DNA of 64,000 nucleotides from Propionibacteriales bacterium (GTDB taxonomy: Bacteria > Actinomycetota > Actinomycetes > Propionibacteriales > Nocardioidaceae): positions 1-64,000 of the forward strand of contig JAPLCC010000049.1 in the NCBI GenBank assembly GCA_026392415.1, read 5' to 3'. This document shows, in pieces, positions 1-64,000 of this stretch; the stretch's first letter is position 1; each line of letters starts with the position of its first letter. Under the pieces are notes generated by a model, which was given only the letters and a program-made list of their open reading frames with translations, was not told the origin of the DNA and did no database searches. The translations under genes were made by a program, and so were the position numbers.

Positions 1-259
1 CCAATTCCACGAATTTGACGGAGTCCGCGTCTCCGGTTTCCGTGAAATAATACTCCTTGGCCTGATAGAGCTGGCGAAGGTTGTTTTCGATCAGGCTGCG
101 GGCGGCGCGATCCTGGACGCGGCCGATGACGATCATGGCCAGGGTGCTGAGAATGGTCACGATCGAGACCACGATCATGATCTCGATCAGGGTGAAACCG
201 CCTACGCCCGAAGGCTTCGGCGAGACGAGTGCACGGGAATGGGAGCGGAAGGATTTCAT
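1..259 (-). CDS. Type IV prepilin-like protein (N-terminal methylation motif), partial, runs off the window edge
   Basis: My translation of the complement from ATG at 259: MKSFRSHSRALVSPKPSGVGGFTLIEIMIVVSIVTILSTLAMIVIGRVQDRAARSLIENNLRQLYQAKEYYFTETGDADSVKFVEL; classic G|FTLIE motif followed by a hydrophobic helix. Confidence 0.85.
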   Translation of the reverse strand, partial: MKSFRSHSRALVSPKPSGVGGFTLIEIMIVVSIVTILSTLAMIVIGRVQDRAARSLIENNLRQLYQAKEYYFTETGDADSVKFVEL

Positions 260-474
260 TTGGCGCCCTCCTGCTTCGGATTGGTGGGAAAAACAAGATA
301 CATGCCGGCGGTGAAGACGATGACGGAGGCGAGGCGCAGCGCCGTGAGGGGCACGCTGACCGACCACTCCAACGGCACGTCCCAGAGATAAGACCAATTG
401 GACTCCAGCCGCGTGCCGTCGGCGTGGATGATGTAGGTCGGCGGCAGGAGCCAGACGAGGGCCAGGGCATTGCA
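256..474 (-). CDS. C-terminal part of a membrane protein of unknown function, truncated at the putative contig junction; its stop overlaps the prepilin start (ATGA)
   Basis: ORF 256..825(-), last ~71 aa NALALVWLLPPTYIIHADGTRLESNWSYLWDVPLEWSVSVPLTALRLASVIVFTAGMYLVFPTNPKQEGAK; residues upstream of ~474 are only antisense to SixA. Confidence 0.55.
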   Translation of the reverse strand, partial: CNALALVWLLPPTYIIHADGTRLESNWSYLWDVPLEWSVSVPLTALRLASVIVFTAGMYLVFPTNPKQEGAK

Positions 475-849
475 GCCGAGGTGGCCTACGTGTCGTACGC
501 CGCGCGCACCCGCGAGACCTGGGAGGTGCTCGCTGACGGCGCCGGCTGGGGGATCGAGCCACAGATCGACGGCGCGCTCTACGGCACCGACGAGTTCGGC
601 GTGCTCGAGCTGGTCCACACGACGCCCGCGAGCGTCGGCACCGTCGTCGTGGTCGGGCACAACCCCACGATGGAGATGCTGGCCCAGCAGCTCGACGACG
701 GCGAAGGCGACGCGACGGGTGCCGTCGAGCTCGGAACCTTTCCGACCAGCACCGCCGCCGTCTTCGAGATCGACGGCGACTGGACCGACCTGGCGCCGAT
801 GCAGGCGCGCCTGCAGGCCTTCCACGTCGGTCGGGCCGACGCGAACTAG
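475..849 (+). pseudogene. SixA-like phosphohistidine phosphatase, 5'-truncated (no RHG motif)
   Basis: AEVAYVSYAARTRETWEVLADGAGW...VVVVGHNPTMEMLAQQLDD; VGHNP motif present, N-terminal RHG catalytic motif absent. Confidence 0.7.
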
Positions 850-2069
850 CCCAGCGGGGGAGCCGGGGTGATGATCCCGTCGGCCGCGTCGGCGGCGACG
901 ATCTCCTCGCGGCTGATGCCGAGCAGGTACATGATCGTGTCGAGGTAGGGCACGTTCAACGAGGTGTCGGCCGCCTCGCGGACGACCGGGCGGGCGTTGT
1001 AGGCGATCCCGAGCCCGGCGGCCTCGAGCATGTCCAGGTCGTTCGCGCCGTCACCGATGGCGATCGTCGCTGCCTCGGAGACGCCCAGGTCGGCGGCGAA
1101 CTCGCGCAGCGCCTGCGCCTTTCCGGCCCGGTCCACGACGGCACCGATGACTTCTCCCGTCAGCCTGCCGTCGATGATCTCGAGGGTGTTGGCGCGGGCC
1201 CGGTGGATGCCGAGGTCGGCAGCGAGTCGATCGGTGATCTGGCTGAAGCCTCCTGACACGATCGCGAAGCGGTAGCCGAGTCGACGCAGCGTGCGCACCA
1301 TGGTGCGGGCGCCGGGGTTGACCACGATGGCGTCGTAGACCTGGTCGAGTACGGCGGCGTCGAGACCGGCGAGCAACTTCACCCGGGCCCGGAGCGACTG
1401 TTCGAAGTCGAGCTCGCCCCGCATCGCCTGCTCGGTGATCTCCGCGACCTCGGCCCCGTGCCCGGCGTGCTCGGCGAGCATCTCGATCACCTCGCCCTGG
1501 ATCAGGGTGGAGTCGACGTCCATGACGATCAGGCGCATGCCGTGGCGCAGCAGGTTGGCAGGCTGGACGGCGACGTCGATGCCGTGGACAGCCGCTTCAC
1601 TCGCCAGCAGGATGCGCAGCCGGTCGGGTGCAGCGCCGGAGACGTGGATCTCGATCGCCGTGACGGGATAGCGAGCCATCCGTTCGATCCGGTCGATGTT
1701 GCCACCACAGTCGGCGATCCGGCCGGCGATCGCCGCCATCGCGGACGCCTTGAGCGGTCCACCGATGACCGTCACATGGGCGCGGTCCTCCGCACGGGAC
1801 CTGTTGTCGCCCGACCCCTTCTCGATCTCGACACTCATGCCGAGACCCTCGACGGTGGCCGTCACGGCCCTTCGGAGCTTCTTCCCGTCACGAGGCGCGC
1901 TGACCAGGACTCCCAGCACGAGCTTGCCGCGCATCAGGATCTGCTCGAGGTCGACCACGGCGACACCGGACTGGGACAGGGTCTCGAGGACGGCAGAGGT
2001 CACGCCTGGCCGGTCGGTACCGGTGACCGTGATCAGGAGCGTGTCGTGGGCGGTGTCGTGTGGGCTCAT
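846..2069 (-). CDS. serB: Phosphoserine phosphatase with N-terminal ACT domain
   Basis: 407 aa; MDVDSTLIQGEVIEMLAEHAG, AIVSGGF, AIGDGANDLDML motifs. Confidence 0.93.
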   Translation of the reverse strand: MSPHDTAHDTLLITVTGTDRPGVTSAVLETLSQSGVAVVDLEQILMRGKLVLGVLVSAPRDGKKLRRAVTATVEGLGMSVEIEKGSGDNRSRAEDRAHVTVIGGPLKASAMAAIAGRIADCGGNIDRIERMARYPVTAIEIHVSGAAPDRLRILLASEAAVHGIDVAVQPANLLRHGMRLIVMDVDSTLIQGEVIEMLAEHAGHGAEVAEITEQAMRGELDFEQSLRARVKLLAGLDAAVLDQVYDAIVVNPGARTMVRTLRRLGYRFAIVSGGFSQITDRLAADLGIHRARANTLEIIDGRLTGEVIGAVVDRAGKAQALREFAADLGVSEAATIAIGDGANDLDMLEAAGLGIAYNARPVVREAADTSLNVPYLDTIMYLLGISREEIVAADAADGIITPAPPLG

Positions 2070-2081
2070 CGCGGCTGCAGG

Positions 2082-2843
2082 CTATCGCTCCACGGATCCC
2101 GGGACGGGAGGCCAGCCGTCCGGTGAACACGCGGCGGTCAGGGCGCGTCGTACGGCGCGGTCGAGCGGCTCCAGCGCAGCACGCCTGGCGGCCGCCTCGC
2201 TCACGCTGACGGCACCACCGTCGTCCTCCAGTGCCAACTCCACGACGGCACCCAGGTGGAGCGCGCGGCCAGCCAGCTCGACGGCCCGGGCGGGCGTGCC
2301 CGCGGGTGCCACCACGGGTACGCCGGTCCGTAGGTCGTGCAGCTCGTCGGCCACCTCGGGCCGCCACCGGGCGACATCGAGGTCGGCGAGGGCGCTGGCT
2401 GCGGTGAGCAGGGTGGAGCGCAGCGCGCGGTCCGCCTCACCGAGGTCCGGCGGCGGCCGACGATCGGCGACGTGCTGGGTCCATTCGACGGCGCGGCCCA
2501 CACGGTGCGGCACCAGGCCGCTGCCGGTCCCGAGCAGCAACACCGCCTCGGCCTGCTCGACCGCGGCCGTGGTGAAGGCGACCGGACCGCGCAGACCGAC
2601 CGGGTCGCCAGGAGCCGGGAACGCCGCCGCGACCTCTCGCGCCCCGCGGTTGCGGGCAGCGGCGAGCTCCAGGAGCAGGGGAGCCGGCTCGCCGTCGCCG
2701 ATCACGACGTGCGCGACATCGCGGTCCGCGTCGTCCGGAGGACCACCAAGGACGCCGTCGAGGCATTCATCGGGGCCAATGAGCCCTCGCAACCAGGCAG
2801 TGCCCCACCACGCCACACGGGCGGCTGCGGGCAGGGAAGTCAC
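2082..2843 (-). CDS. Conserved actinobacterial hypothetical protein
   Basis: 253 aa ORF with GC-rich coding character; TAGGAT -10 six nt upstream of GTG start. Confidence 0.7.
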   Translation of the reverse strand: MTSLPAAARVAWWGTAWLRGLIGPDECLDGVLGGPPDDADRDVAHVVIGDGEPAPLLLELAAARNRGAREVAAAFPAPGDPVGLRGPVAFTTAAVEQAEAVLLLGTGSGLVPHRVGRAVEWTQHVADRRPPPDLGEADRALRSTLLTAASALADLDVARWRPEVADELHDLRTGVPVVAPAGTPARAVELAGRALHLGAVVELALEDDGGAVSVSEAAARRAALEPLDRAVRRALTAACSPDGWPPVPGSVER

Positions 2844-2875
2844 GAAGAGATCCTAGGGCTGGCTAGGGTTACCTC

Positions 2876-3673
2876 ATGTCCGCCGTGCTGGAACTTGCCG
2901 AGGTCAGCGTGCGCCGCGGCCAGGCCACGCTCCTGGACCGGGTCAGCTGGGTGGTGCGCGAGGGTGAACGCTGGGTCATCCTCGGCGCCAACGGCGCTGG
3001 CAAGACGACGCTGATGCAGGTGGCGGCGGCGCAGATGTACCCCACGTCGGGCGCGCTCGGCATCCTCGGCGAGCTGGTCGGCACCATCGACGTCTTCGAG
3101 TTGCGTCCGCGCATCGGGGTGTCCAGCGCGGCCATCGCCGAGCGCATCCCGCGCGACGAACTGGTCCGCGACGTGGTGCTCTCGGCGTCGTACGCCGTGC
3201 TGGGTCGATGGCGTGAGCAGTACGACCACATCGACGACAGTCGCGCGGACTCGTTGCTGCGCGAGGTCGGTGTGACCCACCTCGCGGACCGCACGTTCGG
3301 CACTCTCAGCGAGGGTGAGCGCAAGCGAGTCCAGATCGCCCGCGCGTTGATGACCGACCCGGAGCTGCTGCTCCTGGACGAGCCGGCCGCCGGACTCGAC
3401 CTCGGCGGACGCGAGGACCTGGTGTCGACGCTGTCGGTGCTCGCCTACGACCCGTCGTCGCCCGCGACGGTGCTGGTTTCGCACCACGTCGAGGAGATCC
3501 CGCCGGGCTTCACGCACGTGCTGATGCTTCGCAACGGCGCTGTCGTCGCCGACGGCCCGCTGGCCACGACACTGACCGCTGAGGCGTTGTCGGCAACCTT
3601 CGGGATGCCGCTGGTGCTCGAGGAGCACGAAGGTCGCTACGCCGCCCGCCGCAAGCAACGCCACCGCGGCTAG
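2876..3673 (+). CDS. ABC transporter ATP-binding protein
   Basis: 265 aa; GANGAGKTTL Walker A, LSEGERKRVQIARAL signature, LLLLDEPAAGLD Walker B. Confidence 0.93.
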   Translation: MSAVLELAEVSVRRGQATLLDRVSWVVREGERWVILGANGAGKTTLMQVAAAQMYPTSGALGILGELVGTIDVFELRPRIGVSSAAIAERIPRDELVRDVVLSASYAVLGRWREQYDHIDDSRADSLLREVGVTHLADRTFGTLSEGERKRVQIARALMTDPELLLLDEPAAGLDLGGREDLVSTLSVLAYDPSSPATVLVSHHVEEIPPGFTHVLMLRNGAVVADGPLATTLTAEALSATFGMPLVLEEHEGRYAARRKQRHRG

Positions 3674-3682
3674 AGTTCGGAC

Positions 3683-4168
3683 ATGGACTGGCTTCGGGAC
3701 CACCTGTGGGAGACGTGGCTCATCGTCGCGATCCTGCTCGGTGTCGCCGAGACGCTCACTCTCGACCTGTTCCTGCTGATGCTTGCCGGCGGAGCACTCG
3801 CCGGCATGGGCACCGCGCTGGCCACGGACAACGTGATCCTCTCCGTGCTGGTCTCGGCAGGGGCGGCGCTGCTGCTCCTCGTCGGCGTACGCCCGCCCCT
3901 CGTGAAGCGCCTGCACGGCGGTCCCGAGCTTGTGCTGGGCCACGCCAACCTGATCGGCACCTGCGGAGTGATCACCGAATCCGTCCTGGCGCACCGCCCG
4001 GGCCGGGTGAAGCTCGGTGGTGAGAACTGGCTGGCCGTGTCCACCGGCGGCGAGACCGACATCGAGGTCGGCCGCACGGTCGAAGTCGTGCAGATCACCG
4101 GCGCCACCGCACATGTCCGACCGGTCTCGGGTCCGGACCACCTTGAGGAGACACCATGGAAATCCTGA
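3683..4168 (+). CDS. NfeD-like membrane protein
   Basis: 161 aa, TM segments plus C-terminal OB-like region; directly upstream of SPFH gene. Confidence 0.85.
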   Translation: MDWLRDHLWETWLIVAILLGVAETLTLDLFLLMLAGGALAGMGTALATDNVILSVLVSAGAALLLLVGVRPPLVKRLHGGPELVLGHANLIGTCGVITESVLAHRPGRVKLGGENWLAVSTGGETDIEVGRTVEVVQITGATAHVRPVSGPDHLEETPWKS

Positions 4169-5085
4169 TCGTCCTGATCGCGCTGCTCCTCTTCGTGATC
4201 GTCGTGATCGCCAAGTCGATCCGTGTGGTGCCGCAGGCATACGCCGGCGTCGTCGAGCGGTTCGGCAAGTACAAGGAGACGTTGCCCGCCGGGCTGAACT
4301 TCGTGGTCCCGTTCGTCGACAAGGTCCGCTACATGATCGACCTGCGCGAGCAGGTGGTGAGCTTCCCGCCCCAGGGCGCGATCACCGAGGACAACCTGAC
4401 CGTCGACATCGACACGGTGATCTTCTTCCAGATCACCGACCCGATCGCGGCGACCTACGAGATCTCCAACCACATCCAGGCGATCGAGCAACTCACCATG
4501 ACGACGCTGCGCAACGTCGTCGGTGGCATGGACCTCGAGCAGACCCTGACCAGCCGCGAGTCGATCAACAGCGGCCTGTCTGCCGTGCTCGACGAGACCA
4601 CCGGCCGGTGGGGGATCAAGGTCAAGCGCGTCGAGATCAAGGGCATCGATCCGCCGCCGTCCATCAAGGACGCGATGGAGAAGCAGATGCGCGCCGACCG
4701 CGACAAGCGCGCATTCATCCTCACGGCCGAGGGCCAGCGGCAGTCCGCGATCCTGACGGCCGAGGGAAACAAGCAGTCCGCGATCCTCAACGCCGAGGGC
4801 GAGCGCGAGGCCGCGATCCTGCGCGCCCAGGCCGACCGCGAGGCCGCGATCCTGCGCGCCGAAGGCGAGGGGGCGGCCATCACGACGGTGTTCCAGGCCA
4901 TCCACGAGGGCGAACCCGACCAGGGCCTGCTGGCCTACCAGTACCTCCAGATGCTGCCGCGGATCGCGGACGGCCAGAGCAACAAGCTCTGGATCATCCC
5001 GAGCGAGGTCGGCAAGGCGCTCGAGGGCCTCGGTTCGGTGCTCAACCCGGCAGATCCTGACGCGCTGCCGCCGACCACGCCCTAG
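4156..5085 (+). CDS. SPFH/Band 7 (stomatin-like) protein
   Basis: 309 aa; VVPQAYAGVVERFGKY...LNFVVPFVDKV; C-terminal AEG/ILxAEG repeats. Confidence 0.93.
   Translation: MEILIVLIALLLFVIVVIAKSIRVVPQAYAGVVERFGKYKETLPAGLNFVVPFVDKVRYMIDLREQVVSFPPQGAITEDNLTVDIDTVIFFQITDPIAATYEISNHIQAIEQLTMTTLRNVVGGMDLEQTLTSRESINSGLSAVLDETTGRWGIKVKRVEIKGIDPPPSIKDAMEKQMRADRDKRAFILTAEGQRQSAILTAEGNKQSAILNAEGEREAAILRAQADREAAILRAEGEGAAITTVFQAIHEGEPDQGLLAYQYLQMLPRIADGQSNKLWIIPSEVGKALEGLGSVLNPADPDALPPTTP
4714..4878 (+). repeat. 33-bp / 11-aa degenerate tandem repeats in SPFH coiled coil
   Basis: FILTAEGQRQS-AILTAEGNKQS-AILNAEGEREA-AILRAQADREA-AILRAEGEGAA. Confidence 0.8.
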
Positions 5086-5894
5086 TGAGCCCGCTGGAGA
5101 TCGCCGCGATCCTGATCGCCGGCGTGGGTGCCGGCACGATCAATGCCGTGGTGGGGTCCGGGACCCTCATCACGTTCCCGACCCTGCTGGCGCTCGGTGT
5201 GCCGCCGGTGACGGCCAACATGTCCAACAGCCTCGGTCTGGTGCCGGGGTCGGTGGCAGGCGCTGTCGGCTATCGCCGCGAGCTGCAGGGCCAGCGCGGA
5301 CGAATCCTCCGCCTGTTGGTGTTCTCGACCGCCGGGGGAGTGCTCGGCGCGATCTTGCTGCTGGTGCTGCCTCCTGGCGCGTTCGAGGCCGTCGTACCCG
5401 CCCTGATCCTGCTCGGTGTCGTGCTGGTCCTCCTGCAACCGCGCCTGTCGGCCATGGTCGCGGCACGCGCCGAGCGCCGCGGCACGGTCGACACGGCCGC
5501 CGTCGATTCAGTCAGCGGCGCCTGGTGGGTTCCCGTCGCGGTGTTCGGCACCGGCGTCTACGGCGGATATTTCGGCGCTGCCCAGGGTGTGATCCTGATG
5601 GGCATCCTCGGCATCGGGATGACCGACGCCCTGCAGCGGCTCAACGGTGTCAAGAACGTCCTGGTCGCCGTGGTGAACGGCGTTGCTGGCCTGATCTTCG
5701 TCGTGGTGGCCGAGTTCGGACTGTTCGGGAGTGACGCCGACGTCGACTGGCTGTTGGTCGGCGTGATTGCCATCGGTGCCGTGATCGGTGGTTTCCTCGG
5801 TGCTGCTGTGGGCCGCAAGCTCCCGGCGGTCGCGCTGCGCGGCATCATCGTCGTGGTCGGACTGGTCGCCGTGACCGTCATCCTCCTGAACTGA
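5085..5894 (+). CDS. TSUP family sulfite exporter/membrane transporter
   Basis: 269 aa polytopic; GAGTINAVVGSGTLITFPTLLALGVPPVTANMSNS. Confidence 0.9.
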   Translation: MSPLEIAAILIAGVGAGTINAVVGSGTLITFPTLLALGVPPVTANMSNSLGLVPGSVAGAVGYRRELQGQRGRILRLLVFSTAGGVLGAILLLVLPPGAFEAVVPALILLGVVLVLLQPRLSAMVAARAERRGTVDTAAVDSVSGAWWVPVAVFGTGVYGGYFGAAQGVILMGILGIGMTDALQRLNGVKNVLVAVVNGVAGLIFVVVAEFGLFGSDADVDWLLVGVIAIGAVIGGFLGAAVGRKLPAVALRGIIVVVGLVAVTVILLN

Positions 5895-5916
5895 CCGGAA
5901 TCGCGAGAGGCAGAAC

Positions 5917-6330
5917 ATGTCGACACCACCGTGGGGCGAGGATGCCGCCAACAACCCGACACCGGAGTCCGGTCAGCCGCAGCAGCCCCCACCCCCGCAG
6001 CAGCCGTACCAGCCCTACGGCCAACCCGGTTACGGCCAGCCGACCTACGGCGTCCCGGCGTACGGCGCCGTCCGACCCACGAACGGGATGGCGATCGCGT
6101 CACTGGTCGTCAGCATCGCCGGGCTCGTCGTGTGCTGCGGCGCGCCGAGCATCATCGGGGCGATCCTCGGCCACGTCTCGCGCGGACAGATCAAGCGCAA
6201 CGGTGAGCAGGGCGACGGTCTGGCCCTCGCCGGCATCATCGTGGGCTGGATCGCCTTCGGCATCTTCGGGCTGATCGCCCTGTTCTACGCCGGCATCTTC
6301 GTGACCGCGTTCAGCACGGGCGAGTACTGA
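5917..6330 (+). CDS. DUF4190 domain protein with P/Q/Y/G-rich N-terminus
   Basis: MAIASLVVSIAGLVVCCGAPSIIGAILGHVSRGQIKRNGEQGDGLALAGIIVGWI. Confidence 0.88.
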   Translation: MSTPPWGEDAANNPTPESGQPQQPPPPQQPYQPYGQPGYGQPTYGVPAYGAVRPTNGMAIASLVVSIAGLVVCCGAPSIIGAILGHVSRGQIKRNGEQGDGLALAGIIVGWIAFGIFGLIALFYAGIFVTAFSTGEY

Positions 6331-6345
6331 CGCGAGGGCGTGCGG

Positions 6346-6711
6346 CTACTTGCCGCGCGAGAGCACCAGACCGGCGAGGCCGGCCCCCACGGCGCCCACA
6401 GCGGCGCCGATCAGCACTCCGCCGGTGAGCTTCGGGACGGTGCGAGCACTCAGCTCCAGCGCACCGGTTGCGACGTCAGAGCCGTCCACCGCGATGCCGA
6501 CCAGCGTGAGGTTGCGGCGCAGGGCGCCCTTCGACGCCAGCGTCACCGCGCCGAGGGCGACCTCCCGGGCACCGAACATCCGCCCGAAATAGCCGAGCTG
6601 CGGGTTTCCTGCCGGGTCGAGTCCGAATGCCTTGGCGGTCGGGCCAGGGGCGACGAGGGCGCCGACGCCGATGGCGATGCGGCCGAGGGAGAGTCCAGTC
6701 ACGGGATCCAT
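6346..6711 (-). CDS. Small membrane-associated hypothetical protein (121 aa)
   Basis: MDPVTGLSLGRIAIGVGALVAPGPTAKAFGLDPAGNPQ; TAGTGT -10 seven nt before ATG. Confidence 0.7.
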   Translation of the reverse strand: MDPVTGLSLGRIAIGVGALVAPGPTAKAFGLDPAGNPQLGYFGRMFGAREVALGAVTLASKGALRRNLTLVGIAVDGSDVATGALELSARTVPKLTGGVLIGAAVGAVGAGLAGLVLSRGK

Positions 6712-6747
6712 GGGCCAGACACTAGAGCAGCGTGGGAGAGTTCGGGC

Positions 6748-7197
6748 ATGACTACGCCGACCTGGGGGCAGCCGGACGAGCCGCCGCAGCCACCTCAGCA
6801 ACCGCAGGCGCCCTACCAGCCGTATGGCCAGGCCTACGGCCAGCCTGCTGCGAACGCCTACGGGCAACCCGCCGGCCAGCCGTACGGCTACCAGCCCGCG
6901 CCGAGCACGAACGCCCTGGCGATCGTCTCGCTCGTCGTCAGCATCCTGTCGTTGACCACGTGCCTGGGGGCGACCGGATTCATCGGCGCGATCATGGGTC
7001 ACGTCTCGAAGGGCCAGATCAAGCGCAACAACGAGCAGGGTGCGGGCATGGCTCTGGCCGGCATCATCATCGGCTGGATCGGCACCGCCGTCTTCCTGGC
7101 CGCCGTCGCGGTCTTCATCGTCTTCGCCGTCGCGGTCGAGGACACGATCGACGACTACTGCTACACCGACTCCGACGGCTACTACACCTGCGAGTGA
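6748..7197 (+). CDS. DUF4190 domain protein, second copy
   Basis: MTTPTWGQPDEPPQPPQQPQAPYQPYGQ...LAIVSLVVSILSLTTCLGATGFIGAIMGHVSKGQIKRNNEQGAGMALAGIIIGWIG. Confidence 0.88.
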   Translation: MTTPTWGQPDEPPQPPQQPQAPYQPYGQAYGQPAANAYGQPAGQPYGYQPAPSTNALAIVSLVVSILSLTTCLGATGFIGAIMGHVSKGQIKRNNEQGAGMALAGIIIGWIGTAVFLAAVAVFIVFAVAVEDTIDDYCYTDSDGYYTCE

Positions 7198-7213
7198 GCT
7201 GCGGGCGACCTCG

Positions 7214-8170
7214 TCAGCGGACGTACGTCGTCCGCCACCGGTCGATCTCGGCGTACGCCGCCGCTCGCGGCCCGGATCGCGAGAGCACGACGTCGTGGAC
7301 GGCGCCCGCGATGGCCACGTAGGTCACGTGGTTGCCGATGGCGGTGGCCCAGCGGCGGATCTGGCGGACATCGAGCACGATGTCGGTGCTGTGGACGTCG
7401 TCGTTCATTCCTGACGGCGTGGAGCTGCGGTCCGAGGAGAGCACCAGCACCGGCACCGGCACGGACAGGCCGGACTGCACGCGGACGTGTCCCTGCCGGA
7501 TGGCGCGCAACCAGCCGAACCGGACCGGGAACGAGTCCACCGGCTTCCAGACCAGGTTGAACTCCCACTCGCCCTCGTGGTCGCGGTGCAGGCTGCGGAC
7601 GTAGTAGCCGCTGACGTTGCGTGGCAGCTCTCTCAGCGGCTGGCGCTGACCGACGCGTTCGAGTACGGCGTTCGCCACCGGCGTGCGCAGCAGGGCCTTG
7701 CCCTGGAGGTCGAGCCACGGGGAGTTGAGCAGCAGCCCGGCAAGCTCCTGGGGCTTGCGCGCATCGGCCCACAGCGCGACGACGAGTCCGCCGGTGGAGT
7801 GCCCGGAGAGGACCACGCGGGTGTGGCCGTCGCGTACGGTGATCCGCTCCCAGGCGGCATCCAGCTCCTCGAAGTACTCCTCGAGGTCGGAGACGTAGGT
7901 GGCTGACTGGTGCTCACGGATCGACCGGCCGTACTTGCGCAGGTCGAGGCCGTACACGTCGTGTCCGCGCTCGAGCCACCAGTCGGCGTACTGGGCGTGG
8001 AAGAAGTAGTCCGAGAATCCGTGGACGTGGAGCGTTGCCAGCTCCGTCGCCGTGTCCAGGCGTCGGCTCACCAGGGTGGCCACCACCTCGCCCTCGAAGT
8101 CGTCGTCGAGGGGCAGGGTCTCGGCGAGCCACGGCTCGCCGAGAATGTCTTCTTCCGGCGCGGCGCCCAT
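7214..8170 (-). CDS. Alpha/beta hydrolase (serine aminopeptidase-like lipase)
   Basis: VVLSGHSTGGLVVALWAD nucleophile elbow GHSTG; start chosen at internal Met (ORF extends to 8194). Confidence 0.85.
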   Translation of the reverse strand: MGAAPEEDILGEPWLAETLPLDDDFEGEVVATLVSRRLDTATELATLHVHGFSDYFFHAQYADWWLERGHDVYGLDLRKYGRSIREHQSATYVSDLEEYFEELDAAWERITVRDGHTRVVLSGHSTGGLVVALWADARKPQELAGLLLNSPWLDLQGKALLRTPVANAVLERVGQRQPLRELPRNVSGYYVRSLHRDHEGEWEFNLVWKPVDSFPVRFGWLRAIRQGHVRVQSGLSVPVPVLVLSSDRSSTPSGMNDDVHSTDIVLDVRQIRRWATAIGNHVTYVAIAGAVHDVVLSRSGPRAAAYAEIDRWRTTYVR

Positions 8171-8273
8171 GAGGCTCTCCTCGGTCAACAGCACGAGTGG
8201 GCGGACCCGGTCCGGCCAAGGGGGGTTGGTCGGACCGGGCCCGCGGCAAGGCTACCCTGCGTAGGCTGGGGTG

Positions 8274-9023
8274 ATGGAGCAACCGCGTTCGGGCGCGCCG
8301 TCCGCAGCGGGCGGCGAACTGGCCGTGCTCGCGGAGCTCCGGGCCCGTCTGCAGGAGCGTGGGAAGGTGCCGCCGCTGCCTGTGGGCTGGAAGCACCAGT
8401 CCGCCATGCTGGCGGCTGAGGGATTCGACTACGGCGGCGACTTCATCGTGGCCAACATCGACCCCGACGGGCGAACGCTCCAGATGGTTCTGGTCGACGT
8501 GTGTGGCCACGGAGTCACGGCGGTGCCGGTCGCCCTCCAGTTCGCGGGCGCACTGCAGAGCCTGATCACCGTGGTCGACCCCGACGAGCTGCTCGGCGCA
8601 GCCAATGCCTACCTGTTGCGCCAACCGTCGGACGAGAGCTTCGCAACGGCGGTCCACGTGGAGGTGGAGCTGGATTCCGGCCGCTACTGGATCCGCAGTG
8701 CCGGCCACCCGCCGGCCCTGCGTTGGGTGCCGGCGCAGGAGCGCTGGGAGATCGACAATGCCCGGGGTACGGCGCTGGGGGTGTCCGAGACGCCCGAGGT
8801 CCACGACAGTGCCGGAGAGCTGGCTCCGGGAGAGGCGCTCCTGTTCTACACCGACGGTGTCGTCGAGTCCCGTTCGGCAGACATCGGCGAGGGCATCGAA
8901 TGGCTCCGTGAAACTGCTCGGACCGCCGTGCTCGCCGACTGGGAGGGCGCGGCTCGCCGCATCATCGATCTGGTGGCTCGCGGTGAGGACGACCGTGCGG
9001 TGCTGATCCTCCAGCGGACCTGA
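8274..9023 (+). CDS. PP2C/SpoIIE-family serine phosphatase
   Basis: GGDFIVANIDPDGRTLQMVLVDVCGHGVTAVP...AGHPPALRW...LFYTDGVVESR. Confidence 0.9.
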   Translation: MEQPRSGAPSAAGGELAVLAELRARLQERGKVPPLPVGWKHQSAMLAAEGFDYGGDFIVANIDPDGRTLQMVLVDVCGHGVTAVPVALQFAGALQSLITVVDPDELLGAANAYLLRQPSDESFATAVHVEVELDSGRYWIRSAGHPPALRWVPAQERWEIDNARGTALGVSETPEVHDSAGELAPGEALLFYTDGVVESRSADIGEGIEWLRETARTAVLADWEGAARRIIDLVARGEDDRAVLILQRT

Positions 9024-9121
9024 GCTCGTGGCGTCGCGGCGGCGGAATAGCGAGAGTCCGCGCCCGGTTGGAGATAGGTGACATGGCAACTGATTGGTCG
9101 GACAAGGAAGGGAAGCACGAC

Positions 9122-10216
9122 ATGGGCATCCAGATCGGCATTTTCAGCGTGGGAGACGTCACCGCTGACCCCACCACGGGGCGCACGCCGAGCGAGCACG
9201 AGCGGATCAAGGCCACGGTCGCGATCGCCAAGAAGGCCGAGGACGTCGGCCTCGACGTCTTCGCCACCGGGGAGCACCACAACCCGCCGTTCATCGCGTC
9301 CAACCCGACCGCGACCCTCGCCTACATCGGTGCGCAGACCGAGACGCTCCTGCTCTCGACGGCCACGACGCTCATCACGACGACGGACCCCGTGCTGATC
9401 GCCGAGGACTACGCCAAGATCCAGCACCTCACCGACGGTCGGGTCGATCTCATGCTCGGCCGGGGCAACACGGGCCCGGTCTACCCGTGGTTCGGCAAGG
9501 ACATCCGCCAGGGCATCAACCTCGCGATCGAGAACTACGCGCTGCTGCGCCGGCTCTGGTCCGAGGACGTCGTCGACTGGGAAGGCCGCTTCCGTACGCC
9601 GCTCCAGGGTTACGCCTCGACCCCGCGCCCGCTCGACGGCGTCGCTCCCTTCGTGTGGCACGGCTCGATCCGCAGCCCCGAGATCGCCGAACAGGCCGCC
9701 TACTACGGCGACGGCTACTTCCACAACCACATCTTCTGGCCGGCGTCGCACGCAGCGCAGATGGTGCAGCTCTACCGCGACCGGTTCGCGCACTACGGCC
9801 ACGGCACGCCCGAGCAGGCGATCGTCGGCCTCGGTGGTCAGATCTTCATGCGGAAGAACAGCCAGGACGCCATCAACGAGTTCCGACCGTACTTCGACAA
9901 CGCACCGGTCTACGGCCACGGCCCGTCACTGGAGGACTTCACCTCGCAGACGCCGCTGACGGTTGGCTCGCCGCAACAGGTGCTCGAGCGCACGCTGTCG
10001 TTCCGCGAGTACGCCGGCGACTACCAGCGCCAGCTGTTCCTCGTCGACCACGCCGGGCTCCCGCTCAAGACGGTTCTCGAGCAGCTGGACCTGCTCGGCG
10101 AGATCCTGCCCGCGATGCGCGCCGGATTCGCCGAGGGCCGGCCTGCCGACGTGCCGGATGCACCGACGCACGCCTCGGCGCTCGCAGCAAGGGAGAAGGA
10201 GGAGGTGACGGTCTGA
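9122..10216 (+). CDS. LLM-class flavin-dependent oxidoreductase
   Basis: IGIFSVGDVTADPTTGRTPSEHERIKATVAIAKKAEDVGLDVFATGEHHNPPFIASNPTATLAYIGAQT; start uncertain (9068/9083/9122). Confidence 0.9.
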   Translation: MGIQIGIFSVGDVTADPTTGRTPSEHERIKATVAIAKKAEDVGLDVFATGEHHNPPFIASNPTATLAYIGAQTETLLLSTATTLITTTDPVLIAEDYAKIQHLTDGRVDLMLGRGNTGPVYPWFGKDIRQGINLAIENYALLRRLWSEDVVDWEGRFRTPLQGYASTPRPLDGVAPFVWHGSIRSPEIAEQAAYYGDGYFHNHIFWPASHAAQMVQLYRDRFAHYGHGTPEQAIVGLGGQIFMRKNSQDAINEFRPYFDNAPVYGHGPSLEDFTSQTPLTVGSPQQVLERTLSFREYAGDYQRQLFLVDHAGLPLKTVLEQLDLLGEILPAMRAGFAEGRPADVPDAPTHASALAAREKEEVTV

Positions 10217-10878
10217 TGACGCCCATCAACCGCGACCACCGGCGCGTGGTGATCGTGTCGGCCGGACTGTCGGTTCCGTCCTCGACCCGCCTTCTCGCCG
10301 ACAACCTCGGTGCTGCGACGGCACGGGCGATCGCGGCACGCGGCGAGGAGGTCGACATCCAGCACGTCGAGCTGCGGCCGCTGGCCCACGCCCTCGCTGA
10401 CCACCTGTTGACCGGTTTCCCTGCCACCGAGCTGGCTGCTGCACTCGACGCAGTGAGCCACGCCGAGGGGGTCATCGTCGTCACGCCGGTGTTCTCGGCG
10501 TCGTACTCCGGACTGTTCAAGACGTTCTTCGACGTCCTGGAGCCCGGTGCCCTCGACGGGACTCCGGTGCTGGTCGCGGCCACTGCCGGCACAGCACGCC
10601 ACAGCCTCGTCCTGGACCACGCGTTGCGCCCGTTGTTCGCCTACCTCCGCGCCGTCGTCGTGCCGACCGGAGTCTTCGCCGCGAGCGAGGACTTCGGGTC
10701 CACCGCCGACGGATCGCTGGACAAGCGCGTGGAACGCGCGGCCTCCGAGCTGGCCGTCCTGGTGAGTGGCGCCACCGCTCCTGCACCAGCACTGCGCCGG
10801 ACCCCGGCCGACGAGTTCGCGGCACCGACACCCTTCGAGCAGCTGCTGCGCGAGGCTGGGGGCGACGCAGTCCGCTGA
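10216..10878 (+). CDS. NADPH-dependent FMN reductase family (CE1759-like) protein
   Basis: VVIVSAGLSVPSSTRLLADNL...VTPVFSASYSGLFKTFFDVL; ATGA overlap with upstream LLM gene. Confidence 0.87.
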   Translation: MTPINRDHRRVVIVSAGLSVPSSTRLLADNLGAATARAIAARGEEVDIQHVELRPLAHALADHLLTGFPATELAAALDAVSHAEGVIVVTPVFSASYSGLFKTFFDVLEPGALDGTPVLVAATAGTARHSLVLDHALRPLFAYLRAVVVPTGVFAASEDFGSTADGSLDKRVERAASELAVLVSGATAPAPALRRTPADEFAAPTPFEQLLREAGGDAVR

Positions 10879-10891
10879 CGGCGTCGCGGCG

Positions 10892-10913
10892 GTGGCACGA
10901 TGTCGTGTGCCAC
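10892..10913. promoter_or_regulatory. Intergenic palindrome GTGGCAC-N8-GTGCCAC
   Basis: Exact 7-bp inverted repeat between FMN reductase and acyl-CoA dehydrogenase genes. Confidence 0.4.
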
Positions 10914-10945
10914 GCGGTCGCCGGACCGCCCGTGAGAGGAGTGTC

Positions 10946-12097
10946 ATGCGTCGCACCGTCTTCGCCGAGGAGCACGAGGACTTCCGGAAGACCTTCCGGT
11001 CCTTCCTGGAAGCCGAGGTCGTTCCCCACTACCAGGAGTGGTACGACGCTGGCATCGTCCCGCGGGACCTCTACCGCAAGCTGGGGGACCTGGGCATCTT
11101 CGGGATCGAGGTCCCCGAGGAGTACGGCGGTGCCGGAATCGAATCGTTCAAGTACTCCGCCATCCTCACCGAGGAAGCGACGCGCGCCGGAATCCAGCTC
11201 GGTGGGTCCAGCGTCCACGTCGAGCTCTGCCTGCCGTACCTGTTGAAGCTCGGCACCGAGGAGCAGCTGCGCCGCTGGATGCCCGGCTTCGTTTCCGGTG
11301 AGCAGATGTTCGCCATCGCGATGACCGAGCCCGGCACCGGCTCGGACCTCGCGGGAATGCGGACGACCGCCAAGCGGGACGGCGACGCGTACGTCCTCAA
11401 CGGGGCCAAGACATTCATCACCGGCGGTGTGCTGGCCGACCGCGTCATCGTGTGCGCCCGGACTTCCCCGCCCCTGGAGAACAACCGGCGCTTCGGGATC
11501 TCGCTGTTCGCCGTCGACACCAAGTCGGCCGGCTACGAGGTCGGCCGCAAGCTCGACAAGATCGGGCTGCGCACTTCCGACACGGCCGAACTCTCCTTCA
11601 CCGATGTCCGGATCCCGGCCGAGGACCTCCTGGGCGAGGAGAACGAAGGCTTCAGCTACCTCGGCCAGAACCTCCCGCAGGAGCGGCTCGGCATCGCCTA
11701 CGGCGCCTACGCGCAGGCGGCAGCCGCGATCCGCTTCACGCTGGCCTATGTCGCCGAGCGGGTCGTCTTCGGCGCCCCTGTTGCCTCGTTCCAGAACACG
11801 AAATTCGAGCTCGCGGCTTGCCAGGCCGAGGTCGACGCGGCACAGGCTGTCGTGGACCGGGCCATGGAGGCGCACGACAACGGAGACCTGACGGCGGTCG
11901 ATGCCGCCTCGGCGAAGCTGTTCTGCACCGAGGTCGCTGGACGCGTCATCGACCGCTGCCTCCAGCTGCACGGAGGCTACGGCTACATGAACGAGTACCC
12001 GATCGCCCGCCTGTACGCCGACACCCGGGTCACCCGGATCTACGGCGGCACCTCCGAGGTGATGAAGCTGATCATCGCCAAGCAGATGGGCCTCTAG
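10946..12097 (+). CDS. Acyl-CoA dehydrogenase
   Basis: 384 codons; MTEPGTGSDLAGMRTTAKRDGDAYVLNGAKTFITGG; LHGGYGYMNEYPIARLYADTRVTRIYGGTSEVMK. Confidence 0.95.
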   Translation: MRRTVFAEEHEDFRKTFRSFLEAEVVPHYQEWYDAGIVPRDLYRKLGDLGIFGIEVPEEYGGAGIESFKYSAILTEEATRAGIQLGGSSVHVELCLPYLLKLGTEEQLRRWMPGFVSGEQMFAIAMTEPGTGSDLAGMRTTAKRDGDAYVLNGAKTFITGGVLADRVIVCARTSPPLENNRRFGISLFAVDTKSAGYEVGRKLDKIGLRTSDTAELSFTDVRIPAEDLLGEENEGFSYLGQNLPQERLGIAYGAYAQAAAAIRFTLAYVAERVVFGAPVASFQNTKFELAACQAEVDAAQAVVDRAMEAHDNGDLTAVDAASAKLFCTEVAGRVIDRCLQLHGGYGYMNEYPIARLYADTRVTRIYGGTSEVMKLIIAKQMGL

Positions 12098-12101
12098 ACC
12101 G

Positions 12102-12629
12102 TCAGAAGGCGTAGGTCCCCGTGATGATCGCGCGACCGAGGGTCTTGAAGGCGAGGTTGAAGCCGACCACGGCCGGCGTCGCGTCCGCATCGACGCCCAG
12201 CTTCGGCTCCTTCACGGCGTGCACGACGAAGAAGTAGCGGTGCACCTGGTCGCCCTCGGGCGGTGCGGCTCCGCCGAACTCGGCGGCACCGAAGTCGTTG
12301 CGCACGTGGAAGGCCCCGTCCGGCAAGGTGGCGTCGGAGTCACCCGCGCCCGCCGGGAGGCTGGTCACGTCACCCGGGATGTCGACGACGACCCAGTGCC
12401 AGAAGCCGCTCGGGATCGGGGCGTCCGGGTCGAAGCAGGTGACCACGTAGCTCTGCGTGCCCTCGGGTCCGGGCTCCCAGGTGAGCTCCGGTGAAGTGTT
12501 GCCGGCGGCGTACACCTGCGATTGCGTGAGTGGCTGCCCGTCGATCACGTCGGTGCTCGTCACCCGGAAGGCCGGGACAGCAGGTAGCAGGGGATAGGGG
12601 TCGGGGGTCACGGGACGCTCGAGAGTCAT
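12102..12629 (-). CDS. YbhB/YbcL (PEBP) family protein
   Basis: [41 protein letters not shown]. Confidence 0.92.
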
Positions 12630-12700
12630 GCCCTCGAAGTTAGTCCGCGAATTGGCCCCGTGTCACAGCCCGGGCAGTGCGTCGCGGGAGAATGGTCCGT

Positions 12701-13933
12701 GTGAGTGACTTTCCGCCGTACCCGTCCGGTCTGCGCCTTGCCGGGCGCCGTGTTCTCGTCGTCGGCGGTGGTCACGTTGCGCAGCGCCGCGTTCCGCAGC
12801 TGATCGCGGTCGGGGCGGACGTCGTGGTCGTCTCACCCGAGGTCACCATGGCGATCGAGGGGTTCGTCGGATCGGGCGAGATCACCTGGCACGAGCGCCC
12901 GTTCGAGGACACGGACCTGGACGGGGCCTGGTACGTCATCGCCGTGACCGACGACCGTGCGGTCAACGACCACGTCTCGGCCCTGTGCGAGGCACAGCGC
13001 ATCTTCTGCGTCCGGTCGGACGACGCCACACTCGGGACCGCCTGGACGCCGGCCGTCGGCCGCGAGGCCGGCATCACGATCGCGGTCGTGGGCAACCGCG
13101 ACCCGAGGCGCTCGGTGGCCGTGCGCGACGAGATCCTGGCAGGCCTGCGCGATGGCACCATTGCCGCGCCGCACCACCGCGAAGGACTTCCCGAGCGCAC
13201 CCCCGGGGTGACCCTGGTCGGCGGCGGCCCCGGCGACCCGGAGCTGATCTCGATCGCGGGCCGCAAGGCACTGATGGCCGCGGACGTCGTGGTGGCCGAC
13301 CGGCTCGCGCCGCGGGAGCTGCTGGGTGACCTGCCGTCGGACGTGGAGCTGATCGACGTCTCCAAGCTGCCCCGCGGCCGCTCGGCCCAGCAGGAGGAGA
13401 TCAACCGCGTCATCGTCGATCGCGCCCTCGCCGGCAAGCGAGTGGTGCGCTTCAAGGGCGGTGACAACTTCGTCTTCGGCCGTGGCTACGAGGAGATCCT
13501 CGCCTGCCGCGAAGCAGGTGTCCCCGTCACCGTGATCCCCGGGCTGACCTCCCCGGTCGCGGTGCCGGCCATCGCCGGCATCCCGGTGACGCACCGCGGC
13601 ATCACCCACGAGTTCAGCGTCGTCTCCGGCCACCTGCCACCCGGCCACCCCGAGTCGCTCGTCAACTACGCGGCTCTCGGCGCGATGCAGGGCACCGTCG
13701 TGCTGATGATGGGGGTCGAGAACGCACCGAAGATCGCCGAGGCGCTCATCGCTGGCGGCCGCCCCGACACGCTGCCGGTCGCGGTGATCTGCGACGGGAC
13801 GATGCCGACCCAGCGCACGGTGCTGGCCACGCTCGGCACCCTTGCGAGCCGGCTCGCCGAGGAGTCGGTCAAGCCACCCGCGATCATCGTGATCGGCGAG
13901 GTCGTCGCGGTCGCCCATCCCGACGCCTTCTGA
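12701..13933 (+). CDS. cobA: Siroheme synthase: precorrin-2 dehydrogenase fused to uroporphyrinogen-III C-methyltransferase
   Basis: GLRLAGRRVLVVGGGHVAQRR... and VTLVGGGPGDPELISIAGRKALMAADVVVADRL. Confidence 0.92.
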   Translation: MSDFPPYPSGLRLAGRRVLVVGGGHVAQRRVPQLIAVGADVVVVSPEVTMAIEGFVGSGEITWHERPFEDTDLDGAWYVIAVTDDRAVNDHVSALCEAQRIFCVRSDDATLGTAWTPAVGREAGITIAVVGNRDPRRSVAVRDEILAGLRDGTIAAPHHREGLPERTPGVTLVGGGPGDPELISIAGRKALMAADVVVADRLAPRELLGDLPSDVELIDVSKLPRGRSAQQEEINRVIVDRALAGKRVVRFKGGDNFVFGRGYEEILACREAGVPVTVIPGLTSPVAVPAIAGIPVTHRGITHEFSVVSGHLPPGHPESLVNYAALGAMQGTVVLMMGVENAPKIAEALIAGGRPDTLPVAVICDGTMPTQRTVLATLGTLASRLAEESVKPPAIIVIGEVVAVAHPDAF

Positions 13934-13940
13934 GGTAGCC

Positions 13941-14744
13941 GTGGCTGAGCTGATCGAGATCACCGAGGCCGACGACCCACGGCTCGGCGACTACCGCGAC
14001 CTGCGCGACGTCGAGCTGCGCAAGCACCTCGAGGCCGAGCACGGGCTGTTCCTCGCCGAAGGCGAGAAGGTCGTACGCCGGGCCGTCGAGGCAGGCTTCA
14101 CGGCGCGTTCGTTCCTGATGGCGCCGCGGTGGCTCGACGGGCTGGCCGACGTGCTCGACCGCTCGGACGCCCCCTGCTTCGTGGTGGCGGAGGACCTCGC
14201 GGAGGAAGTGACTGGCTTCCATGTGCACCGCGGCGCCCTGGCCTCCCTCGAACGCCGCCCGCTGCTGTCGGTCGAGGAGGTTCTCGACGGTGCACGCTCG
14301 GTCCTCGTGCTCGAGGACATCGTCGACCACACCAACGTCGGCGCGATCCTGCGGTCCGGGGCAGCTTTCGAGTTCGACGCCGTTCTCCTCGCCCCGCGCT
14401 GCGCGGACCCGCTCTATCGACGGTCGATCAAGGTTGCGATGGGCGCGGTGTTCACGATGCCGTGGACCCGCGTTCCCGACTGGTACGACGCCCTGCCTGC
14501 CCTGGGTCGCGCCGGCTTCACGACCGTGGCGATGACGCTCGCACCGGACGCCGTACCGATCGAGGAAGCGGTGCACGGGCTGGACAAGGTGGCACTGGTC
14601 CTCGGCTCGGAGGGGCACGGACTGTCCGCCCGCTGGGAGGAATCGGCGGACCGCCGCGCAATCATCCCGATGGCCGCCGGAATCGATTCGCTCAACGTCG
14701 CAGCGGCCACGGCGGTCGCTTGCTACGTCACCGCGCGACGCTGA
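13941..14744 (+). CDS. TrmH/SpoU family RNA 2'-O-methyltransferase
   Basis: DHTNVGAILRSGAAFEFDAVLL; ALVLGSEGHGLS; IPMAAGIDSLNVAAATAVACY. Confidence 0.92.
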   Translation: MAELIEITEADDPRLGDYRDLRDVELRKHLEAEHGLFLAEGEKVVRRAVEAGFTARSFLMAPRWLDGLADVLDRSDAPCFVVAEDLAEEVTGFHVHRGALASLERRPLLSVEEVLDGARSVLVLEDIVDHTNVGAILRSGAAFEFDAVLLAPRCADPLYRRSIKVAMGAVFTMPWTRVPDWYDALPALGRAGFTTVAMTLAPDAVPIEEAVHGLDKVALVLGSEGHGLSARWEESADRRAIIPMAAGIDSLNVAAATAVACYVTARR

Positions 14745-14792
14745 CACGGTGTAGCACTTTCTTCCGCGGCTGGTGGGGCCTAACCTCCACCC

Positions 14793-15902
14793 ATGGCGAA
14801 TGAGAACACGTTCTACTCTCGGGTCCCGGTCGTGGTCTGGGGAACCGGCAACATGGGGCGCGCTTCCATCCGCGCCGTTGCAGCACACCCCGACCTCGAG
14901 CTGACGGCGGTGATCGTGGCCGACGAGGCGAAGCAGGGCCGCGACGCCGGCGACCTGGCCGAGCTCGGCCGGACGCTCGACGTGGCCGCGACCCGCGACA
15001 TCGACGCGGCCCTCTCGACCCTGGGTGGCGGGGGAGCGGTGGCGTACGCGGCCTCCGGCGAACTCCGCCCCGACGAGGCGGCGCTCGACATCGCCCGCGC
15101 ACTCAGCGGCGGCGCGGTCGTCGTCACCCCCTCGATCTACGCCCTCTACGACCACCGCAGCGCGCCCGCCGAACTGCGAGAGCCACTGGAGAAGGCATGC
15201 GCCGAAGGCGGCACCGCCCTGTTCGTGAGCGGCATCGACCCGGGTTGGGGGAACGACCTCCTTCCGGCTCTTGTCAGCGGGCTCTCCTCGGAGATCGACC
15301 AGATTCGCTGCCAGGAGATCTTCGACTACTCGACGTACGACGCGGAGGAGTCCGTCCGCTACATCGTCGGCATGGGTCAGCCGATGGACTACGAACCGAT
15401 GATGGTCGCACCGGGGATCCCCTCCATGGTGTGGGGCGGCCAGGTCCGCCTGATCGCCCGTGCACTCGGCGTCGAGGTCGACGAGCTCCGCGAGACCGTG
15501 GACCGGAGGGCACTCGACGCGGACGTCACGACCGCGCTGGGCGTCTTCCACGCCGGCACCCAGGGCGCGTTGCGCTTCGAGGTGCAGGGCATCGTGGCAG
15601 GAGAGCCGCGGATCGTGATCGAGCACGTCACCCGGATCACCGCGTCCTGCGCCTACGAATGGCCGATGCCGCCCGACGGCGGCGACGGAGCGCACCGGGT
15701 GATCATCGAGGGCCGGCCACGGATCGAGATCAACGTGGAGGCCACCGACGAAGGCGGCAACCGGGCCGCGGGCGGCAACGCCACCGCAGCCAACCGACTC
15801 GTCAACGCCATTCCGTGGCTGCGCGGCGCGACGCCGGGCCTGTACGACGGCCTCGAGGTGCCCCTGACTCCGAGCGTGCATCTGCGCGGCGAGAGGAACT
15901 GA
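14793..15902 (+). CDS. Dihydrodipicolinate reductase-like NAD(P)H-dependent dehydrogenase
   Basis: VPVVVWGTGNMGRASIRAVAAHPDLELTAVIV Rossmann motif. Confidence 0.8.
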   Translation: MANENTFYSRVPVVVWGTGNMGRASIRAVAAHPDLELTAVIVADEAKQGRDAGDLAELGRTLDVAATRDIDAALSTLGGGGAVAYAASGELRPDEAALDIARALSGGAVVVTPSIYALYDHRSAPAELREPLEKACAEGGTALFVSGIDPGWGNDLLPALVSGLSSEIDQIRCQEIFDYSTYDAEESVRYIVGMGQPMDYEPMMVAPGIPSMVWGGQVRLIARALGVEVDELRETVDRRALDADVTTALGVFHAGTQGALRFEVQGIVAGEPRIVIEHVTRITASCAYEWPMPPDGGDGAHRVIIEGRPRIEINVEATDEGGNRAAGGNATAANRLVNAIPWLRGATPGLYDGLEVPLTPSVHLRGERN

Positions 15903-15903
15903 C

Positions 15904-16395
15904 GTGTTCATCGACATCCCCGAGGGCAAGGATCCGATCCTCTACGTCTGGGGCGAGCTGGTGCCCGGCATCGGGCCGGCCGCCTCCGCGTTCGCCATGA
16001 GCATCTACGAGCACAGCACCCTGGGACTGCGTGAGTTCGAGGCCGCACGCCTGCGGATCGCGCAGATCAACGGCTGCGTGTTCTGCCAGGACTGGCGTAC
16101 CGAACGCGACGGCGCCAAGGTCGAGGACACCTTCGACGGCGCCGTGGCTGAGTGGCGCACGACCTCCGACTTCGACGACCGCACCCGGCTCGCCGCCGAG
16201 TACGCCGAGAGGTTCGCGCTCGACCACCACGGGCTCGACGACGGCTTCTGGCAGCGGATGCGGATGCACTACACCGATCGCGAGATCGCCGAGCTCTCGA
16301 TGTGTCTGGGTTCGTGGATCAGCTTCGGGCGACTGAACCGGGTGCTCGGTCTCGACACGGCCTGTGTGCTGCCGAGCCACGCCGGCCGGGCCTGA
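15904..16395 (+). CDS. Carboxymuconolactone decarboxylase (AhpD-like) family protein
   Basis: LRIAQINGCVFCQDWRTE CxxC motif. Confidence 0.85.
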   Translation: MFIDIPEGKDPILYVWGELVPGIGPAASAFAMSIYEHSTLGLREFEAARLRIAQINGCVFCQDWRTERDGAKVEDTFDGAVAEWRTTSDFDDRTRLAAEYAERFALDHHGLDDGFWQRMRMHYTDREIAELSMCLGSWISFGRLNRVLGLDTACVLPSHAGRA

Positions 16396-16398
16396 AGC

Positions 16399-17313
16399 CT
16401 AGGGACGCAGCAACGAGGCGAACAGGGCGATCGACTCGTCGATCGCCTGCTGGCACGTCGCGGACCACGGACCCATGTCGAAGAAACCGTGGATCAGTCC
16501 CGGATAGGTGTGCTGGTGGACCTGTGCGCCCGCGGCGACCAGGGCTTCTGCGTAGGCAATGCCCTCGTCGCGGAGCGGGTCGAACTCGGCTGTGATGACC
16601 ACGGCCGGTGGCTGCCCCTCCAGGTTGCCGTGCAGGGGCGAGGTGCGCGGGTCGTTCAGATCGGTGTCCGCGACGGAGAACTGCGTCAGGAACCACAGCA
16701 GTGTCGGCGCATCGAGGAAGTAGCCGTGGGCGTTCTCCTCCCGTGAGGGGAAGTCGCCGAGCACCGTGGTGGTCGGGTAGATCAGCAACTGCGCCGCGAT
16801 GCCCGGTACGTGCTGTGCGGCGACGGCCGCCAGGTTGCCGCCGGCCGAGTCGCCCGTGACCCCCAGGACCTCGCTGCCGCCGTACTCGCCCAGGCGGGAC
16901 TGGATGTCGCGAACTGCGGCGATCGCATCCTCGGCAGCGGCCGGTGCCTTCGCCTCGGGTGCCAGCCGGTAGTCGACCGCGACGACGACGGACCGGGTGT
17001 CGCGACAGACGGAACGGGCCATCGCCTCGTGCGTGTCGAGGTCACCGATCACGAACCCGCCGCCGTGGAACAGTACGACGGTCGGGACCGGCCCGTCGCC
17101 TTCGGGACGGTAGACCTTCGCCGCGAGCGCGCCCTCGGCACCGGCAACCTTGTCGTCCTGGACGGACGCGACCTCCGCCATCGTGCCCGGCGGCCGGAAG
17201 TCCACGGTCAGCTTGCGGTAGGAGGCACGTGCCTCGACCGGGGAGAGTTCATGGAGCGGGATCCCGCCCTCGATCAACTTCAGGAGCGGGGCGAGCTGCG
17301 GGTCAACGGGCAT
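16399..17313 (-). CDS. HSL-type alpha/beta hydrolase (esterase)
   Basis: VVLFHGGGFVIGDLDTHE; VTGDSAGGNLAA; HGFFDMG. Confidence 0.93.
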   Translation of the reverse strand: MPVDPQLAPLLKLIEGGIPLHELSPVEARASYRKLTVDFRPPGTMAEVASVQDDKVAGAEGALAAKVYRPEGDGPVPTVVLFHGGGFVIGDLDTHEAMARSVCRDTRSVVVAVDYRLAPEAKAPAAAEDAIAAVRDIQSRLGEYGGSEVLGVTGDSAGGNLAAVAAQHVPGIAAQLLIYPTTTVLGDFPSREENAHGYFLDAPTLLWFLTQFSVADTDLNDPRTSPLHGNLEGQPPAVVITAEFDPLRDEGIAYAEALVAAGAQVHQHTYPGLIHGFFDMGPWSATCQQAIDESIALFASLLRP

Positions 17314-17352
17314 GGGGGAAAGGTAGCCGAGAGGCGCCCGGGATCCTCAGGC

Positions 17353-17973
17353 TCAGGTCGGCCAGTCGGCTGAGAACTCGTCGGCAGCGGCCTCCTGCTG
17401 CTTGCGCAGCTTCTTCATCGCCTTCGCCGAGATCCGGTCGCCGAAGACCGTGCCGGCGGTGTGGTCCGTCTCGTGCTGGAGGCATTTCGCCAGCAATCCG
17501 TCGCCCTCGAAGCGGACCGGTTGACCGTCGAGGCCCTGCCCCTCGACCGCTGCGAAGTCCGGCCGGGCGCACGGGACGAAGGCACCGGGGAACGAGAGGC
17601 ACCCCTCGGCGCTGTCGTCGAGGTGGCGGTCCTTGCCCTCGGGGAGGATCAGGGTCGGGTTGCAGACCACGCCGACGACGCGTTCGTCCTCGTCGTTGGG
17701 GCAGTCGAAGACGAACATCGCGACGTCCTCGCCGATCTGGCACGCGGCGAGGCCGACGCCGTCGGCGGCGTACATCGTGGCGACCATGTCGGCGGCCAGG
17801 GCGCGGAGCTCGTCGTCGAACGCGGTCACCTGCTGCTGGGGCCGGTGCATCACCGGTGTTCCCCAGCGGGTCATCGGTCGTACGGTCCCGCCTCGGGGCA
17901 GCGGGCCGTACGGCGCCACCACCGTCTCGACCACCTGTTCGTCGTTCTCCCCGTCACCCTTGCCCCATGCCAT
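17353..17973 (-). CDS. def: Peptide deformylase
   Basis: GVGLAACQIGED; EGCLSFPG; LQHETDHTAG. Confidence 0.93.
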   Translation of the reverse strand: MAWGKGDGENDEQVVETVVAPYGPLPRGGTVRPMTRWGTPVMHRPQQQVTAFDDELRALAADMVATMYAADGVGLAACQIGEDVAMFVFDCPNDEDERVVGVVCNPTLILPEGKDRHLDDSAEGCLSFPGAFVPCARPDFAAVEGQGLDGQPVRFEGDGLLAKCLQHETDHTAGTVFGDRISAKAMKKLRKQQEAAADEFSADWPT

Positions 17974-18040
17974 GGGAGCGATCCTAGGAGGCACTGAAAC
18001 GTGGATCACATGCGGATTCCCCGGAAGGTGTAGCGCAATG

Positions 18041-18057
18041 TGTAACTCACAGTTACA
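18041..18057. promoter_or_regulatory. Candidate repressor operator TGTAACT-CAC-AGTTACA overlapping predicted -10 TACATT (18054-18059)
   Basis: Perfect 7-bp inverted repeat with 3-nt spacer ending 8 nt before ATG 18066. Confidence 0.65.
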
Positions 18058-18065
18058 TTTACGCC

Positions 18066-19430
18066 ATGTCCCTGATCAGCAACCTCAAGCCGGGCGGCAA
18101 GCACGGGGTTCCGAGCAACGAGAACCGAGACCCCATCGGTTACCTCGTCGCCGGCCTCAACAGGCTCGCCCAGAGCGATCTCCTCGACAAGGTCGGCCTG
18201 CGCAAGCAGACCGAGCAGGTCGTCTTCAACGTGACCCGGACCGGCTTCAAGGCCGCGACGAGCGCCAGCCGGACCTTCTCGAAGGCCGGCAAGAAGGGGC
18301 AGCCGGGCACCCGGCCCGCCTCCGCGCCGTCCACCGGTGTCTTCGACCTCACCCCGACCGAGGACGAGCAGATGCTCGTCGACCTGGTCACCGAGTTCGC
18401 CGAGGAGGTCGTGCGCCCCGCGGCGTCGGCCGCCGACGCTGCGTGCGCCGCGCCCGACGAGCTGCTCAAGGCGAGCCTCGAGATCGGTCTCCCGATCCTC
18501 GGCCTGCCCGAGGAGCTCGGTGGCGTGTCCGAGGAACGCTCGGCCATGGCCGGCACGCTCGTCGCCGAGGCGCTCGCCCACGGCGACATGGGCCTGGCTG
18601 TCGCCACGCTCGCACCGGGCTCGGTCGCCACGGCCCTGGGCCTGTGGGGCACCGACGCCCAGCAGCAGACCTACCTCCCTGCCTTCACCGGCGACGAGGT
18701 CCCGGCTGCCGCACTCGCGCTCAACGAGCCGACCGTCCTGTTCGACGTGCTCAGCCCGAAGACGACCGCCGTCAAGAACGGTGACGGCTACGTCCTCAAC
18801 GGCACCAAGAGCCTCGTCGCGCGCGGCGACCACGCCGAGTTGTTCATCGTCGGAGCCTCGCTCGACGACAAGCCGGTCCTGTTCCTGCTCGAGTCCTCGA
18901 CCAAGGGACTGAGCGTCGGTGGCGACCCCGCCATGGGCGTGCGTGCCTCGACGATGACGACGCTGAACCTGGAGAACGTCCAGGTCCCCGCCGACAGCGT
19001 CCTGGGAGAGACCGATGGCTCGACCTACACCGAGTGCGTGCGCCTCTCGCGCCTCGCCTGGTGCGCGCTGGCCATCGGCACCAGCCAGGCCGTGCTCGAC
19101 TACGTCGTTCCCTACGTCAAGGGTCGTGAGGCGTTCGGCGAGCCGATCGCCCACCGCCAGGCGGTCGCTTTCATGGTCGCCAACATCGCGATCGAGCTGC
19201 AGGCCATGCGCCTGCTGACCTCCCGCGCCGCCTCGCGCGCCGCCGCCGGCAAGGACTTCTCCAAGGAGGTCGCGCTCGCTCGCAAGCTCTGCACCGAGAA
19301 GGGCATGCAGATCGGCAACGACGGCGTGCAGCTGCTCGGCGGTCACGGATTCGTCAAGGAGCACCCGGTCGAGCGCTGGTACCGCGACCTGCGTGCCATC
19401 GGCATCATGGAAGGAACGGTGCTGGTCTGA
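18066..19430 (+). CDS. Acyl-CoA dehydrogenase (FadE24-like large member of a pair)
   Basis: 454 aa; acyl-CoA dehydrogenase motifs, LLGGHGFVKEHPVERWYRDLRAIGIMEGTVLV. Confidence 0.88.
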   Translation: MSLISNLKPGGKHGVPSNENRDPIGYLVAGLNRLAQSDLLDKVGLRKQTEQVVFNVTRTGFKAATSASRTFSKAGKKGQPGTRPASAPSTGVFDLTPTEDEQMLVDLVTEFAEEVVRPAASAADAACAAPDELLKASLEIGLPILGLPEELGGVSEERSAMAGTLVAEALAHGDMGLAVATLAPGSVATALGLWGTDAQQQTYLPAFTGDEVPAAALALNEPTVLFDVLSPKTTAVKNGDGYVLNGTKSLVARGDHAELFIVGASLDDKPVLFLLESSTKGLSVGGDPAMGVRASTMTTLNLENVQVPADSVLGETDGSTYTECVRLSRLAWCALAIGTSQAVLDYVVPYVKGREAFGEPIAHRQAVAFMVANIAIELQAMRLLTSRAASRAAAGKDFSKEVALARKLCTEKGMQIGNDGVQLLGGHGFVKEHPVERWYRDLRAIGIMEGTVLV

Positions 19431-20644
19431 TGGCCATCAACCTCGAAGTTCCCCGGAAGCACCGGGCACTGATCGACCAGGCTCACCAGGTCGCGATGAA
19501 CATGCTGCGGCCGATCTCCCGCAAGTACGACCTCGCCGAGCACGAGTACCCCAAGGAGCTCGACGTCCTCGCCGCGATGATCGACGGGCTCTCGGAGTCC
19601 GGCGCGAGCGAAGGCGCCGGCGCGACCGGTGTGCGTCGTGACGACATCGCCGACGACAAGACCGTCAAGAACGGCGCGAACATGGCGTCGGTGACCTCGA
19701 TCGCCGAGATGTGCTGGGGCGACGTCGGCCTGATGCTGTCGTTCCCGCGCCAGGGCCTCGGCAATTCCGCCATCGCCTCGGTTGCCAACGACGAGCAGCT
19801 CAAGCGGTTCGAGGGCAAGTGGGCCTCCATGGCGATCACCGAGCCCTCCTTCGGCTCCGACTCGGCCCAGGTCTCCACGACCGCAGTGCTGGACGGCGAC
19901 GAGTACGTCATCAACGGCGAGAAGATCTACGTCACCTCGGGCGAGCGCTCGGACTGCGTCGTCGTGTGGGCGACCCTCGACAAGTCCCTCGGTCGTGCCG
20001 CGATCAAGTAGTTCGTGGTGGAGAAGGGCACGCCCGGCCTCAAGGTCGAGCGGCTCGAGGAGAAGCTCGGCATTCGCGCCTCTGACACCGCGGTGATCAC
20101 CTTCACCGACTGCCGCGTGCCGAAGGAGAACCTGATGGGTTCTCCGGAGATCAACGTCGAGCAGGGTTTCGCCGGCGCCATGGCGACGTTCGACAACACC
20201 CGCCCGCTGGTGGCCGCGATGGCCGTCGGTACGGCGCGTGCGTCGCTCGACCTCACCCGCGACCTGCTCAAGCAGGCCGGCGTCGAGGTCGACTACGACC
20301 GACCGGCCTACCTCCAGCACGCTGCTGCAGCGAAGTTCCTGCAGCTCGAGGCGGACTGGGAGGGTGCGCGCCTGCTCACCCTGGAGGCCGCATGGATGGC
20401 GGACAACCGCAAGCCGAACTCGCTGGAGGCCTCCATGGCCAAGGCAAAGGCCGGCCGGGTGGGGTCCGACGTCACCCTGTCGTGTGTCGAGCTGTGCGCC
20501 TCCATCGGCTACAGCGAGACCGAGCTGCTCGAGAAGTGGGCCCGCGACTCGAAGATCCTCGACATCTTCGAGGGCACGCAGCAGATCCAGCAGCTGATCG
20601 TGGCTCGCCGGGTCCTGAACCTCTCGAGCTCCGAGCTCAAGTGA
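19430..20644 (+). pseudogene. Acyl-CoA dehydrogenase (FadE23-like partner) interrupted by in-frame TAG at 20009-20011
   Basis: ORFs 19430..20011 and 20015..20644 share one frame; ...KSLGRAAIK*FVVEKGTPGLKVERLEEKLGIRASDTAVITF... Confidence 0.85.
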
Positions 20645-21755
20645 GGTGAGCCCCCGCCGACGGCACCACTTCGTGGTGTCGCGGTGGGGGCCAGCCCCTG
20701 GCCGCGTAAGCGGCATCGATCGCCCCGCGCACCCGCGGGGCGATCTCGCTTTTCGCCAGTGTGATGGCGCAACCACCGAAGCCGCCGCCCGTCATCCGGG
20801 CACCGAGGGCACCCACGTCGAGCGAGGCCGCCACCGCGACGTCGAGCTCGGCGCAGGACACCGCGAAGTCATCGCGCAATGAGGCGTGGGAGGCCGACAG
20901 GAGAGAGCCGAGCTCGGTCCACCGCTCGGCTTCCAGCGCGCCGACAGCCTCGACGACACGAGCATTCTCGGTGACGACGTGGCGTGCCCGGGCGCGCAGG
21001 GTCGGGTCGGTCAGTCGGGTGAGGTCCTCGACGTCGGCGGCCCGCAGCGACGCGATGCCGAGCGCGGCTGCAGCCGCCTCGCACTGCGCTCGGCGCTCGG
21101 CATAGCCGCCGTCGCCGTCCGCCAGGGAGTGCCGGACGCCTGTGTCGGTGACGACAACGGTGAGGTTCGACGTGGCGAGGGCGACCGGAACCGTCCGGGT
21201 CACTGGCGACGGGCCAGCGAAGTCGATCAGGACTGCCTGATCGACGGCGCCGAGCAGGCTCGCGAGCTGATCCATTCCTCCGGTGGGTGCGCCGACGTAA
21301 GCCGTCTCGGCCCGGCGGCAGGCCTCGGCGAGGTGCAGTCGGCCGGCGTGGTCCAGCGGAGCGCCGACGAGTCCGGCGAGCCCGACCGCGACGGCGCACT
21401 CCAGCGCGGCCGAACTGGACAGACCACCCCCGAGCGGGATGGTCGAGGAGATCGTGATGTCCAGGCCGGGCACCTGCCAGCCGTCCTGGCCCAACGCCCA
21501 CAGCACTCCTGCGACGTACGACGGCCAGCCGGTGACCGTCCGTGCGTCGACGTCGTCCAGCGAACCCGTCCACGGCTCGGCCCTGTCACTGACGATCGTG
21601 AGACCCCGATCAGTGCGCACGGTCAGTGTCGCCGTGGTGGCGAGCGGGATCGCGAACGGCACGCAGCGACCGTGGTTGTAGTCGGTGTGCTCGCCGATCA
21701 GGTTCACGCGACCCGGTGCGACAGCGGTCACGGACGTCGGCGTCGAGATGCTCAC
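20637..21755 (-). CDS. galK: Galactokinase
   Basis: VAPGRVNLIGEHTDYNHGRCVPFAIPLAT; PLGGGLSSSAALECAVA; ARMTGGGFGGCAI. Confidence 0.95.
   Translation of the reverse strand: MSISTPTSVTAVAPGRVNLIGEHTDYNHGRCVPFAIPLATTATLTVRTDRGLTIVSDRAEPWTGSLDDVDARTVTGWPSYVAGVLWALGQDGWQVPGLDITISSTIPLGGGLSSSAALECAVAVGLAGLVGAPLDHAGRLHLAEACRRAETAYVGAPTGGMDQLASLLGAVDQAVLIDFAGPSPVTRTVPVALATSNLTVVVTDTGVRHSLADGDGGYAERRAQCEAAAAALGIASLRAADVEDLTRLTDPTLRARARHVVTENARVVEAVGALEAERWTELGSLLSASHASLRDDFAVSCAELDVAVAASLDVGALGARMTGGGFGGCAITLAKSEIAPRVRGAIDAAYAARGWPPPRHHEVVPSAGAHLT
20650..20691. terminator. Hairpin inside the 3' end of galK, just past the convergent acyl-CoA dehydrogenase stop
   Basis: gcccccgccgacGGCACCACttcGTGGTGTCgcggtgggggc. 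Confidence 0.5.
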
Positions 21756-21797
21756 GCGCCCCATCCTGCCCGCACCGGCTTCGCTAGATTGTCTGCC

Positions 21798-22358
21798 GTG
21801 CCGCGCCCGCTGATCGTCGCCGCGACCGCGGCCGAAGTCGCCCATGTGCCCGCTGCCTTCGAGGTGCTGGTGACCGGGCTCGGGAAGACGGCCGCAGCCA
21901 CGTCCCTCAGCCGCCACCTGGCCCGCCGCAACGATCTGGCGGATCTCCTGGTCGTCAACGTGGGCACGGCCGGGGAGTTGCGCGACGAGCCGGTCGAAGG
22001 CAGCCACGGACTGTTCGAGATCGGCACCGTCTTCAACCATGACATCAACGCCGATGCCATCCGCGCGCTGGGCTACGACCCGCGCGAGCGGCTGGTGCTG
22101 GGGGAGCACCCCACGGTTCTCGCCACCGGCGACGTGTTCGTGACGGACCCGATGGTCCGCGCCCGCCTGTCCGCACAGGCAGACCTCGTCGACATGGAGG
22201 GCTACGCATTCGCCTATGTCGCGGGGGAGTTCGGGGTGCCGATCCGGATGATCAAGCACGTCTCGGACAACGCCGACGAGTCGGCGCTGGAGTGGGTGGC
22301 GATGGTGGATCGGAGCGCGCGGGTGCTCGGTGCCTGGGCCGCCGCCGAGCTCTCCTGA
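21798..22358 (+). CDS. 5'-methylthioadenosine/SAH nucleosidase-like phosphorylase
   Basis: LVVNVGTAGELRDE; VDMEGYAFAYVAGEFGVPIRMIKHVSDNAD; GTG start seven nt after TAGATT. Confidence 0.85.
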   Translation: MPRPLIVAATAAEVAHVPAAFEVLVTGLGKTAAATSLSRHLARRNDLADLLVVNVGTAGELRDEPVEGSHGLFEIGTVFNHDINADAIRALGYDPRERLVLGEHPTVLATGDVFVTDPMVRARLSAQADLVDMEGYAFAYVAGEFGVPIRMIKHVSDNADESALEWVAMVDRSARVLGAWAAAELS

Positions 22359-22952
22359 TCAGCGACTACTGCTGGGCCGCCGGCCGCGGGACACACCGAC
22401 GAAGTCCTGGTGCACGTCGCTGTCTGCCGATCGCAGCCACAGGAGGGCGACGCTCGTCGGGTCCAGGTCGACGGGTCGCTGGACCACGTCCTTGCGGTGG
22501 TGCAGCCGCGCCACCGACATCGGCACGATCACGATGCCGGTGCCCGAGGCGGCGACCTCGATCGCGTCCTTCACCGACATGTCCGGGAAGTCGAGCTGGT
22601 CGGCGGACGGGGTCCAGCCGGAAGGGTGCGGCAGGACGAGCTGTTCGTCGCTCAGGTCGTCGAGCGGCACAGGGGTGTCGGGGTCGGCGGCCGCCACGAA
22701 GTGGTCCAGGCCAGCGACGACGACCGGCACCTCGTCGTACAGCTTCACGCAGTGCAGGGGAGTGGGTGACTCGAGATCGACGGGCAGGCGGGCCAGCACC
22801 ATGTCGGCGGTCCCCTCGTCGAGGACGAGGCGCTGCTGGTTCTGCTCGATGGGCTGCAGGTCGAGCCGGATCCGCGGGTTGCGCTCGCGCCAGGCTCGGG
22901 CCCACTTGTCGGGGGTCACGCCCGGGACGAAGGCGACACGCAGCTGTTGCAT
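22359..22952 (-). CDS. LysR substrate-binding-domain-only protein (no HTH)
   Basis: MQQLRVAFVPGVTPDKWARAWRERNPRIRLDL...VAASGTGIVIVPMSVARLHH. Confidence 0.78.
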   Translation of the reverse strand: MQQLRVAFVPGVTPDKWARAWRERNPRIRLDLQPIEQNQQRLVLDEGTADMVLARLPVDLESPTPLHCVKLYDEVPVVVAGLDHFVAAADPDTPVPLDDLSDEQLVLPHPSGWTPSADQLDFPDMSVKDAIEVAASGTGIVIVPMSVARLHHRKDVVQRPVDLDPTSVALLWLRSADSDVHQDFVGVSRGRRPSSSR

Positions 22953-23077
22953 GCGCCCACGATCCCAGACGAGACGTCCAGATGCCTGCTCAGTGCCGGG
23001 AGGGACTGGTCGGCGGTTCACAAGGGGGTGCCGATGCGGGGTCCGGGGCCACTCTTTGCTACCGTTTCCTCGCACTC

Positions 23078-23163
23078 GTCCGGGTGGCGGAATTGGCAGA
23101 CGCGCTAGCTTGAGGTGCTAGTGCCCGTATTAGGGCGTGGGGGTTCAAGTCCCCCCTCGGACA
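23078..23163 (+). tRNA. tRNA-Leu (anticodon GAG)
   Basis: GTCCGGG/CTCGGAC acceptor, anticodon stem CTAGC-TTGAGGT-GCTAG, variable arm, T arm GGGGGTTCAAGTCCCCC, discriminator A. Confidence 0.96.
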
Positions 23164-23168
23164 CTCCT

Positions 23169-23193
23169 GAAGGCCCCATCTGATGGGGCCTTC
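23169..23193 (+). terminator. Hairpin GAAGGCCCCAT-CTG-ATGGGGCCTTC after tRNA-Leu
   Basis: Perfect 11-bp stem, 3-nt loop, 6 nt after tRNA end; U-tract weak. Confidence 0.75.
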
Positions 23194-23238
23194 AAGCATT
23201 TCCCGCTTCCCGCGCATCCGCCCGGCTAACCTGCTGCG

Positions 23239-24564
23239 ATGACGATGACCGCCAGCGAGATCGCGGAGTCCGTCCGCCAGGGCGAGACCTCTGCCCGCGA
23301 GCATGCCCAGTCCGCGCTCGACCGCATCGCCGATCTCGACGGGCCGATCGGCGCGTTCCAGGTCGTACGCCGCGAACGCGCGCTGGCAGAGGCCGACGCG
23401 GTCGACTCGCGGTCCGACAGGGCGCAGCTGCCCCTCGCCGGCGTCCCGATCGCGATCAAGGACAACGTGTCGGTCGCCGGGGAGCCGATGCGCGACGGCT
23501 CGGCAGGAAGCGATCCGCGCCCCCAGGACACCGACCACGAGGTCGTACGGCGCCTGCGCGCCGCGGGCGCGGTCGCGGTGGGCATCACCCGGGTGCCCGA
23601 GTTGTGTGTCTTCGGCGCCACGGACTCCAGCTTCGGTGTGACCCGCAACCCCCTCGACCTGGATCGAACGCCCGGCGGTTCCTCTGGCGGTTCGGCCGCG
23701 GCGGTCGCAGCCGGGATGGTTCCTGTCGCCCACGGCAATGACGGCATGGGTTCGATCCGGATCCCGTCCGCGTGCTGCGGCCTGGTGGGCATCAAGCCCG
23801 GACTCGGCGTCGTCCCCGCGGAGCTCGGGAACGGGTCCTGGTTCGACATGTCGGAGAACGGCCCCCTGGCCACCACCGTGGCCGACGCGGCCCTGGTGCT
23901 CTCGGTCATGGCCGACCGCCCGGACCTCGCCGAGGTGAAGGACCCGACACCCCTGCGCATCGCCCTGTCGACCAAGGTGCCGATGCCGCTCACTCCGCTG
24001 CACAAGGACTGGCGCGCCGCCGCTCGAGCGACCGCCGACCTGTTGCGGACGGCGGGGCACACTGTCGGTGAGACCGATCCGCACTACGGCCAGACGCTGT
24101 CCGTGCGTGAGATCGCGCGCTGGACCGCGGGCACGGAGCTCGACGCGCAATGGCTGCAGGACCGCAGCCGGACGGCGAAGCGGACCCGGCGTCACGCCGC
24201 CGTGGGACGGATGGTCCTCAGGCTCGGCTACCCGAAGGACCAGGGCCGTGAGGCCTGGGTCGCTCGCGCAGAGGAGCTCTTCGCGGACCACGACGTGTTG
24301 TTGACCCCGACGCTCGCGCAGTACCCGAAGCGCTCAGCGACCTGGTCGGAGCGCGGGTGGTTGGCGAACATCTACTCGGACGCCCGTTACGCGCCGTTCG
24401 CCGCACCGTGGAACCTCGCGGGGTGGCCCGCGATCGCCGTACCGGCGGGAAGGGGGAGCGGCAGCACTCCGCTCTCCGTCCAGCTCGTCGCCCGGCCCGG
24501 CGGCGAGGGCCTGCTTCTCGGACTGGCCGCCCAGCTCGAGGCGGCCCGCCCCTGGCGCACGTGA
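23239..24564 (+). CDS. Amidase (amidase-signature family)
   Basis: GVPIAIKDNVSVAGEPM; RTPGGSSGGSAAAVAAGMVPVAHGNDGMGSIRIPSACCGLVGIKP. Confidence 0.95.
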   Translation: MTMTASEIAESVRQGETSAREHAQSALDRIADLDGPIGAFQVVRRERALAEADAVDSRSDRAQLPLAGVPIAIKDNVSVAGEPMRDGSAGSDPRPQDTDHEVVRRLRAAGAVAVGITRVPELCVFGATDSSFGVTRNPLDLDRTPGGSSGGSAAAVAAGMVPVAHGNDGMGSIRIPSACCGLVGIKPGLGVVPAELGNGSWFDMSENGPLATTVADAALVLSVMADRPDLAEVKDPTPLRIALSTKVPMPLTPLHKDWRAAARATADLLRTAGHTVGETDPHYGQTLSVREIARWTAGTELDAQWLQDRSRTAKRTRRHAAVGRMVLRLGYPKDQGREAWVARAEELFADHDVLLTPTLAQYPKRSATWSERGWLANIYSDARYAPFAAPWNLAGWPAIAVPAGRGSGSTPLSVQLVARPGGEGLLLGLAAQLEAARPWRT

Positions 24565-24568
24565 GGAC

Positions 24569-24602
24569 GGCCCCGCATCCCTGGAGCCAGGGATCCGGGG
24601 CC
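24569..24602. terminator. Hairpin between convergent amidase and M23 peptidase genes
   Basis: GGCCCCGcATCCCTGGagCCAGGGATcCGGGGCC. Confidence 0.75.
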
Positions 24603-24632
24603 GCCACTCATCTGCGACCTACTGGCGCAACC

Positions 24633-26606
24633 TCACTGCCAGAGGGCGGCGTACTTCAGGACACCTCCGGACACGTACGCAGAGACCGCGACCACCTTGC
24701 GCCCGGCGGCGCTCTGGGTGTTGAACTCGGTCTGGTACTGCGCGCTGGTCAGGCCGTGACGAGCCACCGTCGCGGGGGCCCCGGACGTGAAGATCGCCGA
24801 GAACCGGACGATGGTGCCGTCGAGGTAGGTGTCGAGGTAGACCGGACGACGGCCGGCTGCGACCTGTGCGTCGTAGGTCGCCTGGTACGACGACTCCGCG
24901 ATGCCCGTGAGGGACACGAAGGCGCCGACGGACGCCTTCTCGTACATCGCGGTGTAGTACTTCGTGGTGCCGATCCGCACGACCGAGATCTGCCGCGGGA
25001 CGTAGCCCGCCGACGTCAGGGTGTTGAACTTGCTCTGGTGGGTCGCAGCGCTCACCCCGTGGTACGCCGCCCAGGCCGGGCCGGACGTCTTGGTGAAGAC
25101 CGAGGAGTAGCGGGCTGCACCGTTCTCGACGTAGCTGTCGACGTGGGTGAGCCGGTAGCCCTGGGCCTTGAACGAGTCGAACGAAGCCTGGTACTGCGCG
25201 GCGGTCTGGCCGTGGCGGGCGCCCCAGGGGAGCCCTGCGGCGGGACGCCAGACACTGGCGACCCGTGACGTCGATCCCTGTTGGACCTGCTGGCGCCAGA
25301 TGGGGCGGTAGCCAGCGAGGGCGATGTCGTTGAACTCCTCCTGGTAGCAGCTGGAGCTGACGCCGTGGCGGGCCCATTCAGCGCCCCCGGTGACCACGCG
25401 GTGGAAGCCGCAGCCGTTGGGGATGAGGAGGCCGCCGTTGCGGATCGCCGCCTCGCTGCTGTTGGTCAGCGATGCGAAGCCGGGGGTGGTGCCGGGCTCT
25501 GCCGGAACCCGGGTCTTCGCGTGGTTGAACCGAAGTGGCAGGCCCTGGGCCGGGTCGCTGTAGCTGCCGAAGCCGACCTCGTCGGCCAGGTGGAGGTGCA
25601 GGTGCGGCCCGTAGCTGTTGCCCGTGTTTCCGCTGTAGCCGAGCAGCTGACCCTGCGTGACCGGGATGTCGAGACCGGTCGCGGAGCTGGACGGGCACAG
25701 GCTGGTGCTCGGGTAGCCGGTCTTGAAGTGGGCGTACAGCGCGACCTCACCGGTGGCGTGCTCGATGTAGAGGTGGTTGCCCTCGACCTCCGGAGTCGGG
25801 TCCGGGGTTCCGGGGACGTTCTCGACCTGGTCGCGACGGCACTTGCGGATGACACCGTCAGCCATGGCGTAGATCGGCGTACCGAACACGTAGTAGTCGG
25901 TGTTGCTGTTGCCGGACGTGCCCGGCTTCTTCGGGCTGAACGCCGAGCCGTTCCACTTCACGACCTCGAGGTCGTAGGCGAAGCGCTGGTTCTGCGCGCC
26001 ACGGTGGTGCGAGGTGGTCTCGTGGCCGATCACGTTGCGGTAGTAGCTCCCGCTCCCGACCGTGCCCGGGAAGCGGTAGCCACCGGAGGGCGTCTTGTTG
26101 ACGTACTCCTTCAGGCTCCGGGTCACGATCCGGGGGTCGTATCCGGTGAAGTTGAGCTGCAGTCGCACCGACGCGGGGAGCGGGAACGCGTTGATCCGGT
26201 TGTCCGGCACGATGAAGAAGTGGTCGGACCCGGACGAGCCCGACTTCGGGATGGTCTTGTTCACGGTGAAGGTCTGGGCCGTGATCTCGCTGCCCGGGTA
26301 CGACACCTTGACCGAAGCCAGCTTCACGGAGCTGGACGTCGACGTGTTGTTCACGCGCATGTCCATGTTGAGGCGCCACCCGGCGGCAGCGCCGCTGTAG
26401 CGAGGAGCAACACGCTCGACGTACACCTGGTCGCTGTTGCTCGGGTTGGTCGGCTGTACCTGGGTGATCGACACCGGGGCGGCGACGGCGTTGGCCGGCG
26501 CGGGGACGAGTGTGGCCTGGAGAGACGCGGCCAGGAGGGAGCCCCCGGCGATCACTCCCCAACGGCGGAGGCGGGTGGCCTTCCGTTGCCTGAGATCGGT
26601 AGACAT
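24633..26606 (-). CDS. Secreted M23 metallopeptidase with C-terminal tandem repeats (BTRD1-like)
   Basis: Signal peptide; HLYIEHATGEVALYAHF, GPHLHLHL M23 motifs; ~5 repeats of type GYRLTHVDSYVENGAARYSSVFTKTSGPAWAAYHGVSAATHQSKFNTLTSAGYVP. Confidence 0.88.
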   Translation of the reverse strand: MSTDLRQRKATRLRRWGVIAGGSLLAASLQATLVPAPANAVAAPVSITQVQPTNPSNSDQVYVERVAPRYSGAAAGWRLNMDMRVNNTSTSSSVKLASVKVSYPGSEITAQTFTVNKTIPKSGSSGSDHFFIVPDNRINAFPLPASVRLQLNFTGYDPRIVTRSLKEYVNKTPSGGYRFPGTVGSGSYYRNVIGHETTSHHRGAQNQRFAYDLEVVKWNGSAFSPKKPGTSGNSNTDYYVFGTPIYAMADGVIRKCRRDQVENVPGTPDPTPEVEGNHLYIEHATGEVALYAHFKTGYPSTSLCPSSSATGLDIPVTQGQLLGYSGNTGNSYGPHLHLHLADEVGFGSYSDPAQGLPLRFNHAKTRVPAEPGTTPGFASLTNSSEAAIRNGGLLIPNGCGFHRVVTGGAEWARHGVSSSCYQEEFNDIALAGYRPIWRQQVQQGSTSRVASVWRPAAGLPWGARHGQTAAQYQASFDSFKAQGYRLTHVDSYVENGAARYSSVFTKTSGPAWAAYHGVSAATHQSKFNTLTSAGYVPRQISVVRIGTTKYYTAMYEKASVGAFVSLTGIAESSYQATYDAQVAAGRRPVYLDTYLDGTIVRFSAIFTSGAPATVARHGLTSAQYQTEFNTQSAAGRKVVAVSAYVSGGVLKYAALWQ

Positions 26607-26691
26607 CGTGATCCTCGCTTTCTGGCACGCGGGCGCGTGCTCGCAAGGAAGAGGTGCCACAGGTCAGTCCTGATACATCGGGTTCTGTGGC

Positions 26692-27351
26692 TCACCAGGT
26701 GGTACGTCGGACCTCCGTGCCGCTGAGCGAGTAGTTGATGTAGCCGCCCTGACTGAAGTCATTGCTCGTGTAGGCCCAGATCCAGCCCTCGTCGAGCCCT
26801 TCGCGGGGGTGCCGCACGATCAGGTAGCAGACGGTCGGGTCCTCGACCAGGTCCAGCGCGGCATCGCACATCCCGTTCAGTCCGATGCCGTCAACCTGCG
26901 CCAGGTCGAACGGGACGTAGTCACTCGTGCCCTTGGTCCACTCCTCGAGGCCACCGCCGTCCCAGCGGTAGCTGATCTCGCGCTCGTCGCCCGGCTTCAG
27001 GGGGACGTCGAGGATCGCGTACTCGGGATAGATCACCGCCTCGAAGACGGTCGTCCCCCCGGTCTCCTCCCGCAACTCGTCCAGCATCTCGGTGAAGCCG
27101 GCGCGCGACTGCGGTTCTCCGCCGCCGAGACCACCCTCGCTCCCCAGGACCGCGAAGAGCACCGGCACCCCAATCGCCACGATCACGCCGATCACCGTGA
27201 TGAGCAGGCCGACCGGGTGGAAGCCACGGCCCCTGGCTCGGCCCGTCTTCGGGCGAGGCTTCTTCGCGCCCGGCGTCGTGTGCGGTGTCTGTGCCGGCTC
27301 GCCCTCGGGTGCCGGCTCGGGCACGTAGGTGTTCCACTCGGGAGGCGTCAC
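26692..27351 (-). CDS. Hypothetical single-TM protein with extracytoplasmic domain
   Basis: K/R-rich N-terminus, VGLLITVIGVIVAIGVPVLFAVLG helix; GTG start six nt after TATCGT. Confidence 0.75.
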   Translation of the reverse strand: MTPPEWNTYVPEPAPEGEPAQTPHTTPGAKKPRPKTGRARGRGFHPVGLLITVIGVIVAIGVPVLFAVLGSEGGLGGGEPQSRAGFTEMLDELREETGGTTVFEAVIYPEYAILDVPLKPGDEREISYRWDGGGLEEWTKGTSDYVPFDLAQVDGIGLNGMCDAALDLVEDPTVCYLIVRHPREGLDEGWIWAYTSNDFSQGGYINYSLSGTEVRRTTW

Positions 27352-27398
27352 CCCGGAACGATAAGCGAAGGAAGCCTCGATCCGGCATCATCGGTGGC

Positions 27399-30035
27399 GT
27401 GCCGACCGACCTGCTCTTCGAGCGCGAGCGTGCCCTCGAGGCGCTGCGTGCGGTCGTCGTCGGCGCGAGCGCAGGCACCGGCGGCGCCGCGCTGGTCACA
27501 GGAGCGCCCGGGATCGGCAAGACCCGGTTGCTCGGCGCCCTGATGACCGATGCCGCGAGCGCCGGCATCGTGTGTCTCTCGGCTGCCGGGCACACCATGG
27601 AACAGGACTACGGCTTCGGCGTCATGCGCCAGCTCTTCGCACAGCTGCCCGCCGACCTGCGCGACGGCATGGTCGATGAAGCCGGTGGTGCCTCGGCGGA
27701 CGCTCCTGCAGGTGCGCTCTTCTCCCTGCTCAGCGCACTGTTCGACGCCCTCGCCAAGGCCGCGGCGCAGCGCCCCCTCGTGGTGGTGGTCGACGATCTC
27801 CAGTGGGTTGACGAGCCTTCGCTGCGGTTCCTGCACTTCCTCGCCCGCCGCCTGCAGGGCACCGGGATCGGCCTGGTGCTCGCGGTTCGCAGCAGTCAGC
27901 AGAACGACTCGGCCGTGCTGGCCGAGCTCGGTCACCTCGTGAGCGGCACAGAGGTCGTCCTGGAGCCGTTGACCAGCGATGCGGTGGGTTCGGTGCTGCG
28001 CGAACGCCTCCGCGACGTCGATGACGTCTTCGTCGAGGCCTGCATGACCTGGACACGTGGCAATCCGCTCTTCCTCTCCGAGCTCTCGGCAACCATGGTC
28101 GCCGAAGGGATCGAACCCACGGCCGAGGGCGCCGCCCGCCTCACCGAGCTCGCTCCGGGGACGATCGGCCGGCTGGTGTTCGTCCGGATCGCCCGCGCCG
28201 GCGACGCCGCGGTCGCGCTCGCCCAGGCCGTCGCCGTCTTCGGTGACCGCCCTTCTGTTGTCGCCGCGGCACGACTGGCCGGCCTCGAGCTGACCCCCGC
28301 CGGCGAGGCAGCGACGGACCTCATCCGGCTCGACATCCTCGACGAGTCCCTCGCCTTCTCCCACCCGCTCGTCCGCGAGGCGGTGTACGACGACCTGGCG
28401 GCCCCGCTGCGCGCTGCGCGCCACCTGGCCGCAGCCGAGATCCTCCACGATCTCGGCGCGCCACTGGAAGCCATCGCCGCCCAACTGGTGCTTGCTCCTG
28501 CGGCCGATGCGCCGTGGGCGGTCGACGTGCTCCATCGAGCGGCCCGGTCGGCCGTCGAACGCGGCGCACCTGACGCAGCCGTCCGGTTCCTCGCCCAGGT
28601 GCCGGACTCGGCCGTTCCCGACGGCTCGGACCGGGTCCACGACGTGGATGTGACCCGCACGCACCTGTTGTGGATCGCCGGCAGGTCGACGGCTGCGATG
28701 GAGTTGGCCGACACGGTCGCCACCCGTTCTCGTGACGAGTCCCGCCCCGACGCGATGCTGGCGATGAAGCTGATGCTGCAGTGCGTGACTCCGGGCAGCG
28801 AGCGACCGCCCCCGGAGCTGCTGGAGGCCTTCGCCGGGCTCAGTGGACGGACCCAGGTCGAGCGGGACTGCTTGCTGCCCGTGATCCTTCATCGGCTCGC
28901 CCGTGGGACACCGCTCGACGAGATCCGGCCTCTCATCGAACGGGTGACCGCAGGCGCCAACCCCGACTCCGCCAAGCGACGCTCGCCGGCGACCTGGCTC
29001 TTCCTCGTCCTCCACTTCGGCGATCTGAACCGCACGCTCGACTACGTCGACCGCTACCGCGCAGCGGCGGAGGACACCGACTCGCCGATGTGGCGCGCCG
29101 AGGCGCTGACGGTGCGCGCGCAAGCGCTCTACCGCCTCGGACGGATCGCCGAGGCGGCGGCCGACGCCCACGCAGCGCTGGCCGACACCGACGGCACCTT
29201 CGCACTGACCGGACCCGTGGCTGCAGCGACGTTGATGCACAGCAGGCTCGAGCTCGGCGACCTGACCGGTGCCGTCGCGGCCTCTGAGGACTTCCGGTTC
29301 CCGTCCGACCGCGAGGACACCGCGTTCGCTGCCCTGGCCGAGGCCGCCATCGGTCGGGTCCGGGCGCGCGCCGGTGACCCGGAGGCAGGCCTGGCGCTCC
29401 TGCGCAGCGCAGGAGAGAAGCTGGACTCGGTCGAGTGGTTGATCACCGAGCTCTCGCCCTGGCGGATCGACGCTGCGCAGGCTCTGATCAGCCTCGGTCG
29501 CAGGGACGAGGCGAGCGCCACCCTCGCGCCGGCGTACGACGCCGCGGTCCGCTTCGGCGCACCCAACGGGCTCGGCCGGGTACTCCGGGTGCGTGCCCTG
29601 ATCGAGCAGCCGGCGTCGATCGACTTGCTCCGCCAGGCGGTTGCCGTGTACGACGACGGGTTGCTCCCGCTCAAGCGGGCCCACGCGCTCGTCGAGCTCG
29701 GTGGGGCGCTGCGGCGCGGCGGCCACCGCGCCGATGCCCGCGGGCCGCTGTCCGAGGCGATGGACCTGGCCCATCGGTGTGGGGCCCAGCCGCTGTTCGA
29801 CCGTGCGACCGAGGAGCTCGCTGCCGCTGGCGGCCGACCCCGGACCATCGCGCAGACGGGCATCGAGGCGCTGACCGCCTCCGAGCAGCGGGTGGCACGA
29901 CTGGCTGCATCCGGTCTCCGCAACGCTGACATCGCCCGGGAGCTGTTCGTCCAGCCGACCACGGTCGAGAAGCACCTGGCGTCGGTGTTCCGCAAGCTCG
30001 GGATCGAGTCCCGCACGGACATCCCCACCTTCTGA
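27399..30035 (+). CDS. LuxR-family transcriptional regulator with N-terminal AAA/ATPase domain
   Basis: VTGAPGIGKTRLLGAL Walker A; C-terminal LTASEQRVARLAASGLRNADIARELFVQPTTVEKHLASVFRKLGIESR. Confidence 0.93.
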   Translation: MPTDLLFERERALEALRAVVVGASAGTGGAALVTGAPGIGKTRLLGALMTDAASAGIVCLSAAGHTMEQDYGFGVMRQLFAQLPADLRDGMVDEAGGASADAPAGALFSLLSALFDALAKAAAQRPLVVVVDDLQWVDEPSLRFLHFLARRLQGTGIGLVLAVRSSQQNDSAVLAELGHLVSGTEVVLEPLTSDAVGSVLRERLRDVDDVFVEACMTWTRGNPLFLSELSATMVAEGIEPTAEGAARLTELAPGTIGRLVFVRIARAGDAAVALAQAVAVFGDRPSVVAAARLAGLELTPAGEAATDLIRLDILDESLAFSHPLVREAVYDDLAAPLRAARHLAAAEILHDLGAPLEAIAAQLVLAPAADAPWAVDVLHRAARSAVERGAPDAAVRFLAQVPDSAVPDGSDRVHDVDVTRTHLLWIAGRSTAAMELADTVATRSRDESRPDAMLAMKLMLQCVTPGSERPPPELLEAFAGLSGRTQVERDCLLPVILHRLARGTPLDEIRPLIERVTAGANPDSAKRRSPATWLFLVLHFGDLNRTLDYVDRYRAAAEDTDSPMWRAEALTVRAQALYRLGRIAEAAADAHAALADTDGTFALTGPVAAATLMHSRLELGDLTGAVAASEDFRFPSDREDTAFAALAEAAIGRVRARAGDPEAGLALLRSAGEKLDSVEWLITELSPWRIDAAQALISLGRRDEASATLAPAYDAAVRFGAPNGLGRVLRVRALIEQPASIDLLRQAVAVYDDGLLPLKRAHALVELGGALRRGGHRADARGPLSEAMDLAHRCGAQPLFDRATEELAAAGGRPRTIAQTGIEALTASEQRVARLAASGLRNADIARELFVQPTTVEKHLASVFRKLGIESRTDIPTF

Positions 30036-30111
30036 CGGTGGGGTGGGGCCCGCCAAATGGTGGGGTTGTTCCTCAATGTGGGGGTGGGGGCGTTCCCGCG
30101 AGTCTCTTCAC

Positions 30112-30288
30112 ATGGACCTGGACAACCCGATCACTCTCCGGCTCGTCATCGACGCCGGCAGCGCCCCGCTCCGGGGTCTGCTCGGCATGGACGACCAGGA
30201 GCCCTTCGAGTTCAGCGGAATGCTCCAGCTCCTCGAGCTTCTCGACCGCATGAACGCCTCCCACCTCGATGCAAGGAACCCCTCATGA
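30112..30288 (+). CDS. Small ORF (58 aa) overlapping the start of the glycine-rich protein gene by 4 nt
   Basis: MDLDNPITLRLVIDAGSAPLRGLLGMDDQEPFEFSGMLQLLELLDRMNASHLDARNPS; stop TGA 30286-30288 overlaps ATG 30285. Confidence 0.55.
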   Translation: MDLDNPITLRLVIDAGSAPLRGLLGMDDQEPFEFSGMLQLLELLDRMNASHLDARNPS

Positions 30289-32168
30289 AGATCAACCGAC
30301 CGATCGCCGTCGCGCTGGCCCCGCTGGCCGCTGTGGCCGTCCTCGGCGCCGTCCCGGCGCCGGCTGCCCATGCTTCCAACGTCGCCCCGAAGATCGTCGC
30401 CGCGACGATGATGGACACCGACCTGGACGACAAGGCCGACCGGGTCAAGCTCACCTACTCCGAGGCGATCAACCACGCCCTCGACACGAGCTCGTTCCCG
30501 TTCAAGGTCGCCGGCTACACGGTGACCAAGGTGTCCTCGGCCTCGGCGTCGAAGACGCTCTACGTCTACATCACGGAGAAGGCGACTGCCGACATCGCAG
30601 CGGTGCCCACCGTGTCCTACGCAAAGACAAGTTCTCAGGCAGTCAAGGACACCGAGGGCCTCCAGGCGCTCGCCCAGACCTTCTCGGGCACCAAGCCGGT
30701 CGACACGGACCTGGACGGCTACGCGTCCGCCGATTGCAAGCCGATCGACCCGGCCGTCAACCCGGCCGCGGGCGACCGCCCCGACCTCTCCTTCGTCGAC
30801 AGCGACTGTGACGGCATCGACGGCGACTCCGCGACCGCGATCTTCGTCAATCCCAACGACGGTCAGGACGTGAACCCGGGCACCAAGGCCCTGCCCGTGA
30901 GGACCATGGCGCAGGCGTTCAACCTTCGCTCCGCCACGCGCAACACGGTCCTGGTGACCGTCGCGATCTATTCGCCCAACGCCGCCAACGTCACCGTCCC
31001 CGACGGCGTCGGCATCTTCGGTGGGTACGACACGACCTGGAAGCGCAGCCACACGCCCACCGGTTCCAATGGCCTGCCGTTCGTCATCGCCGGCACGAGC
31101 GAGCTCCAGCTGCTCAAACTCGTGGTGGCCAACGAGGCCGTCGCGCTCAAGGTGACCGGCACCGCCACCCTCGGTGAGGTCAGCCTGGAGAACGCCCTGT
31201 CCGACAAGAACTCCATCGCGCTGGCGGTCACCAATGGTGGCAAGGTCACCGCGACCCGCGGCTCGATCACCTCGGGCAGGGCCAACTGGAACACCCCGCC
31301 CCTGGTGGCGATCCGGGGCGGCAACGGCTCCAACGGCCTGGCTGGAGAAAAGGGCGGTGCCGGTTCGTGCGACACCTGGAGTGGCGGCGACAGTGGTGAC
31401 GGCGGCGGCTACGGGAAGTTCGACGCTGAGGCGATCGGAGGCAACGGCGGCTTCGGCGGCAGCGTCGCAGGCAACGGCACGGGCAACGGCCAGCCGGGCA
31501 AGAACGGCAGCGGCGGCGCGATCGGCGGCACCGGCGGCTCCAAGGGCGACCCGGGCAAGGCCGGCGGCAACGGCGCCTCGGGCACGCCCGGTGTCAACGG
31601 CGCGACCGGTGCGGTCGTGAAGGGCGCCTTCGCGATGTCGGGCTACGTCCCGGCGACGTCCAACCCCGGTACGGCTGGCGCCAACGGCGGTAGCGGCGCC
31701 GGCGGCGGCGGTGGCGGTGGCCAGGTCGGCGTGGCCGTCCTCACCGGTGTCGGCAACGGCGGCGGTGGCGGTGGCCAGGGCGGCATGCCCGGCACGGGTG
31801 GACGCGGCGGCAAGGGCGGCCACGCCTCCATCGCGGTCTACGTCCCGCTCGGCTCGGTCACCCTCAACGGAACGACGATCACGACCGGCACCGGCGGCAA
31901 CTCGGAGGTCGGTGGCGCAGGCGGCACCGGCGGCCAGGGCGGCGCGGGCGGCAAGGGCGGCAGCAGCTGCCTGACGGAGGTCGGCCGCGGCGGCGACGGC
32001 GGCAGTGGGGCCCGTGGCGGCAACGGTGGCAAGGGTGGCGACGGCCAGGGTGGCCCGAGCATCGGGATCTACACCGGTCCCTACGCGGCGGCCACCACCA
32101 CCGGAGTCACCTACACGATCGGCGCAGCAGGCACCGGGCCCCAGGCGATCCGGGCCACGATCTACTGA
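30285..32168 (+). CDS. Secreted glycine-rich (PGRS-like) protein with Asp-rich MopE/thrombospondin-type metal-binding segment
   Basis: Signal peptide ...AVLGAVPAPAAHAS; DTDLDGYASADCKPIDPAVNPAAGDRPDLSFVDSDCDGIDGD; C-terminal GGNGG/GGxGG tracts. Confidence 0.85.
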   Translation: MKINRPIAVALAPLAAVAVLGAVPAPAAHASNVAPKIVAATMMDTDLDDKADRVKLTYSEAINHALDTSSFPFKVAGYTVTKVSSASASKTLYVYITEKATADIAAVPTVSYAKTSSQAVKDTEGLQALAQTFSGTKPVDTDLDGYASADCKPIDPAVNPAAGDRPDLSFVDSDCDGIDGDSATAIFVNPNDGQDVNPGTKALPVRTMAQAFNLRSATRNTVLVTVAIYSPNAANVTVPDGVGIFGGYDTTWKRSHTPTGSNGLPFVIAGTSELQLLKLVVANEAVALKVTGTATLGEVSLENALSDKNSIALAVTNGGKVTATRGSITSGRANWNTPPLVAIRGGNGSNGLAGEKGGAGSCDTWSGGDSGDGGGYGKFDAEAIGGNGGFGGSVAGNGTGNGQPGKNGSGGAIGGTGGSKGDPGKAGGNGASGTPGVNGATGAVVKGAFAMSGYVPATSNPGTAGANGGSGAGGGGGGGQVGVAVLTGVGNGGGGGGQGGMPGTGGRGGKGGHASIAVYVPLGSVTLNGTTITTGTGGNSEVGGAGGTGGQGGAGGKGGSSCLTEVGRGGDGGSGARGGNGGKGGDGQGGPSIGIYTGPYAAATTTGVTYTIGAAGTGPQAIRATIY

Positions 32169-32186
32169 CCGTGCAACGATGGCGCC

Positions 32187-33533
32187 ATGGCTGACGTGGC
32201 ACCCGACGACCTCTCCGTCACCGGAGAGGTCGTCGCGTTGTGTCAGGACCTGATCCGGATCGACACCTCCAACTACGGCGCCGAGGAGGGGCCGGGGGAG
32301 CGCAAGGCGGCTGAGTACGTCGCCGGGCTGCTCGACGAGGTCGGAATCGCCGCCGAGATCATCGAGACCGCGCCGGGACGGGCGAACGTCGTGGCCCGCT
32401 GGGGCGGCACCGCTGGCGGAGCGCACCCCGAGCGCGGTGCCCTTCTGCTGCACGGCCACCTCGACGTCGTCCCCGCTGCGTCAGAGGACTGGCAGGTCGA
32501 CCCGTTCGGCGGCGAGGTGCGCGACTGCCCTCAGGCGGGGCTCAGCGTCTGGGGCCGTGGCGCCGTCGACATGAAGGACTTCGACGCGATGCTGCTGTCG
32601 GTCGTCCGGGCCCGGCAGCGGGCCGGACGGGTGCCGGAGCGGCCGGTGGTCCTCTGCTTCACCGCAGACGAGGAGGCAGGCGGCCACCAGGGCGCTGAGC
32701 TCCTCGTTCGCGACCACCGGGAGTGGTTCGAGGACTGCACCGAAGCGGTCGGCGAGGTCGGCGGCTTCAGCACGACCGTCCGCGGCCAGCGGCTGTACCT
32801 GATCGAGGCGGCCGAGAAGGGCATGGCCTGGATGCGACTGACGGCGCGGGGCAGGGCCGGCCACGGCTCGATGATCAACCACGAGAACGCCGTCACCCGG
32901 CTGGCGGCCGCCGTCGCCCGGATCGGCGTCCACGAGTGGCCGGTCCGGCTCACGCCGACCATGAAGACGCTGCTGGCGACGGTCGCCGACATCGCCGGCA
33001 CCGAGGCCACGCCCGAGAACGCTCCCGCGCTGATCGATGAGTTCGGCAGCGCGGCGCGCATGCTCGGCGCGGTCCTGCGCAACTCGACGAACCCGACCAT
33101 GCTGAATGCCGGCTACAAGGTCAACGTCATCCCGACGGAGGCGAGTGCCCACGTCGACGGGCGCTTCCTGCCCGGCTTCGAGGACGAGTTCTTCGCGACC
33201 CTCGCCGAACTCACCGGCGAAGGTGTCGAGATCGAGTACCTGTCGAAGCAGCCCCCCTGGGAGATGCCGTACGACGGCCCGCTGGTCGATGCGATGGCGC
33301 GAAGCCTCCTGGCCGAGGATCCGGGCGCCGTCGTGGCGCCGTACACGATGAGCGGCGGCACCGACGCCAAGCACTTCACGAGGCTCGGCATGCGCTCCTA
33401 CGGGTTCGCCCCGCTCCGCCTGCCCGCCGACCTCGACTTCACCGCGCTCTTCCACGGGGTCGACGAACGGGTCCCGGTCGACGCTCTCGAGTTCGGTGCG
33501 CGCGTGATGGATCGGTTCCTGGACCAGATCTAG
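32187..33533 (+). CDS. M20 family metallopeptidase
   Basis: LLLHGHLDVVPA; WGRGAVDMKDFDAM; FTADEEAGG; GGTDAKHF. Confidence 0.94.
   Translation: MADVAPDDLSVTGEVVALCQDLIRIDTSNYGAEEGPGERKAAEYVAGLLDEVGIAAEIIETAPGRANVVARWGGTAGGAHPERGALLLHGHLDVVPAASEDWQVDPFGGEVRDCPQAGLSVWGRGAVDMKDFDAMLLSVVRARQRAGRVPERPVVLCFTADEEAGGHQGAELLVRDHREWFEDCTEAVGEVGGFSTTVRGQRLYLIEAAEKGMAWMRLTARGRAGHGSMINHENAVTRLAAAVARIGVHEWPVRLTPTMKTLLATVADIAGTEATPENAPALIDEFGSAARMLGAVLRNSTNPTMLNAGYKVNVIPTEASAHVDGRFLPGFEDEFFATLAELTGEGVEIEYLSKQPPWEMPYDGPLVDAMARSLLAEDPGAVVAPYTMSGGTDAKHFTRLGMRSYGFAPLRLPADLDFTALFHGVDERVPVDALEFGARVMDRFLDQI
32204..32235. repeat. Perfect 14-bp inverted repeat CGACGACCTCTCCG-TCAC-CGGAGAGGTCGTCG in 5' coding region
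   Basis: Read directly; begins 17 nt after the A of the M20 start codon. Confidence 0.9.
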
Positions 33534-33548
33534 CGTGATCCAGCCGGA

Positions 33549-33782
33549 TCAGGCGGTCCGTACGGCGCGGATGATCTTGCGCCGCAGCACGATCCGGCGC
33601 TTGCCGTCCGGGCCGATCTGCACCCGGTCGAGCTCCCAGCCACCCTGCTCGGCACGCTCGACGAGCAGCTTCGCGACGACGTTGCGCGAGTGGTCACGGT
33701 CGAAGACGACCCGGTCGAACTCCCACTCCACGCCCCGTCCCAGCCCGCGCATCAGCCCGGGTCGGAGCAGGGACATGCTCAT
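33549..33782 (-). CDS. DUF5703-like small conserved protein
   Basis: WEFDRVVFDRDHSRNVVAKLLVERAEQGGWELDRVQIGPDGKRRIVLRRKIIR. Confidence 0.8.
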   Translation of the reverse strand: MSMSLLRPGLMRGLGRGVEWEFDRVVFDRDHSRNVVAKLLVERAEQGGWELDRVQIGPDGKRRIVLRRKIIRAVRTA

Positions 33783-34732
33783 GCGGCCGAACCGGAGACG
33801 TCGTCCAGGGCCGCGCGGATCTCCGGTGGCAGTGTCTTGGCGTCGGCATCGAGGGCGACCTTGAGCTGCGCGGCAGTGCGGGCGCCGACGATGGGAGCAG
33901 TGACGCCGGGGGAGTCACGCACCCACACGAGCGCGACCTCGAGCGGCGTCCAGCCGAGACCGTCGGCTGCACGGACGACGGCTTCCACGATGCCGCGGCT
34001 CCGGTCGTCCATGTAGGCCTCCACGAAGCCGGCGAACACGGGAGAGGCGGCCCGGGAGTCCGACGGCGTGCCGGTGCGGTACTTCCCGGTGAGCACGCCG
34101 CGGCCGAGCGGCGACCACGGGAAGACGCCGAGTCCGAGAGCCTCGACGGCGGGAAGCACCTCGCGCTCGATGCGACGGTTGACCAGGGAGTACTCCACCT
34201 GGGTCGAGCTGATCCGGGCGCGGCCCGGCGCGGCTTCCTGCAGCGTCACCGCTCGGGCGGTCTGCCAGCCGTTGTAGTTCGAGATGCCGACGTACGACGT
34301 CCGGCCGGACGTCACGGCGTGGTCCAGCGCCCCGAGCGTCTCCTCGAGCGGGACCACGTCGGACCAGATGTGGACCTGCCAGAGGTCGACGTGGTCGGTG
34401 CCGAGGCGCTTCAGGGAGGTGTCGAGCCCGCGCAGCAGGGCACCGCGAGAGGTGTCCGTCAGGCGTTCGTTGCCGCGCCGCCAGATGCCGGCCTTCGTCG
34501 CGAGCACGACCTCGTCACGGCGTACGACGTCGCCGAGCAGTGAGCCGAGCAGCTCCTCGGAGCGGCCGTCGGTGTAGCCGGCGGCCGTGTCGAGCATCGT
34601 GCCGCCGGCCTCGACGTAGGCGGCCAGCTGGTCGCGGGCCTCGTGCTCGTCGGTGTCCTTGCCCCACGTCATCGTGCCGAGGGCGAGTCGCGACACCTGG
34701 AGTCCGCTGGCGCCGACGTACCGCTGCTGCAT
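33779..34732 (-). CDS. Aldo/keto reductase
   Basis: VSRLALGTMTWG; DTAAGYTDGRSEELLG; VDLWQVHIWSD; VGISNYNGWQ. Confidence 0.94.
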   Translation of the reverse strand: MQQRYVGASGLQVSRLALGTMTWGKDTDEHEARDQLAAYVEAGGTMLDTAAGYTDGRSEELLGSLLGDVVRRDEVVLATKAGIWRRGNERLTDTSRGALLRGLDTSLKRLGTDHVDLWQVHIWSDVVPLEETLGALDHAVTSGRTSYVGISNYNGWQTARAVTLQEAAPGRARISSTQVEYSLVNRRIEREVLPAVEALGLGVFPWSPLGRGVLTGKYRTGTPSDSRAASPVFAGFVEAYMDDRSRGIVEAVVRAADGLGWTPLEVALVWVRDSPGVTAPIVGARTAAQLKVALDADAKTLPPEIRAALDDVSGSAA

Positions 34733-34804
34733 GACGCACAAGGTATCCGGCTCCACGTGGGTCGCGCGCTCGGCCACGCCGAGACATACCTAGGATGCTG
34801 CGTT

Positions 34805-35647
34805 GTGGCGGACTTCCTGCAAGCAGTGTTCCTCGGCGTTCTCCAGGGCCTGACCGAATTCCTGCCCATCTCGAGCAGTGCGCACCTCAGGTTCTTCCCC
34901 GAGCTGTTCGGCTGGGGCGACCCGGGCGCGCCCTTCACGGCCGTGATCCAGATCGGCACCGAGCTGGCCGTTCTCATCTACTTCCGCAAGGACATCTGGC
35001 GGATCACGAAGGCCTGGTCGCTGTCGCTGTTCAAGCCCGAGTACCGCGGCGCGCTCGACGCCCGGATGGGTTGGTACGTCATCGTCGGCTCGCTGCCGAT
35101 CGTCATCCTCGGAATCCTGCTCAAGGACGTCATCGAGAAGGACTTCCGGAACCTCTGGATCATCGGCACGATGCTCATCGTGCTCGGCCTGGTGCTCGGC
35201 CTCGCCGACCGGATCGGCGGCACCGACCGCCAGATCAAGCAGATGTCGTTGCGTGATGCGAGCCTGATGGGTGGCGCGCAGGCCCTCGCCCTGATCCCGG
35301 GCGTCTCCCGCTCGGGCGCCACGCTCTCGATGGGCCGGATCCTCGGCTACGACCGCGAGGCCGCGACCCGGTTCGCCTTCCTGCTGGCGATCCCCGCCGT
35401 GGTCGGCGCCGGCCTGTTCGAGCTCAAGGAGATCTCCCACGTCGGTGAGGCCGCCTCCGGCGAGGCCGGTTACGGCTGGGGCCCGACCATCACCGCGACC
35501 GTCGTCTCCTTCATCGTCGGATACGCCGCCATCGCCTGGCTGCTGCGCTACGTCAGCAAGAACTCCTACACGCCGTTCGTGATCTACCGCGTGCTGCTCG
35601 GTACTGCGGTGCTGGTGCTGCTCGGCACCGGCGTCGTCAACGCCTGA
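34805..35647 (+). CDS. uppP: Undecaprenyl-diphosphate phosphatase
   Basis: VLQGLTEFLPISSSAHLRFFPELFGW; ALIPGVSRSGATLSMG. Confidence 0.95.
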   Translation: MADFLQAVFLGVLQGLTEFLPISSSAHLRFFPELFGWGDPGAPFTAVIQIGTELAVLIYFRKDIWRITKAWSLSLFKPEYRGALDARMGWYVIVGSLPIVILGILLKDVIEKDFRNLWIIGTMLIVLGLVLGLADRIGGTDRQIKQMSLRDASLMGGAQALALIPGVSRSGATLSMGRILGYDREAATRFAFLLAIPAVVGAGLFELKEISHVGEAASGEAGYGWGPTITATVVSFIVGYAAIAWLLRYVSKNSYTPFVIYRVLLGTAVLVLLGTGVVNA

Positions 35648-35650
35648 GGC

Positions 35651-36631
35651 TCAGAGCCAGCCGGAGCGCTTGAAGAACAGGAACAGCGCGAACGACGTGC
35701 CGAACATCAGGACCATCGCGAACGGGTAGCCGAGCAGCCAGTGCAGTTCGGGCATGTGGTCGAAGTTCATGCCGTAGACGCCAGCGATCAGCGTGGGTAC
35801 GGCGGCCAGCCCGATGCCGGCGGAGATCTTGCGCATGTCGTCGTTCTGCTGGACGGCGACGCGGGCGAGGTGCGCGTCGAAGGCCGTCGACAGCAGGCTG
35901 TCCAGCGTGTCGATCTCGTCGGCCGCCTGCTGGAGGTGGTCGCTAACGTCACGGAAGAACGGCGCCGACTCGGTCTCGATCAGGCTCACCGCGCCGGCGG
36001 TGAAGCGCCGCATCGGTTCGCGCAGGGGGAGCACCGCGCGGCGTACCTCGGAGAGCTCGCGCTTGAGGATGTAGATCCGGTTGGCGTCACTGGTGCGACT
36101 GTCGGAGAACACCGACGTCTCGACCTCGTCGACGTCGGTCTGGAGCTCGGAGACGACGCCGGTGTACCCGTCGACCACGGCATCGCAGACGGCGTACACG
36201 ACGGCGGAGGGGCCGTGGTCGAGCACCGCCTGCTTCTGCTCGAGCGCGCGCCGCGCGTCGCTGAGGGAGGATCCACGGCCGTGCCGGACCGTGATCACGA
36301 AGTCGGGACCGATGAACATGTTGATCTCACCGGTCTCGACCGCGTCGTCCTCGTCGACGTACCAGAGCGTCTTGAGCACCAGGAAGAGACTGGTGTCGTA
36401 CTGCTCGAGCTTGGGTCGCTGGTGCGCGACGACGGCGTCCTCCACCGCGAGAGGGTGGAGCCCGAAGGCGTCGGCGATCTCGGAGAGCTCGACGTGACTG
36501 GGCTCGTAGAGCCCGACCCAGACGAAGTCATGGTTGTTGACGGCCGCGTTGCGCAGCGCTTCGTAGTCGTGCGGATGGCACTCGACGGGCACCCGTTGTC
36601 CGTGGCGGTAGACGGCGCTGTCGACGATCAC
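35651..36631 (-). CDS. corA: CorA-family magnesium/cobalt transporter
   Basis: Terminal IAGVYGMNFDHMPELHWLLGYP GMN motif plus two TM helices. Confidence 0.94.
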   Translation of the reverse strand: MIVDSAVYRHGQRVPVECHPHDYEALRNAAVNNHDFVWVGLYEPSHVELSEIADAFGLHPLAVEDAVVAHQRPKLEQYDTSLFLVLKTLWYVDEDDAVETGEINMFIGPDFVITVRHGRGSSLSDARRALEQKQAVLDHGPSAVVYAVCDAVVDGYTGVVSELQTDVDEVETSVFSDSRTSDANRIYILKRELSEVRRAVLPLREPMRRFTAGAVSLIETESAPFFRDVSDHLQQAADEIDTLDSLLSTAFDAHLARVAVQQNDDMRKISAGIGLAAVPTLIAGVYGMNFDHMPELHWLLGYPFAMVLMFGTSFALFLFFKRSGWL

Positions 36632-36662
36632 AGGGCCACGGTAGTGGCTAGGCTGCCCGTCC

Positions 36663-37379
36663 ATGGCCACCTTGCTGCTCGTCCGACACGGGCGCACCAC
36701 CGCCAACGCGTCCGGGATTCTCGCCGGACGCACGCCCGGCGTCCTCCTGGACGACAGGGGGACCGAACAGGTCGCCGTCGCGGGTTCCCGGATCGCGGCC
36801 GTCCCGATCGTCCGGCTGGTCACCAGCCCGCAGGAGCGCTGCCGGCAGACCGCGGCCGCCGTGGCCGCAGCGCAGAAGTCTGCGAAGCACCCGGTGACCC
36901 GGGCGACGTCGGAGCGGGGGCTTGCGGAGTGCGACTACGGCGACTGGCAGGGCCAGGCGATCAAGGTGCTGCTCAAGGACCCGCTCTGGCGGACCGTCCA
37001 GCAACAACCCTCCGCGGTCACTTTCCCCGGTGGTGAGTCGATGGTGGCGATGCAGCACCGCGCCGTGGCCGCCGTACGCCGGATCGACGCGGCGGTGACC
37101 GAAGCGCACGGCGCCGGGGCCGTGTGGGTGGCGGTGAGCCACGGCGACATCATCAAGTCCCTGCTCGCCGATGCCCTGGGCATGCACCTGGACCTGTTCC
37201 AGCGGATCAACGTCGACCCGGCCTCGGTCTCGGTCATCCGTTACGCACCCGACCGCCCCTACGTCCTGGCCACCAACACCCACGCCGGGGACCTCTCCTG
37301 GCTCGCACAACCGCCGCCGAAGGCCGGCAGGAAGAGCCCCCCGGGCGCCGTCGTCGGCGGCGGTGCCGGTCCGGCTTGA
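36663..37379 (+). CDS. MSMEG_4193-type histidine phosphatase
   Basis: LLLVRHGRTTANASGILAGRTPGVLLDDRG; AVSHGDIIKSLLAD. Confidence 0.92.
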   Translation: MATLLLVRHGRTTANASGILAGRTPGVLLDDRGTEQVAVAGSRIAAVPIVRLVTSPQERCRQTAAAVAAAQKSAKHPVTRATSERGLAECDYGDWQGQAIKVLLKDPLWRTVQQQPSAVTFPGGESMVAMQHRAVAAVRRIDAAVTEAHGAGAVWVAVSHGDIIKSLLADALGMHLDLFQRINVDPASVSVIRYAPDRPYVLATNTHAGDLSWLAQPPPKAGRKSPPGAVVGGGAGPA

Positions 37380-37403
37380 ACACGCCTCGCTAGGGTTCCT
37401 CCC

Positions 37404-37958
37404 ATGCCGATCGTTCACTCCTTCGACCCGCCCGGGCGCTTCATCGCCGGCACCGTGGGCGAGCCCGGCAGTCGCACCTTCTTCATCCAGGCCGTCGACG
37501 GAATCCGCATCGTGTCCGTGGCGCTCGAGAAGCAGCAGGTGGAGGCACTGGCCCATCGCGTCGACGAGCTGCTCGACGAGGTCATCGCCGACGGCACCGC
37601 GCAGGTCGTCGTACCTGCCGTGGCCCCACTCGCCCTGATCGACGACGCGCCGTTGGCGCTGCCGATCGAGGAGGAGTTCCGCGCCGGCACCATGACGCTG
37701 TCCTGGGACCCCGAGGACGAGCGGGTGGTGATCGAGGTGTTCCCCATCGGCGAGGAGCCTGCGGAGCTCGCCGACGGCGAGGACCCGGCCGAGATGCTGC
37801 TCGTTCGTCTGGAGCCGGGCCAGGCACGAGCGTTCGTGAAGCGCGCGGAGTCGGTGATCGGCGCCGGGCGGCCGAGCTGCCCCTTCTGCGGCCACCCGAT
37901 CGACCCGGACAGTCACCTGTGCGTCCGGGCCAACGGGTTCAAGCGGCGCGACCCCTGA
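37404..37958 (+). CDS. DUF3090 family protein
   Basis: FDPPGRFIAGTVGEPGSRTFFIQAVDG...CPFCGHPIDPDSHLCVRANGF. Confidence 0.93.
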   Translation: MPIVHSFDPPGRFIAGTVGEPGSRTFFIQAVDGIRIVSVALEKQQVEALAHRVDELLDEVIADGTAQVVVPAVAPLALIDDAPLALPIEEEFRAGTMTLSWDPEDERVVIEVFPIGEEPAELADGEDPAEMLLVRLEPGQARAFVKRAESVIGAGRPSCPFCGHPIDPDSHLCVRANGFKRRDP

Positions 37959-37967
37959 GCCGACGCC

Positions 37968-38711
37968 GTGTCTGCGCTGACCATCAAGGGCCGGATCATG
38001 CCGGCCTCGAACGCGACGTTCCTCGGCGAGCTCGACGGCTGCGAGGTCGTCTACAAGCCGGTGGCGGGGGAGCGGCCGCTCTGGGACTTCCCGGACGGTT
38101 CACTCGCCCATCGCGAGATCGCGGCTCACCTGCTCTCGGCCGCCACCGGTTGGGACATCGTGCCGCGGACCTGGTGGGACGACGGTCCCCACGGCCCCGG
38201 CATGTTCCAGGAGTGGCAGGAGGTCGACCCCGAGCAGGACGCGGTGACCCTCGTCAGCGCCGGCGAGACGCCCGACGGCTGGCTCGAGGTCATGGACGGG
38301 CTCGACCAGCGCGACCGGCCGATCACCCTCGTGCACGAGGACACCGTCGCGCTGCGCCGGATGGCGGTCTACGACGTTCTCGCCAACAACGCCGACCGCA
38401 AGGGCGGGCACGTCCTGGCCATGCCCGACGGGCGCCGGCTCGGGGTCGACCACGGCGTCGCCTTCCACCATGATCCGAAGCTCCGCACGGTCCTGTGGGG
38501 GTGGGCCGGCACCGCGCTGACCGACGACGAGGCGTCCGTCGTCCGGACCGTTCTGGCCGCCGTACGCGGTGACCTCGGCGAAGAGCTGGGATTCCACCTC
38601 GAGGAGCACGAGATCGCCGCCCTCGAACGGCGCACCGAACGCCTGCTCTCGGCCGGCGAGCTGCCCGGCCCGTCCGGCCATGGCCCCGCCATTCCGTGGC
38701 CGCCGTTCTGA
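37968..38711 (+). CDS. SCO1664 family protein (kinase-fold-like)
   Basis: ASNATFLGELDGCEVVYKPVAGERPLWDFPDGSLAHREIAAHLLS; VLANNADRKGGHVL. Confidence 0.92.
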   Translation: MSALTIKGRIMPASNATFLGELDGCEVVYKPVAGERPLWDFPDGSLAHREIAAHLLSAATGWDIVPRTWWDDGPHGPGMFQEWQEVDPEQDAVTLVSAGETPDGWLEVMDGLDQRDRPITLVHEDTVALRRMAVYDVLANNADRKGGHVLAMPDGRRLGVDHGVAFHHDPKLRTVLWGWAGTALTDDEASVVRTVLAAVRGDLGEELGFHLEEHEIAALERRTERLLSAGELPGPSGHGPAIPWPPF

Positions 38712-38753
38712 CCAGTGCGACTGGCACTGGGTCGAGCAACTAGCATCAGCGCC

Positions 38754-39989
38754 ATGCGCGCATGGAACGCACCGGGCATCCCGGTCCTGCCGGTCCCCGG
38801 CCCCCCGGTCGTCCTCCACGACACCTCCACGGGCGGCCGCGTCGAGACGCGCCCGGACGGTCCTGCTCGCCTCTACGTCTGCGGCATCACGCCGTACGAC
38901 GCGACGCACATCGGTCACGCCAACACCTACGTCGCGTTCGACCTGCTCAACCGCGCCTGGCGCAACGCCGGCCACGAAGTGCGGTACGTCCAGAACGTCA
39001 CCGACGTCGACGACCCGCTGCTCGAGCGCGCGACGAAGGTCGGCGTCGACTGGGTCGAGCTCGCCGAGCGTGAGACCGAGCTGTTCCGCCATGACATGGA
39101 GGCGCTGCGCGTGCTCCCGCCCGTCGAGTACGTCGGCGCGGTCGAGTCGATCCCGCTGGTCATCGAGCTCCTCCAGCGCCTCGACGCAGGCGGCTCGCTC
39201 TACCGGGTCGAGACCGACACCTACTTCTCCGTCGCGGCCGACCCCGCGTTCGGCGAGGAGTCGCGCTACGACCGCGAGACCATGCTCCGCTTCTTCGCCG
39301 AGCGCGGCGGCGACCCGGACCGCGCAGGCAAGAAGGACCCGCTCGACTGCGTCGTTTGGCGTGGCGAGCGCGAGGGCGAGCCCTCCTGGGACAGCCCGTT
39401 CGGAAAGGGTCGGCCCGGGTGGCACATCGAGTGCGCCGCGATCGCTCTGACCCACCTCGGCACCGGCTTCGACGTGCAGGGCGGCGGCAGCGACCTGGTC
39501 TTCCCGCACCACGAGATGTGTGCGGGCCACGTGCAGGTGGCCACCGGAGAGCAGTTCGCCAAGGCCTACGGCCACGCCGGCATGGTCGCCTACGACGGAC
39601 AGAAGATGTCGAAGTCGCTGGGCAATCTGGTCTTCGTCTCGGCCCTGCGCAACAGCGACATCGACCCGATGGGGATCCGGCTCGCGCTCCTGCGCCACCA
39701 CTACCGGTCTGACTGGGAGTGGACCGACGCGCTGCTGTGGGCAGCTGTCGACGACGTCGCCAACTGGCGCCGTGCGCTTGCCCTGGGCGCCGGCGCCCAG
39801 GCTGCGCCCGTCGTACAGGAGATCCTCGCGGCGCTGGCCGACGACCTCGACGCTCCGCGGGCCACTGCCGCTGTCGATGCCTGGGTCAAGGCGACCCTGG
39901 GCACCGAGGGCCTGGCCGACACCAGCGACCCCGACGCCGCAGTGACGCTGCTGCCGGTCCTCGACGCTGCGCTCGGCCTCAGCCTCTGA
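38754..39989 (+). CDS. mshC: L-cysteine:1D-myo-inositol 2-amino-2-deoxy-alpha-D-glucopyranoside ligase
   Basis: CysS-like [51 protein letters not shown]. Confidence 0.94.
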
Positions 39990-39990
39990 G

Positions 39991-40836
39991 TCAGTCGTCG
40001 TCTCGGCGCTTGAGGTAGCGCTCGAACTCGCGGGCGATCGCCTCGCCTGACGCTTCGGGCAGGTCCACGGTGTCCCGCGACTCCTCCAGCGAGCGCACGT
40101 AGTCGGCGATCTCCTCGTCCTCCTCGGCGAGCTCGTCGACGCCGCGTTCCCAGGCGCGGGCCTCCTCGGGCAGGTCGCCGAGCGGAATCGGCGTCTCGAA
40201 GAGGTCCTCGAGCCGGACCAGCAGGGCCAGCGTGGCCTTGGGGCAGGGCGGCTGCGCGACGTAGTGGGGGACCGCGGCCCAGAAGGAGACGGCGGGGAGG
40301 TCGATCCGCGCACAGGCGTCCTGCAGCACGCCGACGATGCCCGTCGGACCCTCGTAGGTGGACTGCTCGAGCGCGAGCTGGTCCATCAGGTCGGGCTCGG
40401 TCGAGGAGCCCGACACCGGAATCGGCCGCGTGTGCGGGCTGTCGGACAGGAGCGCCCCGAGGGTGATCAGCAGTTCGCCGCCGAGGTCGTCGATCGCCGA
40501 CAGCAGCTCGGCGGTGAACTGACGCCAGCGCATGTTCGGTTCGATCCCGCGGATCAGGATGACGTCGCGGTCGAGGTCTGGCGGCGAGGCGACGGCGACA
40601 TGGGTGCTCGGCCAGTTCAGCTTGCGGAAGCCGTTGTCGTCGATGCCGACGATCGGACGATTGACCTGGAAGTCGTAGTACTCGTCCGGATCGATCACGG
40701 CAACCACCCGCGCATCCCACACCTTCATCAGGTGGTCGACCACGGCTGTTGCGGACTCTGCGGCGTCGTTCCAGCCCTCGAAGGCAGCGATGACCACCGG
40801 CCGTACGAGTTCGGGGACCGTCTCGATCTCCATCAC
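39991..40836 (-). CDS. PAC2 family protein
   Basis: VIAAFEGWNDAAESATAVVDHL; ALLSDSPHTRPIPVSG; leaderless GTG 40836 or ATG 40833. Confidence 0.9.
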   Translation of the reverse strand: MMEIETVPELVRPVVIAAFEGWNDAAESATAVVDHLMKVWDARVVAVIDPDEYYDFQVNRPIVGIDDNGFRKLNWPSTHVAVASPPDLDRDVILIRGIEPNMRWRQFTAELLSAIDDLGGELLITLGALLSDSPHTRPIPVSGSSTEPDLMDQLALEQSTYEGPTGIVGVLQDACARIDLPAVSFWAAVPHYVAQPPCPKATLALLVRLEDLFETPIPLGDLPEEARAWERGVDELAEEDEEIADYVRSLEESRDTVDLPEASGEAIAREFERYLKRRDDD

Positions 40837-40864
40837 AATGCCGAGCCTAGTGCCCGCGTCCGAG

Positions 40865-40870
40865 TAGGAT
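40865..40870 (+). promoter_or_regulatory. Predicted -10 box TAGGAT for metH
   Basis: TANNNT motif 6 nt upstream of the first base of riboswitch P1 (40877). Confidence 0.6.
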
Positions 40871-40876
40871 GCAGAT

Positions 40877-40947
40877 GTCGAGAGGCGTTGCAACGGATGC
40901 AGATCACGAGGTCTGGTCCGCCACGCTCGGCAGAGCCAAGGACGCCT
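40877..40947 (+). ncRNA. Candidate S-adenosylhomocysteine (SAH) riboswitch aptamer
   Basis: P1 GTCGAG(40877-82)/CTCGGC(40926-31); TTGCAACGG core; P2 CGGA(40894-97)/TCCG(40917-20) with distal stem CAGATC/GGTCTG; CCACGC element; pseudoknot AGGCGT(40883-88)/ACGCCT(40942-47). Confidence 0.78.
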
Positions 40948-40963
40948 TCCGCTTTACGGAAGG
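40945..40963 (+). promoter_or_regulatory. RBS-sequestering hairpin CCTTCCG-CTTTA-CGGAAGG, mutually exclusive with riboswitch pseudoknot
   Basis: Perfect 7-bp stem; shares CCT 40945-40947 with pseudoknot strand and pairs GGAAGG Shine-Dalgarno. Confidence 0.75.
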
Positions 40964-40970
40964 AATCTAC

Positions 40971-44699
<3,729 letters not shown>

Positions 44700-44701
44700 C
44701 G

Positions 44702-45340
44702 GTGAAGGCAGTCCTCTGGGACATGGACGGCACCCTCGTCGACACCGAGCCCTACTGGATGGCCACGGAGTCGGCGATCGCTGAGGCGCACGGGGGCACG
44801 TGGACCCACGAGGACGCGATGAAGCTGGTCGGCAACGACCTGGTCGTGTCGGGGGAGTACATCAAGGCGAAGCTCGGCCTGGAGCAGTCGGCCGAGGAGG
44901 TCGTGGAGATGCTGCTCGACGGTGTCGTCGAGCAGGTCCGCCATGCCGTGCCGTGGTGCGACGGTGCCCGCGAACTGCTGCTCTCGCTCCGTGCAGCGGG
45001 CGTGCCGTGTGGACTGGTGACGATGTCCTACCAGCGGTTCGTTGCGCCCATCCTCGAGCACCTGCCGCCGGAGACGTTCCGCGTGATCGTCACCGGCGAC
45101 ATGGTCAGCGAGGGCAAGCCGCACCCGGAGGCCTATCTCACGGCTGCGGCGGCCCTCGGGGTGGACCCGGCCGACTGCATCGCCATCGAGGACTCGCCGA
45201 CGGGTGCGCGGTCAGCAGAGGCCGCCGGTTGTCGCGTGCTGGTGGTCCCGAACCACGTGCCGGTGCCCGAAGCTCCCGGTCGCACGTTCCGGGACACGCT
45301 CGAAGGACTCACGCCGGAGGCGTTGAACTCACTGCTGTGA
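44702..45340 (+). CDS. HAD-family hydrolase (phosphatase)
   Basis: VKAVLWDMDGTLVDTEPYW; CIAIEDSPTGARSAEAAG. Confidence 0.93.
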   Translation: MKAVLWDMDGTLVDTEPYWMATESAIAEAHGGTWTHEDAMKLVGNDLVVSGEYIKAKLGLEQSAEEVVEMLLDGVVEQVRHAVPWCDGARELLLSLRAAGVPCGLVTMSYQRFVAPILEHLPPETFRVIVTGDMVSEGKPHPEAYLTAAAALGVDPADCIAIEDSPTGARSAEAAGCRVLVVPNHVPVPEAPGRTFRDTLEGLTPEALNSLL

Positions 45341-46226
45341 GGGGCAGCGTCGGCGCGGCCGTCAGAGGAAAGGGCGGGGGAGTCCCGTCGTACGACGGGC
45401 ACAGAGCCTGGTGCGCGCACCAGCGACAGCCGAAGCCCGGCCGGGACTCGAACTCGCCCTTCTCCGTCGCGAGCCGGATGGCCTGCCAGACGGCCTGCAC
45501 CTTGCGCTCGGTCGCCAACAGGTCCTGCTCGTCGGGCTCGTAGCGAAGCACCTGACTGTCGCCGAGGTAGACCAGCTGCAGCATCTTCGGGACCACTCCG
45601 CGAGTACGCCACAGGACGAGCGCGTAGAACTTGAGCTGGAAGAGCACCTTGCTCTCGAACTTCTCGTTGACCGCGTTTCCGGTCTTGTAGTCCACGATCC
45701 GGATGGCGCCGTCAGGCGCCACATCCACCCGGTCGATGACACCTCGCAACAGCAACTTCGTGTCGGTCAGCGTCTCGACGTACAACTCGCGCTCGGCCGG
45801 CTCCAGGCGGGTCGGGTCCTCGAGGTCGAAGTACTTCACCAGGGTCTCGCGGCACGACACCAGCCACTCGGTGATCTCGGGGCCGTCGACGGGGAACATG
45901 GACGAGACCGCCGGCTCGGCCTCCTGAAGGTCCGCCCACGCCGGCGCGAGCATCGTCTCGGCACGCTCGGGCGTCCGCTCGACAGCTGGCAGGTCGAACA
46001 ACCTCTCCAGGACCGTGTGGATCACCGTGCCGCGCACCGCGGCAGGCGAGGGCGGCTCCGGGAGCCGGTCGATCGTGCGGAACCGGTAGAGCAACGGGCA
46101 GGACAGGAAGTCACCGACGCGCGAGGGGGACAGCGCGCCCAGCACGTCGACGCCGTCGACGCGAGTGCCACCGCGCTCCGACGGATCGGCCGGCTCGAGG
46201 CCGGTCCGCGCGGGCTGTGTGGTCAT
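45309..46226 (-). CDS. RecB-family exonuclease (PD-(D/E)XK)
   Basis: LSPSRVGDFLSCPLLYRFRTIDRLPEPPSPAAVRGTVIHTVLE; IRIVDYKTGN; CRWCAHQALCPSY. Confidence 0.9.
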   Translation of the reverse strand: MTTQPARTGLEPADPSERGGTRVDGVDVLGALSPSRVGDFLSCPLLYRFRTIDRLPEPPSPAAVRGTVIHTVLERLFDLPAVERTPERAETMLAPAWADLQEAEPAVSSMFPVDGPEITEWLVSCRETLVKYFDLEDPTRLEPAERELYVETLTDTKLLLRGVIDRVDVAPDGAIRIVDYKTGNAVNEKFESKVLFQLKFYALVLWRTRGVVPKMLQLVYLGDSQVLRYEPDEQDLLATERKVQAVWQAIRLATEKGEFESRPGFGCRWCAHQALCPSYDGTPPPFPLTAAPTLPLTAVSSTPPA

Positions 46227-46294
46227 GGGTCCGACACTAGGCGAGCCCTCCGACACCTCACGGCCGCGGGACGCGCGACACATAGGGTTGTGCC

Positions 46295-47038
46295 ATGAGT
46301 CGATCCTCCGAAAGCCTCCGGCGACGCCTGGCCGCCATGCCTGAGCGCATCGGACATGCCGCCCGCGGTCGATATCCGGTCGTCGCGGTGACCGGCATGA
46401 CCGGCGTGGGCAAGACCCAGCTGACCGACCGACTCGCCGGAAGTGCCGACGAGGCCGCTGCCGACGTGGGCTCCGCGGTGATGGAGAAGCGCACCCGGCG
46501 TTCGTCCGGGCTTCGAGGCTTCCGCTTCCGGGTGGTGCCCGGCGACAACGCGGCCACCCGACTGGGCGCTCTCGACGAGGTCTTCCACGACGACCCTGTC
46601 GACGGCGTCCTGCCCGTGGTGGCCAACGGCCACGCCACCGCCAGGCGTGCTGCAGGGACGAGCGGCGCGGCAGAGGCCAGCCGCGAGGAACAGCTGGCCG
46701 CCGAACTGGAGGACTGGTCGATCACCTCGCACCGGATCGCCTCCATGGCTGTCCGGCGCGACCGGCCGATCTGGCTGGTGATCGTCGTGACCAAGGCCGA
46801 CCTCTTCGCCGACGAACTGGCGGACGTCGTGCACTACTACTCGCCGGGCAGCGGTTCGCCGTTCGCTGACAAGGTCGACGAGCTGCGCGCACTGGCCGGT
46901 GGGGCGCGTCTGTCGGTGGACGTACTCGCCGTCAGCACCCTGCCCGGCGACCGCAAGTCGGCGATGCCGGCCAAGCGGAGCACCCAACTGCTGGACGCCC
47001 TCGCCACGCGCCTCGAGCAGTTGAGCGGCCACCGGTAG
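46295..47038 (+). CDS. P-loop NTPase/small GTPase-like protein
   Basis: VVAVTGMTGVGKTQLTDRL; LVIVVTKADLFADEL (TKAD). Confidence 0.78.
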   Translation: MSRSSESLRRRLAAMPERIGHAARGRYPVVAVTGMTGVGKTQLTDRLAGSADEAAADVGSAVMEKRTRRSSGLRGFRFRVVPGDNAATRLGALDEVFHDDPVDGVLPVVANGHATARRAAGTSGAAEASREEQLAAELEDWSITSHRIASMAVRRDRPIWLVIVVTKADLFADELADVVHYYSPGSGSPFADKVDELRALAGGARLSVDVLAVSTLPGDRKSAMPAKRSTQLLDALATRLEQLSGHR

Positions 47039-47047
47039 CCTCGAAGC

Positions 47048-48172
47048 ATGTCCGAGCCCGAGGTCCCCGCACGACCACCGTCGCCGCGGGGCATGATCCG
47101 GATCGGGCGAATCGCCGGCAGTGACGTCCTCGTCGCGAACTCCTGGTTCCTCGTCGCTGCCCTGATCGCCTACATCATGGGTCCCCGGGTGGACGAGGTG
47201 CAGAGCGGCCTCGGCGCCTGGAAGTACGTCGTCGGGCTGGCCTTCGCGATAGCGCTCTACCTCGCGATCCTCCTCCACGAGGCATCCCACGCGGTCGTCG
47301 CCAAACGCTTCGGCTTCCGGGTCGAGTCGATCACCCTGCACTTCCTCGGTGGCGCGACATCGATCGTCGGCGAGGCCCGTCGGCCGCGCCAGGAGTTCTG
47401 GATCGCCGTGGTGGGACCGATCACCTCGCTGGCCGTCGGTGCTGCCGCGCTGGGCCTCTACTTCGTCGTACCCCCGGGCCTCGGGCGACTGGTCATCGAG
47501 GGCCTGGCCGGCGCGAACCTGATGATCGGGGTGCTCAACCTGGTCCCGGGACTCCCGCTCGACGGTGGCCGGGTCCTCAAGGCCGGTGTGTGGGCAGCGA
47601 CCGGTCGTGTGCACACCGGCACCATCGCGGCCGCCTGGGGCGGCCGGGTGACCGCCGTGCTGGTGCTGGTCTGGGCGCTGCTCAGCGCGACGACCGGCAG
47701 CGTGGTCAACCCGGTCATCCTCGCCATCGTCGCCCTCTTCCTCTGGACCGGCGCCAGTCAGTCGCTGGCCGCCGCCCGGGTGGTGCGGCGACTGGCGCAG
47801 GTGGTCCCGCACGAACTCGCGCGTCGCACCCTGGCGGTTCCCGACGACCTCCCGCTCGCGGAAGCCGTCAGGCGGGCCAGGGAGGCCGGCGCCGGCAGCA
47901 TCGTGACGGTCACCTCGGACGGGCGCCCGATCGGCGTCGTCGACGAGCAGGCAGTCAACGCGATGCCCGACGACCGGAAGCCCTGGGTCGCGGTGTCGAC
48001 CGTGGCGCGCAGCCTGGCCGGCGGGCGGGCCCTGCCTGCCTCGATCGACGGAGCCGACCTGATCGACGCGCTGCGCAACTCACCCGCCTCGGAGTACGTC
48101 CTGCTCGCCGAGGACGGCAGCGTCTACGGCGTCCTGGCGGCCGCCGACATCGCGCGTGCCGTGCAGCGATAG
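47048..48172 (+). CDS. Site-2 protease family (M50) metallopeptidase with CBS-like region
   Basis: ILLHEASHAVVAKRFGFRV; NLVPGLPLDGGRVLKA. Confidence 0.93.
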   Translation: MSEPEVPARPPSPRGMIRIGRIAGSDVLVANSWFLVAALIAYIMGPRVDEVQSGLGAWKYVVGLAFAIALYLAILLHEASHAVVAKRFGFRVESITLHFLGGATSIVGEARRPRQEFWIAVVGPITSLAVGAAALGLYFVVPPGLGRLVIEGLAGANLMIGVLNLVPGLPLDGGRVLKAGVWAATGRVHTGTIAAAWGGRVTAVLVLVWALLSATTGSVVNPVILAIVALFLWTGASQSLAAARVVRRLAQVVPHELARRTLAVPDDLPLAEAVRRAREAGAGSIVTVTSDGRPIGVVDEQAVNAMPDDRKPWVAVSTVARSLAGGRALPASIDGADLIDALRNSPASEYVLLAEDGSVYGVLAAADIARAVQR

Positions 48173-48181
48173 ATTGCGCCG

Positions 48182-49135
48182 GTGAACGACGCAACTTCCG
48201 ACGTGCCCCCGGAGGCCTGGTCCGGCGTCCATCGTGGACCGCTGCGCGAGGGCGAATGGGTGCGACTGGTCGATGGCAAGGGCCGTCGCCACAATTTCGC
48301 GCTCGAGTCCGGCAAGCGGTTCTTCTCCAACAAGGGACACCTGGAGCACGACGAGCTGATCGGTCGCGAGGAAGGCTTCACCGTGACCTCCTCGGTCAAC
48401 GGCGAGTACCTCGTCTTCCGCCCCCTGCTGTCCGAGTACGTCGTCTCGATGCCGCGCGGCGCCGCAGTGGTCTATCCCAAGGACTCGGCGCAGATCATCT
48501 CGATGGCCGACATCTTCCCGGGTGCGCACGTGGTGGAAGCCGGCGTCGGGTCGGGCGCACTGACCTGCTCGCTGTTGCGTGCCGTCGGCCCCTACGGCCG
48601 CGTGTCGTCGTACGAACGCCGCGAGGAGTTCGCTGACGTCGCCCGACGCAACGTGACCCAGTTCTTCGGCGCACCCGACGGCGAGACCCACCCGGCCTGG
48701 GAGCTCACGCTCGGCGACCTCGCCGAGGAGCTGCCCGCGTCGGGGAAGCGCTGCGACCGGATCATCCTCGACATGCTGGCTCCCTGGGACTGTCTGGACG
48801 CCGCCGCCGAGGCGTTGCTGCCCGGCGGCATCATCTGCGCGTACGTCGCGACCACGACCCAGCTCTCGAAGTTCGTCGAGGCCGTCCGCATGCACGGCGG
48901 CTTCACCGAGCCGGCTCCGTGGGAGTCGCTCGTCCGCGACTGGCACGTCGAGGGCCTGGCCGTCCGGCCCGGGCACAAGATGATCGGTCACACAGCGTTC
49001 CTGGTCACGGCTCGCCGGATGGCGCCCGGTGAGCGGGCTCCATTGAAGAAGCGGCGGCCGGCGCCGGGGGCCTACGGACCCGACTACGACGGGCCGCGAC
49101 CGCCCGGCGTGCCGGAAATCACCGAAACTCCCTGA
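48182..49135 (+). CDS. trmI: tRNA (adenine-N1)-methyltransferase
   Basis: SMADIFPGAHVVEAGVGSGALTCSLLRAVGPYGRVSSYERREEFA. Confidence 0.93.
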   Translation: MNDATSDVPPEAWSGVHRGPLREGEWVRLVDGKGRRHNFALESGKRFFSNKGHLEHDELIGREEGFTVTSSVNGEYLVFRPLLSEYVVSMPRGAAVVYPKDSAQIISMADIFPGAHVVEAGVGSGALTCSLLRAVGPYGRVSSYERREEFADVARRNVTQFFGAPDGETHPAWELTLGDLAEELPASGKRCDRIILDMLAPWDCLDAAAEALLPGGIICAYVATTTQLSKFVEAVRMHGGFTEPAPWESLVRDWHVEGLAVRPGHKMIGHTAFLVTARRMAPGERAPLKKRRPAPGAYGPDYDGPRPPGVPEITETP

Positions 49136-49169
49136 ACCGACCCAGTAGGGTCAATTCAGGAGGTGTGCC

Positions 49170-50933
49170 ATGACCAACATGGGAGAAGGCACCTCGGGAA
49201 GCCAGAGCTCCCCGAGCCGCCAGGAACTAGAGGACCAGGTCGGATTCCTCGAGGCCGAGATCCACGACCTGCGCCGGCGCCTGATCGACACGCCCGGGTC
49301 CACTGCGCGGTCCGTGGACATGCGCCTCGCGGACACCCAGCGGTCGCTGGCGGCGGTGACGGCCCAGAACGAGCGCCTCGCCAGCACCTTGCGCGAGGCC
49401 CGTGACCAGATCCTGAAGCTCAAGGAGGAGGTCGACCGGCTCGCCCAGCCGCCGGCCGGCTTCGGCACCTTCCTCCAGCGCAACGAGGACGACTCGGTCG
49501 ACGTGTTCACCGGTGGCCGCAAACTGCGCGTCAGCGTGAGCCCCAACGTCGACCTCGACACCTTGCGTCGCGGCCAGGAGGTCATGCTCAACGAGGCGAT
49601 GAACGTCGTCGCAGCGTTCGAGTACGAGACGGTCGGCGAGGTCGTCATGTTCAAGGAGCTGCTGGCCGACGGCGAACGCGTCCTGGTCATCGCCAACGCC
49701 GACGAGGAGCGCGTGGTCCGTCTGGCCGACCCGCTCTTCAACGAGACCCTGCGCGCCGGAGACTCGCTGCTGCTCGACTCCCGCGCCGGCTATGTCTACG
49801 AGAAGGTGCCGAAGTCCGAGGTCGAGGAACTCGTCCTTGAAGAGGTGCCCGACATCTCCTACGAGTCCATCGGTGGTCTGGGCAACCAGATCGAGATGAT
49901 CCAGGACGCCGTCGAGCTGCCGTACCTCTACCCCGAGCTCTTCGCCGAGCACGAGCTGAAGCCGCCGAAGGGGATCCTGCTCTACGGCCCGCCCGGCTGT
50001 GGCAAGACGCTGATCGCCAAGGCGGTCGCCAACTCGCTGGCCAAGAAGGTCGCGGCAAAGACGGGCCAGGAGGGGAAGTCCTACTTCCTCAACATCAAGG
50101 GACCCGAGCTGCTCAACAAGTACGTCGGCGAGACCGAGCGCCACATCCGCCTCGTCTTCCAGCGTGCCCGCGAGAAGGCCAGCACCGGTACGCCGGTCAT
50201 CGTCTTCTTCGATGAGATGGACTCGCTGTTCCGCACCCGGGGCTCGGGTGTCTCCTCTGACGTCGAGAACACCATCGTCCCGCAGCTGCTGAGCGAGATC
50301 GACGGTGTCGAGCTGCTCGAGAACGTCCTGGTCATCGGCGCCTCCAACCGCGAGGACATGATCGACCCGGCGATCCTGCGTCCGGGCCGCCTGGACGTGA
50401 AGATCAAGATCGAGCGTCCCGATGCCGAGTCCGCACGCGACATCTTCAGCAAGTACCTCACCACCTCGCTGCCCCTGCACGCCGAGGACGTCGCCGAGTT
50501 CGGCGGCGACCGGCAGGCCACGATCGGGGGGATGATCCGCGCCACCGTCGAGCGGATGTACACCGAGACCGAGGAGAACCGCTTCCTCGAGGTGACCTAC
50601 GCCAACGGCGACAAGGAAGTTCTCTACTTCAAGGACTTCAACTCCGGCGCCATGATCCAGAACATTGTCGACCGGGCGAAGAAGATGGCGATCAAGGACT
50701 TCATCGACCACAGCCAGAAGGGTCTGCGGGTCTCGCACCTGCTCCAGGCGTGCGTCGACGAGTTCAAGGAGAACGAGGACCTGCCCAACACCACCAACCC
50801 CGATGACTGGGCGCGGATCTCCGGCAAGAAGGGCGAGCGGATCGTCTTCATCCGCACGCTCGTCACCGGCAAGCACGGCACCGAGCCGGGCCGATCCATC
50901 GACACGGTCAACGACACGGGCCAATACCTGTAG
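49170..50933 (+). CDS. mpa: Proteasome-associated AAA ATPase
   Basis: 587 aa; N-terminal coiled coil, [28 protein letters not shown]-terminal GQYL docking motif. Confidence 0.96.
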
Positions 50934-50953
50934 GACCCGCGTAGGCTCGATGC

Positions 50954-52462
50954 ATGAGCGTGCGCCGGGTGATGGGCACCGAGATCGAATACGGGATCTC
51001 GGTGCTGGGACAGCCGACGGCCAACCCGATGGTGGCGTCGTCGCAGGTTGTGAACGCCTATGCGTCAGCGACGTTGCGGGCGCGCCGTGCGCGGTGGGAC
51101 TTCGAGGAGGAGTCCCCGCTGCGCGACGCCCGCGGGTTCGACATGTCGCGCCAGATCGCGGACCCGAGCCAGCTGACCGACGAGGACCTCGGTCTGGCCA
51201 ACGTGATCCTGACCAACGGCGCCCGGTTGTACGTCGACCACGCCCACCCGGAGTTCTCCACGCCCGAGGTGATCACCCCGCTCGACATCGTGCGCTGGGA
51301 CAAGGCGGGGGAGCAGGTCATGCTGGATGCCGCGCGCCTCGCGCAGCAGTTGCCCGGCAACCCGATGATCACGCTCTACAAGAACAACACCGACAACAAG
51401 GGAGCGTCGTACGGCGCTCACGAGAACTACCTGATGCGTCGGTCGACACCGTTCGCCGACATCGTCCGGCACCTGACCCCGTTCTTCGTCAGCCGTCAGG
51501 TGTTCTGCGGCGCCGGCCGGGTCGGCAAGGGCCAGGACGGTCGGGGCACGGGCTTCCAGATCAGCCAGCGCGCCGACTTCTTCGAGGTGGAGGTCGGCCT
51601 CGAGACGACCTTGAAGCGTCCCATCATCAACACGCGCGACGAGCCGCACGCCGATCCGGACAAGTACCGCCGGCTCCACGTGATCATCGGCGACGCGAAC
51701 CTGTCGGAGATCGCCACCTACCTCAAGGTCGGCACGACGTCGCTGGTCCTGGCGATGATCGAGGACCGTTTCATCAGCCGCGACCTCACCGTCCAGGGTC
51801 CGGTCGCCGCGCTGCGCGCCGTCTCGCACGACCCCGGTCTCGCGCAGCAGGTCACGCTGACCGACGGTCGCACCCTGACGGGCATCCAGCTGCAGCTCGA
51901 GTACCTCGACCTCGCGAAGAAGTACGTCGAGGACCGCTACGGCTCCGACGCGGACGCCCAGACGATCGACGTGCTGGCTCGCTGGGAAGACGTGCTGACC
52001 CGCCTAGAGACCGACCCGATGTCGCTGTCGGACCAGCTCGACTGGGTCGCCAAGCTGAAGCTGATCGAGCAGTACCGCTCCCGCGACGGTCTCGACTGGG
52101 ACGATGCCAAGCTCCAGTTGATCGACATCCAGTACTCCGACATCCGGCCGGACAAGGGGCTCTACCACCGTCTCGTGAAGAGCGGTCGCATCCAGCGGCT
52201 CCTCTCCGACGCCGAGGTCGACTCCGCGATGACGAACCCGCCCGAGGAGACGCGTGCCTATTTCCGCGGCCGCTGCCTGGAGAAGTACGCGTCCGACATC
52301 GCGGCGGCGTCGTGGGACTCGGTCATCTTCGACCTGCCCGGGCGCGAGTCGCTCCAGCGGGTTCCGACCATCGATCCGCTGCGCGGGAGCAAGGCCCACG
52401 TCGGCGAACTGATCGACAAGTGTGAAACAGCAGAGGCATTGGTCCGCGCACTCAGCCGGTGA
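50954..52462 (+). CDS. dop: Pup deamidase/depupylase
   Basis: [23 protein letters not shown]...[20 protein letters not shown]. Confidence 0.95.
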
Positions 52463-52467
52463 GTGGC

Positions 52468-52473
52468 TAGGGT
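52468..52473 (+). promoter_or_regulatory. Predicted -10 TAGGGT, leaderless pup transcript
   Basis: TAGGGT-6nt-ATG. Confidence 0.6.
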
Positions 52474-52479
52474 TGCGGT

Positions 52480-52677
52480 ATGGCCCAGGAGCAGAAGCAA
52501 CCGCGCAAGTCGGATGACGCCCAGGAGGCGACCGAGGTCGCCACCGAGTCCGATGTTGCCGAGCGCAAGGACGCGATGGATGACGACGTCGACGCGATCC
52601 TCGACGAGATCGACGAGGTCCTCGAGTCCAACGCCGAGGACTTCGTGAAGTCGTTCATCCAGAAGGGCGGGGAGTAG
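52480..52677 (+). CDS. pup: Prokaryotic ubiquitin-like protein Pup (C-terminal GGE)
   Basis: 65 aa; [30 protein letters not shown]. Confidence 0.97.
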
Positions 52678-52684
52678 CCCACAC

Positions 52685-53560
52685 ATGACTGGTGACGCAC
52701 GGATCCCGGCCGCCTTCCTGCGCCCCGGGACCTCCTCCTTCAGCGACTTCATCGGCGTCAACGCGCCCGATCTGCTGCCTGCCCGTCGATCGCTCCCGGC
52801 CGGCACCGCCGCGGACCTCGCCCCGCACGGCACCACCATCGTCGCGGCGACCTTCCCCGGTGGCGTGGTGATGGCCGGTGACCGTCGCGCCACGATGGGC
52901 AACGTCATCGCCCAGCGCGACATCCAGAAGGTCTTCCCGGCCGATGAGTACTCGGTCGTGGGCATTGCCGGCACGGCCGGCCTCGCCGTCGAGATGGTCC
53001 GGCTCTTCCAGGTCGAGCTCGAGCACTACGAGAAGATCGAGGGCAGCGTGCTGTCCCTCGACGGCAAGGCCAACCGGCTCTCGGCCCTGATCCGGGCCAA
53101 CCTGGGCATGGCGATGCAGGGCCTGGCCGTGGTCCCGATGTTCGCCGGTTTCGACCTGCACAGCGGGGTCGGCCGGATCTTCGGCTACGACGTCACTGGC
53201 GGCCGGCACGAGGAGGCCGCGTTCTTCACGGTGGGCTCCGGCTCGCTGTTCGCCCGGGGTGCCCTCAAGAAGCTCTACCGTGAGGACCTCAGCCAGGACG
53301 ACACCGTCCGGGTCTGCCTGCAGGCGCTGTACGACGCGGCCGACGACGACTCCGCGACGGGCGGGCCCGACATGGCGCGCCGGATCTTCCCGATCGTCTG
53401 GGTGGTGACCGCAGAGGGCGGCGTCGAGCTGAGCCAGGAGCAGATCGGCGCGCTCGCCGACGAGGTCGTGGCCGCCCGCCAACTGCGACCCGACGGCCCG
53501 GTGGCGCCGCTTCCCGGCGGCGACAGTGCCGGCGACAACGGACAGGAGGCCCCGGCATGA
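52685..53560 (+). CDS. prcB: 20S proteasome subunit beta
   Basis: Propeptide then [26 protein letters not shown]. Confidence 0.96.
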
Positions 53561-54360
53561 GCACCCCGTTCTACGTCTCGCCCGAGCAGCTGATGAAGGA
53601 CCGCGCCGATTTCGCCCGCAAGGGCATCGCCCGCGGTCGCTCGCTGACCGCCGTGCAGTACGCCGACGGCGTCCTCCTGGTGACCGAGAACCCCTCGCAG
53701 GCCCTGCACAAGGTCTCCGAGCTCTACGACCGGCTCGCGTTCGCCGCGGTCGGCCGCTACAACGAGTTCGAGAACCTCCGCATCGCCGGCGTCCGGCTCG
53801 CCGACATGCGCGGCTATGCCTACGACCGCCGCGACGTCACCGGCCGCGGTCTGGCCAACGCCTATGCCCAGACGCTGGGCACGATCTTCTCCTCGGGCGG
53901 CGAGAAGCCCTACGAGGTCGAGATCTTCGTCGCCGAGGTGGGTGCCACCGCGGCCGACGACCAGATCTACCGCCTGACCTACGAGGGTCGGGTGGCCGAC
54001 GAGCACGGCTTCGCGGTGATGGGCGGCGACGCGGACACCGTGTCGGCGTACCTCAAGGAGCACTACACCGACGGCGCGAGCCTCGATGCCGCGCTGGCCG
54101 TCGCCGTGGCCGCACTCGGTCACAGCAGCGACGAGCGCGGGCAGGTGCAGGACCGGGTGATCCCGGTCGAGGACCTGGAGGTCGCAGTCCTGGACCGCAC
54201 CCGCACCCAGCCGCGCAAGTTCCGCCGGATCCTTCCCGCGAAACTCGCCGAACTCCTGGGGGACCGGGGCCCGGCCGAGGCAGCCCCGGAAGCACACTCC
54301 TCAGAGACTCCGACCAACGGCGGCCCCGAAGAGCCACCGGTGGCGCCTCCGCTCGCGTAG
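53557..54360 (+). CDS. prcA: 20S proteasome subunit alpha
   Basis: [46 protein letters not shown]. Confidence 0.96.
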
Positions 54361-54363
54361 GGT
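54358..54363 (+). promoter_or_regulatory. Predicted -10 TAGGGT for pafA, containing the prcA stop codon
   Basis: TAGGGT-6nt-ATG; TAG 54358-54360 is the prcA stop. Confidence 0.6.
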
Positions 54364-54369
54364 TCCATC

Positions 54370-55731
54370 ATGGACCGCCGAATCTTCGGTATCGAGAACG
54401 AGTACGGCGTCACCTGCACGTTCCGCGGTCAACGCCGGCTGAGCCCCGACGAGGTGGCGCGCTACCTGTTCCGCAAGGTGGTGAGCTGGGGGCGTTCGAG
54501 CAACGTCTTCCTCCGCAACGGCGCCCGGCTCTACCTCGACGTGGGCAGCCACCCCGAGTACGCCACGCCCGAGTGCGACGACATCGCCGAGCTCGTGACG
54601 CACGACAAGGCGGGGGAGCGGGTCCTCGAGGGCCTGCTGCTCGATGCGGAGCAGCGCCTGCACGACGAGGGCATCGCCGGCGAGATCTACCTCTTCAAGA
54701 ACAACACCGACTCCGCGGGCAACTCCTATGGCTGCCACGAGAATTACCTCGTGAGCCGGGCCGGGGAGTTCAGCAAGCTGGCCGACGTGCTGATCCCGTT
54801 CCTGGTGACCCGGCAGATCATTGTCGGCGCCGGGAAGATCACCCAGACGCCGCGCGGTACGTCGTACTCCGTCAGTCAGCGGGCCGAGCACATCTGGGAG
54901 GGCGTCTCGAGCGCGACCACCCGCAGCCGCCCGATCATCAACACGCGCGACGAGCCGCACGCCGACGCGGAGAAGTACCGCCGTCTCCACGTCATCGTCG
55001 GTGACTCCAACATGAGCGAGACGACCACGATGCTCAAGGTCGCCTCCTGCGACCTGGTGCTGCGGATGATCGAGGAGGGCGTCGTCATGCGCGACCTCAC
55101 GATGGAGAACCAGATCCGGGCCATCCGGGAGATCTCCCACGACGTCACGGGCCGGCGCAAGATCCGGCTCGCGAACGGCCGGGAAGCGAGTGCGCTCGAC
55201 ATCCAGGGCGAGTACCTCGCCAAGGCTCGCGACTTCGTGGACCGCCGGGGGATCAGCACCCCGATCATCGAACGGTCCCTCGACCTGTGGGAGCGCGGCC
55301 TGAAGGCCGTCGAGTCCGACGACCTGGGCCTGGTCGACCGCGAGATCGACTGGGTCATCAAGTGGAAGGTGATCGAGCGTTACCGCGCCAAGCACGGTCT
55401 GCCGCTCAGCCACCCCCGGGTCGCCCAGCTCGACCTCGCCTACCACGACATCCACCGAGGTCGCGGCCTCTACTACCTGCTGGAGAAGCGCGGAGCGGTG
55501 GCCCGGGTCAGCACCGACCTCAAGATCTTCGAAGCGAAGTCCGTGCCGCCGCAGAACACCCGTGCCCGCCTCCGGGGCGAGTTCATCCGCCGCGCCCAGG
55601 AGCGCCGCCGCGACTTCACGGTCGACTGGGTGCACCTCAAGCTCAACGACCAGGCGCAACGCACCGTCCTGTGCAAGGACCCGTTCCGGGCCTACGACGA
55701 GCGCGTGCAGCGGTTGATCGACGGCATGTAG
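54370..55731 (+). CDS. pafA: Pup-protein ligase
   Basis: [67 protein letters not shown]. Confidence 0.96.
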
Positions 55732-55764
55732 GGACTACTCAGGCCGACTGGGTATGGTTTGCGC

Positions 55765-56886
55765 GTGCTCGACCGCCTGCGACGACGTCCCGCTGCCCTG
55801 CTGCTGACCGCCCTGCTCCCGGCGAGCCTCGCGCTCGCCGCCTGCGGGGACGGTGACGAACAACTGAAGGGCTTCGACGCCGTCTCGATCAGCGGAGCGG
55901 TCGGCTCCACGCCGAAGCTCGACTGGAAGGGCAAGCTCGCGGCCGGCAAGCGCCAGGTCAAGGTGGTCACCGAGGGCGACGGGCCCGAGATCGCCAAGGG
56001 CGACGTGGTGCAGGTCGACTTCACGATGGCCAACGGGTACACGCACAAGGTCACCTACGACGCCTACGACAAGTACTCCCTCAGCACGTTGGTCAAGGTC
56101 GGCACCGAGCTCGTCCCGTCGAGCTTCTCGGACCTGCTCGCCGCCGGCATCGACGACGAGATCAAGGCCGGCCAGAAGATCGGCACCCGGATCGCCGTCA
56201 CGATGAGCAGCGAGGACCTGATCGCCGACTACCTCGGCAACGCCCAGGCCGCCCAGCTCATTGCCTCCAAGGACATCGGCAACGAGGACGGCCTGCTCTT
56301 CGTCGCCGACCTGACTGCTGTGGCCGGTCCGAGCGGCACCGAGGAGAAGGCGCCCGCCTGGGCGCCGAAGATCGTCGAGGAGGACGGCGTGCCGTCCAGC
56401 TTCGACTTCAAGGGCGCCCCCGCCCCCTCGGGCAAGCTCGAGGTCGCTGCGATCATCCTGGGCGACGGACCCAAGGTGAAGAGCGGCCAGAACATCCTGG
56501 CCAGCTACCTCGGCCAGCTCCCGAAGGAGAAGACGCCGTTCGACGAGAGCTACGCCGACGGTCGAGCTCTCGCCGCCGTCGTCGGCGGCGCTGATGCATC
56601 GGTCGTCAAGGGCTGGTCGAAGGGCCTCGTCGGACTGCCGGTCGGCAGTCGGGTACTCCTGCAGATCCCGCCGAGCCTCGGCTACGGCAAGGAGGCGCAG
56701 AAGGACCAGGCCGGCAAGGTGACCATCCCGGCCAACTCGACGCTCTACTTCATCGTCGACATCCTCGACGTGGCCGACCCCGAGCCCGCGCCCGAGCCCG
56801 CCGAGCCGGCATCGCCGACCGACGCTGCCACCGGCACCCCGTCCGGGACGCCTTCCACAGAGCCGTCCGAAGGGGCGTCGGAGTAG
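55765..56886 (+). CDS. FKBP-type peptidyl-prolyl isomerase lipoprotein
   Basis: Lipobox LALAAC; SRVLLQIPPSLGYGKEAQ...STLYFIVDILDV. Confidence 0.88.
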   Translation: MLDRLRRRPAALLLTALLPASLALAACGDGDEQLKGFDAVSISGAVGSTPKLDWKGKLAAGKRQVKVVTEGDGPEIAKGDVVQVDFTMANGYTHKVTYDAYDKYSLSTLVKVGTELVPSSFSDLLAAGIDDEIKAGQKIGTRIAVTMSSEDLIADYLGNAQAAQLIASKDIGNEDGLLFVADLTAVAGPSGTEEKAPAWAPKIVEEDGVPSSFDFKGAPAPSGKLEVAAIILGDGPKVKSGQNILASYLGQLPKEKTPFDESYADGRALAAVVGGADASVVKGWSKGLVGLPVGSRVLLQIPPSLGYGKEAQKDQAGKVTIPANSTLYFIVDILDVADPEPAPEPAEPASPTDAATGTPSGTPSTEPSEGASE

Positions 56887-56910
56887 CCCACACCGGGCAG
56901 AATCGATCCC

Positions 56911-57873
56911 ATGCCGGCTCCGAAGAGCGAGCGCCTGCTCAACCTGCTGATCATGCTCCTGGTCCAGCGGCGCCCGATCGCCAAGGACCGGATCCGCGAG
57001 TTGCTGTACCCCGACTCGCGGCCGGACGCCTTTGAGAAGATGTTCGAGCGCGACAAGGACGAGCTCCGCAGCCTCGGCGTTCCGGTCGAGGTCGCTTCGA
57101 TCGACCCGCTGTTCGAGGACGAGATCGGCTACCGGATCCCGCCCGAGGCGTTCGCGCTGCCCGACATCGAGCTGACGTCGGAGGAGGCCGCGGTCGTCGG
57201 CATCGCCTCCCGGGTGTGGCAGCACGCCACGATGGCCCAGGCCACCACGGACGCCGTACGCAAGCTCACCGCGGCCGGGATCGACGTCGACCTCGACGCC
57301 CTCGAGATCGCGCAGCCGCTGCTCACCGCCGACGAGCCGGCCTTCGAGACCTGCTGGGTCGCGGTCTGCGAACGGACCGCCATCGAGTTCGACTACAAGC
57401 GCCCCGGCGCCGACAGTGCGCTCACCCGGCACGTCGAGCCCTGGGGTGTCGTGCGCTACTCCGGGCGCTGGTACGTCGTCGGCCACGACGCCGACCGAGG
57501 CGCCGAGCGCGTCTTCCGCCTCTCTCGCGTCCAGGGCGTCGTCCGCACCGTCGGCCAGCCCGGCGCGTACGACGTCCCGCCGGACACCGACGTACGCGAG
57601 ATCGCGCGGAGGCTGGCCCCGCCGAGTGGCACCGAACGCGCCGTGCTCCTGGTCCGGCACGGCACCGGACACGTGTTCCGGCGCTCTGCCGACCGCATCG
57701 AGACCGGTGTGCTGGGACCCGATCACCTGAGCGCCTGGGACCGCGTCGAGTTGACCCGCCCGGCCGTGGGTCTCGTTGACGACGTCCTCGCGCAGGGTTC
57801 CGACGTGGTGCTGCTCGAACCGGCAGCGCTTCGCCAGCGCATCATCGCCCGCCTCGAGCAGGTGGCCCGGTGA
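56911..57873 (+). CDS. pafB: WYL-domain transcriptional regulator PafB
   Basis: SERLLNLLIMLLVQRRPIAKDRIRELLYP; WYL-like region; position after pafA. Confidence 0.9.
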   Translation: MPAPKSERLLNLLIMLLVQRRPIAKDRIRELLYPDSRPDAFEKMFERDKDELRSLGVPVEVASIDPLFEDEIGYRIPPEAFALPDIELTSEEAAVVGIASRVWQHATMAQATTDAVRKLTAAGIDVDLDALEIAQPLLTADEPAFETCWVAVCERTAIEFDYKRPGADSALTRHVEPWGVVRYSGRWYVVGHDADRGAERVFRLSRVQGVVRTVGQPGAYDVPPDTDVREIARRLAPPSGTERAVLLVRHGTGHVFRRSADRIETGVLGPDHLSAWDRVELTRPAVGLVDDVLAQGSDVVLLEPAALRQRIIARLEQVAR

Positions 57874-58892
57874 GCACGACCCGCGCCGCGAGCGGAGCCG
57901 GAGCCCGCGATCAGGTGGCCCGCCTGCTGACCCTGGTGCCCTTCCTGCACCACCGTGACGGCGTACGGCTGGAGGAGGCGGCCTCGCTCCTCGGCACGTC
58001 CTCCGAACAGGTCCTGCGTGACCTCAAGGTGCTCTTCATGTGCGGGCTGCCCGGCGGGCTGCCCGGCGACCTGATCGATGTCGACCTGGACGCGATCGAG
58101 ACCGAGGAGGGCAGCCCCGTGACCGAGGGCGTCATCCGGGTGGAGAACGCCGACTACCTGGCGCGTCCGCTGCGGCTCAGCGCAACGGAGGCGTCCGCGG
58201 TGATCGTCGCGCTGCGCATGCTCCGCGACACGTCATCGGGGGACACCCGCACCCTGGTCAAGCAGGTGCTGACCAAACTGGAGAACGCCGCAGCCACGGC
58301 CGGCGCCGCCCACTTCGACGTCACGCCCTCGGACCGGGACGCCGCGCAGGTCGTCCAGGCCGACCTGACCCGCGTGCTCAACGATGCCGTCGCCGCCGGA
58401 CGCCAGGTGCGGCTGGCCTACTTCGTCCCCTCGCGGGGCGAGGAGACCGAACGCGTGGTCGACCCGCGGGGCGTCGTCACCCACGGCGTGTTCGCCTACC
58501 TCGACGCGTGGTGCCACGGCGCCGACGCCGAGCGCCTGTTCCGGCTCGACCGGATCGCGAAGGCCGAGGTGCTCGACAGCTCGATCACCACGACACCCCG
58601 GGCTCCTCGGGACCTCAGCGACGGCCTGTTCGCCGACGCCGACCAGCCCGGCAGCGCGGTGGTCACCCTGCATCTCGCCGCCGAAGCACGATGGGCGACC
58701 GAGTACTACCCGATGCGAGACGTGCGTCCGCAGGCCGACGGATCCGCTGAGGTCGACCTCGTCGTCGTCGACCAGCGCTGGCTGCTCCGGCTGCTGATGC
58801 GCCTGGCGCCGCACGCGCGCGTGATCGCTCCCCAGGAGTTCACCGAGTCTTTCACCGCAACTGCACAGGAGACCCTCAGTCTCTACCGATGA
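57870..58892 (+). CDS. pafC: WYL-domain transcriptional regulator PafC
   Basis: ARLLTLVPFLHHRDGVRLEEAASLLGTSSEQVLRDLKVLFMCGLPGGLPGDLIDVDL. Confidence 0.9.
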   Translation: MSTTRAASGAGARDQVARLLTLVPFLHHRDGVRLEEAASLLGTSSEQVLRDLKVLFMCGLPGGLPGDLIDVDLDAIETEEGSPVTEGVIRVENADYLARPLRLSATEASAVIVALRMLRDTSSGDTRTLVKQVLTKLENAAATAGAAHFDVTPSDRDAAQVVQADLTRVLNDAVAAGRQVRLAYFVPSRGEETERVVDPRGVVTHGVFAYLDAWCHGADAERLFRLDRIAKAEVLDSSITTTPRAPRDLSDGLFADADQPGSAVVTLHLAAEARWATEYYPMRDVRPQADGSAEVDLVVVDQRWLLRLLMRLAPHARVIAPQEFTESFTATAQETLSLYR

Positions 58893-58949
58893 GGGGGGCG
58901 TAGGATGGCCCCTGTCCGCACAGCCTGAGACGTGAGAGTTGGTCCTTCG

Positions 58950-59204
58950 ATGACCCCCCTGATCGGAATGCCCCAGGGAGCCGAGTGGCTCATCATCCTG
59001 GCGATCGTGATTCTGGTGTTCGGTGCGGCCAAGCTCCCTGAACTGGCTCGCGGCACCGGCCAGGCGCTTCGCATCTTCAAGTCCGAGACCAAGGGCCTTC
59101 GCGACGAGGACGAGACGCCCGCCGCCCCCAAGGGTGAGCTGAACGCGGCCGACGAGGTCGCCGAGGGCGAGATCGTCGACGAGCGCCGCGAGAACAACGC
59201 CTGA
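58950..59204 (+). CDS. tatA: Sec-independent translocase TatA
   Basis: GAEWLIILAIVILVFGAAKLPELARGTGQALRIFKSE. Confidence 0.93.
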   Translation: MTPLIGMPQGAEWLIILAIVILVFGAAKLPELARGTGQALRIFKSETKGLRDEDETPAAPKGELNAADEVAEGEIVDERRENNA

Positions 59205-59205
59205 G

Positions 59206-60045
59206 TTGGCCCTGCTCAGCGTTGCAAAGCTGCTGGTCGGCACACCGGTCCATCCGGTCGGCGCCGACGGACGGATGGCCCTGTCGGACCATCTGCGGGA
59301 GTTGCGCGCCCGGCTGTTGAAGGCGGCGTTCGCCGTCGTCGTCGCGTTCGGCATCGCACTCTTCTTCTACGAACCGCTGCTGCACCTCGTTCTCGACCCC
59401 TACCTCGAGGCACAGAAGGCACTCCCGGACGGCGCGACCGAGGCCACGACTTCGGGCGCCGCCGGTGGTTTCCTGTTGTACCTCAAGCTCTGCGGCCTGG
59501 CCGCCCTGGTCGGGTCGAGCCCGGTGTGGCTGTACCAGATCTGGGCGTTCATCCTCCCGGGCCTGCACCGCAACGAGAAGAAGTGGACGGGCATCTTCGC
59601 GGTCATCGCAGCGCCGCTCTTCCTGGCGGGTATCGCGCTGGGTTACTTCACGCTGCCGAAGGGCCTGGAGATCCTGATCGGTCTCAACCCGGACGAGCTC
59701 ACGAACCTCGTCGAGTTCAACGAGTACCTCACCTTCTTCAGCCGCACCCTGCTCGGCTTCGGCATCGCTTTCGAGATCCCCGTCTTCGTCGTGCTCCTCA
59801 ACCTCGCCGGCGTGGTCAAGGGCAAGAGCCTGGGGGCCCACCGCCCGTGGATCATCGTCGGCTCGTTCATCTTCGCCGCCGTGATGACGCCCTCGGGTGA
59901 CCCGTTCACCATGAGCTTCATGGCCGTGCCGATGGTCATCCTGTTCCTGATCTCCGAGGTCATCGCACGGCTCAACGACCGCCGTCGGGCCAAGCGGGCC
60001 ATCAACGCAGGTCTTTCTCCCGACGAGGCGAGCCCGCTGCCCTGA
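59206..60045 (+). CDS. tatC: Sec-independent translocase TatC
   Basis: RMALSDHLRELRARLLKAAFAVVVAFGIALFFYEPL. Confidence 0.95.
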   Translation: MALLSVAKLLVGTPVHPVGADGRMALSDHLRELRARLLKAAFAVVVAFGIALFFYEPLLHLVLDPYLEAQKALPDGATEATTSGAAGGFLLYLKLCGLAALVGSSPVWLYQIWAFILPGLHRNEKKWTGIFAVIAAPLFLAGIALGYFTLPKGLEILIGLNPDELTNLVEFNEYLTFFSRTLLGFGIAFEIPVFVVLLNLAGVVKGKSLGAHRPWIIVGSFIFAAVMTPSGDPFTMSFMAVPMVILFLISEVIARLNDRRRAKRAINAGLSPDEASPLP

Positions 60046-60068
60046 GCGCGGTGCCCTAATCTTCACCT

Positions 60069-60938
60069 GTGCCTCGCGCCGTCGTACTGACCAACCCCAC
60101 GTCGGGGAAGGGCCGGGGTGCGCGGATGCGTGACGAAGCACTGCCCAGGTTCCACGGCGCAGGCTGGCGCACCACGTCGCTGTACGGGCGGGACGCGGAC
60201 GAATCGCTCGACCTGGCCCGCAAGGCCGTCGCGGAGGAGCCCGACGTGCTCGTGCTGTGCGGGGGAGACGGGATGGTCAATCTCGGACTCCAGGCAGCCG
60301 CCGGCACCAGGGTGCCGATCGGCATCCTCCCGGCAGGCACCGGCAACGACATCGCACGCTCCCTCGACCTCCCGTTGCGCGACGGCGCGGCCGCGGCGAC
60401 ACGGATCATCGAGGGGGCTCCGCGAGCCATCGACCTCGCCCGCATCGGCGATCGCTGGTTCGGTGGTGTCCTCGCAGCAGGGTTCGACTCGGTGGCCAAC
60501 GAGCGCGCCAACCGGATGCGCTGGCCCAAGGGCCAGATGCGCTACAACCTGGCCACGCTCGCCGAGCTGCGGGTGTTCGAGCCCCTCCACTACGTGCTCG
60601 AGCTCGACGGCGTGGAGCGGCAGGTCGAAGCGATGCTCGTGGCCGTCGGCAACGGGCCGTCGTACGGCGGCGGGCTGCGGATGACGCACGGTGCCGTTCT
60701 CGACGACGGGCTGCTGGACGTCGTACTGATCAAACCCATGGGGCGTGTCGAGCTGGCGCGCACCTTCCCCAAACTCTTCAACGGGACCCACGTGACCCAT
60801 CCGCAGTACGAACACCACCTCGTGCGCCAGGTGACCATCGCCAGCGCCGGCATCGTCGGGTACGCCGACGGCGAGCGCTTCGGCCCGCTGCCCCTCACGG
60901 TCGAGTGCGTCCCCGGAGCGGTCCAGGTGTGGGCATGA
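60069..60938 (+). CDS. Diacylglycerol kinase family lipid kinase
   Basis: VLTNPTSGKGRG; VLCGGDGMVNLGLQAAAGTRVPIGILPAGTGNDIARSL. Confidence 0.94.
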   Translation: MPRAVVLTNPTSGKGRGARMRDEALPRFHGAGWRTTSLYGRDADESLDLARKAVAEEPDVLVLCGGDGMVNLGLQAAAGTRVPIGILPAGTGNDIARSLDLPLRDGAAAATRIIEGAPRAIDLARIGDRWFGGVLAAGFDSVANERANRMRWPKGQMRYNLATLAELRVFEPLHYVLELDGVERQVEAMLVAVGNGPSYGGGLRMTHGAVLDDGLLDVVLIKPMGRVELARTFPKLFNGTHVTHPQYEHHLVRQVTIASAGIVGYADGERFGPLPLTVECVPGAVQVWA

Positions 60939-63670
60939 CCGGGCACCCGATCTTCGAGGACTTCGCGGGCACGTTCCCGTTCCCGCTCGACGACTTCCAG
61001 GTCGAGGGGTGCAAGGCGGTGGAAGAGGGGGACAGCGTCCTCGTTGCTGCTCCGACCGGTGCGGGCAAGACCGTGGTGGGGGAGTTCGCGGTCCATCTCG
61101 CGCTCGAGACCGGCCGCAAGTGCTTCTACACGACCCCGATCAAGGCGCTGTCCAACCAGAAGTACAACGACCTCGTCGTCCGCCACGGGGCCGACAAGGT
61201 CGGCCTGTTGACCGGCGACACCTCGATCAACGGCGAGGCACCGATCGTCGTGATGACGACCGAGGTGCTGCGCAACATGCTCTACGCGCGTTCCCGGACC
61301 CTCGTGGGTCTCGGCTTCGTGGTCATGGACGAGGTGCACTACCTCGCCGACCGTGCTCGCGGCGCCGTATGGGAGGAAGTGATCATCCACCTCCCCGAGT
61401 CGGTGTCGGTGGTGTCGCTCTCCGCGACGGTCTCCAACGCAGAAGAGTTCGGCGAGTGGCTCGAGACCGTACGTGGCACCAACCGCACCATCGTGGCGGA
61501 GCGGCGCCCGGTGCCGCTGTACCAGCACGTGATGGCCGGTCGGCGCCTGCACGATCTCTTCGCCTCCTCCGACGTCGACGCCGCCGCCGGCTTCGTCCGC
61601 GAGGGCGCGCCGGTCAACGAGGAGCTGATGAAGCTCGCCCGCGACGACTGGGCCTCCTCCCGCCTCAAGGACCGGCGCACACCCAAGGGCGCCAGCAAGG
61701 GCGCCCGCCCCGGCGGTCCCGGGAGCCGTTCGGTCGGCAACGGCCGACGGATCTGGATCCCCGGCCGGCTCGACGTCCTCGACGCGCTGGAGCGGGCCAA
61801 CCTCCTGCCCGCCATCGACTTCATCTTCAGCCGCGCCGGATGCGACGCGGCCGTCCAGCAGTGCCTGGACGCCAACGTCCGGCTCACCACCGCCGACGAG
61901 CGTGACGAGGCGATCGCGTACGTCGAGCACACGCTCGGCGCGATGCCACCGGACGACCTGGAGGTCCTCGGCTACCACGACTTCCTCGACGCCGCCTCCC
62001 GCGGCGTCGCGGCCCACCACGCCGGCATGCTTCCGGCGTTCAAGGAATGCGTCGAGGCGCTGTACCTGCGTGGACTCGTGAAGATCGTCTTCGCGACCGA
62101 GACCCTCGCGCTCGGCATCAACATGCCTGCCCGCACCGTGGTGCTCGAGAAGCTGAGCAAGTGGAACGGCGAGACCCATGCCGACATCACCCCGGGGGAG
62201 TACACCCAGTTGACCGGCCGTGCGGGCCGCCGCGGACTCGACATCGAGGGCCACGCGGTCGTGCTCTGGCAGCCCGGCATGAACCCGCGCGACCTGGCGG
62301 GTCTCGCGTCGACGCGCACCTATCCGCTCCACTCGTCCTTCCGGCCGTCGTACAACATGGCGGTCAACCTGGTGCACGCCTTCGGGCGCCACCGCGCCCG
62401 CGAGCTCCTCGAGATGTCCTTCGCACAATTCCAGGCCGACCGCGCCGTCGTCGGGCTCGCCCGCCAGCTGCGCAAGGCCGAGGACGCCCTCGAGGGGTAC
62501 GCAGAGTCGGCGCACTGCCACCTGGGCGACTACATGGAGTACGCCGGGCTGCGCCGGCGCATCTCCGAGCTGGAGAAGGAGTCCAGCAAGGTACGACGCC
62601 ACGACCGCCGCGACGAGGCAGCGGCCTCGCTCGAACACCTCGAGCCGGGCGACATCATCGTGGTCCCGGTCGGCAAGTTCGCTGGCCCCGCCGTCATCGT
62701 CGAGCCGGGTCTGTCCGAGCAGGGCCACCGGCCCTTGGTGATCACCGCCGAACGCCAGGGCCGTCGTCTCGCGATGATCGACTTCCCGGTGCCGGTCGAG
62801 GCGGTGGCCAGGATCCGTCTGCCGAAGCGTGTCGACACCCGCAACCCTCAGCAGCGCAAGGACATCGCCCAGGCGGTTCGGGCAGCGGTCCGGTCCCTGC
62901 CCGTTTCCATGACCCGCCCGCGCGCCGAGCGTGCGCCCATGGACGAGGGGGTGGCGGCGCAGATCGCCGAGATCCGCACCCAGATCCGTCAGCACCCCTG
63001 CCACGGCTGTGACGACCGCGAGGACCATGCACGGTGGGCCGAGCGTCACGCCAAGCTCGCCAAGGACGCGCAGATGCTCTCGGAGCGCATCGAGCGGCGC
63101 ACCAACACCGTTGCCCGGACCTTCGACCGCGTGTGCGAGGTGCTGACCGCTGTCGGCTACCTCGAGGAGGACGCCGTCACCGACCGCGGCCGGGCCCTGA
63201 TGCGGATCTACTCCGACCTCGACCTCGTCGCGGCCGAGGCGCTGCGGCTGGGCCTCTGGGAGGGTCTGACGCCCCAGCAGCTCGGCGCCGTGCTCTCCTC
63301 GCTCGTCTACGAGTCCCGTCGGCCCGAGGACGGTCCGGGAAACGTGCCCGGTGGTGTCATCTCCGAGACCATCGATGCCATGACCCGGCTTTGGTCCGAG
63401 CTCGAGCAGCTCGAACGCACCCACCGCCTCGACTTCCTGCGCAAGCCCGACCCCGGCTTCGCGTGGACGGCCTTCCGCTGGGCGGGGGGCCAGGACCTCG
63501 ACGAGGTGATCACGCGCAACGACCAGACGGCCGGTGACTTCGTCCGCCAGATGAAGCAGCTGATCGACTTCGCCGGTCAGATCGCCAACGCCGCCGCGGG
63601 GACACCTGTCCGGGACACCGCACGCGACCTGGTCAAGCTGCTGCGCCGCGGGATCGTCGCCGGCGTCTGA
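60935..63670 (+). CDS. helY: Ski2/Mtr4-like DEAD/DEAH-box helicase (HelY-like)
   Basis: VAAPTGAGKTVVGEFAVHLAL; YTTPIKALSNQKYNDL; MDEVHYLADRARGAVWEEVI; LTGRAGRRGLD. Confidence 0.93.
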   Translation: MTGHPIFEDFAGTFPFPLDDFQVEGCKAVEEGDSVLVAAPTGAGKTVVGEFAVHLALETGRKCFYTTPIKALSNQKYNDLVVRHGADKVGLLTGDTSINGEAPIVVMTTEVLRNMLYARSRTLVGLGFVVMDEVHYLADRARGAVWEEVIIHLPESVSVVSLSATVSNAEEFGEWLETVRGTNRTIVAERRPVPLYQHVMAGRRLHDLFASSDVDAAAGFVREGAPVNEELMKLARDDWASSRLKDRRTPKGASKGARPGGPGSRSVGNGRRIWIPGRLDVLDALERANLLPAIDFIFSRAGCDAAVQQCLDANVRLTTADERDEAIAYVEHTLGAMPPDDLEVLGYHDFLDAASRGVAAHHAGMLPAFKECVEALYLRGLVKIVFATETLALGINMPARTVVLEKLSKWNGETHADITPGEYTQLTGRAGRRGLDIEGHAVVLWQPGMNPRDLAGLASTRTYPLHSSFRPSYNMAVNLVHAFGRHRARELLEMSFAQFQADRAVVGLARQLRKAEDALEGYAESAHCHLGDYMEYAGLRRRISELEKESSKVRRHDRRDEAAASLEHLEPGDIIVVPVGKFAGPAVIVEPGLSEQGHRPLVITAERQGRRLAMIDFPVPVEAVARIRLPKRVDTRNPQQRKDIAQAVRAAVRSLPVSMTRPRAERAPMDEGVAAQIAEIRTQIRQHPCHGCDDREDHARWAERHAKLAKDAQMLSERIERRTNTVARTFDRVCEVLTAVGYLEEDAVTDRGRALMRIYSDLDLVAAEALRLGLWEGLTPQQLGAVLSSLVYESRRPEDGPGNVPGGVISETIDAMTRLWSELEQLERTHRLDFLRKPDPGFAWTAFRWAGGQDLDEVITRNDQTAGDFVRQMKQLIDFAGQIANAAAGTPVRDTARDLVKLLRRGIVAGV

Positions 63671-63697
63671 CAGGGCAGGCCGGAAGCGCCCGTCGCG

Positions 63698-64000
63698 TCA
63701 GTCGAGCGGCAGCGTGGGCAGGGCGATCCCTCGCTCGGCTGCCCGCAGGCGGGCGGCGTACGACTGCCCTCGTGGTGACAGCGCCACCACGGCCCGTCGG
63801 CCGTCGGCCGGATCGGCCCGACGCACCACGAGTCCTCGCTCGACCAGCCGGTCCATGTGCCGGGTCAGACTCGCCGCCGGCACCACCGCGGCGGTGGCGA
63901 TCTCGCTCATGCCGAGCCCCGGCTCGTCGTCGATGACAGCAAGGATCCGCCAGTGCTCGAGGGTGAGGCCGTGCTCCCCCAGGAGGGGCTGCAGCGCGTC
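63698..64000 (-). CDS. MarR-family transcriptional regulator, partial at window edge
   Basis: LGEHGLTLEHWRILAVIDDEPGLGMSEIATAAVVPAASLTRHMDRLVERGLVVRRADPADGRRAVVALSPRG. Confidence 0.87.
   Translation of the reverse strand, partial: DALQPLLGEHGLTLEHWRILAVIDDEPGLGMSEIATAAVVPAASLTRHMDRLVERGLVVRRADPADGRRAVVALSPRGQSYAARLRAAERGIALPTLPLD

What the first reader, a model, noticed from the sequence alone, without database searches (positions are those of the whole stretch)
1..849. Chimeric junction near 471-482: foreign prepilin locus fused into a decapitated SixA gene
Bases 1 to ~474 encode on the minus strand a prepilin (G|FTLIE...ENNLRQLYQAKEYYFTETG) and the tail of a membrane protein overlapping it by ATGA, with visibly lower GC and codon use unlike the rest. 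At ~475 the sequence switches to the middle of a SixA-type phosphatase (AEVAYVSYAARTRETW...VVGHNPTME) lacking its RHG start. Both genes are broken at the same point. The prepilin style recalls PVC-group (e.g. Verrucomicrobiota) proteins, which is inference. An assembly chimera is more likely than recent transfer.
Basis: partly seen in the sequence, partly recalled or inferred. Interest (0 to 1): 0.7.

Follow-up and report, generated by a model that had tools for sequence, protein, structure and literature searches.

The report
Assembly chimera at a contig end
The first 459 bases of this actinobacterial contig are a scrap of a Verrucomicrobiota genome joined on by the assembly at a 25-base word that both genomes share, so the "broken" phosphatase gene is almost certainly whole in the real organism and nothing new is present.

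Summary
Window base 1 is base 1 of contig C48 of a 60-contig genome. Bases 1-459 are foreign; bases 485 onward are native. The 25 bases between them (460-484) also occur exactly, 28 bases inside the end of contig C54, which carries the missing half of sixA. The two ends look like crossed products of one event: foreign-left + word + host-right is C48; host-left + word + a 28-base tail is C54, and that tail continues the foreign membrane-protein frame. All 40 other genus genomes have a full-length sixA hit; in five loci serB-sixA-TIGR02206-fabI is in order. The foreign pair (small membrane protein + prepilin, ATGA overlap) is native to a Verrucomicrobiota family. Of 26 terminal overlaps between contig ends, 23 are exactly 141 bases, the mark of a MEGAHIT-type assembly ending at k=141 (PMC10914622). 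Such runs start at k=21, then use k=29, so a 25-base word is merged in the first graph; several to dozens of such words per Gb are expected by chance. This is an artefact; reads were not available to prove it.

The parts
2..259 (-). Foreign (Verrucomicrobiota-type) prepilin-like gene, 5' part, cut by the contig end
   Evidence: PF07963 E 6e-5; TIGR02532 above cut-off; relatives follow the same membrane protein with ATGA overlap in 7 Verrucomicrobiota genomes
256..459 (-). Foreign small membrane-protein gene, 3' part; its frame continues through the shared word into C54 bases 1-28
   Evidence: 42-54% identity to proteins in 7 genomes of one Verrucomicrobiota family; frame across the word THFRPLKLFHLGCNALALVW
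460..484 (.). 25-base shared word GGCCAGGGCATTGCAGCCGAGGTGG: the junction itself, coding in both parents
   Evidence: Exact match to C54:29-53 on the minus strand
485..849 (+). Native sixA-like phosphatase gene, 3' part; the 5' part is on C54:27-182(-)
   Evidence: C54 hit residues 1-52, C48 hit residues 43-172; 64-74% identity to intact single genes in the four nearest relatives
846..2069 (-). Native serB (phosphoserine phosphatase, ACT + HAD), convergent with sixA; anchors the host side of the junction
   Evidence: neighbour of sixA in relatives

Best explanation
This is a technical chimera. A Verrucomicrobiota genome (X) and this actinobacterial genome, sequenced together, happen to share a 25-base word: X has it inside a small membrane-protein gene, the host inside sixA. 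A multi-k de Bruijn assembler starting at k=21 treats the word as one node, and the paths through it were crossed. One product, X-left + word + host-right, became the start of contig C48 (this window). The other, host-left + word + X-right (28 bases), became the start of contig C54. Shown: the shared word, the two half genes on two contig ends, the intact arrangement in relatives, the native X gene pair in Verrucomicrobiota, the 141-base end overlaps. Inferred: that the data are a metagenome, that the assembler was MEGAHIT or alike, that the C54 tail is from X rather than a third genome, and that the crossing happened in the assembly graph rather than in library preparation. The stated confidence is for a technical chimera arising in the assembly.
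For: Window base 1 is the contig end. The exact 25-mer is in C54:29-53(-), with the sixA N-terminus on its far side. The C54 tail (28 bases, about 36% GC by count) is in frame with the foreign membrane protein and aligns in position with Verrucomicrobiota N-termini. All 40 other genus genomes have a full-length sixA hit; serB lies within 1.3 kb of it in all 19 loci compared, under 100 bases away in 11, and serB-sixA-TIGR02206-fabI is in order in five. The X pair with ATGA overlap is in 7 genomes of one Verrucomicrobiota family. 23 of 26 terminal overlaps are exactly 141 bases; the MEGAHIT k-list 21,29...,119,141 and end overlaps of maxK are described in PMC10914622. Expected chance 25-mers shared with 1 Gb of other sequence: 7-64; of 29 bases 0.03-0.35. 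X has no other copy in this genome and its prepilin no match in plasmid or phage records.
Against: No reads were available, so coverage and mate pairs across 440-520 were not examined. The C54 tail is only 28 bases, so its assignment to X rests on frame and position. The topology (left and right junctions sharing a core word) is also what integration of a circle would give. How both crossed paths survived later k values is not worked out.
Confidence: 0.87

Rival explanations
1. A library or amplification chimera: template switching between the two genomes at the 25-base word produced real chimeric fragments, which were then assembled faithfully. Also an artefact.
For: Template switching at short identity can give both reciprocal products, as seen at C48 and C54.
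Against: Chimeric fragments are normally rare beside the parental ones, and here no contig of this genome carries the parental host path. The assembler reading needs no unusual reads, and the word length fits the first step of the inferred k-series.
Confidence: 0.1
2. A real integration: a circular element X recombined with the chromosome at a 25-base core inside sixA, giving attL on C54 and attR on C48.
For: Left and right junctions share one exact core word and the host gene is split precisely there.
Against: X's genes are a native two-gene unit in a Verrucomicrobiota family, with the core inside coding sequence conserved there (LGCNAL). No integrase is visible on X's 459 bases. The prepilin has no match in plasmid or phage records and only one 29-residue match in viral contigs. 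Host and donor belong to different phyla with different composition.
Confidence: 0.02
3. A recent horizontal transfer of a chromosomal fragment from a verrucomicrobial donor into sixA of this lineage.
For: Foreign composition next to a split host gene.
Against: The foreign DNA runs to both contig ends. The crossing is at one shared word without loss of host bases. None of the genus genomes searched carries the prepilin; only weak pilin matches were found.
Confidence: 0.01

Closest known systems
Interspecies chimeric contig from a short-word collision in a de Bruijn metagenome assembly
   Same: Two unrelated genomes joined at a short exact word near a contig end; gene halves recoverable from two contigs; end overlaps of 141 bases as in MEGAHIT k=141 runs
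   Different: Unusual only in that both crossed products can be seen in the same genome bin
SixA-like phosphatase gene next to serB in actinobacteria of this genus
   Same: Gene neighbourhood; conserved RHxKAEQ and VVGHNPTM segments
   Different: Split over two contigs in this assembly only
Verrucomicrobiota prepilin-like proteins preceded by a small membrane protein (7 genomes of one family)
   Same: Order, ATGA overlap and both protein sequences (42-54% identity for the membrane protein)
   Different: Nothing beyond normal divergence; cut by the contig end

Membership tests
Technical (assembly) chimera | Junction lies at or near a contig end | tested here: met
   Window base 1 is C48 base 1; the C54 junction is 28 bases from its end
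Technical (assembly) chimera | Exact shared word at the joint, no shorter than the assembler's smallest k | tested here: met
   25-base word; the inferred k-series starts at 21, then 29; the assembler itself is inferred
Technical (assembly) chimera | Each half has a proper continuation elsewhere | tested here: met
   sixA N-terminus on C54; frame of the foreign gene continues on the C54 tail
Technical (assembly) chimera | Read coverage drop or discordant mates at the joint | not testable with these tools
   No reads held
Integrative element insertion | Integrase or other mobility gene on the insert | tested here: inconclusive
   None in the 459 bases seen; the rest of X is not available
Integrative element insertion | Insert related to mobile elements | tested here: not met
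   Prepilin has no match in plasmids or phages; the gene pair is found in Verrucomicrobiota genomes
SixA phosphohistidine phosphatase | Score above the NCBIfam TIGR00249 cut-off | tested here: not met
   46.4 bits against 74.5 for the two halves read together; sixA-like, not an assigned member

The most novel reading that the evidence does not exclude
A circular verrucomicrobial DNA integrated by a Campbell-type event at a 25-base core inside an actinobacterial sixA: a cross-phylum integration with an attachment site in coding sequence.
Probability: 0.02. Interest if true: 0.6.

Novelty: not a real feature. Interest (0 to 1): 0.06.

Why it matters
It matters only as quality control. A genome record contains 459 foreign bases at one contig end and 28 probably foreign bases at another, which give false gene calls (a verrucomicrobial prepilin in this actinobacterium, a disrupted sixA). 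Two contig ends that share an internal word of 21-28 bases, each with half of one gene, are a simple test for this kind of artefact.

Tried and rejected
A genome-collection scan with the membrane protein alone found nothing, probably because single-sequence patterns were too strict; whole-genome searches inside Verrucomicrobiota then found it. Viral-contig scans with the sixA half found nothing and with the prepilin one 29-residue hit. The C38 hit (45 bases, 82%) lies in an unrelated coding stretch. A census of shared words between all 120 contig ends (1500 bases each) was made to look for further swapped ends; the isolated words printed, down to 26 bases, are mostly repeats and were not followed up one by one, so whether other ends are chimeric too is open. 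C48's start is not the lowest contig end by composition: it ranks sixth of 120. 16S rRNA (C32 end) and 5S rRNA (C49 end) explain two of the lower ones, and C4 start carries an RHS-like coding end; so composition alone would not have proved the case. Recent transfer and integration were considered and judged unlikely for the reasons given under rivals.

Full report
What is there. The window is C48:1-64000 of a 4.19 Mb genome in 60 contigs (98% complete, 0.5% contamination), so the finding lies at the very end of a contig. On the minus strand, 2-259 encodes the start of a prepilin-like protein (PF07963, TIGR02532), and the gene before it ends in an ATGA overlap at 256-259. On the plus strand from about 475 to 849 there is the second half of a SixA-like phosphatase, followed by convergent serB. 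GC of 1-459 is 60.1% against 69.4 +/- 2.5%, and its Markov score is below all 1253 other stretches of that length in the window.

The missing half. A search of the genome with the region gave one telling match: bases 460-484 occur exactly near the end of contig C54 (29-53, minus strand). Read from that end, C54's minus strand encodes the SixA N-terminus (MDSIRRLVVVRHSKAEQ...LAGQGIAAEV), which continues at the window's AYVSYAARTRETW. A search with the combined reading hit C54 over residues 1-52 and C48 over 43-172. Beyond the shared word, C54 ends in 28 AT-rich bases. These 28 bases plus the word plus the window's foreign part form one open frame, THFRPLKLFHLGCNALALVWLLPPTYIIHADG....

Host side in relatives. 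All 40 other genomes of the genus that were searched have a full-length hit to the SixA-like protein. In all 19 neighbourhoods compared, serB lies within 1.3 kb of sixA, and in 11 of them less than 100 bases away. In five (L007, L008, L009, L011, L012) the order serB-sixA-TIGR02206-fabI is complete, i.e. the genes of C48 and C54 are neighbours.

Foreign side in relatives. The membrane protein has no Pfam or NCBIfam match, but a whole-genome search inside the class of a Verrucomicrobia MAG (the genome of L027, Pedosphaerales) found it in one genome. In that genome's family seven genomes carry it with E-values from 1.7e-22 to 4.6e-17. In each of the seven a copy is followed by a prepilin with the same 4-base overlap. 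The segment coded by the shared word (HLGCNALA) aligns with LGCNAL/MGCNTL in these relatives, so the word is native to the foreign gene as well as to sixA. A search of 99 relatives of the host with the prepilin found only weak pilin-type matches.

Why a 25-base word. Of 26 exact terminal overlaps among the 120 contig ends, 23 are exactly 141 bases. The COBRA paper states that MEGAHIT contig ends overlap by maxK and uses the list 21,29,39,59,79,99,119,141 (PMC10914622). A word of 25 bases is merged at k=21 and separated at k=29. By chance 7 to 64 shared words of 25 bases are expected between a genome of this size and 1 Gb of other sequence, against 0.03 to 0.35 words of 29 bases. The coincidence therefore needs no biology. 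That the assembler was MEGAHIT and that the sample was a metagenome are inferences from the contig-end pattern.

What is not shown. No reads were available. The exact step at which the paths crossed, and why both crossed products survived, is not resolved; template switching in the library would leave the same contigs. The assignment of the 28-base C54 tail to the same donor rests on its frame and position. Neither gap changes the verdict that the junction is technical.

Verdict. Interest is low apart from quality control.

Noticed in passing
L227, L229-L234, L237 (Verrucomicrobiota genomes); window 256-484(-): A family of 72-85 aa membrane proteins (motif close to RLEHNLYYxWxVPxxWSVNLP) without Pfam or NCBIfam match, overlapping a prepilin gene by ATGA in seven of the eight loci examined in one Verrucomicrobiota family. 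Function unknown; perhaps a partner of the pilin-like protein.
   Followed up: partly
G000:C4:1-1500 (L110): Contig starts near the end of an RHS-repeat-like protein followed by lower-GC genes, as in variable RHS tails; not examined further.
   Followed up: no
all 60 contigs of the genome (L107-L226): 23 pairs of contig ends share exactly 141 bases, so many breaks are at repeats and some could be joined by end overlaps.
   Followed up: partly
G000:C32:51082-52581 (L198): The contig ends 136 bases into a 16S rRNA gene, as usual for short-read assemblies.
   Followed up: yes
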